A stretch of 53,872 nt of DNA from Mycobacterium sherrisii (GTDB lineage Bacteria; Actinomycetota; Actinomycetes; Mycobacteriales; Mycobacteriaceae). Within the stretch, counting starts at the first letter, position 1, and each line of letters starts with the position of its first letter. The DNA is taken from the NCBI RefSeq assembly GCF_002102355.1, contig NZ_LQPT01000098.1, forward strand, positions 1-53,872, in the 5' to 3' direction. The position numbers and the translations under genes were made by a program. Below the pieces are notes generated by a model, which was given only the letters and a program-made list of their open reading frames with translations, made no database searches and was not told where the DNA came from. Shown here one piece after another: positions 1-53,872 of the stretch.

Positions 1-930
1 CTGGTGATCGCCGAGTACCTGCGGCTGCGCCACCATCGACTGCGTCCGGTGGCGCCCTACAGCGCCCAGACCAAGGCATTGCGCACGGTGGTGCGCACCC
101 GCGACGACATCGTCAAGATGCGGGTGTCGGCCACCAACCAACTCAGCGCCCTGCTCGAGGACCACTGGCCCGGCGCCAAAGCGATCTTCGCCGACGTCGA
201 ATCCCCGATCAGCCTGGCCTTCCTGCGCCACTACCCGACCGCCGTCAGCGCCACCCGCCTCGGCGAGAAACGGCTGGCCGCCTTCTTGGCCAAACACGCC
301 TACTCCGGCCGTCGACCAGCCAAAGAACTGCTCGCCCGACTGCGCAGCGCACCCGCCGGCACCACCGACCCCGCCCTGACCACCGCCATCGCTGACACCG
401 TGGCAGCCCTGGTCAACATCCTGGAAGCACTCAACAACGCCAGCAAGGCCCTCGACCGGTCGACCCTCACCCGCCTCGGGGAGCACCCGGACGCCGAGAT
501 CTTCACGTCGCTGCCAAGGTCGGGTCAGATCAACGCCGCCCAGGTGCTCGCCGAGTGGGGCGACTCCCGCGCAGCCTACGACGGACCCGACGCCATCGCC
601 GCTCTGGCCGGGGTCACCCCGGTAACTAAAGCCTCCGGTAAACAACACGCGGTGCACTTCCGCTGGGCCTGCAACAAACGCTTCCGAAGGGCACTGACCA
701 CCTTCGCCGACAACAGCCGCCACGAAAGCCCCTGGGCCGCAAACATCTACACCACAGCCCGCGGCCGCGGACACGACCACCCCCACGCCGTACGCATCCT
801 CGCCCGAGCCTGGATCCGCGTCATCTACCGCTGCTGGCACACCCACCAGCCCTACAACCCCAACCTCCACGGAGCCGCGCAAAAGCCGCAAACCGCAGCC
901 TTGACTCAGGAAGTGTCATGCCTGCTTCAT
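1..930 (+). mobile_element. IS110-family insertion sequence, 3' part
   Basis: The window opens inside an IS110-type element; only the distal part of the transposase gene and an unresolved right end are present. IS110 elements carry no conventional terminal inverted repeats and usually make no target duplication, so the right boundary cannot be fixed by eye. The change from transposase to unrelated protein sequence lies at roughly 900-960. The left part is outside the window. Confidence 0.7.
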
Positions 931-1008
931 ACCGGAGCCAGGCAACGGCGAGCAGATCGCGCGGTGAACGCCGGAACCGTCGGTAACGAATCCGGTAGCG
1001 TTTTCGAT
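1..1008 (+). CDS. IS110-family transposase, C-terminal part
   Basis: DNA-binding/recombinase protein of the IS110 family, which moves circular IS copies by a DEDD/serine recombinase mechanism. The visible frame is open from base 1, so the N-terminal RuvC-like DEDD domain is mostly missing. Residues about 167-285 show the second conserved IS110 domain (Transposase_20): IFTSLPRSGQ, then ALAGVTPVTKASGKQ with the family's S-G motif, then a basic FRRAL helix. Similarity fades near base 900. No stop codon follows there: the frame stays open through the start of the next gene and ends only at 1462-1464, so the transposase stop has been lost or lies elsewhere. The end given here is the base before the start of the downstream protein, not a real stop. 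Confidence 0.75.
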
Positions 1009-1464
1009 ATGACGAAGGTGATGACGAACCTGCGGAATGGGGCGCTCCCCGTCGCGTCGGCAACGTTTGCACTGGTCGCGGCCGCGGCAGGCGCGATGTT
1101 TGGCCCGGCCACAGCGCATGCGGAGGGCCATCAGGTGACCTACACCGTGACCAGCCCGAACAATCTGACAGCCAACGTCTCCTACGTGAACGCCGACCCG
1201 CCAGGCCAGGCCGCCTACAATGCGGATCCGTCGAAGTTCATGACCAGCGTGCAGGCTCCGTTGAGCGGTGGGGCGCCGGCCGTCTACACGGTCACCCTGG
1301 CCAACCCGAACCAATGGGCGAGCGTCACCGCCAGCGGCATGCTGAAGTGGCCAGATTCGGGCAACGGCCCGGCGCAGTTCCACTGCGAGCTCGCGATCGA
1401 CGGTCAGGTCGTCGCTCACCAGGACGCCACCACCACCGTCACCTGCGCGGCCCATCCCGGCTAG
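1009..1464 (+). CDS. Secreted MmpS-like protein
   Basis: About 151 residues. The N-terminus is a basic stretch followed by a hydrophobic core of alanine and valine and an A-H-A type cleavage site around residue 35-38, so export is likely. The mature part (TYTVTSPNN..., ANVSYVNADPPGQ..., a FHCELAIDG segment near the end, then DATTTVTCAA) follows the pattern of the C-terminal beta domain of mycobacterial MmpS proteins: a strand, a short acidic loop, and a Cys-containing I-D-G strand. MmpS proteins assist MmpL lipid transporters, but no mmpL gene is adjacent, so the role is unknown. ATG 1009 is used; ATG 1021 is an alternative with GAAGG just before it. It shares the reading frame of the upstream transposase without a stop between them. 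Confidence 0.65.
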   Translation: MTKVMTNLRNGALPVASATFALVAAAAGAMFGPATAHAEGHQVTYTVTSPNNLTANVSYVNADPPGQAAYNADPSKFMTSVQAPLSGGAPAVYTVTLANPNQWASVTASGMLKWPDSGNGPAQFHCELAIDGQVVAHQDATTTVTCAAHPG

Positions 1465-1473
1465 TCAGCCCGT

Positions 1474-1992
1474 TTAGCGCGGTTCGGTCTGAGCGACGAC
1501 GACGACCTCGGCCGCATCGGTACCCAGGGCGCGGATCTTGTGGCTGATCGACGCGTCGAAGTACGCGCTGTCGCCGGCGGCGAGCGTGACGGTTTGGTCT
1601 GCGTACTGAAGTTCGATGCATCCGCTGTGGACGAACACGAACTCCTGGCCGGTGTGCTCGGCGTGTGGATCGTCGCCGACGGCCGCACCCGGTCGAACGA
1701 TGAACGGCGACATGGACTTTCCCAGCAGCGCGGACGCCAGCACCTGATAGCGCCGGCCGTCGGCGTCGGTGGCGCGGTCGACGGTGATCTTGTCCTGAGC
1801 CGCTTCGTCGGAGAACAGCCGTCCGACATCGACGTCGAGTGCGCGCGCGACCTTGAGGGCGACCGCGATGGACGGGATGCTCTGCCGGCGCTCGATCTTG
1901 GACAGGTAGCTCTTGGTCAGCCCCGTCTGGGCGGCGAGTTGTTCGAGGGTCAGGCCGCGTTGCCTGCGGACGGCACGAAGCAGCGCTGTCAT
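1474..1992 (-). CDS. XRE-family regulator with cupin domain
   Basis: 172 residues. Residues about 5-58 form a classic XRE helix-turn-helix (RRQRGLTLEQLAAQ, then LTKSYLSKIERRQ). Residues about 100-168 form a small cupin barrel (HAEHTGQEFVFVHSG, AAGDSAYFDASISHKI), which in this family binds a small effector. Such proteins usually control neighbouring catabolic genes. It is divergent from the aldolase/lyase pair starting at 2063, with a 70-bp shared intergenic region, so control of that pair and of itself is the natural inference. ATG 1992 is preceded on the minus strand by GGGAGG at 2006-2001, a good ribosome binding site. The stop is ten bases from the stop of the preceding convergent gene. 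Confidence 0.9.
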   Translation of the reverse strand: MTALLRAVRRQRGLTLEQLAAQTGLTKSYLSKIERRQSIPSIAVALKVARALDVDVGRLFSDEAAQDKITVDRATDADGRRYQVLASALLGKSMSPFIVRPGAAVGDDPHAEHTGQEFVFVHSGCIELQYADQTVTLAAGDSAYFDASISHKIRALGTDAAEVVVVAQTEPR

Positions 1993-2042
1993 GCGGCAGG
2001 CCTCCCATCGCGGACGATGACGCTCGCGGACACAAAGTTTCC

Positions 2043-2048
2043 TATAAT
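2043..2048 (+). promoter_or_regulatory. Candidate -10 box (TATAAT) for the aldolase operon
   Basis: A perfect TATAAT hexamer lies 14 bases before the ATG of the class II aldolase gene in the intergenic region shared with the divergent XRE-cupin regulator. That spacing would give a very short leader. No convincing -35 box is seen at 17-base spacing, so activation or a weak -35 is possible. Confidence 0.5.
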
Positions 2049-2062
2049 GCTACCTTGGTGTC

Positions 2063-2872
2063 ATGGCAACCACGTTCCGCGATACCAAAGCCGACCTGAT
2101 GCGTCGCTCCCAGGAGCAGCTGGCCGCCACCATCACCGATTCGGACCTGACCACCCGGCAGAAGCTGGCGCTGACCTGCCGGGCGCTATTTGACGCCGGG
2201 CATGATTCCGGTCTGGCCGGGCAGATCACCGCACGCGCCGAAACGCCGGGGACCTACTACACGCAGCGGCTGGGCCTGGGGTTCGACGAGATCACCGAGG
2301 ACAACCTGCTGCTGGTCGACGAGGACCTCAACGTCCTCGATGGTGACGGACCCCAGGCCGGAATCCCTAATCCCGCCAACCGCTTTCACAGCTGGATTTA
2401 CCGGGCCCGGCCCGACGTGCAGTGCATCGTGCACACCCACGCCTTCCACGTGGCGGCACTGTCGATGCTCGAGGTCCCGCTGGTGGTGTCGCACATGGAC
2501 ACCACGCCGCTCTACAACGACTGCGCGTTTCTGGCCGAGTGGCCGGGTGTGCCGGTCGGCAACGAGGAAGGCGAGATCATCAGCGCCGCACTCGGCGACA
2601 AGAAAGCGGTGCTGTTGGCGCACCACGGTCACGTGATCGCCGGCGCCAGTATCGAGGAGGCCTGCTCGCTGGGCATCCTGATCGAACGGGCAGCGAAGCT
2701 GCAGCTGGCGGCCATGGCCGCCGGCCGGGTCAAGCCGCTGCCCGAGCAGCTGGCCCGCGAGGCGCACGACTGGACGCTGACCCCCAAACGCAGCCAGGCC
2801 AACTTCGCCTACTACGCACGCCGGGCACTGGCCCGCCACCCCGACGCCCTGACGAGTTCCCCGACAAGCTAA
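2063..2872 (+). CDS. Class II aldolase/adducin family protein
   Basis: 269 residues. Class II aldolases cleave or epimerise phosphorylated sugars, or decarboxylate sugar acids, with a zinc ion held by histidines. The metal motif H124-T-H126 (IVHTHAFHV) and a second pair at 187-190 (AHHGH) are present. The sequence PANRFHSWIYRARPDV just before the first motif is also typical. This is somewhat longer than fuculose-phosphate aldolase and resembles the unassigned class II aldolases common in actinobacteria and proteobacteria. It is followed eight bases later by a DapA-family lyase, and the pair is probably one operon controlled by the XRE-cupin protein. The substrate cannot be told from sequence. 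Confidence 0.88.
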   Translation: MATTFRDTKADLMRRSQEQLAATITDSDLTTRQKLALTCRALFDAGHDSGLAGQITARAETPGTYYTQRLGLGFDEITEDNLLLVDEDLNVLDGDGPQAGIPNPANRFHSWIYRARPDVQCIVHTHAFHVAALSMLEVPLVVSHMDTTPLYNDCAFLAEWPGVPVGNEEGEIISAALGDKKAVLLAHHGHVIAGASIEEACSLGILIERAAKLQLAAMAAGRVKPLPEQLAREAHDWTLTPKRSQANFAYYARRALARHPDALTSSPTS

Positions 2873-2880
2873 GGAGCCGA

Positions 2881-3762
2881 GTGTCTGAGATCCACGGCAT
2901 CATCGCCTACCCGGTCACCCCGTTCGTCGGGGACAGCGGTGGGGGCATCGACACCGCCGCGCTGGCCGAGCTCATCGAGCGGCTGATCACCGCGGGGGTG
3001 CACGCGATCGCCCCGCTGGGCAGCACCGGTGAATTGGCCTACCTCGACGAGAACGAGTTCGACACCGTGGTCGACACCACGATCGCCACCGTGGATCGCC
3101 GGGTTCCCGTCGTCGTGGGCATATCGGACGTCACGACCGCCCGGACCGTTCGCCGCGCCGAGTACGCCCAGCAGGCCGGCGCCGACGCGGTGATGGTGCT
3201 GCCGGTCTCCTACTGGAAGCTGACCGAACGGGAGATCGTGCAGCACTACCGCAGCATCAGCGACGCCGTCTCCATCCCGATCATGGCCTACAACAACCCG
3301 GCCACCAGCGGCGTGGACATGCCACCCGACTTGCTGGTCAGCATGTTCGAGAACATCGAAAACGTGCGAATGGTCAAGGAATCCACCGGCGACCTGTCCC
3401 GCATGCGGCGCATCGGCGAACTGTCCGGCGGTCGGCTGCCGTTCTACAACGGCAGCAATCCGCTGGTGCTCGACGCCCTGAAGGCCGGCGCCTCCGGATG
3501 GTGCACGGCCGCCCCGAATCTGCGAGCACAGCCGTGCCTGGACCTCTACGAGGCGGTGCGCGCAGGCAGCCTGGACAAGGCGCAGCTGCTCTACGACGAC
3601 CTCAAGCCGTTGCTGGAGTTCATCGTCGCCGGCGGCCTGCCCACCACCGTGAAGGCGGGCCTTGACCTGCTGGGCTTCCCGGTCGGCGACCCGCGGGCAC
3701 CGCTGCTCGCCCTGGATGAGGCGGGCCGGGCTCACCTGATGACGCTGCTGCGCGCGCCCTAG
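2881..3762 (+). CDS. Dihydrodipicolinate synthase/N-acetylneuraminate lyase family protein
   Basis: 293 residues from GTG 2881, preceded by AAGGAG at 2872-2877. The family folds as a TIM barrel and uses a Schiff-base lysine to add or remove pyruvate or related oxo acids. The GSTGE motif (47-51), the tyrosine of YNNP (137) and the Schiff-base lysine K166 in MVKESTGD are all present, so it should be catalytic. It is unlikely to be the lysine-pathway DapA, because it is paired with a class II aldolase and a catabolic-type regulator. An oxo-acid or sugar-acid aldolase/dehydratase is more likely; the exact substrate is unknown. Its stop lies four bases from the stop of the convergent metallopeptidase gene. 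Confidence 0.88.
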   Translation: MSEIHGIIAYPVTPFVGDSGGGIDTAALAELIERLITAGVHAIAPLGSTGELAYLDENEFDTVVDTTIATVDRRVPVVVGISDVTTARTVRRAEYAQQAGADAVMVLPVSYWKLTEREIVQHYRSISDAVSIPIMAYNNPATSGVDMPPDLLVSMFENIENVRMVKESTGDLSRMRRIGELSGGRLPFYNGSNPLVLDALKAGASGWCTAAPNLRAQPCLDLYEAVRAGSLDKAQLLYDDLKPLLEFIVAGGLPTTVKAGLDLLGFPVGDPRAPLLALDEAGRAHLMTLLRAP

Positions 3763-3765
3763 CCC

Positions 3766-4647
3766 TTAGCCCAGATAGTCGGCGGAGAACGTGTCACATT
3801 GGTGCACGTCGCCGGTTTGGTAACCGACGGTGAACCACTTCTGCCGTTGCGCGGCGGACCCATGCGTCCACGACTCGGGGTTGACCCGCCCGGTGGACTC
3901 CTTTTGGATCCGGTCATCGCCGACCGACGCGGCCGCCGAGAGCGCGTCTTGAATGTCTTTGTCGCTCAACGGTTCCAGATACGGCACTCCGGTGCTTTCC
4001 TGCTTGACCGTGGACGCGTAGTGCGCCCAGATGCCGGCATAGCAGTCGGCCTGCAACTCGGTGCGCACCCCGTTGCCGCCGGCGCCCTGGGCGCCCTGCT
4101 GGGAGCGGCCCAGCAGCCCCTGCAACTGCTGCACGTGATGGCCGTATTCATGGGCGACCACGTACTCCTGCGCGAAAGGCCCACCGCTGGACCCGAACTT
4201 GTCGACCAGCTCCTTGAAGAAGTCGGTGTCGAAATACGCGGTCTGGTCCACCGGGCAGTAGAACGGGCCCACCGCGGTCGTCGCCGGGCCGCACCCGGTG
4301 TTCACCGAACCGGTGAACAGGCGCACGTGCGGGCGGGTGTAGCCCTGCATCAGCTGGTGCCACACCGCGTCCACGGAGTTGCCGGTGGCCACCACGCGGC
4401 ACTGCACGTACTTGTTGGCGTCGGCGCCCGTCTTGCACTGGCTGAGATCGAACCCGGGCGCGGAGTAGCCGCCCGTGTTGGGCAGCTGGTGGGTCGCCAC
4501 GCGGCCCGGATCGATGCCGAAGAACAACGCGGCGACCAGGATCAGCAGCCCGACCCCACCGCCCCCGAACGCCATCCCCATGCCACCCATGCCGCCGGAC
4601 GACTCCGCGGTGCTGGTGTCGATCTGCATACCCTCGTTGAAGGTCAT
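3766..4647 (-). CDS. Neutral zinc metallopeptidase, YpfJ family
   Basis: 293 residues. A glycine/methionine-rich N-terminus (about 18-32) leads into one membrane segment (about 32-46). The extracytoplasmic domain carries the zincin motif HEYGH at 166-170, with the following HVQQLQGL helix typical of the YpfJ/KPN_02809 'putative neutral zinc metallopeptidase' family. Four cysteines (about 71, 83, 119, 131) may form disulfides outside the membrane. The substrate is unknown. ATG 4647 has a very strong ribosome binding site (AGGAGGGT, minus strand). It matches the Rv2575 position in the M. tuberculosis order. The gene before it on this strand would overlap it by four bases if that gene's frame were intact. 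Confidence 0.9.
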   Translation of the reverse strand: MTFNEGMQIDTSTAESSGGMGGMGMAFGGGGVGLLILVAALFFGIDPGRVATHQLPNTGGYSAPGFDLSQCKTGADANKYVQCRVVATGNSVDAVWHQLMQGYTRPHVRLFTGSVNTGCGPATTAVGPFYCPVDQTAYFDTDFFKELVDKFGSSGGPFAQEYVVAHEYGHHVQQLQGLLGRSQQGAQGAGGNGVRTELQADCYAGIWAHYASTVKQESTGVPYLEPLSDKDIQDALSAAASVGDDRIQKESTGRVNPESWTHGSAAQRQKWFTVGYQTGDVHQCDTFSADYLG

Positions 4648-4656
4648 CGCACCCTC

Positions 4657-5172
4657 CTAGTGTGTGGGCTGGTGGGGTAACGGCTGTCGGTGTAGCGGCG
4701 CAAGTTGCGGAGGAACCGGCGCAGCGCCAGGTTCAGCAGCGGCCCGGACGATCATCGCCAGCCGCGCCGGCCCGCGCGCCTGCTGCGCCATCGTCCAGGT
4801 CAGCCGGCACCCGCCCGGGACGGCCTGAACGCGGTAGTCCTCGGCGAACGCGGCGACACTTTTGGCGGAACACTCATTGAAGCGAAAGGCCATGTGGCTG
4901 AACGGTTCCCACGCCAAATATTCTTCGTTGCCGACCAGAGGTTTCAGGCCGCCGCGCATCTCGACGACGCGGGTGGTGCCGACGCCGCGGGGTGGTGGGC
5001 TGGTCCAGGTCACGTTGGTGATCACCGACGCCCAGCGCGGCCACGCGTCGGCGTCGGCCAGCACCTCGAACAACTGCTCGGGTGTGATCGCCAGATCGAC
5101 GCTGTTGCGAAAGCGGAAGGGCGCGGTCTCGATGAAGTCGAGGCCGACCCGTTCGCAGGGATGCATAGGCAT
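4657..5172 (-). CDS. SRPBCC (polyketide cyclase/dehydrase-like) family protein, probable C-terminal frameshift
   Basis: 171 residues as read from ATG 5172 (MPMHPCERVGLDF). The body has the SRPBCC/START-like helix-grip pattern: RFRNSVDLAITPEQLFEVLADADAWPRW, then VGTTRVVEM and EYLAWEPFSHMAFRF. Such proteins bind hydrophobic ligands. The C-terminus turns into a proline/alanine-rich tail instead of the usual long amphipathic helix. In the +1 frame the same DNA encodes PLLNLALRRFLRNLRRY and ends at a TGA (4646-4644) that overlaps the ATG of the metallopeptidase in an ATGA junction. One extra G in the G run at 4743-4745 explains the shift. It is either a sequencing error or a real mutation losing the last helix. 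It matches the Rv2574 position. Confidence 0.8.
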   Translation of the reverse strand: MPMHPCERVGLDFIETAPFRFRNSVDLAITPEQLFEVLADADAWPRWASVITNVTWTSPPPRGVGTTRVVEMRGGLKPLVGNEEYLAWEPFSHMAFRFNECSAKSVAAFAEDYRVQAVPGGCRLTWTMAQQARGPARLAMIVRAAAEPGAAPVPPQLAPLHRQPLPHQPTH

Positions 5173-5176
5173 AAAC

Positions 5177-6064
5177 CTAGCCCGGTCCGTCGCTGGCCGC
5201 GGCCAGTAACGGAACCAGCACATCGCTGATCGGCGTGGCCAGGTCGTGCCGGCGTGCCTTGCGGACGATCACCCCGTTGCGGATGTCCCATTCCATCGGC
5301 CGGTGGTGTTCGCGGTCGGCCAGGATCGAGGTGCCCAGGTCCGCCGGAGCCTGCGTGAACATCCCGACCAGCTCGTCGACCACGCCGTCGGGCAGGCGGG
5401 CGCCCTCGGCCCGCGCGACGGCGAGGCACTCGGCCACGTAACGGCGCGCCAGCACGGCGACGTCGTCGCGGCGAAACATCCCGGCGCGCCGCCCGGCCAG
5501 CGCCATGAACCCGGCCAGGGCATTGGTGAGCAGTTTGCGCCAGGCCGCCGTGTGGTGGTCGGGGTCGCAGTCCACCCGGCAACCGGCGCCGCTCAGCAGC
5601 TCGGCGACCGTCGCGGCCGCGGGGCCGGACGGCAAGACCAGTGCCGGCTCGGTGCGCAGCCGCACCCAACCCTCGGGTTGGGTCTCGGCGGAATACCAGA
5701 CGATGCCGGGGATGACGGCCGAATCCGGGCACATCGGCTGCACCTGCTCGACTTGTTCGACGCCGTTCTGCAGCACCGTGACCACGGTGTGCGGGGCGCA
5801 CAGCCGGGACAGCCAGCCGGCCGCCCGATGATTCTGGGTGGCCTTGACCGCCAACACCACCAGGTCCACCGGGCCGTCTACCTCGGCGGGGTCGGTGTGC
5901 ACCGGGCCGGGCACGACGATAGGTTCCTGCCCGTCGGGACGCAGTTCGATCTTCTCGCGCGCGGTGCGGCCGCAGACAAGGACGGAATGGCCGGCCCGAT
6001 ACAGCAGGGCGGCAACCGTCGTGCCGACGGCGCCGGGGCCGACGAGTGCGATGTTTGTGGCGAT
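5177..6064 (-). CDS. Ketopantoate reductase (ApbA/PanE)-like NADP-dependent oxidoreductase
   Basis: About 295 residues if read from the position where the family begins. The N-terminus shows the Rossmann motif ALVGPGAVGTTVAALL, followed by LAVKATQN and VLQNGVEQ, and the C-terminal helical domain has AAWRKLLTNALAGF with the conserved lysine. The family reduces 2-dehydropantoate to pantoate, but many paralogues act on other 2-oxo acids. It matches the Rv2573 position. The start is odd: the codon at 6064-6062, where a methionine is expected (before ATNIALVGPG), is ATC, and no ATG, GTG or TTG follows before the nucleotide-binding motif. The nearest upstream in-frame start is GTG 6139, which would overlap the 5' end of the divergent aspS. 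The start used here is therefore provisional. Confidence 0.78.
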   Translation of the reverse strand: MATNIALVGPGAVGTTVAALLYRAGHSVLVCGRTAREKIELRPDGQEPIVVPGPVHTDPAEVDGPVDLVVLAVKATQNHRAAGWLSRLCAPHTVVTVLQNGVEQVEQVQPMCPDSAVIPGIVWYSAETQPEGWVRLRTEPALVLPSGPAAATVAELLSGAGCRVDCDPDHHTAAWRKLLTNALAGFMALAGRRAGMFRRDDVAVLARRYVAECLAVARAEGARLPDGVVDELVGMFTQAPADLGTSILADREHHRPMEWDIRNGVIVRKARRHDLATPISDVLVPLLAAASDGPG

Positions 6065-6124
6065 AAAAGTGAAGTTACACCGCCCCTTAGACTGGTCAGT
6101 CGTCCAAGGTAGAGGGGAGTCTTC

Positions 6125-7912
6125 GTGCTGCGCAGTCACACCGCTGGTTCGCTTCGGGCTGCCGACGCCGGCCAGCAGGTGACACTGGTGGGGTGGGTGG
6201 CGCGCCGCCGCGACCACGGGGGCGTCATCTTCATCGACTTGCGCGACGCGTCCGGGGTCGCCCAGGTCGTCTTCCGCGACGCCCTGGAAGAAGGGCAGGT
6301 CCTAGAGCAGGCGCACCGGCTGCGGGCCGAATTCTGCATCGCCGTGCACGGCGTCGTCGAGATCCGCCCGGAGGGCAACGCCAACGCCGAGATATCGACC
6401 GGCGACGTCGAGGTCAACGCCACCTCGCTGACGGTGCTCGGCGAAAGCGCGCCGCTGCCCTTCCAGCTCGACGAGCCGGCGGGTGAGGAGTTGCGGCTGA
6501 AGTACCGTTACCTCGACCTGCGCCGTGCTGGCCCGGCCGCGGCAATCCGGTTGCGGTCCAAGGTCAATGCCGCCGCCCGGGCGGTGCTGGCCCGGCACGA
6601 CTTCGTCGAGATCGAGACGCCGACCATCACCCGCTCGACCCCGGAGGGGGCCCGCGACTTTTTGGTGCCCGCCCGGCTGCATCCCGGCTCGTTCTACGCC
6701 CTGCCGCAAAGCCCACAACTGTTCAAGCAGCTGCTGATGGTGGCCGGCATGGAGCGCTACTACCAGATCGCACGCTGCTATCGCGACGAGGACTTCCGCG
6801 CCGACCGGCAACCGGAGTTCACCCAGCTCGACATGGAGATGAGCTTCGTCGACGCCGAGGACATCATCGCGATCTCCGAGGAGATCCTGACCGCGCTGTG
6901 GGCCCTGATCGGCTACCAGATCCCGACCCCGATCCCGCGGATCAGTTACGCCGACGCCATGCGCCGGTTCGGCTCCGACAAGCCCGACCTGCGCTTCGGG
7001 CTAGAGCTCGTCGAGTGCACAGAGTTCTTCAAAGACACCACTTTTCGGGTGTTCCAGGCGCCCTACGTCGGAGCCGTGGTGATGCCCGGCGGGGCGTCGC
7101 AGCCGCGGCGCACCCTGGACGGGTGGCAGGAATGGGCCAAGCAACGCGGGCATCGCGGGCTGGCCTACGTGCTGGTCGGCGAGGACGGCGAGCTGAGCGG
7201 TCCGGTCGCCAAGAACCTGTCGGACACCGAACGCGCGGGACTGGCCGCCCACGTCGGGGCCAATCCGGGGGACTGCATCTTCTTTTCCGCCGGCCCGGTG
7301 AAATCGTCGCGCGCCCTGCTGGGCGCGGCCCGCGGTGAGATCGCCAACCGGCTGGGCCTCATCGACTCCGGAGCCTGGGCATTCGTGTGGGTCGTCGACC
7401 CGCCGCTGTTCGAGCCCGCCGAAGACGCGACCGTCGCCGGCGACGTGGCCGTGGGATCCGGCGCCTGGACCGCGGTGCATCACGCGTTCACCTCGCCCAA
7501 ACCCGAGTTCTCCGATGTGGTCGACACCGACCCGGGCGGCGTGCTGGCCGATGCCTACGACATCGTCTGCAACGGCAACGAGATCGGCGGCGGCTCGATC
7601 CGTATCCACCGCCGCGACATCCAGGAAAAGGTGTTCGCGGTGATGGGCCTGGACAAGGCCGAAGCCGAAGACAAGTTCGGATTTCTGTTGGAAGCGTTCA
7701 CCTTTGGCGCACCGCCGCACGGCGGCATCGCGTTCGGCTGGGACCGGATCAACGCCCTGTTGTCGGGGGTGGACTCCATCCGCGAGGTGATCGCCTTCCC
7801 GAAGACCGGCGGCGGCGTCGACCCGCTGACCGACGCGCCCGCGCCGATCACCGCGCAGCAGCGCAAAGAGTCCGGAATAGACGTCAAACCCAAGACGGTT
7901 CCACAGACGTGA
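6125..7912 (+). CDS. aspS: Aspartyl-tRNA synthetase, probably non-discriminating (AspRS/Asx)
   Basis: 595 residues from GTG 6125. It charges tRNA-Asp and, in mycobacteria, probably also tRNA-Asn as the first step of amide transfer. Residues 1-110 are the OB-fold anticodon domain ([23 protein letters not shown]). The class II core has the motif 2 loop [19 protein letters not shown] around 215-233, and motif 3 [10 protein letters not shown] around 533-542. The bacterial GAD insertion lies between. Length and start match the M. tuberculosis enzyme. It is divergent from the ketopantoate reductase-like gene with little intergenic space, and its TGA overlaps the GTG of the following small gene. Confidence 0.97.
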
Positions 7913-8169
7913 CCGAACAGCGACCAGATCGCGACACCGTAAAAGAGTTCAACCGCAACCTCATCGAGGAGTTCCGCGCCAACGCACAGGTGCGTCTCGA
8001 GGTTGCCACCGACGCGGGTGTGCAGGCCTACGACGCGACCGCGCGCGAACTGCCGCCCGCCGAACGCGCGGCGATCCTGCCCAAGCTCACCGCCGGGGCG
8101 CCGGTGTTCGCGGAATTTCAGTCGAAGACCAGCCGGGTCATCCCGCTCTTCGAGTTGCAGCGCGGCTGA
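7909..8169 (+). pseudogene. Ddn-type deazaflavin (F420)-dependent nitroreductase, internally deleted remnant
   Basis: 86 residues from GTG 7909, overlapping the aspS stop. The first 20 or so residues (DTVKEFNRNLIEEFRAN) match the N-terminus of the F420-dependent nitroreductase family of mycobacteria (Ddn-like, normally about 145-150 residues). The rest (AQVRLEVATDAGVQAYDATAREL, then VFAEFQSKTSRVIPLFEL) matches the C-terminal part. The middle 50-60 residues, with the phosphate/deazaflavin-contacting strands and the usual HPDWYHNL-type segment, are absent, and the two ends are joined in frame. The product could not bind F420 normally, so I call it a deletion derivative. A small functional protein is possible but less likely. 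Confidence 0.7.
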
Positions 8170-8215
8170 CTCGTCCGCATTGCCGCACGCACAGCCGCTG
8201 CGGTAAATAAGCGGA

Positions 8216-9292
8216 ATGAGCACATCACTGCTGACGCATCCGTTCGCGCGCGCCGCCGTCGTCGGCGGTGCGCAGCGGGTCCGCGGTGTGTGGTTCAACC
8301 TGCTGCAGACCTCGGTGGCGGCGGGGCTGTCCTGGTACATCGCGCACGACGTGCTCGCGCATCCGCAACCGTTTTTCGCGCCGATCGCCGCGGCGGTGTC
8401 CCTTTCGACGAGCAACGTGCTGCGCGCCCAACGGGCCATCCAGATGATCATCGGCGTGACGGTCGGCATCGGGACGGGCACCGTCGTGCAGGAGCTGCTC
8501 GGGCCGGGGACCCTGTCGGTCACGCTCGCGGCGTTGATCGCCCTGCTGGCCGCGGTTTTCATCGGACAGGGTCTGATCGGCCAGGGCATGATGTTCGCCA
8601 ACCAAACCGTGGTGTCGTCGATCCTGGTGATCGCCCTCTACCGCAGCGGTGTCGGGTGGGAACGCATCTTCGACGCGCTGATCGGCGGCGGCCTGGCCAT
8701 CGTCATCGCCGTCCTGCTCTTCCCGGCCAACCCGCTGATGGTGCTGCGCTCGTCGCGGCTCGCGGTGCTGGGGACCCTGGAATGGGTGCTGCAGCGCACC
8801 GGCGATCTCGTGCGCGGCCGCGAAACACCCGCTGCCGACTGGCCGCTGCCGGCGGTCGACCGGGTGCACGAACAGCTCGGCGGCCTCATCCAGGCGCGGA
8901 CTACCTCGCGGCAGATCGTTCGGGTAGCGCCGCGGCGATGGGGGCTTCGCGACGCCGTGCGGGCCGGCGACCAGCAGGCCGTGCAGCTGGCGCTACTGGC
9001 GGGTGCGGTGCTGCAGCTGGCCCGCGTCGTCGTGCCCGCCTCCGTTGGCAGCCCCGACGGCCGTCGCGGTCGGCCATCGCATCCCGCCGCGGAGGTGCTC
9101 GACGACCTGAGGCGGGCGACCGCGCTGGCCGATGCCGACCCGGCCGCGGCGACCGGCCACGTCGACGCCGCCCGCCGGCATGCGGCGAGCCTGCTGGCGG
9201 ACGCCCGGGAGCGCACCGAGGTGGTGCTGGCCGACGTCGTGCAGGCATGCATCGACGACCTGCAGCGGGTGATCGACCTCGCAACGACGTGA
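8216..9292 (+). CDS. FUSC-family (aromatic acid exporter-like) membrane protein
   Basis: 358 residues. The N-terminal half has about six hydrophobic segments (first around residues 25-45, last around 155-175). Between the first two is PFFAPIAAAVSLS, followed by RAQRAIQMIIGVTVGIGTG, which is the signature region of FUSC/YccS/ArAE-type proteins. The C-terminal half (about 180-358) is a soluble, arginine- and alanine-rich helical domain. Family members are proposed efflux proteins for aromatic acids or toxic compounds; the substrate here is unknown. It corresponds to Rv2571c by position downstream of aspS. It is convergent with the MmcQ/YjbR gene, with only four bases between stops. Confidence 0.85.
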   Translation: MSTSLLTHPFARAAVVGGAQRVRGVWFNLLQTSVAAGLSWYIAHDVLAHPQPFFAPIAAAVSLSTSNVLRAQRAIQMIIGVTVGIGTGTVVQELLGPGTLSVTLAALIALLAAVFIGQGLIGQGMMFANQTVVSSILVIALYRSGVGWERIFDALIGGGLAIVIAVLLFPANPLMVLRSSRLAVLGTLEWVLQRTGDLVRGRETPAADWPLPAVDRVHEQLGGLIQARTTSRQIVRVAPRRWGLRDAVRAGDQQAVQLALLAGAVLQLARVVVPASVGSPDGRRGRPSHPAAEVLDDLRRATALADADPAAATGHVDAARRHAASLLADARERTEVVLADVVQACIDDLQRVIDLATT

Positions 9293-9296
9293 ACGC

Positions 9297-9686
9297 TCAG
9301 AACGACCCGGTGAGGAACTCCTGCACGAGCTTCTTGGGGGCCTGCGACAGCCAGGCCTCGGTGATCAGCTCCTCGAGACCGCGCGCGTCGATCGCGTCCA
9401 GCTTGACCAGGACCGCGGGGTAGCCATCGAAATGCGGGGTGGTGAAGTAGATTCGCGGCTCGTCGGCCACCAGCGCGTACTTGACGCCCTCGTCGGACAC
9501 CCGCACCCCGAGAATGTCGCCCTCGGGTGGCGGGACCCCGTTGGCCGCCAGCGCTTCCCGGTCTTTCGGGCGCAGCGGCCGCTCCCAGGCGAGCAACTTC
9601 TTGCCGACTCGCCAGTCGTGTGGTGACTGCTCGGAGGTCAGTGGCAGCTCACCGACGATTCGGGCAACGTCGTCCCAGGTGGCCAC
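9297..9686 (-). CDS. MmcQ/YjbR family protein
   Basis: 129 residues, a complete single-domain protein. The pattern WDDVARIVGELPLTSEQ at the N-terminus, WRVGKKLLAWERP in the middle and the FTTPHFDGYPAVLVKLD strand-helix, ending in LITEAWLSQAPKKLVQEF, is that of the MmcQ/YjbR double-wing DNA-binding-like fold. Biochemical function in the family is not established. It matches the Rv2570 position. It sits between two genes of opposite strand, so it is a single-gene unit with its own promoter in 9687-9777. Confidence 0.88.
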   Translation of the reverse strand: MATWDDVARIVGELPLTSEQSPHDWRVGKKLLAWERPLRPKDREALAANGVPPPEGDILGVRVSDEGVKYALVADEPRIYFTTPHFDGYPAVLVKLDAIDARGLEELITEAWLSQAPKKLVQEFLTGSF

Positions 9687-9777
9687 CTCTCCAATTGTGC
9701 TCCCGCTATGGTGCGCTTGGTGCCGTATTGGCTATCGGTCGCCAACCTGCACGAGCAGATACCCGGGAGGTGTTTCG

Positions 9778-10710
9778 TTGTCTGCTGCAGACCACGGCGC
9801 GCAGGCGCGCAGGCATCGCGTCACCCACCGCACCGAGTACCGCTATTCCGACGTCGTGACCAGCTCCTATGGCCGCGGCTTCCTCACCCCGCGGGACTCG
9901 CAGCGGCAGCGCTGCATCGCGCACCGGCTGACCATCGACCCGGTCCCGGCGGACAGCTCGACCAGCGTCGACGGCTACGGCAACATCAGCTCCTACTTCC
10001 ACGTCACCGAGCCGCACCGCGCTTTGACCGTGATCAGCGACTCCATCGTCGACGTCTACCCGGCGCCACCCCAGCGGTACAGCAGCGGTCCGGCCATCCA
10101 ACCGTGGGAGCAGGCCCGGCCGTCCGGGCGTCGCGGCGCGCTGGCCACCGAGTACGCGCTGGACCTCAATCCACCCGAGATCACCGACGAGGTCCGCGAC
10201 TACGCGGCGCCCAGTTTCGCCCCCGGCCGCCCGCTGATCGAGGCGCTGCGCGACCTCGCGTCGCGCATCTTCACCGACTTCACCTACCGGTCGGGATCGA
10301 CGACGATTTCCACCGGGGTCAATGAGGTTCTGGTGGCCCGGGAGGGGGTATGCCAAGACTTTGCCAGGCTGGCGATCGCCTGCCTGCGCGCAAACGGGTT
10401 GGCGGCCAGCTATGTCTCCGGGTATCTGGCCACCAACCCACCCCCGGGAAAGGAACGGATGATCGGAATTGACGCGACCCATGCGTGGGCCGCCGTGTGG
10501 ACTCCTCAGGAGCCCGGCCAGTTCGAGTGGCTGGGGCTGGATCCCACCAACGACCAGATGGTCGATCAGCGGTACATCATCGTTGGCCGAGGCCGCGACT
10601 ACGCCGACGTGCCGCCGCTGCGCGGCATCATCTACACCGACTCGGAACACAGCGTGATCGACGTCGCAGTCGATGTGGTGCCGTTCGAAGGTGATGAACT
10701 ATATGCGTGA
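9778..10710 (+). CDS. Transglutaminase-like cysteine peptidase family protein
   Basis: 310 residues from TTG 9778, chosen because GGGAGG ends about seven bases upstream and the following HRVTHRTEYRYSDVV is the family N-terminus. Residues about 10-110 are the N-terminal transglutaminase beta-domain. The papain-like core has C192 (GVCQDFARLAIA), H235 (DATHAWAAVW) and D255 (LDPTNDQ), a complete triad, so it should be active as a peptidase or amide-cleaving/forming enzyme. It overlaps the start of the zinc-ribbon metallopeptidase gene and lies in the cluster with the ATP-grasp/alpha-E protein and a second transglutaminase. This gene set is conserved across many bacteria and is predicted to make and hydrolyse peptide-like bonds. 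It matches Rv2569c. Confidence 0.9.
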   Translation: MSAADHGAQARRHRVTHRTEYRYSDVVTSSYGRGFLTPRDSQRQRCIAHRLTIDPVPADSSTSVDGYGNISSYFHVTEPHRALTVISDSIVDVYPAPPQRYSSGPAIQPWEQARPSGRRGALATEYALDLNPPEITDEVRDYAAPSFAPGRPLIEALRDLASRIFTDFTYRSGSTTISTGVNEVLVAREGVCQDFARLAIACLRANGLAASYVSGYLATNPPPGKERMIGIDATHAWAAVWTPQEPGQFEWLGLDPTNDQMVDQRYIIVGRGRDYADVPPLRGIIYTDSEHSVIDVAVDVVPFEGDELYA

Positions 10711-11767
10711 CTTCAATTGTCCCAACTGCGGGCAGCGGCTGGCGTTCGAGAACTCCACCTGCCTGAACTGCGGTAGCGCGCTGGGCTTTTCGCTCGAGCA
10801 GATGGCGCTGCTGGTGATTGCCGACGGAAACAACAACCAAGCCGGCGACCACGCGGGCTTCGTCGACGGCGCACAGTATCAGCTCTGCGCCAATCTGCAG
10901 GTCGCCGAATGCAATTGGCTGGTGCCGGTCAACAATCCCCGGTTGCTGTGCACGTCGTGTGCGCTGACCACCGAGCGTCCCAACGACGCCGATTCGGTCG
11001 GTTTGGCGGAGTTCGCCCAGGCCGAGGCGGCCAAGCGCCGGCTGATCGTCGAGCTGCACGAGCTGAAACTGCCGATCATCGGGCGGCAGCAGGATCCCGA
11101 GCAGGGGCTGGCCTTCCGGCTGCTGTCCAGTGCGCACGAGCAGGTGCTGACCGGCCACGAAAACGGGGTCATCACACTGGATTTGGCCGAGGGCGACGAC
11201 GCTCATCGCGAGCAGCTGCGGGTGGAGATGGACGAGCCGTACCGGACCCTGCTCGGGCATTTCCGGCACGAGATCGGCCACTACTACTTCTACCGGCTCA
11301 TCGCCCCGTCCCAGGACTACCTACGACGGTTCAACGAGCTGTTCGGTGATCCCGACGCCGACTATCAGGAGGCGCTGGACCGCCATTACAGCGAGGGCGC
11401 CCCGGAGGGCTGGCAGGAGACGTTCGTCTCGTCCTATGCCACCATGCACCCGGCCGAGGACTGGGCCGAGACGTTCGCGCACTATCTGCACATCCGCGAC
11501 ACCATGGACACCTCGGCGTGGTGCGGCTTCGCGTCGGCATCGGCGACGTTCGACCGGCCGCCGTTGGGCCCCAGCGCCTTTCCCAACATCATCGACATGT
11601 GGATCCCGCTGTCGTGGTCGCTGAACATGGTGAACCGTTCGATGGGCCACGACGATCTGTATCCGTTCGTGCTGCCGGTCGCCGTGCTGAACAAGATGCA
11701 GTTCATCCACGACGTCATCGACGAGGTGGTCTCGGCGGCGCAGGGTCCGGCCGCCGTCGCGGGCTGA
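10703..11767 (+). CDS. Zinc-ribbon putative metallopeptidase
   Basis: 354 residues from ATG 10703, which overlaps the preceding gene's stop and has GAAGGTG nine bases upstream; ATG 10694 is a less likely alternative. The N-terminus is a four-cysteine zinc ribbon (C6, C9, C20, C23). The core contains the zincin motif HEIGH at 189-193 within RHEIGHYYFYRL, and a later acidic helix AEDWAETFAHYLH that may supply a third ligand. A second cysteine pair occurs around residues 79-82 (LLCTSC). The family is annotated as putative zinc-binding metallopeptidase and travels with the transglutaminase/ATP-grasp genes on both sides. The substrate is unknown. It matches Rv2568c. Confidence 0.87.
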   Translation: MRDFNCPNCGQRLAFENSTCLNCGSALGFSLEQMALLVIADGNNNQAGDHAGFVDGAQYQLCANLQVAECNWLVPVNNPRLLCTSCALTTERPNDADSVGLAEFAQAEAAKRRLIVELHELKLPIIGRQQDPEQGLAFRLLSSAHEQVLTGHENGVITLDLAEGDDAHREQLRVEMDEPYRTLLGHFRHEIGHYYFYRLIAPSQDYLRRFNELFGDPDADYQEALDRHYSEGAPEGWQETFVSSYATMHPAEDWAETFAHYLHIRDTMDTSAWCGFASASATFDRPPLGPSAFPNIIDMWIPLSWSLNMVNRSMGHDDLYPFVLPVAVLNKMQFIHDVIDEVVSAAQGPAAVAG

Positions 11768-11768
11768 G

Positions 11769-14414
11769 CTAGGCGGGCATCTCGCGGCGTGCGTCGGGCC
11801 CCCACAGCGGCTGCATGCCGCCGGGCAGGGTGAGCTGGGTCTCGGTGATCACCTCGGCCAGGTCGCGCAGCTCGGTGTGGACGGTGGCCAGCAGATCGGC
11901 CAGCTCGGTACGCCGTCCCTCGGCGTCGGCCATCTCCAGCTCGGCTGGGTGCGAGCGGCGCAACAGCGTGGCGATCTCCTCGACGATGCGCTCCGGGCGC
12001 GACGAGCCCGACGCGCTGGGCAGCTCTTTGAGGTTGGCCCGCAACCGGTCCAGCTGATACAGCAGCGAGCGCGGATTGTCCGCGTCGAACAGCATCAGAT
12101 CGGCGACCGCGGCGACGCTGGCCTTGCCGACGGTGCGGCGCCGATAGCTGACCGACGACTCGCAGGCCGCCAGCGTCGACTCGATCACCGTCTGCTCGGC
12201 GCCGGCGCCCCGCGCGGTGGTCAGCGTGGCGCCCAGCAGAGCGGTCAGCCACAGGCCACGTTCGATGCGTTTGCCGATGTCCATCATCGACCAGCCCACG
12301 TCGCGCACCATCGATTCGCTGGCCACCCCGGACAGGGTCAGCATCCCGGCCAGCGTGCGCGCGTGCGCCGACGCCAGCAGCGTGTCGGCCTCGGCCAGCG
12401 ACTGTGGCGGCTCGGCCCGGTGGGTCAGCGCACGCTCCACATTGGCCAGCACCATCCAGGTGTCGTTGGACATCTGGTCGCGTACCGCTCGGGCGGCCAG
12501 GTCCAGCCCCTCGACCGACTGAACAAGCGAGCCGGCGCGGTTCGCATCGACGGTCAGCGACCACAGCGTCGACGGGACGATCGCGATCATCTCGGCGGGA
12601 TCGTTGCCGGCGCCGGTGTCGGTCCCGGTGATGCGGCCCAGGGCGGCCATCAGCACCGGCACCACCACGCTTTCCTCGGTGTCCTGCTGGTGGCGGTACA
12701 CGTGGAAGCGGTCCCGGGCGGCCATCAGCAGCCGGGCCGTGCTCTCGGCGCGCTCGCCATACCGCCCGATCCAGAACAGGTCGGACAATACGCGTGGTGA
12801 GCTGACGCCCCAGGTGCCCGCGGCGGTCTTCACCGGCTTCATCTCGGTTGGCAAGGTGATCGTCTCGGCCCGTGCCCGTTCCGTCGGCCGTATCCAAATA
12901 TCCTTGGCGGCAACAGTTTTCAGGGAATATGCGGCGGTTCCCGCGGCCAGCACGTAGCCTACGCCGCCGGTCATCGGGGCATACCCGCCGCGTTGTGCGA
13001 CCGTGAACAACCGCATGCCGACCCCGGCCGAGGACAACATGCCGGCGTGGTCGGTCGGCGCCGAGGAGAACTGCGGCAGCTCCTGGCCGGCCCATTGCCA
13101 CGGCATGGTCTGGATCCGGTCCGCCAGCTCCTGGCGTTGCGACGACGAAAGTTCGGGCCCGACAAGGGTTTCCCCGCCGACGGTGGACTTGACCAGCAGC
13201 GATGACAGGTTGGCCAGCAGGTGGGAGCGCTCGGCGGCGATACCGCCCCAGTACACCGGTGCGGTGTTCAGCAGCGGGGCCTCGCCGAGGAGCCGCTCGG
13301 CCAGCTCCGGCAGGAAACGCAGCACCCCGGGGCTTTCCAGGATTCCGCTGCCCAGGGTGTTGACCACGGTCACCGTGCCGCGGCGTTGGGCTTCCACCAA
13401 CCCCACCACGCCCAGCCGGGAGTCGGCCCGCAGATCCAGCGGGTCGACGTAGAGCGCGTCGACGCGCCGCAGAACGACGTCGACCTGTTTGAGCGTGCCC
13501 AGCGAGCGCATCCACACCTTGCCGTCGCGCACCACCAGGTCGGCGCTCTCCACCAGCGGAAAACCCAGCAGTGTCGCGAGATAGGCCTGATCGAAGGCGG
13601 TTTCGGAGTAGATGCCGGGGGACAGCACCACCACCACCGGGTCCTGGGCGACGTCGGGGGCTGCGTCGATCAGGGCCAGCCGCAGCGCCTGCGCGAACGG
13701 GGTGTTGGGCCGCGGCGCGATGCGCTCGTACAGATCGGGTATCGCGTGCGCGATGACGCGCCGATCGGCCAGGGCATAACCCGCGCCGGAAGGCGCCTGC
13801 GTCCAGTCCGCATTGACCTCGAAGCTGCCGGTGGGCAGTCGGCTCAGATCGCAGGCATGCATGAAAAGCTGGTGATGTCCCGGTATTTCGATGCCGGCGG
13901 CCGCCCGCACGTAGCCGGGATGAGCGAACACCAGTTCCGGCGGCAGCATGCCGTCGGTGAGCAGGCTACGCGGCCCGTACAGGTCGGCGAGCACGGCGTC
14001 GAGCAGGCGCGAGCGCTGCACCAGCCCCGCCTCCAGCGCCTCCCAATCGGCCGCGGACAACACGATCGGCAGGGTGTCGAGGTTCCACGGCCGCGGTTCC
14101 AGCGCGTGCGGATCGTCGGGATGGACGTCGGTGTAGGTGATCCCGTCGTTGTCGATCAGGCTGTGCACCACCGCGCGCAGCTGATTCAGCCCGGCCCGGC
14201 CCCGCTGCGCGACGGTGTCAGCGACCTCGACCCAGGCCGGGCGGACCCTGCCGTCGGCGTCCAGGAATTCGTCGTAGCCCGCGCCGTGCAGCGTACTGGG
14301 GCGCAGGTCGAACAGCGCCTCCTGGGCGCGCGCGGTCCGGTAACCCGCGAGCAGCCGGTCGGCGTCGTAGCGGTCGCCGGACGAGGCCGTTACCGTCGAG
14401 GGGTCGAGTGCCAT
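11769..14414 (-). CDS. Circularly permuted ATP-grasp protein fused to alpha-E domain
   Basis: 881 residues. The first half (about 1-500) is a circularly permuted type 2 ATP-grasp domain, recognisable from GAGYDEFLDADGRVRP near the N-terminus, then VVLSPGIYSETAFDQAYLATLLG and a long DVVLRRVDALYVDPLDLR segment. The second half (about 540-850) is the all-helical alpha-E domain, beginning at SPRVLSDLFWIGRYGERAE. ATP-grasp proteins of this type are predicted amidoligases that join a carboxylate to an amine using ATP. In other bacteria the two halves are often separate genes; here they are fused. It ends next to the convergent metallopeptidase gene and lies just downstream of the large transglutaminase gene on the same strand. 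It matches Rv2567. Confidence 0.9.
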   Translation of the reverse strand: MALDPSTVTASSGDRYDADRLLAGYRTARAQEALFDLRPSTLHGAGYDEFLDADGRVRPAWVEVADTVAQRGRAGLNQLRAVVHSLIDNDGITYTDVHPDDPHALEPRPWNLDTLPIVLSAADWEALEAGLVQRSRLLDAVLADLYGPRSLLTDGMLPPELVFAHPGYVRAAAGIEIPGHHQLFMHACDLSRLPTGSFEVNADWTQAPSGAGYALADRRVIAHAIPDLYERIAPRPNTPFAQALRLALIDAAPDVAQDPVVVVLSPGIYSETAFDQAYLATLLGFPLVESADLVVRDGKVWMRSLGTLKQVDVVLRRVDALYVDPLDLRADSRLGVVGLVEAQRRGTVTVVNTLGSGILESPGVLRFLPELAERLLGEAPLLNTAPVYWGGIAAERSHLLANLSSLLVKSTVGGETLVGPELSSSQRQELADRIQTMPWQWAGQELPQFSSAPTDHAGMLSSAGVGMRLFTVAQRGGYAPMTGGVGYVLAAGTAAYSLKTVAAKDIWIRPTERARAETITLPTEMKPVKTAAGTWGVSSPRVLSDLFWIGRYGERAESTARLLMAARDRFHVYRHQQDTEESVVVPVLMAALGRITGTDTGAGNDPAEMIAIVPSTLWSLTVDANRAGSLVQSVEGLDLAARAVRDQMSNDTWMVLANVERALTHRAEPPQSLAEADTLLASAHARTLAGMLTLSGVASESMVRDVGWSMMDIGKRIERGLWLTALLGATLTTARGAGAEQTVIESTLAACESSVSYRRRTVGKASVAAVADLMLFDADNPRSLLYQLDRLRANLKELPSASGSSRPERIVEEIATLLRRSHPAELEMADAEGRRTELADLLATVHTELRDLAEVITETQLTLPGGMQPLWGPDARREMPA

Positions 14415-14441
14415 TGCGATGCCAGTTCTGCGAAGACGTGA

Positions 14442-17400
14442 TTACTGCTGCACGGTACGCACGCGTCGCAGGTCCAGAATCCCCGGCGCGCCGATGTCGG
14501 TGGATATCCGCGCTTGTTTCTCGCGTAGGTCCGACAGATCGAGCTTGCCGGGTGTGAAGCCGGTCGCCTCGAACCGGCGGGCACGCCGCGCCTCAGCCTC
14601 TACGGCGTTCACCGGTGGCTCGTCGTAGGCCCGGCCGCCGGGATGCGACACGTGATAGGTGCAGCCGCCGCGCGAGGTTCCCGTGGTCAGGTCGATCAGC
14701 TCGAATTGCAGCGGCACGTCGGTGGTGATGGTCGGATGCAACGCGCTGGGCGGCTGCCAGGCCTTGTAGCGGACCCCGCCCACGTGGATGTCGGGGTTGT
14801 CGGTGGCCAGCAGCGGCACCGGGTAGCCGTTGCAGGTGACCAGATAGCGGTGCCGGTCGGCGCCGATGATGCGTACCTGCAGCCGCTCGACCGAGGAGTC
14901 GACGTAGCGGGCGGTGCCGGTCGCGGTGGCTTCTTCGCCCAGGGTGTTCCACGGCTCGATCGCGCCGCGCAACTCGATCTCCACACCGTCGAAGACTGCG
15001 GTGCCGATGCGCGGGAAGCGGAATTCGGTAAACGGGTCCAGCCAGCTGGTCTCGAATGCGATGCCGTGCGCGCGCAGGTCGGCGGCGACGTCGGCGATAT
15101 CGTGAATCAAAAAGTGCGGCAACAGGTATCGGCCGTGCAAGTTAGCACCGTGCCGGATCAGCGGCGCGTGCAGCGGTTTTTCGGCGAACCAGGCGACCAG
15201 CGCGCGCACCAGCAGCGACTGCACCATGGCCATGCGCAGGTGCGGCGGCATCTCGAAGCCCCGCAGCTCGAGCAGCCCGAGCCGGCCGCGTGGGCTGTCG
15301 GGGCTGTAGAGCTTGTCGATGCAGAACTCGGCGCGGTGGGTGTTGCCGGTGATGTCGGTCAGCAGGTGGCGCAGCGCGCGGTCGGTCACCCACGGCGGGG
15401 GCCCGCCCTTGGCGGCGGAGAGCCGCGCGATCTCGGCGAACGCGATCTCGAGTTCGTACAGCGCCTCGCTGCGGCCCTCGTCCACCCGAGGCGCCTGCGA
15501 GGTGGTGCCGACGAAGCGGCCGGCGAACAGATAGGACAGCGACGGGTGCCGCTGCCAGTAGGTCAGCAGCGAGACCAGCAGATCCGGGCGGCGCAGCAGC
15601 GGCGAGTCCGCGGGTGTCACCCCGCCCAGCGTGATGTGGTTGCCGCCGCCGGTGCCGCCGTGCGTGCCGTCGACGTCGAACGATTCCGTCGACAGTCGGG
15701 CCAATCGTGCTTGCTCGTACAGGGTTTCGAGCTGCTGTCGTTGTTCGTCGAAACTGGCAGTGGGCGCGATGTTGACTTCGATGACGCCCGGGTCGGGCGT
15801 GATCGTCGTCGACTGCAGCCGCGGGTCCGGCGGCGGCCCGTAGCCTTCGATCACCACCGCGGTGTGGGTCTCGGCCGCGGCGGCCTCGACCCGCGCGACC
15901 AGGTCGACGAAGTGTTCCAGCGCCTCGGTCGGCGGGAGGAACACATACAGCAACCCGTCGCGGGCCTCGGCGACCATCGCGGTCGTCGGCGCGCTGTCGT
16001 CGTCGGTGGTCTGCGCGCTGGTCGACTCCGTCACCAGCGCGTCGCCGACGGTCAAGGGATCGGTGTCGAACGACGGTCGGGGCGGCTTCCAGCTGATCGA
16101 GTTCAGCGGCAGTCGCAACCCCGCCGGCGAATCCCCTTCGAGCAGCACGATCCGGCCGCGGCGCAGTCGCCAGTCGGCGCTGGCCCAGCCGTCGACGTCC
16201 TCGCGGCGATGCAACGGCAGCACGAAAGCGGCTGGGGCCGTGGTCGATTCGTCGAGCCGAGCCAGCAGCGCGGCACGGGCGGCCGCGTCGTCGGCGCTGA
16301 GGTCGTCCTCGGGCCGCACCGCGTCACCCTGCGGCAGCCGGACTTTCGCCGCGAGGCGGGCCAGCGGGTCTTCGTAGGCCGGCCGCACCTGGGACAGCGG
16401 CAGCCCCAGGCTCTCGGCGACCCCGGCGAGCACCTTGTACGCCGACTCGTCGTCGGCCGTGGAACTCATCGGCTCTGCTGCCCAGGGGTCGGCCAGCAGC
16501 GTCTCGTCGGTCCACAGCGGTTGCCCGTCGGTGCGCCAGTACAGTGCAATCTGCCAGCGCGGCAACGGTTCTCCCGGATACCATCGGCCCTGCCCGCGGT
16601 GCACCAGTCCCTGGGGGGTCCACACCGATTTCAGCCGGGCGGCCAGCTCCGAGGCGCGCTGCCGCTTGTGCGGGCCGTCGGCCTGGGTCGTCCATTCCTT
16701 GCTTACCTGGTCGTCCACCGAGACGAAGGTCGGTTCGCCGCCGACGGTCAGCCGGACATCGGCGGCGGCGAGGCGTTCGTCGACGCTGCGACCGACCGCA
16801 CAGATCGTCTCCCACGCCGCGTCGGTGTAGGGCAGCGTGACGCGCGGATCCTCGTGAATGCGGGTGACGGTGTTGGAGAACTCCAGCGCGGTGGTACACA
16901 CCTCGGTGCTGCCGGTGATCGGGGCGGCGCTGGCCGGGTGCGGCGTGGCCGCCAGCGGGATGTGGCCCTCGCCGGCGAACAGCCCCGAGGTCGGGTCGAG
17001 CCCGATCCAGCCCGCCCCGGGGATGTACACCTCGGTCCAGGCGTGCAGGTCGGTGAAATCGGCGGCGGGCCCGGACGGCCCGTCGAGCGCCTCGACGTCG
17101 GAGGCCAGCTGCACCAGGTAGCCGGACACGAACCGGGCGGCCAGGCCGAATTGGCGCAGGATCGACACCAGCAGCCACGCCGAGTCCCGGCACGAGCCGA
17201 CGCCGGTGCGCAGCGTGAAATCCGGTGTCTGGACACCGGGTTCCATGCGCAGGCTGTAGGCCACGTCGGCGTTGATCGCCCGGTTCAGCGCGACCAGGAA
17301 GTCGATGGTGCGGGTGCCGTCGGGTACCGAGAAGTTGCGCGTCCACGCCTGGGCGAGCTCGCCGGGGCCCGACCCCTCGTCGGCCTCGTCGACCGGCCGC

Positions 17401-17765
17401 AGGTACGGCTTGAGGTCCTCGGCGAGCGCCTTGGGATAGATCGACCCCGAAGCGGGCGGCCAGGTTTCGGCCCACTCCTCGATGAAAAAGTCGAAGGGGT
17501 TGATCACCTTGAGGTCGGCGATCAGCCCGACGGTGATGGTCAGCTGACGCATCGGGTTCGGAAAGACAAGCCGGGCAAGGAAATTGCCGAGCGCGTCCTG
17601 TTGCCAGTTGATGAAGTGCTCGGCGGGCTCGACGCGCAGTGAGTAGGCCTCGATGGGAGTGCGTGAGTGCGGGGCCGGACGCAGCCGCACGACGTGCGGG
17701 AACACTGAGACCAGCCGGTCAAAGGTGTAGCTGGTGCGATGCTCCAGCGCAACTTTGATGCTCAT
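14442..17765 (-). CDS. Large transglutaminase-like protein with DUF2126 region
   Basis: 1107 residues from ATG 17765 (MSIKVALEHRTSYTFDRLV). Residues 1-265 form a transglutaminase/papain-like domain with C192 (GSCRDSAWLLV), H241 (LHAWTEVYIPG) and D257 (GLDPTSGL). The remaining 800 or so residues are the DUF2126-type region, with GGEPTFVSVDDQ, RWYPGEPLPRWQI and a GTGGGNHITLGG motif that looks like a nucleotide- or metal-binding loop. The family accompanies ATP-grasp/alpha-E proteins and probably acts in the same peptide-modifying pathway, as a ligase-hydrolase pair. The stop lies 27 bases before the start of the ATP-grasp gene, so the two are likely co-transcribed. It matches Rv2566. Confidence 0.9.
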   Translation of the reverse strand: MSIKVALEHRTSYTFDRLVSVFPHVVRLRPAPHSRTPIEAYSLRVEPAEHFINWQQDALGNFLARLVFPNPMRQLTITVGLIADLKVINPFDFFIEEWAETWPPASGSIYPKALAEDLKPYLRPVDEADEGSGPGELAQAWTRNFSVPDGTRTIDFLVALNRAINADVAYSLRMEPGVQTPDFTLRTGVGSCRDSAWLLVSILRQFGLAARFVSGYLVQLASDVEALDGPSGPAADFTDLHAWTEVYIPGAGWIGLDPTSGLFAGEGHIPLAATPHPASAAPITGSTEVCTTALEFSNTVTRIHEDPRVTLPYTDAAWETICAVGRSVDERLAAADVRLTVGGEPTFVSVDDQVSKEWTTQADGPHKRQRASELAARLKSVWTPQGLVHRGQGRWYPGEPLPRWQIALYWRTDGQPLWTDETLLADPWAAEPMSSTADDESAYKVLAGVAESLGLPLSQVRPAYEDPLARLAAKVRLPQGDAVRPEDDLSADDAAARAALLARLDESTTAPAAFVLPLHRREDVDGWASADWRLRRGRIVLLEGDSPAGLRLPLNSISWKPPRPSFDTDPLTVGDALVTESTSAQTTDDDSAPTTAMVAEARDGLLYVFLPPTEALEHFVDLVARVEAAAAETHTAVVIEGYGPPPDPRLQSTTITPDPGVIEVNIAPTASFDEQRQQLETLYEQARLARLSTESFDVDGTHGGTGGGNHITLGGVTPADSPLLRRPDLLVSLLTYWQRHPSLSYLFAGRFVGTTSQAPRVDEGRSEALYELEIAFAEIARLSAAKGGPPPWVTDRALRHLLTDITGNTHRAEFCIDKLYSPDSPRGRLGLLELRGFEMPPHLRMAMVQSLLVRALVAWFAEKPLHAPLIRHGANLHGRYLLPHFLIHDIADVAADLRAHGIAFETSWLDPFTEFRFPRIGTAVFDGVEIELRGAIEPWNTLGEEATATGTARYVDSSVERLQVRIIGADRHRYLVTCNGYPVPLLATDNPDIHVGGVRYKAWQPPSALHPTITTDVPLQFELIDLTTGTSRGGCTYHVSHPGGRAYDEPPVNAVEAEARRARRFEATGFTPGKLDLSDLREKQARISTDIGAPGILDLRRVRTVQQ

Positions 17766-17850
17766 AACCGCTGATCTCATCACACGCGTGCCCAGGCTGC
17801 AGCGCGCCGCCGGTCCAGCGGGCCGTGCGACGGCGGGTGGGACGTGTTCG

Positions 17851-18576
17851 CTAGGCGGGCAGCGGTCCCGGCGGTGCCGCGGGCGCGACCTGACCACCGG
17901 AAAGCGTGCGGTAGACGTGGGTCATGATCAGCGCCGCGACGGGGACGGTCACCAGCAGGCCGATGCCGCACGCCAACGAGCCGACGACGATGGCCGCCAC
18001 GGACACCAGCCACACCAGCAGCGCGGCGACGAAATTCGACCAGACCAGGGCGACACCGGACGTGAAGCCTCTGCCGGCCGACTGGGCGCGATCGACGACG
18101 AACAGGATGGTGAACTGGGTGAAGATCCCCACCAGCAGCCCGGGCAGGAAGCAGGCGGCATACCCGATCGCGGTGACCACGCTGACCAGAAACGCGGCCA
18201 GAAACGCCATGCCGAGGTTGCGCGGCTTGAAAAAGGATCCGATGCTCACCGGCCGGCCGTCGGCGATGTCCAGACAGCCGGCGAAGAACGCGGCCTGCGC
18301 GTAGGCGGTCACGACCAGGGAGACGACGTAGCCCAGCCCGATGACAGCCACCCCGGTGGGACTGAAGTCCATCGAAAAGTTGTAGTCGGTGAAGTCGAAC
18401 TTGGTGAAGTTCGTGCTCATGTTCTGGCCGAGAAAGTTCAGGGTGGAGGCCGCGGCGAATAGCACGCCGTAGATGGCGGTGGGCACGATCAGCGTTACGG
18501 CGTTGCGGGTGAACGCATTCCACGCCCAGCCGAATGCGGTGCTCAGGCGGCCGGGGTGCGGTGCGGGTTCGCTCAT
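17851..18576 (-). CDS. Integral membrane protein, paralogue of the next upstream gene
   Basis: 241 residues with about five hydrophobic segments (roughly 27-47, 75-98, 120-145, 150-168, 185-225). It shares with the gene at 18590-19513 the blocks GxAWNAFTRNAVTLIVP/WGKFTQNAAALIVP, DIADGRPVSIGSFFKPRNLG, a proline-glycine hairpin FLPGLLVGI, and the C-terminal TLSGGQVAP. No enzyme motif is seen. The tandem pair is in the Rv2560-like family of proline/glycine-rich mycobacterial membrane proteins, function unknown. This copy lacks the long proline-rich N-terminal tail. It starts 13 bases after the stop of its paralogue, so both are probably one transcript. Confidence 0.85.
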   Translation of the reverse strand: MSEPAPHPGRLSTAFGWAWNAFTRNAVTLIVPTAIYGVLFAAASTLNFLGQNMSTNFTKFDFTDYNFSMDFSPTGVAVIGLGYVVSLVVTAYAQAAFFAGCLDIADGRPVSIGSFFKPRNLGMAFLAAFLVSVVTAIGYAACFLPGLLVGIFTQFTILFVVDRAQSAGRGFTSGVALVWSNFVAALLVWLVSVAAIVVGSLACGIGLLVTVPVAALIMTHVYRTLSGGQVAPAAPPGPLPA

Positions 18577-18589
18577 TCGGCGAAGCCGG

Positions 18590-19513
18590 CTAGGCGAACT
18601 GCTGGCCGGGCGGCGGCCCGGGCGGCGGTCCCGGCGGGTAACCGGGCTGGTCCAGCGGGACGACCTGGCCGCCGGAAAGCTTGCGGTAGGTGTAGACCTG
18701 GATCAACGCGGCAATCGGCAGGGCCACGATAATGCCCACCCCGCACAACAATTCGCCGACCAGCACCACCGCGTACTGGACCAGCCAGGACAGCAGCGAC
18801 GGCCCGATGTTGGCGCGGACGGTTGCGATGCTGGCCTTGATGGATTCCACCGGTGACAACGACCGGTCGATCACGAACGTCAGCGCGAACAAGGTGGCCA
18901 GCGCGAAAATGAGGCCGGGGACAAAACACAGGATCGAGCCGATGGCTATGCCGATCGCGATCAGCAGACTGGTGATCAGCACCGTGCCGAGGTTGCGGGG
19001 CCTGAACAACGATCCGATGCTCACCGGCCTACCGTCGGCGAGGTCCAGACCGCCGGTCAGCAACGCGGCGTGCATGTACACCACCACCAGGAACAGCAGG
19101 ACGTAGCCGACGATCATCACCGCGATCGACGCCGGGCCGTAGGCGATTTCGACGCCGCTGGTGGTCTCGCCGAAGCTGTCGGTGTACGTGGTACTGGTGC
19201 TCTCGCCGAACGCCATCGGCAACAGCGCGGCCACCAGGATGGCGGCGGTGATCGCCGCGGCGTAGGCCAACACCGGCACGATCAGCGCCGCGGCGTTCTG
19301 GGTGAACTTGCCCCACGACCATTTCACCGCCTCGCCGATGTCAAATTGCGGTGACGGCGGGGCTCCGTAGGGGCTGCCGAAGCCCGGCTGTGGCGGATAG
19401 CCGGGCGGGGGTGCGCCATAGCCGGGCGGTGGCGGTGGGGGCGGGTAGCCGGGGCTTTGAGCGCCGGGGTGAGCGCCGGCCGGATCGCCTGGGTGTTCGG
19501 GTGGCTGGCTCAT
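18590..19513 (-). CDS. Proline-rich integral membrane protein (Rv2560-like)
   Basis: 307 residues from ATG 19513. Residues 1-60 are a cytoplasm-facing or disordered proline/glycine/tyrosine tail with repeats of the type PPGYG and PGYPP. After it come about five membrane segments with the same conserved blocks as the downstream paralogue (WSWGKFTQNAAALIVP, DLADGRPVSIGSLFRPRNLG, CFVPGLIFALATLF, KLSGGQVVP). A second short proline-rich tail follows the last segment. Tails of this kind in mycobacteria often mediate protein contacts at the membrane, but no partner is known. It is divergent from rarA with a 189-base intergenic region in which I saw no clear promoter. Confidence 0.87.
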   Translation of the reverse strand: MSQPPEHPGDPAGAHPGAQSPGYPPPPPPPGYGAPPPGYPPQPGFGSPYGAPPSPQFDIGEAVKWSWGKFTQNAAALIVPVLAYAAAITAAILVAALLPMAFGESTSTTYTDSFGETTSGVEIAYGPASIAVMIVGYVLLFLVVVYMHAALLTGGLDLADGRPVSIGSLFRPRNLGTVLITSLLIAIGIAIGSILCFVPGLIFALATLFALTFVIDRSLSPVESIKASIATVRANIGPSLLSWLVQYAVVLVGELLCGVGIIVALPIAALIQVYTYRKLSGGQVVPLDQPGYPPGPPPGPPPGQQFA

Positions 19514-19702
19514 TTGCCGTCCTGATTCGCTGTCGCAGTGAGAGAAGCTTGCGGGCACACGCGCAAAGAACTGGGGCAATGCGGAACTTAGCAAATAAGC
19601 GGCCCGGGAGCGAGGATTGGCGTTTGCCTGTGTTGGTTGTCTTGCCGGTGTCCGGTCGCGGCCCGCGCTGCCGTCGCGACGTCCGCGTCGGGTCCGCGTG
19701 GT

Positions 19703-21091
19703 ATGCCTGAAAACGTGTCCGACGGTCTGTTCGACCTGCCCGGTGAATCGCCGCCGGCCGGTCCGGGCTATGTCGACCCGGCCGCCCTGGCCGGGTCGGC
19801 CGGGTCGGCCGGCGCCCCGCTGGCGGTGCGGATGCGGCCGGCGTCGCTGGACGAAGTCGTCGGCCAGGACCACCTGCTCGCGCCCGGTTCGCCGCTGCGC
19901 CGCCTGGTCGAGGGATCCGGTGTGGCATCGGCCATCCTCTACGGTCCACCGGGAAGCGGTAAGACGACGTTGGCGGCGCTGGTCTCGCGGGCGACCGGCC
20001 GTCGCTTCGAGGCGCTGTCGGCGTTGTCGGCGGGCGTCAAAGACGTCCGGGCCGTCATCGACACTGCCCGCCGGGGCCTGCTGCACGGCGAGCAGACGGT
20101 GTTGTTCATCGACGAGGTGCACCGGTTCTCCAAGACCCAGCAGGACGCGCTGCTCTCCGCGGTGGAGAACCGGGTGGTGTTATTGGTGGCCGCAACCACC
20201 GAGAACCCGTCGTTTTCGGTCGTCGCGCCGCTGCTGTCGCGCTCGCTGATCCTGCAGCTGCGCCCGTTGACCGCCGACGACATCCGCACCGTGGTGCAGC
20301 GCGCGATCGACGATCCCCGGGGCCTCGGCGGCCAGATCGCCGTGCAGCCCGGGGCCGTCGACCTGCTGGTGCAGTTAGCCGCCGGCGACGCCCGCCGCGC
20401 CCTGACCGCGCTAGAGGTGGCGGCCGAGGCGGTCGAGCCGGGCGGTGAGCTCACCGTCGCGGCCGTCGAGCAGTCGCTGGACAAGGCCGCCGTGCGCTAC
20501 GACCGCGACGGAGACCAGCACTACGACGTGATCAGCGCGTTCATCAAGTCGGTGCGCGGCTCCGACGTCGACGCCGCCCTGCACTACCTGGCCCGCATGC
20601 TCGTCGCCGGGGAGGACCCACGGTTCGTCGCGCGTCGGCTGATGATCCTGGCCAGCGAGGACATCGGGATGGCCGACCCGACGGCGCTGCAGACCGCGGT
20701 GGCCGCCGCGCAAACCGTCGCGCTGATCGGCATGCCCGAGGCGCAGCTGACGTTGGCGCACGCGACCATCCATCTGGCCACCGCGCCGAAGTCGAACGCG
20801 GTGACCAGCGCGCTGACCGCAGCGATGAACGACATCAAGGCCGGCAAGGCCGGTCTGGTACCGGCGCATCTGCGCGACGGTCACTACTCGGGTGCGGCGG
20901 CACTCGGCAACGCACAGGGCTACAAATACGCCCACGACAGCCCGGAAGGTGTTGTCGCCCAACAATATCCACCAGATGAGCTGGTCGGCGTCGACTATTA
21001 CCGGCCCACCGGGCGCGGTGTCGAACGCGAGATCGCCGGGCGGCTGGACCGGCTGCGCGCGATCATCCGCAGGAAACGGGAACGCTCGTGA
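19703..21091 (+). CDS. rarA: Replication-associated recombination protein A (MgsA/WRNIP1 family AAA+ ATPase)
   Basis: 462 residues from ATG 19703; GTG 19715 ([11 protein letters not shown]) is an equally plausible start. It is a clamp-loader-like AAA+ ATPase that acts at stalled replication forks. Walker A GPPGSGKT lies at 81-88, Walker B FIDE at 135-138 followed by VHRF, and sensor 1 is in AATTENPSF. The MgsA C-terminal tetramerisation region is present: [15 protein letters not shown], then [17 protein letters not shown] and the final [18 protein letters not shown]. Length is normal for the family. It is a single-gene unit, convergent with the next gene across a hairpin. It matches Rv2559c. 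Confidence 0.95.
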
Positions 21092-21103
21092 CGCGCCCCG
21101 CCG

Positions 21104-21128
21104 CCGAGTGTGACGCCGTCACATTCGG
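21104..21128. terminator. Candidate bidirectional hairpin between convergent genes
   Basis: The sequence around TGTGACGCCGTCACA (21109-21123) is a near-perfect palindrome that extends outward to about twelve pairs with one G-T pair. It sits between the stops of rarA and the convergent gene at 21154. There is no T tract, so this would be a mycobacterial-type, U-less terminator. A TGTGA-N5-TCACA site for a CRP-like protein is an alternative, but the location between two stops argues against it. Confidence 0.45.
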
Positions 21129-21153
21129 GCGCGCACGGCCCGCGGCTGACGCC

Positions 21154-21777
21154 TCACACCAGCTCGGGCACGCTCAGCCTCGCGATCGCCAGTTCGAACT
21201 CGGCGACGTCGATGATCTCGGCGCCCAGGTCGCGAGCCCGGCGGCTGCGCAGCTCGCCGGCGGCCTCGCTGTTGCGCGCCATTGCCAGCTGGCTGTCGAA
21301 GGTCGAGCAGGACACCGCGCGGCGCCCGGCCGGGTGATCGACCAGCAGGCTGGCGCTGCAGAACCCTTCCAGCGTCTCCAGCTCCGGTAGCACCGCCATC
21401 CGGTAGAAGTCCATCGACCGCTCCAGCTGGTCGGGCACCACCTTGAGCCAGGTGGCGCGCACGAACGCGCCCTCCGGCGAGCGGTGCCGGCGGTGCAGCG
21501 AGGCGATCCGCCATTCCTCGACGCTGGCGCTGCCGTCGAACATCAACGCGACGTGGTCGCGGATCATCGCCACCCGCTCGGCGCTGGCGCGCATCGCCGC
21601 GATGGAGTTCCAGGAGCTGGTCGCGATGCAGCGCCCGGACTGGCGGTCGACCAACAATGACATCCCGACATATCCGTCGATCTCTTGCATTTGCGCCATG
21701 ACGACGTCGCGAACATGGGCGATCCCGATGTCGACCGAGAGCGGCTGCCCGTCGATGGTGAAAGAACGTGCGTACAC
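21154..21777 (-). CDS. Rv2557/Rv2558-like conserved protein
   Basis: 207 residues from GTG 21777, which has AGGGAG about six bases upstream; an in-frame stop lies a little further up, so no longer form is possible. The protein shows two related halves, each with an antibiotic-biosynthesis-monooxygenase-like (dimeric alpha/beta barrel) pattern: [32 protein letters not shown] and later [31 protein letters not shown]. tuberculosis has two adjacent copies (Rv2557 and Rv2558), reported as starvation-induced; only one is present here. No catalytic residue can be assigned. It is divergent from the YjbQ gene at 21893. Confidence 0.85.
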
Positions 21778-21892
21778 GATGGCTCCCTGCTGTGTTTGCC
21801 AGCAGCGCCCCCGGTGGCGCCACCGGTCTCACCGACTACCTTCCTCCTCCGTAGTACGGGTGGCAACGTTCAGAAGGGGTTGAGAAGGGCTG

Positions 21893-22315
21893 ATGCGCCG
21901 TAGTCTTGATTCGATGCATACGGACGTGCTTGAGGTCGACACCACCCGTCGGCGCATCGTCGATCTGACCGACGCGGTGCGCAGGTTCTGCTTCTCCTGT
22001 GGGGACGGCCTGTGCAATGTGTTCGTCCCGCACGCGACGGCCGGGATCGCGATCATCGAGACGGGCGCCGGTTCCGACGACGACCTGGTCGACACGCTGG
22101 AGCGGCTGCTGCCGCGCGATGACCGCTACCGGCATGCGCACGGCTCCCCGGGCCACGGCGCCGACCATGTGTTGCCGGCGATCGTCGCGCCGTCGGTGAC
22201 GGTCCCGGTCGCGGGCGGTGAGCCGCAGCTGGGCACCTGGCAGAGCATCGTTCTGGTCGACCTCAACAGGGACAACCCGCGACGTTCGGTCCGGCTGAGC
22301 TTTCTCGGGGGCTAG
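21893..22315 (+). CDS. YjbQ/UPF0047 family protein (secondary thiamine-phosphate synthase-like)
   Basis: 140 residues from ATG 21893, with AGAAGGG just upstream; ATG 21914 would give the shorter form. The compact beta fold of the family is indicated by CNVFVPHATAGIAIIETG, then the histidine-rich loop HGSPGHGADHVLPAIVAPSVTVPV and the GTWQSIVLVDLN strand near the C-terminus. The histidines are the proposed metal/active site. Family members show weak thiamine-phosphate synthase activity, but the true role is not settled. It lies about 100 bases upstream of alaS and on the same strand; co-transcription is possible. It matches Rv2556c. Confidence 0.88.
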   Translation: MRRSLDSMHTDVLEVDTTRRRIVDLTDAVRRFCFSCGDGLCNVFVPHATAGIAIIETGAGSDDDLVDTLERLLPRDDRYRHAHGSPGHGADHVLPAIVAPSVTVPVAGGEPQLGTWQSIVLVDLNRDNPRRSVRLSFLGG

Positions 22316-22415
22316 CTGCCGGCCGGGTGGCCGCGCCGGGGCCGGTACTGTGTGCGTTCGAAACAGCTTCGCAAAACAGCGTTGAACAGCCGATATCAGG
22401 AAGAAGCGGAAAAGA

Positions 22416-25121
22416 GTGCAGACACACGAGATCAGGAAGCGATTTCTTGATCATTTCGTGAAGGCGGGTCACACCGAGGTGCCGAGCGCGTCGGTGATCC
22501 TTGACGACCCCAACCTGTTGTTCGTCAACGCCGGCATGGTCCAGTTCGTGCCGTTCTTCCTCGGGCAGCGCACGCCGCCGTACCCGACGGCCACCAGTAT
22601 CCAGAAGTGCATCCGCACCCCGGATATCGACGAGGTGGGCATCACCACCCGGCACAACACCTTCTTCCAGATGGCCGGCAACTTCTCGTTCGGCGACTAC
22701 TTCAAGCGGGGGGCCATCGAGCTGGCCTGGTCGCTGCTCACCACATCCGTCGCCGACGGCGGATACGGGTTGGATCCCGAAAAGATCTGGACCACAGTTT
22801 ATTTCGACGACGACGAGGCCGTGCAGCTGTGGCAGGAGATCGCCGGTCTGCCGGCCGAGCGGATCCAGCGCCGCGGTATGGCCGACAACTACTGGTCGAT
22901 GGGGATCCCCGGGCCGTGTGGCCCGTCGTCGGAGATCTACTACGACCGGGGGCCGGAGTTCGGCGTCGAGGGCGGCCCGATCGCCAACGAGGACCGCTAC
23001 ATCGAGATCTGGAACCTCGTGTTCATGCAGAACGAGCGGGGCGAGGGCACCAGCAAGGAAGACTTCGAGATTCTCGGGCCGTTGCCGCGCAAGAACATCG
23101 ACACCGGCATGGGTGTGGAACGCGTCGCGTTCATCCTGCAGGGCGTGCACAACGTCTACGAGACCGACTTGTTGCGGCCGGTCATCGACATGGTGGCGGC
23201 CCGCGCGCCCCGCGGCTACGACGCCGGTAACCACGCCGACGACGTGCGGTACCGCATCATCGCCGACCACAGCCGCACCGCCGCGATCCTGATCGGCGAC
23301 GGGGTGAGCCCCGGCAACGACGGTCGCGGCTATGTGCTGCGCCGGCTGCTGCGCCGGGTGGTCCGCTCGGCCAAACTGCTGGGCATCGAGGGCCCCATCG
23401 TCGGCGACCTGATGGCCACCGTGCGCGACGCGATGGGCCCGTCGTATCCCGAGCTGGTGGCGGACTTCGACCGGATCCGCCGCATCGCCGTGGCCGAGGA
23501 GACCGCGTTCAACCGCACCCTGACCTCGGGCTCGAAGTTGTTCGACGAGGTGGCCGGCAGCACCAAAGCGGCTGGGAAGACCACGGTTTCGGGTTCGGAC
23601 GCCTTCACCCTGCACGACACCTACGGCTTTCCGATCGAGCTCACCCTGGAGATGGCCGCCGAGGCCGGCCTGTCCGTCGACGAGCTCGGCTTTCGGGAAC
23701 TGATGGCCGAGCAACGCCGGCGGGCCAAGGCCGACGCCGCCGCACGCAAGCATGCGCACGCCGACCTCAGCGCGTACCGCGAACTGGTCGACGCGGGACC
23801 CACGGAGTTCACCGGGTTTGACGAATTGACCTCCGAGGCAAAGATTTTGGGAATCTTCGTTGACGGCAAGCGAGTTCCGGTGGTGGCGCACGGCGCCGGT
23901 GACGGGCAGCGGGTCGAGCTGGTCTTGGACCGCACCCCGCTGTATGCCGAGTCGGGCGGCCAGATCGCCGACGAGGGCACCATCAGCGGAACCGGCTCGG
24001 GGGCGAGCGCCCGGGCCGCCGTCACCGACGTGCAGAAGATCGCGAAAACCCTGTGGGTGCATCGTGTCAACGTCGAGTCCGGCGAATTCGTCGAGGGCGA
24101 CACCGTGGTCGCCGCGGTGGACCCGGGCTGGCGCAAGGGGGCCACGCAGGGGCATTCGGGCACCCACATGGTGCACGCCGCACTGCGACAAGTGTTGGGG
24201 CCCAACGCCGTTCAGGCCGGATCGTTGAACCGACCGGGTTACCTGCGTTTCGACTTCAACTGGCAGGGCCCGCTCACCGATGAGCAGCGCGGCCAGATCG
24301 AAGAGGTCACCAACCAGGCCGTGCAGGCCGACTACCAGGTGCACACCTTCACCGAGAAGCTGGAGAAGGCCAAGGCGATGGGCGCGATGGCGCTGTTCGG
24401 CGAGGCCTATCCCGACGAGGTGCGGGTGGTGGAGATCGGCGGTCCGTTCTCGCTGGAGCTGTGCGGCGGCACCCACGTGCACAACTCAGCGCAGATCGGA
24501 CCGGTGACCGTTCTGGGCGAGTCGTCGATCGGCTCCGGGGTGCGCCGGGTGGAGGCCTACGTCGGGCTGGAGTCGTTCCGGCACCTGGCCAAGGAACGTG
24601 CCCTGATGGCCGGGCTGGCCTCGTCGCTGAAGGTGCCCTCGGAGGAGGTGCCCGCCCGGGTGGCCAATCTGGTCGAGCGGCTCAAGGCCGCCGAGAAGGA
24701 ACTCGAGCGGGCCCGGATGGCCGGTGCCCGCGCCGCGGCGACCAACGCCGCGGCCGGCGCGGAGCGGATCGGTAACGTCCGTGTGGTGGCACAGCGCATG
24801 TCCGGTGGGATGACGGCGGGCGATCTGCGCTCCCTGGTCGGCGATATCCGGGGCAAGTTCGGCGGCGATCCCGCGGTGGTCGCGCTGATCAGTGTCGGGG
24901 ACGACGGCGCGACGGTGCCCTACGCCGTGGCCACCAATGCGGCCGCCCAGGAACTCGGCCTGCGCGCCGACGACTTGGTCAAAGAGCTGGCCGCGGCCGT
25001 CGACGGACGCGGCGGCGGCAAGCCCGACCTGGCGCAGGGGTCGGGCAAGAACCCGGCCGGCATCGATGCGGCGCTGAACGCACTGCGTTCGCAGATCGCC
25101 GCGACAGCGCGGGTCGGTTGA
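22416..25121 (+). CDS. alaS: Alanyl-tRNA synthetase
   Basis: 901 residues from GTG 22416 ([24 protein letters not shown]). It charges tRNA-Ala and edits mischarged serine and glycine. The class II catalytic core is in the first 250 residues ([33 protein letters not shown]). The editing domain has the zinc histidines in HSGTHMVH (from H580) and CGGTH at 683-687. The C-terminal C-Ala domain has the DHHA1-type [12 protein letters not shown] near residue 868. Length is normal. It starts a tight run with ruvX, mltG and aroE: ruvX begins at the base after the alaS stop. It matches Rv2555c. Confidence 0.97.
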
Positions 25122-25640
25122 GTGGACTTGGCACAGCATCGCTTGCCCGACCGGCCCGGCGACCCCGATCAGGACGCCGGCCGGGGGCGCCGGATGGGGG
25201 TCGATGTGGGCACCGTCCGCATCGGCGTGGCGGCCAGCGATCCCGACGGCATCCTGGCCACCCCGGTGGAGACGGTGCGCCGCGACCGGTCCGGCAGGCA
25301 CCTGCGCCGGCTGGCCGAGCTGGTCACCGAGCTGCAGGCCGTCGAGGTGATCGTCGGCCTGCCCCGGACGCTGGCCGACCGCACCGGACCGTCGGCCCTC
25401 GACGCGATCGAGGTGGCCGACGCGCTGGCCCGGCGGGTGGCGCCGACGCCGGTGCGGCTGGCCGACGAACGGCTGACCACCGTCAGCGCGCAGCGCTCGC
25501 TGCGCGCGGCCGGGGTGCGGGCCAAGGCGCAGCGGGCGGTGATCGATCAGGCCGCGGCCGTCGCGATCCTGCAGAGCTGGCTTGATCAGCGCCGAGCCGC
25601 CGTCAGAGAGCCGGGCATGGGGGATGCCGTCGATGGTTGA
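25122..25640 (+). CDS. ruvX: YqgF/RuvX family putative Holliday junction resolvase
   Basis: 172 residues from GTG 25122, directly after the alaS stop. It has an RNase H-like fold. The first strand carries [16 protein letters not shown] with the catalytic aspartate at 28, [14 protein letters not shown] follows, then [17 protein letters not shown] with the conserved D-E-R and a C-terminal [13 protein letters not shown] helix with the last acidic residue. In bacteria this protein is implicated in pre-16S rRNA 5'-end maturation as well as, by fold, in junction cleavage. The N-terminal 20 residues before the fold are an actinobacterial extension. It overlaps the mltG start. It matches Rv2554c. Confidence 0.93.
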
Positions 25641-26880
25641 GAGCGCGCGCGACGAACGGGCCGAACCGACCGCGGTGGGTCCGCCCCGAACCCGGTCCAG
25701 CCGGGTGGCCCGCATCCGGGCCGAGCGGGGACGCCGGCGGCGCCGATTCACCGGCCGCATCGCTGTGGGCCTGCTCGCCGTGATCGTGGTCGCCGCGGTG
25801 GTCGTCGGTTCCAAGATGTGGCACACGATGTTCGGCACCGGCGACGACTACAGCGGAGACGGCAAGCGCGACATCGTGATCGCGATCCAGGCCGGCGACT
25901 CGACGACGAATGTCGGCGAAACCCTGCACAACCAGGGTGTAGTCGCCACCGTGCGGGCCTTCGTCAACGCCGCGCACGGCAACGCCGCGATCAACTCCAT
26001 CCAGCCGGGCTACTACCGGATGCGCACCGAGATCCCGGCGGCCTCGGCCGTCGCGCGGCTGACCGACCCCGGCAACCGGGTGGGCAAGCTCGTCATCCCC
26101 GAGGGCCGCCAGCTCGACGACACCACCGACATGAAGACCAACGTGGTGACACCGGGGATTCTCACCCTGATCTCCCGCGCCAGCTGCGTCGACCTCGACG
26201 GTCACACCCATTGCGTCTCGGTGGCCGACCTGCGCGCGGCGGCGGGCAACACCCCGCCCAACGTGCTGTCGGTGCCGGCGTGGGCGATCCAGCCCGTCAC
26301 CGAGCTCGGCAGCGATCACCGCCGACTCGAGGGGCTGATCGCGCCGGGCACCTTCAACGTCGACCCGTCGGCGCCGGCGCAGGAGATCCTGACGAACCTG
26401 ATCAGCGCCGGTGCCGTGGTGTATGCGCAGTCCGGGCTGCTGGACACCGCGCAGGCCCTGAAGCTGTCGCCCTACGACATCCTCGTGGTGGCCTCGCTGG
26501 TGCAGCAGGAATCGAACGCCCCGGATTTCGCGAAGGTGGCGCAGGTCATCTACAACCGGCTCAACGCCCACCACACGCTGGAGTTCGACTCGACGGTGAA
26601 CTATCCACTGGACCGGCGCGAGGTGGCGACCAGCGACGCCGACCGTGCCCAGAAGACACCGTGGAACACCTATGTCTCGCAGGGGCTGCCCGCCACCGCG
26701 ATCTGCTCCCCGGGCATCGACGCGCTGCGCGCCGCCGAACATCCCGAGCCGGGGGACTGGCTGTACTTCGTCACCATCGACGGCCAGGGCACCACGCTGT
26801 TCACCCGGGATTACAAGCAGCATCTGGCGAATATCGAGCTGGCCAAGCACAACGGTGTCCTCGACAGCACGCCCCGCTGA
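25624..26880 (+). CDS. mltG: Endolytic murein transglycosylase MltG
   Basis: 418 residues from ATG 25624; ATG 25633 is an alternative, and both overlap the ruvX end. MltG cuts nascent glycan strands and so sets their length. An N-terminal cytoplasmic, arginine-rich segment (to about 43) precedes one membrane span (44-63). The periplasmic YceG region contains a LysM-like part (SIQPGYYRM) and the catalytic domain with [11 protein letters not shown], where E296 is the catalytic glutamate, followed by [20 protein letters not shown] and [15 protein letters not shown]. All family landmarks are present. aroE starts 26 bases inside its 3' end. It matches Rv2553c. Confidence 0.93.
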
Positions 26881-27694
26881 CGCGGGCCCGCGCAAGGCGG
26901 CGGTGCTCGGGTCGCCGATCGCGCATTCGAAGTCCCCGCAGCTGCACCTGGCCGCCTATCGAGCGCTGGGCCTGCACGATTGGACCTACGAGCGCATCGA
27001 GTGCGACGCCGAGCAGTTGCCGCGGGTGGTCGGCGGGTTCGGCCCGGAGTGGGTCGGGGTGTCGGTGACCGCCCCCGGCAAGTTCGCCGCGTTGAAGTTC
27101 GCCGACGAGCACACCGACCGCGCCGCCCAGGTGGGATCGGCGAACACGCTGGTGCGCACGCAACGCGGCTGGCGTGCCGACAACACCGACATCGACGGCG
27201 TCGCCGGCGCGATCGGGTCGGCCTCGGGATGGGCGCTGGTCTGTGGATCGGGGGGCACCGCACCGGCCGCGGTGGCCGGCTTGGCGCAGCTCGGTGTCCG
27301 CGGCATCACCGTCGTGGCCCGCAACACCGACAAGGCGGCCCGGCTGGTCGAGCTGGGCACCCGGCTCGGCGTGCCGACCCGGATCTGCGGCCTGGACGGC
27401 CCCCGCGCCAGGGGCCTGGCCGACGAGGTCGCGGCCGCGGAGGTGCTGGTCAGCACCATTCCGGTGGACGTGGCGGCGTGGTACGCCGGGACGTTCGCGT
27501 CGATTCCCGTGCTGCTGGACGCCGTCTACGACCCCTGGCCCACCCCGCTGGCCACCGCGGTGACCGCCGCCGGCGGCCGGGTGATCAACGGCGTGCAGAT
27601 GCTGCTGCATCAGGCGTTCGCGCAGGTCGAGCAGTTCACCGGGCTGCCGGCCCCGCGCGAAGCGATGACTTGCGCGCTGGCCGCCCTGGACTAA
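26855..27694 (+). CDS. aroE: Shikimate dehydrogenase
   Basis: 279 residues from GTG 26855; the first recognisable family strand starts at residue 15 (AAVLGSPIAHSKSPQLH). It reduces 3-dehydroshikimate with NADPH. The shikimate-binding serines are in the IAHSKSP motif, the catalytic lysine in the VTAPGKFAAL loop, NTDIDG follows, and the NADP Rossmann loop is GSGGTAPAAV. The final helix QMLLHQAFAQVEQFTG is also typical. The start overlaps mltG by 26 bases, suggesting translational coupling. It matches Rv2552c, but the initiation site may be a few codons different. Confidence 0.95.
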   Translation: MSSTARPADAGPRKAAVLGSPIAHSKSPQLHLAAYRALGLHDWTYERIECDAEQLPRVVGGFGPEWVGVSVTAPGKFAALKFADEHTDRAAQVGSANTLVRTQRGWRADNTDIDGVAGAIGSASGWALVCGSGGTAPAAVAGLAQLGVRGITVVARNTDKAARLVELGTRLGVPTRICGLDGPRARGLADEVAAAEVLVSTIPVDVAAWYAGTFASIPVLLDAVYDPWPTPLATAVTAAGGRVINGVQMLLHQAFAQVEQFTGLPAPREAMTCALAALD

Positions 27695-27704
27695 CGTCCC
27701 GGCG

Positions 27705-28112
27705 GTGCGGGCGACGGCGGCGGTGCTGGTGTGCGGCTGGCTGGCGGCGTTGAGCTGCTACGACATCCGGCAGCGTCGACTGCCCAACCTGTTGACCCTG
27801 CCCGGGGCGGGCGTGATCCTGGTGGCGGCGTCGTGCGTCGGGCGCGGCGGGCCCGCACTGGCCGGAGCCGCGGCCCTGACCGGGCTATATCTGCTCGTGC
27901 ACCTGATCGCGCCGGCCGGGATGGGGGCCGGCGACGTGAAGCTGGCCATCGGCCTGGGCGGGCTGGCCGGCTGCTTCGGCGTCGCGGCGTGGTTCGCCGC
28001 GGCGCTGACCGCGCCGCTGCTGACCGCTGCGCTGGGGGCGGCTTGGCGCGGCGCCGTGCCCCACGGTCCGTCGATGTGCCTGGCCACCGCGGCGGCGGTG
28101 GCGCTGGCTTAA
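27705..28112 (+). CDS. Prepilin peptidase, type IV leader peptidase (A24 family), short form
   Basis: 135 residues from GTG 27705. This membrane aspartyl protease has the two catalytic aspartates in CYDIRQRRLPN (D20) and MGAGDVKLAIGLGG (D77, the G-x-G-D motif). Four to five hydrophobic segments span the length. The N-terminal methylase domain of full PilD enzymes is absent, as in CpaA/TadV and other short actinobacterial forms. It would process the leader peptide of Tad/Flp-type pilins, but no pilin or pilus assembly gene is in the window. It matches Rv2551c. Confidence 0.9.
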   Translation: MRATAAVLVCGWLAALSCYDIRQRRLPNLLTLPGAGVILVAASCVGRGGPALAGAAALTGLYLLVHLIAPAGMGAGDVKLAIGLGGLAGCFGVAAWFAAALTAPLLTAALGAAWRGAVPHGPSMCLATAAAVALA

Positions 28113-28169
28113 AAATTGTGACGCTGGAAATCGTTGCCGGTGCGGTCATGCCCGCCTATGTTTCGGCGC

Positions 28170-29342
28170 ATGCCCGCACTCGATCAGGTATTCGCCGAAA
28201 TCGCCGAAGACTATCGCCGGCGTTTGGCCGACGGGCTGACCGAGCCGCCGCTGCGCGGGCTCAAGCTCGTCCGGGAACACCGGCTGGGTGCCGTGCGATT
28301 GGCCCGCGAACTAGGCGGTGCGGGCTACACCGTGCCGGAGTTCTTCGATCACCTCATCGCGCTGGCCGAGGCGGACCCGGACCTCGCGCACATCCTGCGG
28401 GTGCACCACGCGCTGGTCGAGGAACTGCAGGTCCAACCGAGCCGACCGGGCAGCGACCGGTGGATCGCGGTGGTCGCCGAGGGCGGGCTGATCGGCGGCG
28501 CCAACGCCGAACGAAGCCAGAAGTCGATCGGCGGCAACGACCGCGACACCCGGCTGGTGGCGACCGCCGACGGCCTGCGGTTGCGCGGCCAGAAGTTCTA
28601 CAGCACCGGCGCCCAGTTCTCCGACTATCTGCGCATCACCGCGCAGGGCGACGACGGCGCACCGACCGCCGTGGTGATACCCGTCGACCGGGCCGGCGTC
28701 GAGCACGTCGACGACTGGGACGGCATCGGTCAGCGCCAAACTGGCAGCGGCACAACGGTTTTCCACGATGTCGAGGTCGCGGCCGACGAGGTGTTCCCGC
28801 TGGGCGCCACGATCGGGTTGGACCGCGCCCGGGGCGCGTTGATGCAGCTGTATCTGCATGCGGTGGCCGCGGGGATCCTGCGGGCGTTGACGACCGACGC
28901 CGCGACGCTGGTCCGCGGGCGGCGCCGCACCTACACCTTCGCCAGCGTCGACCAGCCGACGGCCGATCCGCAGTTGCTGCAGGTGGTCGGGGAGATCGAC
29001 GCGGTGGCCTACGCCGCGCAGGCCCTGGTCCGCAGCGCGGCGGCCGAACTCGCCCCCGCGCTGCAGGCGGCCCGCACCACCGGGATCGACCCGGAATTGG
29101 AGAAGCGGTCCTCGATCGCGGCCGCCCGGGTCAAGGTCGCGATCCAGGAGCCGGCGCTGCGGGCGGCCTCGCGCGTCTTCGACGTCGGCGGCGCCTCGGC
29201 GATACAGGCGTCGGCGCTGTTGGATCGGCACTGGCGCAACCTGCGGACGCTGTTCTCGCACAACCCGACGGTGTACAAGGCGCGGGTGCTCGGCGACGTC
29301 GCCGTCAACGGTGCGGACCTGCCGGAAAGCAGCTTCTTCTGA
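28170..29342 (+). CDS. Acyl-CoA dehydrogenase-fold flavoprotein, DszC/SfnB-like
   Basis: 390 residues from ATG 28170 ([17 protein letters not shown]). The N-terminal helical domain, the central beta domain with [22 protein letters not shown] and [10 protein letters not shown], and the C-terminal helical bundle with the [30 protein letters not shown] ending (split here as in the fold) are all typical. Among acyl-CoA dehydrogenase-like enzymes, this ending and the early [13 protein letters not shown] point to the FMN-dependent monooxygenase-like branch (DszC, SfnB, nitroalkane and sulfone oxygenases) rather than fatty-acid oxidation. It interrupts the aro gene run and is not in the M. tuberculosis order as I recall it, so it is probably an accessory insertion. 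The substrate is unknown. Confidence 0.82.
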
Positions 29343-29364
29343 CGCCCATGGGACAATGGCACGC

Positions 29365-30576
29365 GTGTTGCGTTGGATCACTGCCGGGGAGTCCCACGGC
29401 CGCGCGCTGATCGCCGTGGTCGAGGGCATGGTCGCCGGCGTAGAGGTCACCTCCACCGAAATCGCCGACCAATTGGCGCGTCGCCGCCTCGGCTACGGCC
29501 GCGGTGCCCGGATGGCCTTCGAGCGCGACGCGGTGACCGTGCTGGCCGGGGTGCGCCATGGCGTGACCCTGGGCGGGCCGATCGCGATCGAGATCGGTAA
29601 CACCGAGTGGCCGAAGTGGGAGACCGTGATGGCCACCGACCCGGTCGACCCGGCCGAGCTGGAGAACTCGGCGCGCAACGCGCCGCTCACCCGGCCGCGC
29701 CCCGGTCACGCCGACTACGCCGGGATGCTCAAGTACGGTTTCGACGACGCCCGGCCGGTACTGGAACGGGCCAGCGCGCGCGAGACCGCCGCCCGCGTCG
29801 CGGCCGGGACCGTCGCGCGGGCGTTCCTGCGACAGGCCCTCGGTGTTGAGGTGCTCTCCCACGTCGTCTCGATCGGCCCGTCGCGGCCCTACGAGGGCCC
29901 GCCGCCGGGGGCCGGCGACCTGGCCGCCATCGACGCCAGCCCGGTGCGTGCCTACGACAAGGCGGCCGAGGAGGCGATGATCGCCGAGATCGAAGCGGCG
30001 AAGAAGGACGGCGACACCCTGGGCGGGGTGGTGGAGGTGGTCGCGCTGGGCCTGCCCATCGGGCTGGGCTCGTTCACCAGCGGCGACAACCGCCTGGACA
30101 GCCAGCTGGCCGCCGCCGTGATGGGCATCCAGGCGATCAAGGGTGTGGAGATCGGCGACGGTTTTGCCACCGCCCGCCGGCGCGGCAGCCAGGCCCACGA
30201 CGAGATGTATCCCGGCCCGGACGGGGTGGTGCGCTCCACCAACCGCGCCGGTGGCCTGGAAGGCGGCATGACCAACGGCCAGGCCGTGCGGGTGCGGGCG
30301 GCGATGAAGCCCATCTCGACCGTGCCGCGGGCGCTGGCCACCGTCGACATGGCCACCGGCGACGAGGCCGTCGCGATCCACCAGCGCTCCGACGTGTGCG
30401 CGGTGCCGGCCGCCGGCGTCGTCGTCGAGACCATGGTGGCGCTGGTGTTGGCCCGCGCCGCGCTGGCCAAGTTCGGCGGGGATTCGCTGGCCGAGACCCG
30501 GCGCAACATCGAGGCCTACCAGCGTGCGGTCGCCGAGCGCGAGGCACCGGCGGCCCGCGCCCGGGCGTCCGGGTAG
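29365..30576 (+). CDS. aroC: Chorismate synthase
   Basis: 403 residues from GTG 29365 ([12 protein letters not shown]); ATG 29356 is three codons upstream and possible. It removes phosphate from EPSP to give chorismate, the last step of the shikimate pathway, using reduced FMN. The three family signatures are present: [18 protein letters not shown] at the N-terminus, the middle [22 protein letters not shown] block with R-G-S, and the late [19 protein letters not shown] block. The FMN-site region [11 protein letters not shown] is intact. It begins the aroC-aroK-aroB-aroQ operon. It matches Rv2540c (called aroF there). Confidence 0.97.
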
Positions 30577-30583
30577 GCGCACC

Positions 30584-32650
<2,067 letters not shown>

Positions 32651-32654
<4 letters not shown>

Positions 32655-33346
32655 TTCTTCTTGTCCGGGTCGGGGTCGGTCCGAATCACTTCGGTCTTGG
32701 CGTCGTCGGAAACCGTGGGGATCGATTCGGTGGGGGCGCCCCAGCGGCCGGTCGGGATCGTCTCGGTGGGCGCCTCGCGTTCGGCCGTGGCCACCGACGA
32801 GGTCGGGGCCTCGGCCTGCGCCTCGGGATGCTGGGCCGGGATTTCACCGGTCGGCGCGTCGTCGGCGCGAGCCGCGGCGAACACGTCGGTGTCGGCCCGC
32901 TCGGTGGCGGCTTCGCGGTCGGCGGGCGGATTGCGGTCCACCCGCCAACGGCCGACGGCCACCCCGATGATCCCGGGCAGGAACACGCACAGCGCGGTGA
33001 ACGCGGCGAACGTCGTCAACTCGTTGATCAGCCCGCCGGTGTAGAGGCCCTTGTAGAACAGCGCGATGAGCCAGGAGACGGCGCCGCTGAGCACCCCGGC
33101 GACCAGGCCGGCCAGCAGCCACGTCATCGCCAGGTCGGCGCGGCGGTCCGGGTCGGCGTGGGCCCGGGCGTCGGCGCGTCCGTCCAGCAGGCCCCACACG
33201 ACCACGCCGACGATGAACAGCAGCAGCAGTACCACGCTCACCAGGCCGGCCTGGGTCTGCCAGGCGTTGATGATTGCCCCCTGAAACAACCGGACGACCA
33301 CCATCGCCGCGGCGAACGCCAAGCCCCGCACCATCCAGTTACTCAT
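32651..33346 (-). CDS. Four-helix membrane protein (B-4DMT transporter-like)
   Basis: 231 residues from ATG 33346. Four hydrophobic segments (about 7-25, 37-57, 74-97, 107-130) are followed by a cytoplasmic acidic tail of about 100 residues. The tail contains short repeats of the type APTxx[17 protein letters not shown], rich in threonine, which could be phosphorylated by Ser/Thr kinases. The family occurs only in actinobacteria and is named as a putative transporter by fold only. The first methionine is taken at [11 protein letters not shown] because the codon further upstream is a TTG. It matches Rv2536. Confidence 0.82.
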
Positions 33347-33379
33347 GGGCAATCAGCGTAGCGAGTACCGTCGTGAGTC

Positions 33380-34495
33380 GTGACACATTCCCAGCGTCGA
33401 GACAAGCTAAAAACCCAGATCGGTGCCGGTGGGCTGGACGCGTTGCTGGTCACGGACCTGAATAACGTCCGCTATTTGTCCGGTTTCTCCGGCTCCAACG
33501 GCGCGTTGCTGGTCTTCGCTGACGATCGCGACGCCGTTTTGGCCACCGACGGCCGCTACCGCACCCAGGCCGCGGAGCAGGCGCCCGATCTCGAGGTCGC
33601 GATCGAACGCGCCGTGGCCGGCTACCTGGCGGGTCGGGCGGCCGAATCCGGCGTGTCCAAGCTGGGCTTCGAAAGCAACGTAGTGACCGTCGACGGGTTC
33701 GACGCGCTGCGCGGGGAAGTCGAGGAGCACGGCGGAACGACCGAGCTGGTGCGCGCCGCCGGAGCGGTCGAGACGCTGCGCGAGATCAAGGACGCCGGCG
33801 AGGTGGCGCTGCTGCGGCTGGCCTGCGAGGCCGCCGACGCCGCGCTGCACGAACTGGTGGCCCGCGGTGGGCTGCGGCCCGGCCGGACCGAGCGCCAGGT
33901 CAGCCGCGAGCTGGAGGCGTTGATGCTCGATCACGGCGCCGACGGGATTTCCTTCGAGACGATCGTGGCGGCCGGCCCGCATTCGGCGATCCCGCACCAC
34001 CGGCCGACCGACGCGGTGCTCGCCGACGGCGATTTCGTCAAGATCGACTTCGGCGCCCTGTTCGCCGGCTATCACTCCGACATGACCCGCACCTTCGTGC
34101 TGGGCAAGGCCGCGGATTGGCAGCTGGAGATCTATGCCCTGGTCGCCGAGGCGCAGCGGGCCGGGCGGGAGGCGTTGCGGCCGGGCGCCGAGCTGCGCGA
34201 GGTGGACGGCGCGGCGCGGCGGCTGATCGCCGACGCGGGCTACGGCGACCATTTCGGTCATGGTCTGGGGCACGGGGTGGGCCTGGAGATCCACGAGGCG
34301 CCCGGGATCGGCGCGACCTCGACCGGGACGCTGCTGGCGGGATCCGTCGTGACGGTCGAGCCCGGTGTCTACCTGCCCGGCCGCGGCGGGGTGCGCATCG
34401 AGGACACCCTGGTGGTGGGTTCGGATGACGCGCATGCGACGACCACGCCGGACCTGCTGACGCGGTTCCCCAAGGAGCTGGCGGTTCTGACTTAG
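33380..34495 (+). CDS. pepQ: Xaa-Pro dipeptidase/aminopeptidase, M24 family
   Basis: 371 residues from GTG 33380. It hydrolyses X-Pro peptide bonds with two metal ions. The N-terminal creatinase-like domain (about 1-130) begins with RYLSGFSGSNGALLVF. The pita-bread domain carries the ligands: the aspartates in KIDFGALFAGYHSDMTR, the histidine in HFGHGLGHGVGLEIHEAP, and the glutamates in VTVEPGVYLP and GVRIEDTLVV. All five ligand positions are present, so it should be active. It is followed by efp after 83 bases. It matches Rv2535c. Confidence 0.94.
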   Translation: MTHSQRRDKLKTQIGAGGLDALLVTDLNNVRYLSGFSGSNGALLVFADDRDAVLATDGRYRTQAAEQAPDLEVAIERAVAGYLAGRAAESGVSKLGFESNVVTVDGFDALRGEVEEHGGTTELVRAAGAVETLREIKDAGEVALLRLACEAADAALHELVARGGLRPGRTERQVSRELEALMLDHGADGISFETIVAAGPHSAIPHHRPTDAVLADGDFVKIDFGALFAGYHSDMTRTFVLGKAADWQLEIYALVAEAQRAGREALRPGAELREVDGAARRLIADAGYGDHFGHGLGHGVGLEIHEAPGIGATSTGTLLAGSVVTVEPGVYLPGRGGVRIEDTLVVGSDDAHATTTPDLLTRFPKELAVLT

Positions 34496-34578
34496 CTGGT
34501 GCCGAGGGCAGCGCGTAAGCTGCATCCGGGCCCGGCTCGGCCCTGAAAATCCGTCATTCTGTAGGAGATAGACCGACT

Positions 34579-35142
34579 GTGGCAACGACTGCCGACTTCA
34601 AGAACGGACTGGTGCTGGTGATCGACGGCCAGCTATGGCAGATCACCGAGTTCCAGCACGTCAAACCGGGTAAGGGTCCGGCTTTCGTGCGCACCAAGCT
34701 GAAGAACGTGCTGTCGGGCAAGGTCGTCGACAAGACCTACAACGCCGGGGTGAAGGTCGACACGGCCACGGTCGACCGGCGCGACGCCACGTATCTGTAT
34801 CGCGACGGCTCGGACTTCGTGTTCATGGACAGCCAGGACTACGAGCAGCACCCGCTGCCCGAGTCCCTGGTCGGCGACGCGGCCCGGTTCCTGCTGGAGG
34901 GTCTGCCGGTGCAGATCGCGTTCCACGACGGCGCCCCGCTGTACCTCGAACTGCCGGTGTCGGTCGAGCTCGTGGTCACCCACACCGAGCCCGGGCTGCA
35001 GGGCGACCGGTCCAGCGCCGGCACCAAGCCGGCGACGGTGGAGACGGGCGCGGAACTGCAGGTGCCGTTGTTCATCAACACCGGCGACAAGCTGAAGGTG
35101 GATTCCCGCGACGGCAGTTACCTGGGCCGGGTCAATAGCTGA
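34579..35142 (+). CDS. efp: Translation elongation factor P
   Basis: 187 residues from GTG 34579, with AGGAGA about ten bases upstream. EF-P helps ribosomes through polyproline stretches. Domain I has the tip loop [12 protein letters not shown] with K32, the residue that is modified in some bacteria; no efpA/yeaZ-type modification gene is in the window, as expected for actinobacteria. The two C-terminal OB domains end with [18 protein letters not shown] and [13 protein letters not shown], the family signature. nusB starts two bases after its stop. It matches Rv2534c. Confidence 0.97.
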
Positions 35143-35144
35143 CC

Positions 35145-35630
35145 ATGCCGGACGGTAAACCGCCGAGGCCCGCCAAAGGACGCCACCACGCCCGCAAGCG
35201 CGCGGTGGACCTGCTGTTCGAAGCCGAGGCGCGCGGTTTGACTCCCGTCGAGGTGGCCGACACCCGCATCGCGCTGGCCCAGTCGAATCCCGACGTCAAA
35301 CCGCTGCACCCCTACACCGTCGCGGTCGCGCACGGCGTCGGCGATCAGCTGGCCCACATCGACGACCTGATCAGCACCCACCTGCAGGGCTGGACGCTGG
35401 ATCGATTGCCCGCGGTCGACCGCGCGATCCTGCGCGTGGCGGTGTGGGAGCTGCTGCACGCCGACGACGTGCCGGAACCGGTGGCCGTCGACGAGGCGGT
35501 GCAGCTGGCCAAGGAGCTGTCCACCGACGAGTCGCCGGCCTTCATCAACGGCGTGCTCGGCCAGGTGATGTTGGTGACGCCGCAGATCCGGACGGCGGCC
35601 CAGGCCGTGCGGGGCCGCCGGGAGACGTGA
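35145..35630 (+). CDS. nusB: Transcription antitermination protein NusB
   Basis: 161 residues from ATG 35145, two bases after efp. NusB binds boxA RNA with NusE (S10) during rRNA transcription. The arginine-rich start [21 protein letters not shown], and the helical [20 protein letters not shown] and [29 protein letters not shown], are the family core. Length is normal for mycobacteria. Its TGA overlaps a GTG that could start a 31-residue frame. It matches Rv2533c. Confidence 0.96.
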
Positions 35631-35722
35631 GCAGCGACGAACCGATCGCTGAACATCCCGTCGATCCTGAGCAAAAAGATGACCGCGGCCGACCGGACCG
35701 GATAACAATGGAGCTGGACTGA
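35627..35722 (+). CDS. Possible 31-residue protein after nusB
   Basis: A frame of 31 residues begins at GTG 35627 with a GTGA overlap of the nusB stop, the same kind of junction used by real genes elsewhere in this window. It is strongly acidic, and ends with [11 protein letters not shown] do not recognise it. M. tuberculosis also has a small hypothetical gene (Rv2532c) at this place, so this may be a short version or a remnant. Coding status cannot be settled from sequence alone. Confidence 0.4.
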
Positions 35723-35757
35723 CGGCAGCAAATCCGCGCCAAAGAACAGGTGGCGAC

Positions 35758-38604
35758 ATGAATCCCTACAGTGCCGGCCCGCGACGACTGCATGTCTCCG
35801 CGCTGGCGGCGGTGGCGAATCCGTCCTACACGCGCGTGGACACCTGGAACCTGCTTGACGACGCTTGTCGGCACCTGGCCGAGGTCGACCTGGCCGGGCT
35901 GGACAAGACGCACGAGCTGGCCAAGGTCCGGCGATTGATGGATCGTCTGGCTGCCTACGAGCGGTACTGGCTGTATCCGGGCGCGGAGAACCTGGCAACC
36001 TTTCGCGCCCACCTGGAAAGCCTGTCCACGGTGCGACTCGCCGAAGAGGTGTCGCTGGCGGTGCGTTTGCTCAGCGAATATGGCGACCGCACAGCACTTT
36101 TCAACACTTCCGCGCCGCTGGCCGACCAGGAGCTGGTGGCCCAGGCCAAGCAGCAACAGTTCTATACCGTGTTGCTCGCCGACGACTCGCCCAACACCGG
36201 ACCCGATTGCCTGGCCGAGGCACTGCGCGACCTGCGTTCCCAGTCCGAGGATGTCCAGTTCGAGCTGCTGGTGGTGACGAGCGTCGAGGACGCCATCACC
36301 GCGGTCGCCCTGAACGGCGAAATCCAGGCCGCGATCATCCGCCACGACGTGTCGTTGCGCTCGCGTGACCGGGTGCCGTTGATGAACACCCTGCTGGGCG
36401 CCACCAAAGATGCGGTGAGTCGCGACTGCGGCAGCGACTGCATCGAATGCGGCGCCTGGATTCGCGAGCTGCGGCCGCACATCGACCTTTATCTGCTCAC
36501 CGACGAGTCCATCGCGGCCGGCAGCGACGAGGAAAACGACGTTTACGATCGGACGTTCTACCGCCTCAACGACGTCACCGACCTGTACAGCACGGTGGTG
36601 GCCGGATTGCGGAACCGTTTCGCCACACCGTTTTTCGACGCCCTGCGCGCGTACGCCGGAGCGCCGGTCGGTCAATTCCACGCGCTGCCGGTGGCCCGCG
36701 GCGCCAGCGTCTTCAACTCGCGTTCGCTGCAGGACATGGGAGAGTTCTACGGCCGCAACATCTTCATGGCCGAGACCTCGACCACCTCGGGTGGTCTGGA
36801 CTCGCTGCTCGACCCGCACGGCAACATCAAGAAGGCGATGGACAAGGCCGCGCACACCTGGAACTCCCACCAGACCTACTTCGTCACCAACGGCACCTCG
36901 ACCGCCAACAAGATCGTCGTGCAGTCGTTGACCCGGCCCGGTGACATCGTGCTGATCGACCGTAACTGCCACAAGTCGCACCACTACGGCCTGGTGCTGG
37001 CCGGCGCCTACCCGCTGTACCTGGATGCCTACCCGCTGCCGCAGTTCGCCATCTACGGTGCCGTGCCACTGCAGACGATCAAAAAGGCGTTGCTCGAACT
37101 CGAAGAGGCCGGCCAGCTGGACAAGGTGCGGATGCTGTTGCTCACCAACTGCATCTTCGACGGTGTCGTCTACAACCCGCAGCGGGTGATGGAGGAGGTG
37201 CTGGCGATCAAGCCGGATATCTGCTTCTTGTGGGACGAGGCATGGTACGCCTTCGCCACGGCCGTGCCGTGGGCCCGGCAGCGCACGGCGATGGTGGCCG
37301 CGGAACGTCTCGAGCAGCTGCTGGCATCACCGGAATACGCTGTGCAGTACCGCAATTGGGCCGCATCCATGGATGCCATCCCGCGATCGGAGTGGGTGAA
37401 CCACCGGCTGTTGCCCGACCCGACCCGGGCGCGGGTGCGGGTGTATGCGACGCACTCCACGCACAAGTCGCTGTCGGCGTTTCGGCAGGCGTCGATGATT
37501 CACGTCCGCGACCGGGATTTCAATTCGCGGGCCCGCGACGCGTTCGGTGAGGCGTTTTTGACCCACACCTCGACGTCGCCGAACCAGCAGCTGCTGGCCT
37601 CGCTGGATCTGGCCCGCCGGCAGGTCGACATCGAGGGCTTCCAGTTGGTCCGGCAGGTCTACGACATGGCGCTGGTGTTTCGGCACCGTGTCCGCAAGGA
37701 CCGGCTGATCAGCAAGTGGTTTCGCATTCTCGACGAATCCGACCTGGTGCCCGAGGAATTCCGGGCCTCCGCGGTCAGCTCGTACCGGGAGGTGCGCCAG
37801 GGCGCGCTGGCCGAGTGGAACGAGGCGTGGCGCTCCGACCAGTTCGTGTTGGACCCGACCCGCGTCACCCTGTTTTTGGGCAATACCGGGATGAACGGGT
37901 ACGACTTCCGCGAGAAGATCCTGATGGAGCGCTTCGGGATCCAGATCAACAAGACCTCGATCAACAGCGTGCTGCTGATCTTCACGATCGGGGTCACCTG
38001 GTCGAGCGTGCACCACCTGCTCGACGTGCTGCGCCGGGTGGCGACCGACCTCGATCGGGAGCGGGAACTGGCCAGCGCCGCCGACTGGTCCCTGCATCAG
38101 CGACGTGTCGAGGAACTCACCGAGGATCTGCCGCACCTGCCCGACTTCAGCGAGTTCGACATCGCGTTCAAACCGGTGGACTCGTGCGCGTTCGGTGACA
38201 TGCGCTCGGCGTTCTACGCCGGTTACGAGGAGTCCGACCGGGAGTACGTGCAGATCGGCAGCGCCGGTCGGCGAATCGCCGAGGGCCGCAAGCTGGTGTC
38301 GACCACGTTCGTGGTGCCTTACCCGCCGGGCTTTCCCGTCCTGGTTCCGGGTCAGGTGGTGTCCAAGGAGATTTTGTATTTCCTGGCCCAGCTCGACGTC
38401 AAGGAAATCCACGGCTACAACCCGGAACTCGGCCTGTCGGTGTTCACCGCCGAGGCGCTGGCCCGGCTGGAGGCCCAGCGCAGCGCGGCGGCCGCCGCGG
38501 TCGGCACCGCCTACCCGTCGTTCGAGTTGCCCGCGGACCCGTCGGTGCTCAATGGGGCGCGCAACGGGGACCGCGTCCGGCACCCCGTCGGCGAGGACGC
38601 GTGA
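35758..38604 (+). CDS. Orn/Lys/Arg-type PLP amino acid decarboxylase
   Basis: 948 residues from ATG 35758. It probably decarboxylates a basic amino acid to a polyamine or related amine. The N-terminal 240 residues contain a receiver-like wing domain (RDLRSQSEDVQFELLVV). The PLP fold-type I core shows YFVTNGTSTANKIVVQ, DRNCHKSHHYGLVLAG, CFLWDEAWYAFA and ATHSTHKSLSAFRQ with the Schiff-base lysine K570. The C-terminal domain has VVPYPPGFPVLVPGQ, typical of the family. It is about 200 residues longer than the inducible E. coli enzymes. It matches Rv2531c and stands alone downstream of the efp-nusB run. The exact amino acid cannot be told. Confidence 0.92.
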   Translation: MNPYSAGPRRLHVSALAAVANPSYTRVDTWNLLDDACRHLAEVDLAGLDKTHELAKVRRLMDRLAAYERYWLYPGAENLATFRAHLESLSTVRLAEEVSLAVRLLSEYGDRTALFNTSAPLADQELVAQAKQQQFYTVLLADDSPNTGPDCLAEALRDLRSQSEDVQFELLVVTSVEDAITAVALNGEIQAAIIRHDVSLRSRDRVPLMNTLLGATKDAVSRDCGSDCIECGAWIRELRPHIDLYLLTDESIAAGSDEENDVYDRTFYRLNDVTDLYSTVVAGLRNRFATPFFDALRAYAGAPVGQFHALPVARGASVFNSRSLQDMGEFYGRNIFMAETSTTSGGLDSLLDPHGNIKKAMDKAAHTWNSHQTYFVTNGTSTANKIVVQSLTRPGDIVLIDRNCHKSHHYGLVLAGAYPLYLDAYPLPQFAIYGAVPLQTIKKALLELEEAGQLDKVRMLLLTNCIFDGVVYNPQRVMEEVLAIKPDICFLWDEAWYAFATAVPWARQRTAMVAAERLEQLLASPEYAVQYRNWAASMDAIPRSEWVNHRLLPDPTRARVRVYATHSTHKSLSAFRQASMIHVRDRDFNSRARDAFGEAFLTHTSTSPNQQLLASLDLARRQVDIEGFQLVRQVYDMALVFRHRVRKDRLISKWFRILDESDLVPEEFRASAVSSYREVRQGALAEWNEAWRSDQFVLDPTRVTLFLGNTGMNGYDFREKILMERFGIQINKTSINSVLLIFTIGVTWSSVHHLLDVLRRVATDLDRERELASAADWSLHQRRVEELTEDLPHLPDFSEFDIAFKPVDSCAFGDMRSAFYAGYEESDREYVQIGSAGRRIAEGRKLVSTTFVVPYPPGFPVLVPGQVVSKEILYFLAQLDVKEIHGYNPELGLSVFTAEALARLEAQRSAAAAAVGTAYPSFELPADPSVLNGARNGDRVRHPVGEDA

Positions 38605-38609
38605 GCGCC

Positions 38610-38948
38610 TCACCCGCAGGAGGACCTGCCGTTGTGCCCGCCTTCGAGCGACAACTCGGCCGCTCTCCGGCGCAGCGCCAGCACCCGGCGGTGAATTCGG
38701 TGCTCGGTGCCGCGGGGCATACAGCCGGGGCCGTACCGGCCGCGCGCTAGCCGCACCACCCGGCCGTAGCGCCGTTCCCAGCGCAGCGCGTCGGAGATCG
38801 ACTTCGCCGCCCGCTCACCTGCGTCGAAGTTGTGATAGCGCAACGCCCGGATCAGCTCTTGCACCGTCGTCGTTCCGTGCAGGGCGAGATGCCAGGTCAA
38901 CACGTACCGGAGTTCGGTTCCGCGCAGCCGCAGCGAAGTGGTCGTCAT
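38610..38948 (-). CDS. Small winged-helix-like protein of unknown function
   Basis: 112 residues from ATG 38948. The first 70 residues (LRYVLTWHLALHGTTTVQEL, then SISDALRWERRYGRVVRL and ARGRYGPG) read as a winged helix: helix, short turn, recognition helix and a basic wing. This resembles the DNA-binding part of AbiEi-type antitoxins and of some small mycobacterial regulators. The last 35 residues are arginine-rich (HRIHRRVLALRRRAAEL). No toxin-like partner gene is adjacent. Its upstream region and the end of its coding region hold the two arms of a perfect 26-bp inverted repeat. Function is unknown; the DNA-binding call is by pattern only. Confidence 0.6.
   Translation of the reverse strand: MTTTSLRLRGTELRYVLTWHLALHGTTTVQELIRALRYHNFDAGERAAKSISDALRWERRYGRVVRLARGRYGPGCMPRGTEHRIHRRVLALRRRAAELSLEGGHNGRSSCG
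38630..38655 (+). repeat. 26-bp inverted repeat, left arm
   Basis: This arm begins C-GTTGTGCCCGCC and ends GAGCGACAAC. It is the exact reverse complement of 38985-39010. It lies inside the 3' part of the winged-helix-like gene and encodes the LEGGHN residues of its tail. The arm is itself partly symmetrical (GTTGT at one end, ACAAC at the other). Confidence 0.95.
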
Positions 38949-38984
38949 GCCCGCGACTGTCCCATCCGGTCCTGACACGCACGC

Positions 38985-39010
38985 GTTGTCGCTCGAAGGC
39001 GGGCACAACG
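38985..39010 (-). repeat. 26-bp inverted repeat, right arm
   Basis: This arm starts GTTGTCGCTCGAAGG and ends GCACAAC-G, and is the exact reverse complement of 38630-38655. It lies 36 bases upstream of the start of the winged-helix-like gene, in its likely promoter region. The two arms enclose 329 bases. No flanking target duplication is evident. Confidence 0.95.
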
Positions 39011-39198
39011 CGGCATCCCTAACTTCGGCTCACCGGGATCGCAAAGACCGTGCGTTTGCCCAGGTGGCGTAATAGCCCTCGGGGCCCCGGTTTGCGCTGG
39101 TCGGCGGCGAAAGGCACCCGGCGGAATACGTCGGCCCGCCGCCGCCGGCGCCGACCGCGAGCCCAAAATGTGCCGCTGAGCTGCGTTAGCGTGGCGGC

Positions 39199-39936
39199 GT
39201 GGCGGAGGCGATAGCTATCGGAGGACCCCGGGCCGATCGTGCCCGCCGGGTTGCCGACGTGCTCCGTCAGCAGATTCACGCCGCCGCCTATCCCGACGGT
39301 CTGCCCGCCGAAAGCGATCTGGCGGCCGAGTTCTCGGTGTCGCGCAACACCATTCGCGAGGCGCTGGGCATCCTCAAACAAGAGGGCCTGATCGACCGCG
39401 GGCCCAAGGTCGGCACCCATGTCGCGCAGCGCAAGTATGACCACCGGATCGACTCCCTGCTGGGCCTCAAGGAGACCTTCAAACACGTCGGCGAGGTCCG
39501 CAACGAGGTGCGGGCCGCCATGTCCGTGGTCGCGCCGCCGGCGGTGGCCCACCGGCTGCGCCTGGCCCCCGGCGAGCAGGCCGTGTTCATCGAGCGCTTG
39601 CGCTACCTGGGCGACCTGCCGCTCAGCCTCGACCTGACCTACCTCACCCGCGAGATCGGCACCCGAATCCTCGAGCATTCGCTGGAGACCAACGACGTGT
39701 TCGCGCTCATCGAACAGGTCACCGGGCAGTCGCTGGGCTCGGCGTCGCTGGCGCTGGAAGCCATTCCGGCCGACGCACACTCCGCGGCGACGCTGCAGGT
39801 GCCCGACGGAGCACCCGTGCTCATGCTGGAGCGTCTCACCAGCCTCGACGACGGCAACCCCGTCGACCTGGAGTACATCCGGATGCGGGGAGACCGAATC
39901 ACCATGCGCGGCAACCTGATAAGGAGCAAGCCATGA
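39199..39936 (+). CDS. GntR-family (HutC type, UTRA domain) regulator
   Basis: 245 residues from GTG 39199. The N-terminal winged helix (about 10-75) has ADVLRQQIHAAAYPDGLPAESDLAAEFSVSRNTIREAL, here the standard GntR pattern. The UTRA effector domain (about 95-240) shows LRLAPGEQAVFIERLRYL, PLSLDLTYLTREIG and the end PVLMLERLTSLDDGNPVDLEYIRMRGDR. It is the first gene of the flavoprotein/ABC operon: its TGA overlaps the ATG of the ferredoxin gene, so it very likely regulates the operon and itself. The effector is unknown; UTRA domains often bind the substrate or a metabolite of the controlled pathway. Confidence 0.92.
   Translation: MAEAIAIGGPRADRARRVADVLRQQIHAAAYPDGLPAESDLAAEFSVSRNTIREALGILKQEGLIDRGPKVGTHVAQRKYDHRIDSLLGLKETFKHVGEVRNEVRAAMSVVAPPAVAHRLRLAPGEQAVFIERLRYLGDLPLSLDLTYLTREIGTRILEHSLETNDVFALIEQVTGQSLGSASLALEAIPADAHSAATLQVPDGAPVLMLERLTSLDDGNPVDLEYIRMRGDRITMRGNLIRSKP
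39209..39220. promoter_or_regulatory. Perfect 12-bp palindrome at the 5' end of the GntR gene
   Basis: CGATAGCTATCG is a perfect dyad in codons 4-8 of the GntR-family gene. HutC-type regulators bind short dyads, often near their own promoter, so this is a possible autoregulatory site. Chance occurrence in coding DNA cannot be excluded, and no second copy was seen upstream. Confidence 0.3.
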
Positions 39937-40163
39937 CGCTGGTCAACAACAACCGCGTCGACGTGCCGGTCACCGTCGACGAGTCGCTGTGTATCGACGG
40001 CTGTACCCTCTGCGTCGAGGTCTGTCCGCTGGACGCGCTGGCCATCAACCCCGACACCGGCAAGGCGTACATGCACGTCGACGAGTGCTGGTACTGCGGC
40101 CCCTGCGCGGCGCGCTGTCCCACCGGTGCCGTCACCGTCAACATGCCGTATCTACTCCGCTGA
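39933..40163 (+). CDS. Small 2x[4Fe-4S] ferredoxin, AprB-like
   Basis: 76 residues from ATG 39933 (ATGA overlap with the GntR gene). Two cluster motifs are seen: C20-x3-C24-x2-C27-x3-C31-P and C52-x2-C55-x2-C58-x3-C62-P. The first has three residues between the first two cysteines instead of the usual two. The second half (DECWYCGPCAARCPTGAVTV) is close in pattern to the beta subunit of APS reductase, AprB, which has CWxCxxCxxxCPxGA. The C-terminal tail of true AprB, which wraps the alpha subunit, is missing. As the only electron carrier in the operon it probably feeds or drains the flavoprotein encoded at 43186. Confidence 0.88.
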   Translation: MTLVNNNRVDVPVTVDESLCIDGCTLCVEVCPLDALAINPDTGKAYMHVDECWYCGPCAARCPTGAVTVNMPYLLR

Positions 40164-40188
40164 AACACATTACAGCCCAGGAACTTTG

Positions 40189-41571
40189 ATGAAACGACAG
40201 GCCATTCGGCTGATCGTGGCGATGACCGTCGCGGTGGTGTCCGGCTGCTCGCTGGAATCGTTGTCGGCGAGCTCCGGCGTCGTCAGCGTCGTCATCGGTT
40301 ACCAATCCAAGACCATCAACACCGTGACCGCCGGGACGCTGCTGCGGGCGCAAGGCTATCTCGAGCATCGGCTCGCCGACATCACCACCCGCACCGGCAC
40401 CAAATACGCGGTGCGATGGCAGGATTACGACACCGGCGCACCGATCACCGCGCAGATGTTGGCCGAGAAGATCGACATCGGCTCGATGGGGGATTACCCC
40501 ATGCTGATCAACGGCTCCAAGACGCAGGCCAACCCGCTGGCGAAGACCGAGATCGTCTCGATCACCGGCTACAACCCCAAGGGCGCGCTGAACATGGTGG
40601 TGGTGGCACCGGGTTCGTCGGCGGCCACGTTGAGCGATCTGGCCGGGTCGAAGGTCTCGGCCAGTGTCGGTTCGGCGGGCCACGGCACCCTGGTTCGCGC
40701 CCTGGACCGGGCCGGGATTCGTGGTGTCGAAGTGCTCAACCAGCAGCCGCAGGTGGGCGCCTCTGCTTTGGAATCAGGTCAGGTACAAGGACTTTCGCAG
40801 TTCGTTGCCTGGCCCGGGTTGCTGGTATTCCAGGGCAAGGCCAAGCTGCTCTACGACGGCGCCGAACTGAACCTGCCCACCCTGCACGGTGTGGTGGTGC
40901 GGCGCTCCTACGCGGCCGCGCACCCGGAAGTGCTGGCGGCGTTCCTGCAAGCCCAACTGGACGCCACCGACTTCCTCAACGCCAAGCCGCTGGAGGCGGC
41001 CCGCATCGTCGCGCAGGCGAGCGGACTGCCGCAGGAAGTGGTGTACCTCTACAACGGCCCCGGTGGCACGTCGTTCGACACCACCCTGAAGCCGTCGCTG
41101 ATCGAGGCGCTGAAAAACGATGTGCCCTATCTGAAGTCGATCGGCGACTTCGCCGACCTCGACGTCAGCGGTTTCGTGCAGGACGCCCCGCTGCGCGCGG
41201 TGTTCGGCGCACGCGGCCGAGACTACGACGCCGCCAGGGCGGCTACGGCCAACCCCTCGGCGCTGAGCGGGGACCCGGCCCTCGCCAGTGAACTGTGGTT
41301 GGACGGAGCGGATTCCAGCCAAACCGTCGCCGATCCGACCGCTCTGCTCCGCGCGATCCGGGACGCGACCGCCCGCGGTGGCAAGGTACGCGCCGCCTAC
41401 GTGCCCGACGCCGAGCTGGGCACCCGGTGGTTCGCCGACAAGGCGGTCTGGGTGCAGGACGGCGCGACCTACCTGCCGTTCGGAACCCCGGCCGGCGCGC
41501 ACCGCTATCTGGCCGCCCATCCCGGCGGCAGCCTCGTGAACTACCAACAAGCCCTTGGAGGTTCGCTATGA
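40189..41571 (+). CDS. Sulfonate/nitrate-type substrate-binding lipoprotein with NosL-like C-terminus
   Basis: 460 residues from ATG 40189. A signal peptide ends in the lipobox V-S-G-C20, so the protein is probably lipid-anchored outside the membrane. Residues about 35-350 form a periplasmic-binding fold of the SsuA/TauA/NrtA type (VVIGYQSKTINT, KIDIGSMGDYPMLI, LAGSKVSASVGSAGHG, VVVRRSYAAAHPEVLAAFLQAQL). Such binding proteins are normally about 320 residues. The extra 100 residues (about 360-455) look like a NosL domain: a hydrophobic D-x-x-x-L-L helix, VRAAYVPD, WFADKAVWVQDG, then PFGTPAGAHRYLAAHPGG. NosL proteins bind copper in nitrous oxide reductase assembly, but the key methionine/cysteine ligands are not evident here. 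The permease gene overlaps its stop. Confidence 0.87.
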   Translation: MKRQAIRLIVAMTVAVVSGCSLESLSASSGVVSVVIGYQSKTINTVTAGTLLRAQGYLEHRLADITTRTGTKYAVRWQDYDTGAPITAQMLAEKIDIGSMGDYPMLINGSKTQANPLAKTEIVSITGYNPKGALNMVVVAPGSSAATLSDLAGSKVSASVGSAGHGTLVRALDRAGIRGVEVLNQQPQVGASALESGQVQGLSQFVAWPGLLVFQGKAKLLYDGAELNLPTLHGVVVRRSYAAAHPEVLAAFLQAQLDATDFLNAKPLEAARIVAQASGLPQEVVYLYNGPGGTSFDTTLKPSLIEALKNDVPYLKSIGDFADLDVSGFVQDAPLRAVFGARGRDYDAARAATANPSALSGDPALASELWLDGADSSQTVADPTALLRAIRDATARGGKVRAAYVPDAELGTRWFADKAVWVQDGATYLPFGTPAGAHRYLAAHPGGSLVNYQQALGGSL

Positions 41572-42440
41572 CCGCATATCTGACCGGCGATCCGGCCGCC
41601 CCGGTCACCGGGCACGTCGTCGACCCCGCCCCGGTGGCCGGCACACCGCGACGCACCGCCTCCCCGTGGCAGTGGCGGCTGCTGCGGCTCGCGTCGGTCG
41701 TCGCGGCGATCGGGTTATGGCAGCTGCTCACCGCCGACAAGGTGCGGTTGCTGCTGCGATTCGACACGCTGCCCACGGTCACCGAGATCGTGCACGCGCT
41801 GGGCCACCGGCTGGGAACCTACGAGTACTGGCTGGACCTGGCGCAGTCGCTGATCCGGATTCTCACCGGGTTCGGGCTGGCCGCGGTGATCGGCGTCGCG
41901 ACCGGCGTGCTGTTGGGCCGTTCCCGCTTGTTCGCCAACACTTTTGGTCCGCTGGCCGAGTTGGCCCGGCCCATCCCCGCGATCGCGATGGTGCCGGTGG
42001 CGATCCTGTTGTTCCCGACCGACGAGTCCGGCATCGTGTTCATCACCTTCCTGGCCGCCTACTTCCCGATCATGGTCAGCACCCGGCACGCGGTACGGGC
42101 GCTGCCCACCCTGTGGGAAGACTCGGTGCGCACGCTCGGCGGCAACCGGTGGGACGTCCTCAAACAGGTGGTGCTGCCGGGCATCCTGCCCGGCGTGTTC
42201 GGCGGCCTGTCGGTTGGCATGGGGGTGGCGTGGATCTGCGTGATCTCCGCGGAGATGATCTCCGGCCGACTGGGCATCGGCTACCGCACCTGGCAGGACT
42301 ACACGGTGCTGGCCTACCCCCAGGTGTTCGTCGGCATCATCACCATCGGCGTGCTGGGATTCGCGACCGCCGCGGCCGTCGAGGTCGTGGGTCGCCGGGT
42401 GACCAGCTGGCTGCCGCGCGCGGAGGAGGAACACCGATGA
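41568..42440 (+). CDS. ABC transporter permease, SsuC/TauC/NrtB family
   Basis: 290 residues from ATG 41568 (ATGA overlap). It has about six membrane segments after a 35-residue cytoplasmic start. The family landmarks are the LPTVTEIVHAL segment, the SLIRILTGFGLAAVIGVATGVLLGRS span, RPIPAIAMVPVAILLFPTDES, and the EAA-like coupling loop RTLGGNRWDVLKQVVLPGILPGVFGGL around 187-213 which contacts the ATPase. It would form the channel for the substrate captured by the lipoprotein. The closest characterised relatives import sulfonates, taurine, nitrate or cyanate; the sequence does not choose among them. Confidence 0.92.
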   Translation: MTAYLTGDPAAPVTGHVVDPAPVAGTPRRTASPWQWRLLRLASVVAAIGLWQLLTADKVRLLLRFDTLPTVTEIVHALGHRLGTYEYWLDLAQSLIRILTGFGLAAVIGVATGVLLGRSRLFANTFGPLAELARPIPAIAMVPVAILLFPTDESGIVFITFLAAYFPIMVSTRHAVRALPTLWEDSVRTLGGNRWDVLKQVVLPGILPGVFGGLSVGMGVAWICVISAEMISGRLGIGYRTWQDYTVLAYPQVFVGIITIGVLGFATAAAVEVVGRRVTSWLPRAEEEHR

Positions 42441-43189
42441 CCTCAAAACAAGCGGGAATGAGTCTCGAATTGGATCGAGTTCGCCTGTCCTACACCGGGT
42501 TGCCGGTGATCGACGGCCTGAGTCTGGCCGTGCGTCCCGGTGAGATCCTGGTGCTGACCGGGCCGTCGGGTTGCGGCAAGTCGACGGTGTTGCGCGCGCT
42601 GGCCGGGCTGCTGCGCCCGGATGCCGGGCGCATCGTGGCCGACGGCGCCGAGGTGACCACCACCTCCGGTGATCGCGGCATGGTGTTCCAGGACAACGCG
42701 CTGTTGCCGTGGCGCACGGTGCGTTCCAACATCGAGCTGGCGCTGCGGTTGCGCGGTGTCCCGCGGGCCGGCCGCCGCGCGGAGGCCGACCGCTGGATCG
42801 GTGAACTCGGCCTCACCGGCTTCGGCGACTACCTGCCCAAGAGTTTGTCCGGCGGCATGCGCCAGCGGGTGCAGCTGGCCCGGGGGTTGGCCGGCGCGCC
42901 GCGCGCGGTGCTGATGGACGAACCGTTCGGCGCGCTGGACACCCAGACCCGCACGGCCATGCAGCGGCTGCTGATCGAGACCTGGAGCGCGCACCCGACC
43001 ACGATCGTCTTCGTCACCCACGACGTCGACGAGGCGCTGCTGTTGGGTGACCGGATCGCCGTGCTCGGCAGGGCGGGCCAGCCGCTGCGCGCCCTGGTCG
43101 AGGTGCCGGAGCCGCGCGTCGATCAACAGCGCGGTGCGCTTCGCGCCGAAGTGGTCGCCGCACTTGATCATTCGGCGGTGGCGGCATGA
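42437..43189 (+). CDS. ABC transporter ATP-binding protein, SsuB/TauB/NrtD family
   Basis: 250 residues from ATG 42437 (ATGA overlap with the permease). Walker A GPSGCGKST is at 42-50, Q-loop MVFQDNALLPW follows, the signature LSGGMRQRVQLARG is around 136-149, Walker B VLMDEPFGALD and the H-loop VFVTHDVDEALLLGDR complete a full set. All catalytic residues are present. Length is normal for this family. It energises import by the permease upstream, and its stop overlaps the start of the flavoprotein gene, tying transport to the redox enzyme in one transcript. Confidence 0.94.
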   Translation: MTSKQAGMSLELDRVRLSYTGLPVIDGLSLAVRPGEILVLTGPSGCGKSTVLRALAGLLRPDAGRIVADGAEVTTTSGDRGMVFQDNALLPWRTVRSNIELALRLRGVPRAGRRAEADRWIGELGLTGFGDYLPKSLSGGMRQRVQLARGLAGAPRAVLMDEPFGALDTQTRTAMQRLLIETWSAHPTTIVFVTHDVDEALLLGDRIAVLGRAGQPLRALVEVPEPRVDQQRGALRAEVVAALDHSAVAA

Positions 43190-45882
43190 TGCAGATCCCC
43201 GACCCGGCGGCGCCGGGGCGGCTGGACTGTGACGTGCTGGTCATCGGCGGCGGCACCGCCGGCACCATGGCCGCGTTGTCGGCCGCCGAGCACGGCGCGC
43301 AGGTGCTGCTGTTGGAGAAGGCGCACGTGCGGCACTCCGGTGCGCTGGCGATGGGCATGGACGGTGTCAACAACGCCGTCATCCCGGGCAAGGCCGAGCC
43401 CGAGGATTACGTCGCGGAGATCACCCGCGCCAACGACGGAATCGTCAACCAGCGCACCATCTATCAGACCGCCACCCGCGGCTTCGCGATGGTGCAGCGG
43501 TTGGAACGCTACGGGGTCAAGTTCGAAAAGGACGAGCACGGCGAGTACGCGGTGCGCCGGGTGCATCGCTCCGGCTCCTACGTGTTGCCGATGCCGGAGG
43601 GCAAGGACGTCAAGAAGGCGCTCTATCGGGTGCTGCGGCAACGGTCGATGCGGGAGAAGATCCGCATCGAGAACCGGCTGATGCCGGTCCGGGTGCTGGT
43701 TCAGGACGGGCGCGCAGTGGGTGCGGCCGCGTTGCACACCCGCACCGGCGAGTTCGTCGCCATCGGCGCCAAGGCGGTGATCCTGGCGACCGGGGCCTGC
43801 GGCCGGCTCGGGCTGCCGGCGTCGGGTTACCTGTACGGCACGTATGAGAACCCGACCAACGCCGGCGACGGGTACGCGATGGCCTACCACGCCGGTGCCG
43901 AGCTGTCCGGCATCGAATGCTTCCAGATCAATCCGCTGATCAAGGATTACAACGGTCCGGCCTGCGCGTATGTGGCCAACCCGTTCGGCGGCTACCAGGT
44001 CAACGCGGCCGGGGAGCGTTTCGTCGACTCCGACTACTGGTCCGGGCAGATGATTTCGGAGGTGAAACGCGAAATCGACTCCGCGCGCGGGCCGATCTAT
44101 CTGAAGGTGTCCCACCTGCCCGATGAGACGCTGACCGCGCTGGAGAACATCCTGCACACCACCGAGCGTCCCACCCGCGGCACGTTCCACGCCAACCGCG
44201 GACACGACTACCGCACCCACGACATCGAGATGCACATCTCCGAAATCGGTTTGTGCAGCGGTCATTCCGCATCCGGGGTCTGGGTCGACGAGCACGCCCG
44301 CACCACGGTGCCGGGCCTGTATGCGGCCGGAGATCTGGCCTGTGTCCCACACAACTACATGATCGGGGCGTTCGTGTTCGGCGACCTCGCCGGCACCCAT
44401 GCCGCCTCGATAAGCACGGTAGTTGATGCGCCGCAACAGCTTCCGCAAGATCAGCTGCGCGAGGCGCACGAGCTGATCTACCGGCCGCTGCGGCATCCGG
44501 ACGGCCCGCCGCAACCGCAGGTGGAATACAAGCTGCGCCGGTTCGTCAACGACTACGTGGCCCCGCCGAAGACGGCCGCCAAACTGTCCATCGCGGTGCG
44601 CACGTTCGACCGGATGCAGGGCGAAATCGCCGAGATGGGGGCGCGCACCCCGCACGAGTTGATGCGGGCCGTCGAGGTGTCGTTCATCCGCGACTGCGCC
44701 GAGATGGCCGCGCGCTCCTCACTGACCCGCACCGAATCCCGCTGGGGCCTCTACCACGAGCGGGCCGACCTGCCGGTCCGCGACGACAGCGAATGGGGCT
44801 ATCACCTCAACCTGCGCAAGGGGCCCGACGGCGAGATGGTGTTCCTCAAGCGCCCCGTCGCCCCGTACCTGGTGTCGGTGCCGGAGCTCGACGGCCTGCC
44901 ACCGGTGGACCAGACGGTGCACGCGGTGGCGCAGCCGCCGCTGGTCGGCGGCAAGGCACCGGCCACGGCGGGATCGCGAATCACCCCCGCCGCCTCCGCG
45001 TTCGAGCCGCCTTCGCCGCGGATCGCGCAGGTGCTGGCCCTGGAGGAGCCCACGATCGCCGATCTGCGGACGTACCTCGAAGACGCCGATCCCGGGGTGC
45101 GCCGCACCGCGGTGGCCACCCTGACCGAACACATCCCCGATGGGTATGCGTCGGCCCTGTTCGCCGCGCTGGACGACACCGATGCGGGGGTGCGCCGCAC
45201 CAGCGCCGAGGGCATCCGCGAGCTGGTCGAGGTGTTGCCCGACCCCGGCGGCGCGCAACCCTACCTGTCGTCGCCCGACACGGTGGTCCGGGCGGCTGCG
45301 GTCTATCTGCTGGCCGCCCGCCGCGTCGGCGCGCCCGGCCACTACCACCGCGCGCTGGACGACCCGGACCACCGGGTGCGTATCGAGGCGGTGCGCGCTT
45401 TGGTCTCGGTCGACGACGTGGCGGGGGTTGAGCGGGCCACCCGCGACGAAAGCCGGGAGGTGCGGATCGCGGCCGCCGCCGGCCTGGCCACGCTGCGCGC
45501 CGGTGGCGCGGCCGTCCGCGCGCTGATCAATGACGCCGATCCGCTGGTGCGGGCCGCCGCGCTGACCGCGCTGAGCGAATTGGGCTGCAGCCAAGACGAT
45601 TTGGTCGCCGTCGAGCGGTCGCTGCGGGCACCGGCGTGGCAGATACGCGAGGGCGCCGCACGCGCGCTGGCCGGAGCCGTCGCCGAACGCGCGGTGCCCC
45701 TGCTGGCCGAGGCGTTGTCCGACGCACACCTCGACGTGCGCAAGGCGGCGGTATTGAGCCTGACCCGGTGGGCGGGTGACGCCGCGGCCCGCGACGCCCT
45801 GGGCCTCGCGCTCAAGGACAGCGACGCCGATGTGCGCGCCTATGCACGCCGTGCGTTGGACACCGCTGTCGCCGGTATCTAG
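43186..45882 (+). CDS. AprA/fumarate reductase-type flavoprotein fused to HEAT repeats
   Basis: 898 residues from ATG 43186; a second ATG follows directly. Residues 1-560 are an FAD enzyme of the succinate dehydrogenase/fumarate reductase/APS reductase alpha family: CDVLVIGGGTAGTMAAL (FAD loop), RHSGALAMGMDGVNN, ATGACGRLG, CSGHSASGVWVDE and VPGLYAAGDLACVPHNYM. The wording of the RHSGALAMGM and GDLACVPHN regions is closer to APS reductase alpha (AprA) than to quinone-linked fumarate reductases. Residues about 615-898 are seven or so HEAT/PBS-lyase-type repeats with the unit D-P-x-V-R-x-x-A-x-x-A-L. This fusion should provide a protein-binding scaffold. It closes the operon. The substrate is unknown; an organosulfur redox role is an inference. 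Confidence 0.87.
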   Translation: MMQIPDPAAPGRLDCDVLVIGGGTAGTMAALSAAEHGAQVLLLEKAHVRHSGALAMGMDGVNNAVIPGKAEPEDYVAEITRANDGIVNQRTIYQTATRGFAMVQRLERYGVKFEKDEHGEYAVRRVHRSGSYVLPMPEGKDVKKALYRVLRQRSMREKIRIENRLMPVRVLVQDGRAVGAAALHTRTGEFVAIGAKAVILATGACGRLGLPASGYLYGTYENPTNAGDGYAMAYHAGAELSGIECFQINPLIKDYNGPACAYVANPFGGYQVNAAGERFVDSDYWSGQMISEVKREIDSARGPIYLKVSHLPDETLTALENILHTTERPTRGTFHANRGHDYRTHDIEMHISEIGLCSGHSASGVWVDEHARTTVPGLYAAGDLACVPHNYMIGAFVFGDLAGTHAASISTVVDAPQQLPQDQLREAHELIYRPLRHPDGPPQPQVEYKLRRFVNDYVAPPKTAAKLSIAVRTFDRMQGEIAEMGARTPHELMRAVEVSFIRDCAEMAARSSLTRTESRWGLYHERADLPVRDDSEWGYHLNLRKGPDGEMVFLKRPVAPYLVSVPELDGLPPVDQTVHAVAQPPLVGGKAPATAGSRITPAASAFEPPSPRIAQVLALEEPTIADLRTYLEDADPGVRRTAVATLTEHIPDGYASALFAALDDTDAGVRRTSAEGIRELVEVLPDPGGAQPYLSSPDTVVRAAAVYLLAARRVGAPGHYHRALDDPDHRVRIEAVRALVSVDDVAGVERATRDESREVRIAAAAGLATLRAGGAAVRALINDADPLVRAAALTALSELGCSQDDLVAVERSLRAPAWQIREGAARALAGAVAERAVPLLAEALSDAHLDVRKAAVLSLTRWAGDAAARDALGLALKDSDADVRAYARRALDTAVAGI

Positions 45883-45939
45883 GCCGTCGTCGCGGCTCCG
45901 CCGGATAATATACCGATAGTTATGCTATAAAGGTTCATC

Positions 45940-46527
45940 ATGAGGTATCCGGCGGATCACAAGGCCAAGGCGCGCGCTGCCCTGCTGCGGGCGGGCACGC
46001 AGTCGATGAAGGTCGCCGGTTTCCACGGCATCGGCGTGGACGGCCTGGCCGCCGCCGCAGACGTCACCTCCGGGGCGTTTTACTCGAACTTCACCAACAA
46101 GGAAGCGATGCTGCAGGCGATCGTCGACGCCTCACTCGGCGAGCCATTCGTGTCCGACACGGCGCAGGACAGCAAATCGGAAGGCCGCAACAAGCTGAAA
46201 GGTTTTGTCGCGGAGTACCTCAGCGTCCACCACCTGGACCATCCCGCCGACGGGTGTGTGATGCCGACGCTGAGCGCCGACGTGGCGCGGGCCGGAACGG
46301 CTACCCGCGCGGTGTACGAACGCAAGATCACCAGGATGGCGGAGCGGGTGGCCGAACTGCTCGACGGTGCCGACCGGGAACGCCGAGCCTGGAGCATCGT
46401 CGCGCTGATGGTGGGGGCGGTGTCGATCGCGCGAGCCATGCCCGACACGGGTCCGCGTGCCGGCGTGCTCGAGGACGCGCGGAAAACCATCGATCAGCTG
46501 ATTTCGCCTGTAAGGCAACGCAATTGA
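45940..46527 (+). CDS. TetR/AcrR-family regulator
   Basis: 195 residues from ATG 45940. The N-terminal helix-turn-helix (about 30-52: GIGVDGLAAAADVTSGAFYSNFTNK) is intact, and the C-terminal ligand domain has the DGCVMPTLSADVARAG motif seen in many TetR regulators of reactive-compound responses. It sits after an AT-rich stretch (45903-45935) that probably contains its promoter. Its TGA overlaps the TTG of the exported SnoaL-like protein, and two dyad sites before the amidase gene are candidate operators. It probably represses this small locus. The ligand is unknown. Confidence 0.9.
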   Translation: MRYPADHKAKARAALLRAGTQSMKVAGFHGIGVDGLAAAADVTSGAFYSNFTNKEAMLQAIVDASLGEPFVSDTAQDSKSEGRNKLKGFVAEYLSVHHLDHPADGCVMPTLSADVARAGTATRAVYERKITRMAERVAELLDGADRERRAWSIVALMVGAVSIARAMPDTGPRAGVLEDARKTIDQLISPVRQRN

Positions 46528-46997
46528 GGACTCGCGGCGCTGCCCTGGCTGCTGTCGCGACGGTGGCGGGCTGGCTGGGAACCGGTGGCGTGTCGTCCGC
46601 CGCGCCGGGCGATACCACCCCCCAACAGCAACGGACGATCGTCGGCGCGTTCGCCAGCGCCATCGTGCACGACGACCACGCGGGCATCGCCGAACACGCC
46701 ACCCCCGACATCACCTGGACCATCCCGGGTTCCAGCGTGGTGTCCGGCCGCGCGGTCGGGATCGGCGACGTCACCCGGCTCGCGGATACCTTCGCCCAGT
46801 ACGGATTGCAAATCTCCCCGCAGGGATTCGCATTCGGCCGGGACACCGTCGCCGTCACGCTGCATGACAACGGCGAGCACAACGGCAAGCGGCTGGACCA
46901 GGACGTGGTCAACGTGCTGACCATTCGGGGTGACAAGATCTCCGACGTCACAGCGCATCTCACCGACATCGATTCATTCGACGCGTATTTCTCCTAA
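46524..46997 (+). CDS. Exported SnoaL/NTF2-like protein
   Basis: 157 residues from TTG 46524, which overlaps the TetR stop (TTGA). The first 28 residues form a signal peptide (arginines, then an alanine/valine core, ending S-S-A-A). The remainder matches the NTF2/SnoaL cone fold: QRTIVGAFASAIVHDDHAGIAEHATPDITWTIPG, here in pieces, then GRAVGIGDVTRLADTF and VVNVLTIRGDKISDVTAHLTD. Such proteins bind or transform small hydrophobic ligands; no catalytic aspartate can be assigned with confidence. Co-expression with the TetR regulator is likely. Confidence 0.8.
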   Translation: MRTRGAALAAVATVAGWLGTGGVSSAAPGDTTPQQQRTIVGAFASAIVHDDHAGIAEHATPDITWTIPGSSVVSGRAVGIGDVTRLADTFAQYGLQISPQGFAFGRDTVAVTLHDNGEHNGKRLDQDVVNVLTIRGDKISDVTAHLTDIDSFDAYFS

Positions 46998-47037
46998 CCC
47001 AGGCGGCTGGCGAACCGAACGCGGGCTTGCAAATAGA

Positions 47038-47051
47038 ATAACGAGCGTTAT
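47038..47051. promoter_or_regulatory. Dyad operator 1 before the amidase gene
   Basis: ATAACG-AG-CGTTAT is a perfect 6-bp inverted repeat with a two-base spacer. It is in an AT-rich island (47030-47075) inside very GC-rich DNA, with a second dyad built from the same half-site nine bases further on. Probable binding site for the TetR-family protein encoded just upstream. Confidence 0.6.
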
Positions 47052-47059
47052 ATAGTGAT

Positions 47060-47074
47060 CGTTATCTTATAACG
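47060..47074. promoter_or_regulatory. Dyad operator 2 before the amidase gene
   Basis: CGTTAT-CTT-ATAACG is a perfect 6-bp inverted repeat with a three-base spacer. Its half-sites are the same as in operator 1 but in the opposite arrangement. It ends 20 bases before the amidase ATG, so a bound repressor would cover the promoter. Confidence 0.6.
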
Positions 47075-47094
47075 CGACGGAAAAGGCCGGTGCC

Positions 47095-48511
47095 ATGCGG
47101 CCTTTCGAATTGACGCTGGCCGCGGCCGCGCGGCAGATCCGGGCCGGGGTGCTGTCGCCGGTCGAGCTCACCGAGTCGGTGCTGGCCCGCATCGACGCGG
47201 TCGATCCGCAGATCACGGCGTTCAGCAACGTCACCGGCGGAGCTGGCCATCGAGACCGCCGCCCTGGCCGAGCGGGAGATCGCGGCCGGCCGGTACCGGG
47301 GACCGCTGCACGGAATCCCCATCGGGGTCAAGGAAATCTACGACATGGCCGGCGTCCCCAGCACCTCGAGCTCGCGGGTGCGGGCGGACTACCTGCCCGA
47401 CGAGGACAGCGTCGTCGTCGCGAAGCTGCGTCAGGCCGGCGCGGTCGTGGTGGGACGCACCCAGTCACACGAGTTCGCCTACGGAGTCGTCACGCCGCAG
47501 ACGCGCAACCCCTGGCGCACGGACCGCATCGCGGGCGGATCCAGCGGCGGGTCGGCGGCCGCCGTCGCCGTCGGGGCGTGCTTCCTCGGACTGGGCAGCG
47601 ACACGGCCGGATCCATCCGCATCCCCGCCGCCCTGTGCGGCACCGTGGGGCTCAAACCCTCCTATGGCCGGGTGTCCCGGACCGGCGTCACACCGTTTGC
47701 CTGGTCGCTGGATCACGCCGGCCCGCTGACCCGCTCGGTCGAGGATGCGGCTCTGGCGATGAACGTGATGGCCGGTTACGACCCAGGCGACCCGGGCTCG
47801 GTGGACATCCCCGTGCCGGACTTCGCGGCTGACCTGGGCCGCGAGGTGGCGGGGACGACGGCCGGGGTCCCGGTAAACCTCTTCACCGAGCACGTCGACC
47901 CGCAGATCAAAATCGCGGTCGACGCGGCGTGCACCCGGCTGGCCGACCTCGGGGTGCGGCTGCGTGAAGTCCGGCTGCCCATGGCCGACGAGGTGATGGC
48001 CACCGAATTCGGGATCCTGCAGCCCGAGGCGGCCAGTTTTCACGAGCAGACGCTGCGCGAGCACGGCGACCTCTACACCGAGGACGTGCGTGCGGCATTG
48101 CAGGCCGGAATGTCGGTATTGGCGACGGATTACCTTGCCGCACAACGCAAGCGGGACCTCTTCCGGCGGCAGTGGAACGCGCTCTTCGACGAGATCGACA
48201 TCCTGGTCGCCCCGACGGTGCCGGTCGCGGCGATGGAGGCAGCCCGCCCGGAGGTGACCTGGCCGGACGGGCTCACCGAGGGCCCGGTGCAGGCATACAT
48301 CCGGTTTTCCGCCCCGGCGAACCTTGCCGGGCTGCCCGCGCTTTCGGTGCCGTGCGGATTCACCGACGCCGGCCTGCCGATCGGCCTGCAGATCATCGGT
48401 CGCGCCTTCGACGAGGCCACCGTGCTACGCGTGGGCCACGCCTATCAGTCCGCGGCGGACTGGCCGTCGTGGCCGCCGGTGGTGGCAGCCGAGCGCAGCG
48501 TTTTGGCGTAG
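47095..48511 (+). pseudogene. Amidase signature family protein, broken by one frameshift
   Basis: Amidase-signature enzymes hydrolyse amides with a Ser-cisSer-Lys triad. The frame from ATG 47095 gives MRPFELTLAAAARQIRAGVL and proceeds normally to NVTG (47227-47238), then leaves the family. Homology resumes one base later in the next frame as ELAIETAALAEREIAAG and runs intact to 48511. Removing one G in GGCGGAG (about 47236-47240) restores a single protein of about 471 residues. All catalytic residues are present: K in IGVKEIYD, S in GGSSGGS and S in GSDTAGSIRIPAA. It is either recently inactivated or carries a sequencing error. It is controlled, probably, by the TetR protein through two dyads upstream. 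Confidence 0.85.
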
Positions 48512-49029
48512 CGCAGGCTGTCCTGGGGCTCGGTACTCAAGTTGGGATAGACCGCGTGGCGGGGCAGTCGCTCCTCCAACACGAATCCGGCACGTTCGAG
48601 CAACCGCGCCGACCGTTGGTTGTCGACACTGCAGGTCGCCCAGACCCGCGCCACGTTGCCGTCGGACTCCAGCGCGGCCAGCAGCATCGTCAACACCTCG
48701 GACATCAACCCCTTGCCCCACCATCTGCGGCCCATGCAATAACCGATTTCGACCGATTCCGGCACCGGGCGCCGGCAGCTGGTCAGCCCGATGACTTCGC
48801 CGCTGTGTTGCAGTTCGATGGCCCAGGTGCGCTCGTCGTCGGTGGCGTTGAGTTTCTCGGCGATCACCCGCCGCGTCGTCGCCACATCGGGATGCGGGGC
48901 CCACAGCAGGTACTTGGTGACCGCGCGATCACGGGCAACCCGTTGAAAAAGGGCGCCGGCGTCCTCGAGCGTCGGCAACCGCAGCAGCAGCCGCGGGCCG
49001 GCGATCCGATCGGGCGGGTAGGCGACCAT
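48445..49029 (-). CDS. GNAT-family N-acetyltransferase, RimJ/RimL type
   Basis: 194 residues from ATG 49029. The acetyl-CoA-binding part is IGYCMGRRWWGKGLMSEVL (motif A, with R-x-x-W-G-K-G), preceded by the strand GEVIGLTSCRR. The end VWATCSVDNQRSARLLERAGFVLE is the motif B typical of RimJ/RimL-like enzymes, which acetylate protein N-termini or small molecules. Its 3' end overlaps the 3' end of the convergent amidase gene by 67 bases, which is more than usual here. The substrate is unknown. Confidence 0.88.
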   Translation of the reverse strand: MVAYPPDRIAGPRLLLRLPTLEDAGALFQRVARDRAVTKYLLWAPHPDVATTRRVIAEKLNATDDERTWAIELQHSGEVIGLTSCRRPVPESVEIGYCMGRRWWGKGLMSEVLTMLLAALESDGNVARVWATCSVDNQRSARLLERAGFVLEERLPRHAVYPNLSTEPQDSLRYAKTLRSAATTGGHDGQSAAD

Positions 49030-49033
49030 GCCG

Positions 49034-50239
49034 CTACAGGCCGAGCGCCTGATAGGTGCAGCGAACGAATTTCGGTTGGGCGGTACGCAGTTTCGCCAAC
49101 GACGTGTTGCCCGCGACGGCGGTGGCCGCGTCGACGTTCAGGTCGGGCAGATTCTGGATCAGATAGATCAGGACGAGATCTACCGTCGGGTCCGCCTGCC
49201 ACCACGTCCCGTACGCGCCCGGCCAGCTGAACGTTCCGACTCCGCCGGGCCCGAACAGCGGGACGGCCTTCGCGGGATTGGTCACCACCGACAGGTTCAG
49301 CCCGAATCCGCGTCCCACCCAGTACGGCGCGCCCAGGAAATCGTGGCGCTTCTGTGCATCGGTCAGCCGATCGGTGCGCATCAGCCGCACCGATTCGGGC
49401 GAGAGCACCCGCACCCCGTCGACGGTGCCATCGCCGAGCAGCATCCGGATGAATCGCAGATAATCCTCGGCGGTCGACCACAACCCGCCGCCGGCGTTGC
49501 AGAACGAGGGCGGCGTGATGTGCGGCGGGCCCATCACGTCGTGCCGCAGCCGATGATTGTCATCGAGCGAGTACATGGTCGCGGCGCGCCGGCGCGCCTG
49601 TGGGGAGACGAAGAATCCGGTGTCGACCATCCCGGCCGGGCCCAGCACCCGCTCGTCGAGCACCTGGTGGAAGGGTTTGCCGTCGATCCGAGAAGCGATG
49701 ACGCCCAACAGGTCTATCGAGTGGCTGTAGGTGACCCGCTCGCCGGGTTGATGCACCAACGGCAGCCTAGCCAGCTCGCACAGCCACACGTCGGGACCCT
49801 GGTTGAACGGTAGCCGCTGGTAGGCCCGGGAGATCGGGCCGGACACCGAGAACCCGTAGGCCAGACCGCTGGTGTGGGTCAGCAGATCCTCGATCAGGAG
49901 GGCCCGGTTGGCCGGGTGCGTATGCTCCAGCGGGCCGTGCCGGTCGTCGAGTACCCGCAGGTTGGCCAGCTCCGGCGCCCACCGCGCGACCGGGTCTTTG
50001 AGCGCCAACTTGCCCTCGTCGACCATGCTCATGATCGCGGCCACCGTCACCGGCTTGGTCATCGACGCGATGCGGAACAGGGTGTCTTTCTGCATGGGCA
50101 GACCGGCGTCGACGTCGCGGTAGCCGATCTCGTTGATCTGCAGGATCTCGCCGAGCTGCCACACCACGGTCACCGCACCGGCGAGCAGGCCCGCGTCGCA
50201 GACCTCGCGGATGGACGCCTGATTGCCCTCGAGATTCAC
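49034..50239 (-). CDS. Serine hydrolase, beta-lactamase class C-like
   Basis: 401 residues from GTG 50239. The catalytic S59-M-T-K62 (FRIASMTKPVT) is clear, and Y171 in VTYSHSIDLLG occupies the place of the second motif, with H rather than N at the third position. The third motif is probably in the FGPGGVGTFSWPGAYGTWW region. No signal peptide is seen. Relatives include esterases (EstB type, LipL-like in mycobacteria) and D-aminopeptidases rather than true beta-lactamases, so an esterase is my preferred guess. It stands four bases upstream of the GNAT gene on the same strand; the two may be co-transcribed. Confidence 0.88.
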   Translation of the reverse strand: MNLEGNQASIREVCDAGLLAGAVTVVWQLGEILQINEIGYRDVDAGLPMQKDTLFRIASMTKPVTVAAIMSMVDEGKLALKDPVARWAPELANLRVLDDRHGPLEHTHPANRALLIEDLLTHTSGLAYGFSVSGPISRAYQRLPFNQGPDVWLCELARLPLVHQPGERVTYSHSIDLLGVIASRIDGKPFHQVLDERVLGPAGMVDTGFFVSPQARRRAATMYSLDDNHRLRHDVMGPPHITPPSFCNAGGGLWSTAEDYLRFIRMLLGDGTVDGVRVLSPESVRLMRTDRLTDAQKRHDFLGAPYWVGRGFGLNLSVVTNPAKAVPLFGPGGVGTFSWPGAYGTWWQADPTVDLVLIYLIQNLPDLNVDAATAVAGNTSLAKLRTAQPKFVRCTYQALGL

Positions 50240-50259
50240 CCGGTTGAGGTTAGCGGCCG

Positions 50260-51048
50260 TTACCGGTGCTGCTGGTCCCCGGGCTGCGCGAATGCTTGCA
50301 GGCGCCGACGCGTCTGGTGATCCGGAGCGCCGGGCTCGCCGTCACGGTGCCGGCCGCGCGTGTAGTCGCCCTGCCACTCCACCCGGTCCCCGGCGGCCAC
50401 CCGCGCAATCTGCTCGGCGTGCTTTGCCGCGTCGCGTTCGCGAAGGAACAGTTCATGTTTGCGCTGCAGGTCTTCGTCGGCGGTGATGCTGCGCAACTCG
50501 GGGACGAACTCTTCCAGCTCGGCGCGTCGTTGCGGGACGATCATGCAGATCGGCTCGTCCACCTCGAAGCGCACCGGCATCATCTTGCGGGTGAGTTTCC
50601 AGCTCATGCTGAAACTCGCGCTGGCCCAGTCGGTTTCGACGATTCCCTCCAGGGCGCACACGCCGTCCTTCGGGTAGTTCGCCGGCCCGCGGACCAACAG
50701 GTTGTAGCCCGGGGGAGTGCGAAACAGCAGCGGCAGGCGCCAGGTCAGGATGCCGTTGCCGAAGTGGCTGGCGGGCAGGAACTGGTTTGCCACGTACTCA
50801 TCGGGTTCGATCAGCACGTCGATGCCGTCGTTTTGCGCCACCCAGGTGGCATTGAAGGCGCACGGGTTACGTAACTCCCAACCGCTTTGGTTGGCGATCA
50901 GCATCGGCAGACATCGACTCGGCCAGCCCTTGTCCGCGTCCGACTGGGCCGACATCCAGGCCCGGGTGATCGGTGCCGGAATGATTTGCGGTGCGCCGTC
51001 GCCCGTGATGTAGCCGATCAGCGGACGGGCCGGCCTGTCGTCACTCAC
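50260..51048 (-). CDS. DUF6065-like protein, copy 1
   Basis: 262 residues from GTG 51048 (VSDDRPARPLIGYI). It is a paralogue of the next gene upstream, with long shared blocks such as CLPMLIANQSGWELRNP, LPLLFRTPPGYNLLVRGPAN and VETDWASASFSMSWKLTRK. I recognise the family only as DUF6065, with no assigned function. The many tryptophan and proline turns and the lack of membrane segments suggest a soluble beta-rich protein; the LLFRTPPGYNLLVRGP part resembles the wording of some SAM- or Fe/oxoglutarate-type enzymes but no metal motif is evident. The pair is tandem and same-strand. Confidence 0.75.
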   Translation of the reverse strand: MSDDRPARPLIGYITGDGAPQIIPAPITRAWMSAQSDADKGWPSRCLPMLIANQSGWELRNPCAFNATWVAQNDGIDVLIEPDEYVANQFLPASHFGNGILTWRLPLLFRTPPGYNLLVRGPANYPKDGVCALEGIVETDWASASFSMSWKLTRKMMPVRFEVDEPICMIVPQRRAELEEFVPELRSITADEDLQRKHELFLRERDAAKHAEQIARVAAGDRVEWQGDYTRGRHRDGEPGAPDHQTRRRLQAFAQPGDQQHR

Positions 51049-51098
51049 GCGAGACAGATTAGCCGCGTTCGCGGCGCCGCACCGATCTCGGCGTCGCG

Positions 51099-51893
51099 TT
51101 ACGCCGGCCGGTCGTGTCGCGCCGGAACGAAGGCGCGCAGCTGGCGCCGCGTCTGGTGATCCGGTGCCCCGGGGTCGCCGTCGGTATGTCTGCCCTGCAT
51201 GTAGTCGCCTTGCCATTCCACCTGCTCGCCCGCGGCGAGCCGGGCCGTCTGTTCAATACGCCTGGCCTCGCTGCGGGAGCTCAGGAAGTACTCGTACTTG
51301 CGCTGCAGTTCGGCGTCGGATCCGAGACACCTGAGCTCGGGAACGAACCGCTCCAGCTCGCCTCGCCGCTGCGGCACGATCACGCAGATCGGCTCGTCGA
51401 CTTCGAAGCGGACCGGCATCAATTTTCGGGTGAATTTCCAGCTCATGCTGAAACTGGCGCTCGCCCAATCGGTTTCGACGATTCCTTCCAGCGGACACAC
51501 GGCGTCCTTGGGATAGTTTGCCGGGCCGCGGACGAGCAGGTTGTAGCCCGGGGGAGTGCGAAACAGCAGCGGCAGATGCCAGGTGAGGATGCCGTCGCCG
51601 AAATGGCTGACGGGCAGCAGCTGGTCGGGCTCGCGTTTCGCCGGCGAGATCAGCACGTCGACGCCGTTCTCCTCACCCATCCAGGTGGCGGTGAATGCGC
51701 TCGGATTGCGCAGCTCCCAACCACTTTGATTGGCGATCAGCATCGGCAAACACCTATTGGGCCAGCCCTTGCGGCCCTGCGCCATCTCCCGCATCCAGGC
51801 TCGGCTGGAGCGGGCCGGTGTGATCTGCGGGGCATTCTCCCGGGTGACGAAGCCGATCAGGGGGTACGACTGCCCGTCGCAGGGGTCACTCAC
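51099..51893 (-). CDS. DUF6065-like protein, copy 2
   Basis: 264 residues from GTG 51893 (VSDPCDGQSYPLIGFV). It shares the whole length with copy 1, and the last segment, EWQGDYMQGRHTDGDPGAPDHQTRRQL, corresponds to EWQGDYTRGRHRDGEPGAPDHQTRRRL in copy 1 (given here in parts of the same alignment). The strong protein identity indicates a tandem duplication. Fifty bases separate the stop of this gene from the start of copy 1, so they are probably co-transcribed. No function can be assigned. Confidence 0.75.
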   Translation of the reverse strand: MSDPCDGQSYPLIGFVTRENAPQITPARSSRAWMREMAQGRKGWPNRCLPMLIANQSGWELRNPSAFTATWMGEENGVDVLISPAKREPDQLLPVSHFGDGILTWHLPLLFRTPPGYNLLVRGPANYPKDAVCPLEGIVETDWASASFSMSWKFTRKLMPVRFEVDEPICVIVPQRRGELERFVPELRCLGSDAELQRKYEYFLSSRSEARRIEQTARLAAGEQVEWQGDYMQGRHTDGDPGAPDHQTRRQLRAFVPARHDRPA

Positions 51894-52106
51894 GCGGTCA
51901 GACTATTTTCAACAACCGGGAATCCGCTGTGAGTCATCGTTGGAGGTGCTTGTGGTGCCCGCGACAACACCGGGTGTCAGCGCAGGGGCCGGCGCCCGCG
52001 TTTTGTCCCGGCAAAATTTCACCACGGTTTCGGTTGGGCAAAGGTACGGCAGCGTTACCGGCGTTGCGACGGCCGAGACCGCCGGGATGGCTTTAGGTTG
52101 GCCGTT

Positions 52107-52535
52107 ATGGCCGGACTGAGCACATACGTGAAGCGCGGGCGCACAGCGCTTCACGTCGCCGTGACGGCCGCGACGGTGGGCGTCCTGGGGGTGGCCGTCA
52201 CCCCCGTCGCTCACGCGGCCGCCGCCGCGGCGACGTTGTCAGTGCAGCACGCCTGGCAGACCGGGTTCATCGCGCGCTTCACCGTCACGAACATGAGCAC
52301 GGCACCACTCACCGATTGGCGGATCGAGTTCGACTTGCCACCGGGAGAAGGTATTTCGCACACCTGGAACAGCAGCTTCACCCAGTCGGGCACGCATTTC
52401 ATCCTCGGACCCGCGAACTGGAATCGCAGCATTGCACCCGGTGAATCGGCGACGGGTGGTTTCCGGGGAGTGCTGACCGGGGCCTTCTCACCACCGGCGA
52501 ATTGTGTTCTCAACAGGCAAGTTCCGTGCAGCTAG
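52107..52535 (+). CDS. Secreted cellulose-binding module (CBM2) protein, Rv1987-like
   Basis: 142 residues from ATG 52107. A signal peptide of about 37 residues ends V-A-H-A. The mature protein is a single CBM2-type beta sandwich: WQTGFIARFTVTNMSTAPLTDW, then FDLPPGEGISHTWNSSF and GPANWNRSIAPGESATGGFRG, and two cysteines near the end that can pair. The aromatic residues that bind cellulose or chitin are present. There is no catalytic domain, so it is a carbohydrate-binding protein, not a hydrolase, despite the 'chitinase' label given to the similar Rv1987. The intergenic region upstream (51894-52106) includes an inverted repeat TTTTG-N6-CAAAA at 52001-52016. Its 3' end overlaps the convergent DUF222 gene. 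Confidence 0.87.
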   Translation: MAGLSTYVKRGRTALHVAVTAATVGVLGVAVTPVAHAAAAAATLSVQHAWQTGFIARFTVTNMSTAPLTDWRIEFDLPPGEGISHTWNSSFTQSGTHFILGPANWNRSIAPGESATGGFRGVLTGAFSPPANCVLNRQVPCS

Positions 52536-53775
52536 CGGCGGCACCGGTCCCCAGGTCGCCGGGCAACGGGGGCGCGCAACTCCGGTAATGCGTCCCGGTC
52601 GGTGTGACGAACTCCACTGTATGACATCCCTTTTCGTCGATCGCCGCCGTCACGCGCCAGCCCGGCTCTTCCTTGGTGTAATTACAGCGTTCGCACATGC
52701 CGACACCGTTCGCCGCGCTGGTCGCCCCGCCCTGGCGATGCGGCGTGGAGTGATCCGTGTGCCGGATCGGGGCATCGCAGTACGGGGTGCGGCAGCGCTG
52801 ATCCCGCAGGCGGATGAACTCCGCCAATCCCTTCGGAAAGCACCGGATTCGGGATTCCATGGTGATAAGCGATCGCGCCCGCGGGTGCCGATAGAGGCGC
52901 CGCAGCGTGGCGCGGGTGCGGCCGTCGAGCGCCGCGTCGCTCACCAGCCGACGGGCGATGCCGGCCGGTATCGGACCGTACCCACCGACCAGCGCGGCGC
53001 TGTCGTCGTCACCCAGCAATGAACCGTCGGAAATCACCAGATTGACCGCGACGGGCGCAGGCACCTGCGCGGGGCGCCCGGTAACACGTTCGATCAACGC
53101 ATCGGCCATCACCTGGCCGCGGCTGCGGCCGTCGCACGTGGTGTCGGCGGTTCGCTTGAGCGCCGCGTACACCGACACGCCCTGCGCGACCGGGAGCAGC
53201 GCCGTCAGGTACGTCATGGTGTCGGGTGCCGGCCGGATCGTCACCGTGCGGTCCGAGTCGGCCTTGGCGGCCCGATCGACAACCGCCTGCGGGTCGAGCC
53301 GGTACGCGATGGCCCGGGCCGCCGCGGCCACGCGCGCATCGCCCATTCCCTCCAGCGATGCGGCGTCGGCACAGAGCTCGGCGTCCAGCGCCCGGCGGTC
53401 GTCGACCTCCAGGCAGGCCGACTCGCGCACGATGAGCGTGGCCCGCCACTCCGACAGCAGCCCGGCCTGCAGAGCCGCGAGCGTGTGCGGCATCTCGTAT
53501 ACCAGCGCCTTGGCGAGGCCGAGGTGCCTGCCGCCGCGAACCGGGGCATCCCGTCGTGCCAGCGCGATTTCCCCCGCCAGGCCGCGGCCGCGCCGCGCGG
53601 CCGGTACGTCGCGGCCGGCCTCGCGCGAGCGGCGCCGCACATCGAGGACGGCGGCCGCGCGCGCCTGACCCGCGGCGGCCGCGGACTTGACCCGCTCCAG
53701 TTCGGCGATCCGCGCGATCAGCGCCGCCTCGTCGGCGTCGGGATCGACGACGGCCAAACCAATGTATTCGAACAT
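52510..53775 (-). CDS. DUF222/HNH endonuclease-domain protein, 13E12-repeat type
   Basis: 421 residues from ATG 53775. The N-terminal 280 residues are a DUF222 region, alanine- and arginine-rich with long helices. The C-terminal part has an HNH nuclease-like domain: RDQRCRTPYCDAPIRHTDHSTPHRQGG with two cysteines and the D-H pair, then NGVGMCERCNYTKEEPGW. These are the features of the 13E12 repeat family of mycobacteria, many of which are DNA-damage inducible. A near-consensus LexA box overlaps the start codon. The 3' end overlaps the convergent CBM2 gene by 26 bases. Activity is unproven. Confidence 0.9.
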   Translation of the reverse strand: MFEYIGLAVVDPDADEAALIARIAELERVKSAAAAGQARAAAVLDVRRRSREAGRDVPAARRGRGLAGEIALARRDAPVRGGRHLGLAKALVYEMPHTLAALQAGLLSEWRATLIVRESACLEVDDRRALDAELCADAASLEGMGDARVAAAARAIAYRLDPQAVVDRAAKADSDRTVTIRPAPDTMTYLTALLPVAQGVSVYAALKRTADTTCDGRSRGQVMADALIERVTGRPAQVPAPVAVNLVISDGSLLGDDDSAALVGGYGPIPAGIARRLVSDAALDGRTRATLRRLYRHPRARSLITMESRIRCFPKGLAEFIRLRDQRCRTPYCDAPIRHTDHSTPHRQGGATSAANGVGMCERCNYTKEEPGWRVTAAIDEKGCHTVEFVTPTGTHYRSCAPPLPGDLGTGAAASCTELAC

Positions 53776-53783
53776 ATGTGCGA
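53768..53783. promoter_or_regulatory. Candidate LexA/SOS box over the start of the 13E12-type gene
   Basis: TCGAACATATGTGCGA matches the mycobacterial SOS box TCGAAC-N4-GTTCGA at all but one defined position (G for T at 53780). The ATG of the DUF222/HNH gene lies inside it (complement of 53773-53775), so LexA binding would block a leaderless or very short-leader transcript. This fits the DNA-damage regulation known for 13E12-family genes. Confidence 0.75.
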
Positions 53784-53872
53784 TAGTAATCGGGGCACTG
53801 ACCGCGTTGACTCGCCAGAAATGCGCGTGAAAGGGTTATTCGTTGCCTCACTGAAAATGCGCGCGTACGCCC

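Follow-up and report, generated by a model that had tools for sequence, protein, structure and literature searches.

The closest described relatives of the redox pair considered here are the AprBA-type enzymes. In the structural account of dissimilatory AprBA, Asn74 and His398 of AprA are described as sulfate contacts, Arg265 also contacts the phosphate of APS, the relay tryptophan has its counterpart in Trp-B48 of AprB, and the enzyme is said to be able to run toward sulfite oxidation (PMC2211403). The archaeal PAPS reductase (PAPSR) of Methanothermococcus thermolithotrophicus (8A8O) is assimilatory according to its description, in which the counterpart of the relay tryptophan is Trp42, and the AprBA-type PAPSR pair of Ilyobacter is accompanied by cysC and cysD. 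The sulfonate-scavenging enzymes known to us from mostly aerobic bacteria, namely SsuD, TauD and MsuD, use oxygen.

The window, i.e., the whole stretch of 53,872 nucleotides that was analysed, carries an operon of six genes, read from the sequence as open reading frames, that encode in order a GntR/UTRA regulator, a ferredoxin, a lipoprotein binding protein, a permease, an ATPase and a flavoprotein fused to a HEAT domain (Table 1), the last reading frame extending in full from 43186 to 45882. The initial annotation regarded these genes as one unit, and the operon is confirmed; its statement that five of the six genes are joined by ATGA is better given as four of the five junctions (39933-39936, 41568-41571, 42437-42440 and 43186-43189), the remaining one being a 25-base gap (40164-40188) between ferredoxin and binding protein. 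Its domain calls were borne out by Pfam and NCBIfam, and the motifs that it quoted are present, CWYCGPCAARCPTGA in the ferredoxin and RHSGALAMGMDGVNN and GDLACVPHNYM in the flavoprotein.

Table 1. Features of the six-gene operon, in positions of the window
Feature	Position	Strand	Domain evidence
GntR-family regulator with UTRA effector domain (HutC/PhnF type)	39199..39936	+	Pfam GntR 1.7e-15, UTRA 8e-31
76-aa 2x[4Fe-4S] ferredoxin, beta-type subunit, Cys-Trp relay motif ECWYCGPC	39933..40163	+	Fer4 matches (Pfam)
Lipoprotein substrate-binding protein: SsuA/NMT1 domain and C-terminal extension	40189..41571	+	NMT1 1e-6
C-terminal part of binding protein, segment used for NosL test	41161..41571	+	Own Pfam scan empty; NosL in relatives
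ABC permease	41568..42440	+	BPD_transp_1 2.2e-16
ABC ATPase (TauB/NtrD/SsuB-like)	42437..43189	+	ABC_tran 1.2e-31
AprA-like FAD catalytic part of flavoprotein, residues 1-567	43186..44886	+	FAD_binding_2 8.6e-39, Succ_DH_flav_C 1e-12
Linker and HEAT-repeat domain fused to flavoprotein; repeats from about 45040	44887..45882	+	HEAT_2 4.2e-26

The flavoprotein belongs to a family already present in databases, scoring 1746.6 bits against NF010374 (PRK13800; cut-off 1196, residues 2-892 aligned to profile positions 1-896 of 898) and 871.4 bits, also above cut-off, against NF006131 (PRK08275); the family is uncharacterised as far as could be found, and no description of the gene set was found among the open-access PMC papers surveyed. 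Its best PDB match is the alpha subunit of 8A8O, an AprA-type PAPS reductase (3.7e-56), to which the compared family members are about 26-30% identical, followed by AprA 2FJA (1.1e-28) and Sdh (4.5e-24). In a midpoint-rooted tree of 35 hand-chosen rows, 10 other flavoprotein rows included, the family forms a clade (100/100) that is sister to, and outside, the AprA+PAPSR clade (100/100), the two sharing a joint branch (100/98). The SdhA and Frd-type rows and the single NadB row (L033), whose identities were checked, are placed across the tree from the family, so that the clustering named in the initial annotation as refuting its proposal did not occur. The ferredoxin finds 8A8O beta (1e-7) and AprB 3GYX (1.1e-7) among its PDB matches, polyferredoxins scoring higher. 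All 14 cassette ferredoxins compared and the Ilyobacter PAPSR beta subunit have its relay tryptophan, which is absent from the ferredoxin chosen at L149; of the 82 family loci that matched the pattern, 81 have the Cys-Trp pair. The likeness of the pair to AprA and AprB pointed out from the sequence is upheld by the 8A8O match, the joint branch and this tryptophan.

Copies of the cassette are found among actinobacteria, cyanobacteria and proteobacteria, with Sinorhizobium fredii and Rhizobium as examples of rhizobial carriers. A genome scan gave 80 actinobacterial loci, of which 74 have all six genes, without exception in the same order and on the same strand (two of them, L098 and L106, with an extra gap), and the set is in this respect more than a chance association; the other six loci, which are short or lie at contig ends, are without two to four of the genes, and in L092 the ferredoxin and flavoprotein genes lie close together with no ABC genes between them. 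Outside the actinobacteria, 22 hand-picked annotated cassettes, which lack independence because of close pairs such as L040/L160, L165/L176 and L175/L178, include the ferredoxin in 22, HEAT in 22, the full ABC trio in 18 and Mrp or DUF971 in 18. The HEAT protein is a separate gene in all of these 22. In a set of ten sequences, the fused HEAT domain matched nine separate cassette HEAT proteins at 8e-11 to 3e-18; but a search of the whole PDB gives matches as good as 1e-24 to artificial alphaRep proteins, so the similarity reflects generic HEAT likeness, orthology cannot be read from sequence alone, and the link between fused and separate forms rests on gene position and fusion.

Some sulfur gene lies beside 11 of the 22 non-actinobacterial cassettes, as a raw count. 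The import-coupled organosulfur role put forward in the initial annotation fits this count, with no particular substrate being supported. The cassette also has a copy on pTcM1, which a paper on Acidithiobacillus caldus plasmids may describe. In actinobacteria, sulfur-gene neighbours were not recognised, the ORF clusters of 78 loci showing the operon genes and what we take to be core-genome neighbours. Markers for TauE, FNR, Mrp and DUF971 gave no match in the 80 actinobacterial loci, the cyanobacterial TauE marker being insensitive (the annotated L159 TauE scores 54 bits with it); YeiH gave two matches and FdxA one, all three on the opposite strand.

From the gene set, the lineage, the conserved and lost residues and the recurring partners, we infer a sulfur-scavenging cassette in which an oxidised organosulfur compound, once imported, would be reduced with electrons from ferredoxin so as to release sulfite, a reading to which we give an even chance. 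The ABC importer, which depends on a lipoprotein and is of the sulfonate/taurine/nitrate class, would take up a small oxidised sulfur compound, and NADPH would supply electrons via a ferredoxin reductase and a carrier ferredoxin to the dedicated two-cluster ferredoxin, whose relay tryptophan would pass them to the FAD of the AprA-like subunit for reduction of the substrate. The SO3 group would most likely be held transiently on flavin N5 before sulfite is freed, to be assimilated or exported by the cell. Two kinds of partner described below, the TauE/SafE exporters and the FdxA and ferredoxin-NADP reductase that could supply reductant, speak for this reading. The HEAT part may serve as a third, scaffold-like subunit, fused to the flavoprotein in actinobacteria, and the GntR/UTRA regulator could sense the substrate or a product. 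On chemical judgement, S-sulfonates, N-sulfonates and alpha-carbonyl sulfonates, which offer a good leaving group, should be cleaved more easily than plain alkanesulfonates, and N5-attack chemistry would be ill suited to unactivated C-S bonds, which counts against the reading. As to the regulator, it matched 23 NCBIfam models, all below their cut-offs. As a candidate for its operator, a TGACCNGGTCA-like palindrome had been noticed in a few upstream regions; allowing at most two mismatches, it occurs in 21 of 76 such regions, where random windows drawn from these loci would give 17.1, and it was dropped for that reason. A palindrome located at 39210-39219 of the window had no counterpart in the 39 further upstream regions compared (40 of 77).

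The importer itself leaves room for another kind of cargo. The binding protein, whose Cys20 is invariant in 28 rows (the lipobox was judged by eye), scores 114 bits against the SsuA family TIGR01728 (cut-off 163.5), the permease resembles NtrB, SaoP, TauC and SsuC, in every case below the NCBIfam cut-off, and the ATPase reaches 209 bits against a taurine ATPase model (cut-off 357). Since these proteins stay below the SsuA, TauA and NtrB cut-offs, non-sulfur anions are possible, and an imported nitro, nitrate-like, carboxylate or heteroatom anion might be reduced by a repurposed flavoprotein, a reading that we consider improbable but not negligible. Matches of importer components to nitrate and phosphonate models agree with it, as does the lack of a recognised sulfur neighbour in 11 of the 22 cassettes. 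So does the C-terminal part of the binding protein: the window's segment matched no family in its own Pfam scan, and seven of seven non-actinobacterial counterparts match PF05573 NosL (E 0.0042 or better; four of the seven pass the curated cut-off of 24 bits). We know of no sulfur link for this NosL-like domain. Copper binding by the domain is without support, as in its alignment (A4) the invariant columns hold Tyr, Trp, Asp, Phe or Ala, with no Cys, Met or His. Against a non-sulfur substrate, sulfonate or sulfite genes adjoin several distant cassettes, and in an alignment of 51 family rows with 8 AprA, 5 PAPSR and 2 Sdh rows, every one of the 51 retains the equivalents of the AprA sulfate contacts Asn74 and His398, as well as of Lys267.

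The neighbours also bear on the direction of the reaction. If sulfite or another reduced sulfur anion were oxidised on the flavin, with electrons leaving via the ferredoxin and exporters clearing the product, one could account for the annotated sulfate exporters that adjoin some cassettes and for TauE/SafE exporters in 5 of 22 (L040, L159, L160, L161 and L178), the TauE family being common in general (14 of 14 control genomes); the sulfite oxidation described for AprBA would be a precedent. The presence of a dedicated importer, where an internal supply would be expected, argues against this direction, and ferredoxin-NADP reductase, which accompanies FdxA in L164 and L163 (L158 has FdxA alone), suggests electron input, so that we hold oxidation to be unlikely.

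It is very unlikely that the pair genuinely reduces APS or PAPS on a different assimilatory route, fed by the importer with sulfate or activated sulfate. The related lineage, the assimilatory 8A8O and the Ilyobacter pair with its cysC and cysD speak for such an activity. However, Arg265 is replaced by Leu (Leu251) and Trp234 by Tyr (Tyr220) in 51 of 51 family rows, both residues being kept in 8 of 8 AprA and 5 of 5 PAPSR rows (13 of 13), and on these changes membership among the APS/PAPS reductases was rejected. A leucine at Arg265 is what a substrate without AMP would allow, and the handling of an APS-like substrate is not supported. The pair looks built like AprBA, and its changed residues make reduction of APS or PAPS unlikely as judged from sequence. 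Other changed residues, at Tyr95, Gln145 and Leu278, vary among PAPSR or AprA rows too and weigh little. Scores also stay below the AprBA models (TIGR02061, 128.7 of 641.75 bits; NF005331, 268.3 of 557; TIGR02060, 32.1 of 135.65), TIGR02061 or NF005331 being passed by the reference AprA/PAPSR rows. CysC, CysD and Sat are annotated in none of the 22 non-actinobacterial cassettes. The host genome has a thioredoxin-type CysH, and ATP sulfurylase PF01747 has no match in the whole of it, which extends to the genome the earlier remark that no sat gene is adjacent; with CysH present and PF01747 absent, the host would have no need of a second APS reductase.

The reading implied by the NF010374 equivalog name, that of an ordinary fumarate reductase or succinate dehydrogenase subunit, is barely credible, since the family lies outside the Sdh/Frd side of the tree, the flavoprotein scores below the SdhA/FrdA models (TIGR01812, 153.2 of 567.3 bits; TIGR01816, 131.8 of 727.35), and all 51 family rows have N, I, a gap and N/S/G in place of the His of HPT, His of CHY, Arg of HGxNRLG and Arg of RGxGG, which we take to be catalytic and which are kept in 2 of 2 Sdh rows. 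L-aspartate oxidase NadB was rejected on its model score (TIGR00551, 117.8 of 452.75 bits), the residues and the tree, with its one NadB row.

Reductive sulfite release, if correct, would mean that mostly aerobic bacteria of several phyla possess an AprBA-type redox enzyme that acts on something other than a nucleotide, and that a ferredoxin-driven reductive route, with a different chemistry for sulfur cycling, exists beside the oxygen-using SsuD, TauD and MsuD; it would also correct a misleading database name. More tentatively, the family may be a third AprBA-type lineage that no longer uses a nucleotide substrate and that, in actinobacteria, cyanobacteria and proteobacteria, cleaves sulfonates or other SO3-bearing compounds reductively and independently of oxygen via N5-sulfite.

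Compared with SsuABC and TauABC, the operon has the same class of binding protein, permease and ATPase in versions that stay below the family cut-offs, its binding protein is extended at the C-terminus by a part whose counterparts in relatives are NosL-like, and neither SsuD nor TauD is encoded with it. The flavoprotein is a clear member of NF010374 and NF006131, whereas its residues and tree position disagree with their fumarate reductase/succinate dehydrogenase name, which looks wrong for this sequence family. With dissimilatory AprBA (2FJA, 1JNR and 3GYX) the pair shares the fold family, the sulfate-contact Asn and His, a two-cluster beta subunit and the relay tryptophan; Arg265, Trp234 and the adenine-clamp Leu278 are changed, the ferredoxin is without the C-terminal tail of AprB, and the scores stay under TIGR02061 and TIGR02060. 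From the 8A8O enzyme, which keeps Arg265 and Trp234, the operon differs in these two residues and in having a HEAT part and an importer, neither being mentioned in the available part of the 8A8O description; its flavoprotein is the sister lineage of the 8A8O alpha FAD subunit, and both systems have a small two-cluster ferredoxin beta subunit with the relay tryptophan, together with the equivalents of Asn74 and His398.

The AprA-like flavoprotein of the M. sherrisii operon matches NF010374 (PRK13800) over nearly its full length (1746.6 bits) and, with 871.4 bits, NF006131 (PRK08275). The database names the two models as fumarate reductase/succinate dehydrogenase flavoprotein subunit; scores are lower for NF005331 (AprA-type, 268 bits), TfrA (162.5) and SdhA/FrdA (153). 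Its top solved-structure match is the alpha subunit of the PAPS reductase of M. thermolithotrophicus (8A8O, 3.7e-56), followed by A. fulgidus AprA (1.1e-28) and then succinate dehydrogenases (4.5e-24). A careful maximum-likelihood tree was built from 35 hand-chosen rows, comprising 15 members of this NF010374/NF006131 family, five AprA-type (all over TIGR02061), five of the AprA-type PAPS reductases (PAPSR; four over NF005331, the fifth being 8A8O itself) and ten others (three passing SdhA, three PRK07803 and one NadB, with two Frd/TfrA-like rows below cut-offs and one row, L020, having no model match at E 1e-60). In this midpoint-rooted tree, which has several long outer branches, the family forms one clade (100/100), AprA and PAPSR form another (100/100), and the two are jointly separated from the ten other flavoproteins (100/98). 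Thus, the grouping with fumarate reductases or aspartate oxidases that the initial annotation had named as counting against its redox-pathway proposal does not appear, and a quick 67-row tree gave the same grouping as the 35-row one.

Published work on A. fulgidus AprA describes Asn74 and His398 as touching the APS sulfate group directly and Arg265 and Trp234 as reaching it via water; Arg265 additionally connects to phosphate and ribose, and the adenine is clamped by Leu278 and Arg317 (PMC2211403). An alignment of 51 family rows, in which the window is joined by 32 further actinobacterial and 18 non-actinobacterial sequences, conserves Asn74, His398 (Asn62 and His360 in the window) and Lys267 throughout, and every row carries Leu251 at the Arg265 position and Tyr220 at that of Trp234; Arg and Trp are present in all AprA (8/8) and PAPSR (5/5) reference rows. 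The family also differs from AprA at Gln145 (Val), Tyr95 (Glu) and Leu278 (Ala, Thr or Gly), but these positions vary among PAPSR or AprA rows too, and the case therefore rests on Arg265 and Trp234. Since Asn74 and His398 are kept and Arg265 is replaced, the sulfate pocket looks, from the alignment, partly retained and the nucleotide-reaching arginine lost. The four Sdh/Frd catalytic positions compared are kept in none of the 51 rows.

The ferredoxin (76 residues) ends shortly past its second cluster motif. In this motif the first Cys is immediately followed by a Trp in all 14 aligned ferredoxins of the cassette (ferredoxin, importer, flavoprotein and HEAT set) and in the Ilyobacter PAPSR beta subunit. 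A pattern scan, which misses most Gram-negative copies, matched in 82 family loci, and 81 of these showed the Cys-Trp form. Two studies name Trp-B48 of AprB (PMC2211403) and Trp42 of 8A8O (PMC10322725) in the electron path. On sequence alone, polyferredoxins outscore AprB and the 8A8O beta subunit against the window ferredoxin, so it is assigned as beta-type from the partner gene and the relay Trp. A ferredoxin-like stretch in locus L149, which adjoins a PAPSR-type alpha subunit and is a candidate partner of it, has Thr at the Trp position. As to electron supply, FdxA and ferredoxin-NADP reductase are annotated alongside the cassette in L164 and matched in L163, and FdxA accompanies it in L158, an Acidithiobacillus caldus plasmid locus, which favours the reductive direction.

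Ordinary sulfur assimilation seems to be in place in the 5.56 Mb genome that holds the window (contig C98): a thioredoxin-type CysH exceeds the NF002537 and TIGR02055 cut-offs, and two further PAPS_reduct-family matches are taken as CysD because the longest frames of both loci are, by eye, CysN-like GTPases. PF01747 ATP sulfurylase gave no match in this genome.

The binding protein, permease and ATPase are of the sulfonate/taurine/nitrate class, under every cut-off shown (the top 25 of 190 models in the case of the ATPase). Among solved structures, the binding protein is closest to SsuA, TauA and one deposited as a nitrate transport protein. Its Cys20 is invariant in 28 rows, with a lipobox by eye. 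The binding protein also has a C-terminal extension; this part matches NosL (PF05573) in seven non-actinobacterial counterparts, over the curated cut-off in four, and the window's own segment had no match in the NosL/Pfam scan, actinobacterial segments being weakly linked (18-22% identity to the reference row in alignment A4).

The initial annotation had presented the operon as an ATGA-joined unit; the run of six genes in a single direction stands, and the overlaps hold at four of the five junctions, the fifth being a 25-base gap. The gene-neighbourhood search that it had proposed bore out the set: a genome scan confirmed at least 588 stretches, and among the best 80, all actinobacterial, 74 carry all six genes in identical order and 76 a HEAT marker match. 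The closest relatives of the window in that set are Mycobacterium species (protein identity up to 89%). The family is present in 12 of 396 genomes of an Actinomycetota sample and, in a sample of relatives, NF010374 is passed in 11 of 25 same-genus genomes (own genome included in both) and in none of 16 others. Of 78 actinobacterial loci, 15 encode a protein similar to the decarboxylase-type product upstream of the operon. The apparently split amidase-like gene could reflect a frameshift or an assembly error.

Features and cassette neighbours in the window and the compared loci
Locus	Position	Strand	Feature	Basis
Window	35758-38604		Orn/Lys/Arg decarboxylase-type large protein	PF01276, 3.8e-73
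Window	39199-45882		GntR+UTRA; small two-cluster ferredoxin; NMT1/SsuA-type binding protein; permease; ATPase; FAD_binding_2/Succ_DH_flav_C + HEAT repeats	domain scan
Window	47095-47832, 47345-48511	+	amidase-like gene, reading apparently split over two frames	by eye, ORF list
L158	10574-14035		1153-residue FAD protein adjoining FdxA and cassette	sole hit Pyr_redox_2
L167	5330-10661		PAPSR-type alpha/beta pair, cysC, cysD, GTP-binding protein gene (Ilyobacter polytropus plasmid)	
L040, L159, L160			YeiH-type or annotated sulfate exporters with TauE	
L161, L178			TauE	
L041			sulfonate binding proteins	
L042			LLM monooxygenase, SsuA-type importer	
L048			MsnO8-type LLM enzymes	
L165, L176			TauD, sulfonate and sulfate importers	
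L177			LLM enzyme, mercaptopropionate dioxygenase, rhodanese	

A plasmid search (E 1e-30) returned 56 records, the 40 listed including rhizobia, Burkholderiales, Acinetobacter, methylotrophs, cyanobacteria, Acidithiobacillus and others. Neighbours were counted in 22 annotated non-actinobacterial copies hand-picked from these, leaving out the unannotated L163 and L169 and the annotated actinobacterial L039. All 22 have a ferredoxin gene and a separate HEAT gene (two fragments in L174), 18 an annotated full ABC trio (not L041, L158, L162 or L165), and 18 either Mrp/NBP35 (4) or DUF971/GBBH-like genes (14). In actinobacteria the HEAT part is fused to the flavoprotein, and in the other groups it is separate, which suggests a physical partner; HEAT likeness by itself proves nothing. 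Sulfur-related neighbours lie within ~9 kb in 11 of the 22 (raw count, several being mutually close relatives, and tempered for TauE by its being a common family generally), and none was recognised in the other 11, among which a TSUP transporter at 7 kb (L044) and thiamine genes (L175) were left uncounted. Run on the 80 actinobacterial loci, markers for the partners seen in other phyla yielded just two YeiH-like matches and one FdxA-like match, on the opposite strand. A divergently placed LysR-type regulator of ~670 residues, far longer than usual, stands beside the cassette in the cyanobacterial plasmid loci L040, L159 and L160, its Pfam LysR domains confined in L040 to the first 280 residues.

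The lineage and residue statements are firm. The best-supported mechanism is that an oxidised organosulfur compound would be imported and sulfite released, driven by ferredoxin; because we infer the substrate class, the direction and the N5-sulfite step, we give it roughly even chances. Characterisation of the family was not found in the open-access literature searched, where the one paper with a family identifier, a fungal study, mentions PRK13800 once.

Relatives of the known reductases were also met on plasmids. One gene in a 4.9 kb stretch (L168) of an unannotated 21.8 kb Klebsiella pneumoniae record exceeds the TIGR02061 cut-off for AprA (952.6 bits), which is unexpected for this species and may reflect a contaminant or a misassigned record. 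In the Ilyobacter set, the methanogen PAPS reductase pathway has a bacterial relative. Compared with AprB, the window ferredoxin is without the tail. In construction the enzyme resembles AprBA, whose flavin chemistry it probably shares, but classing it among the APS or PAPS reductases is unwarranted; its family is known to databases under a name that the present results contradict.
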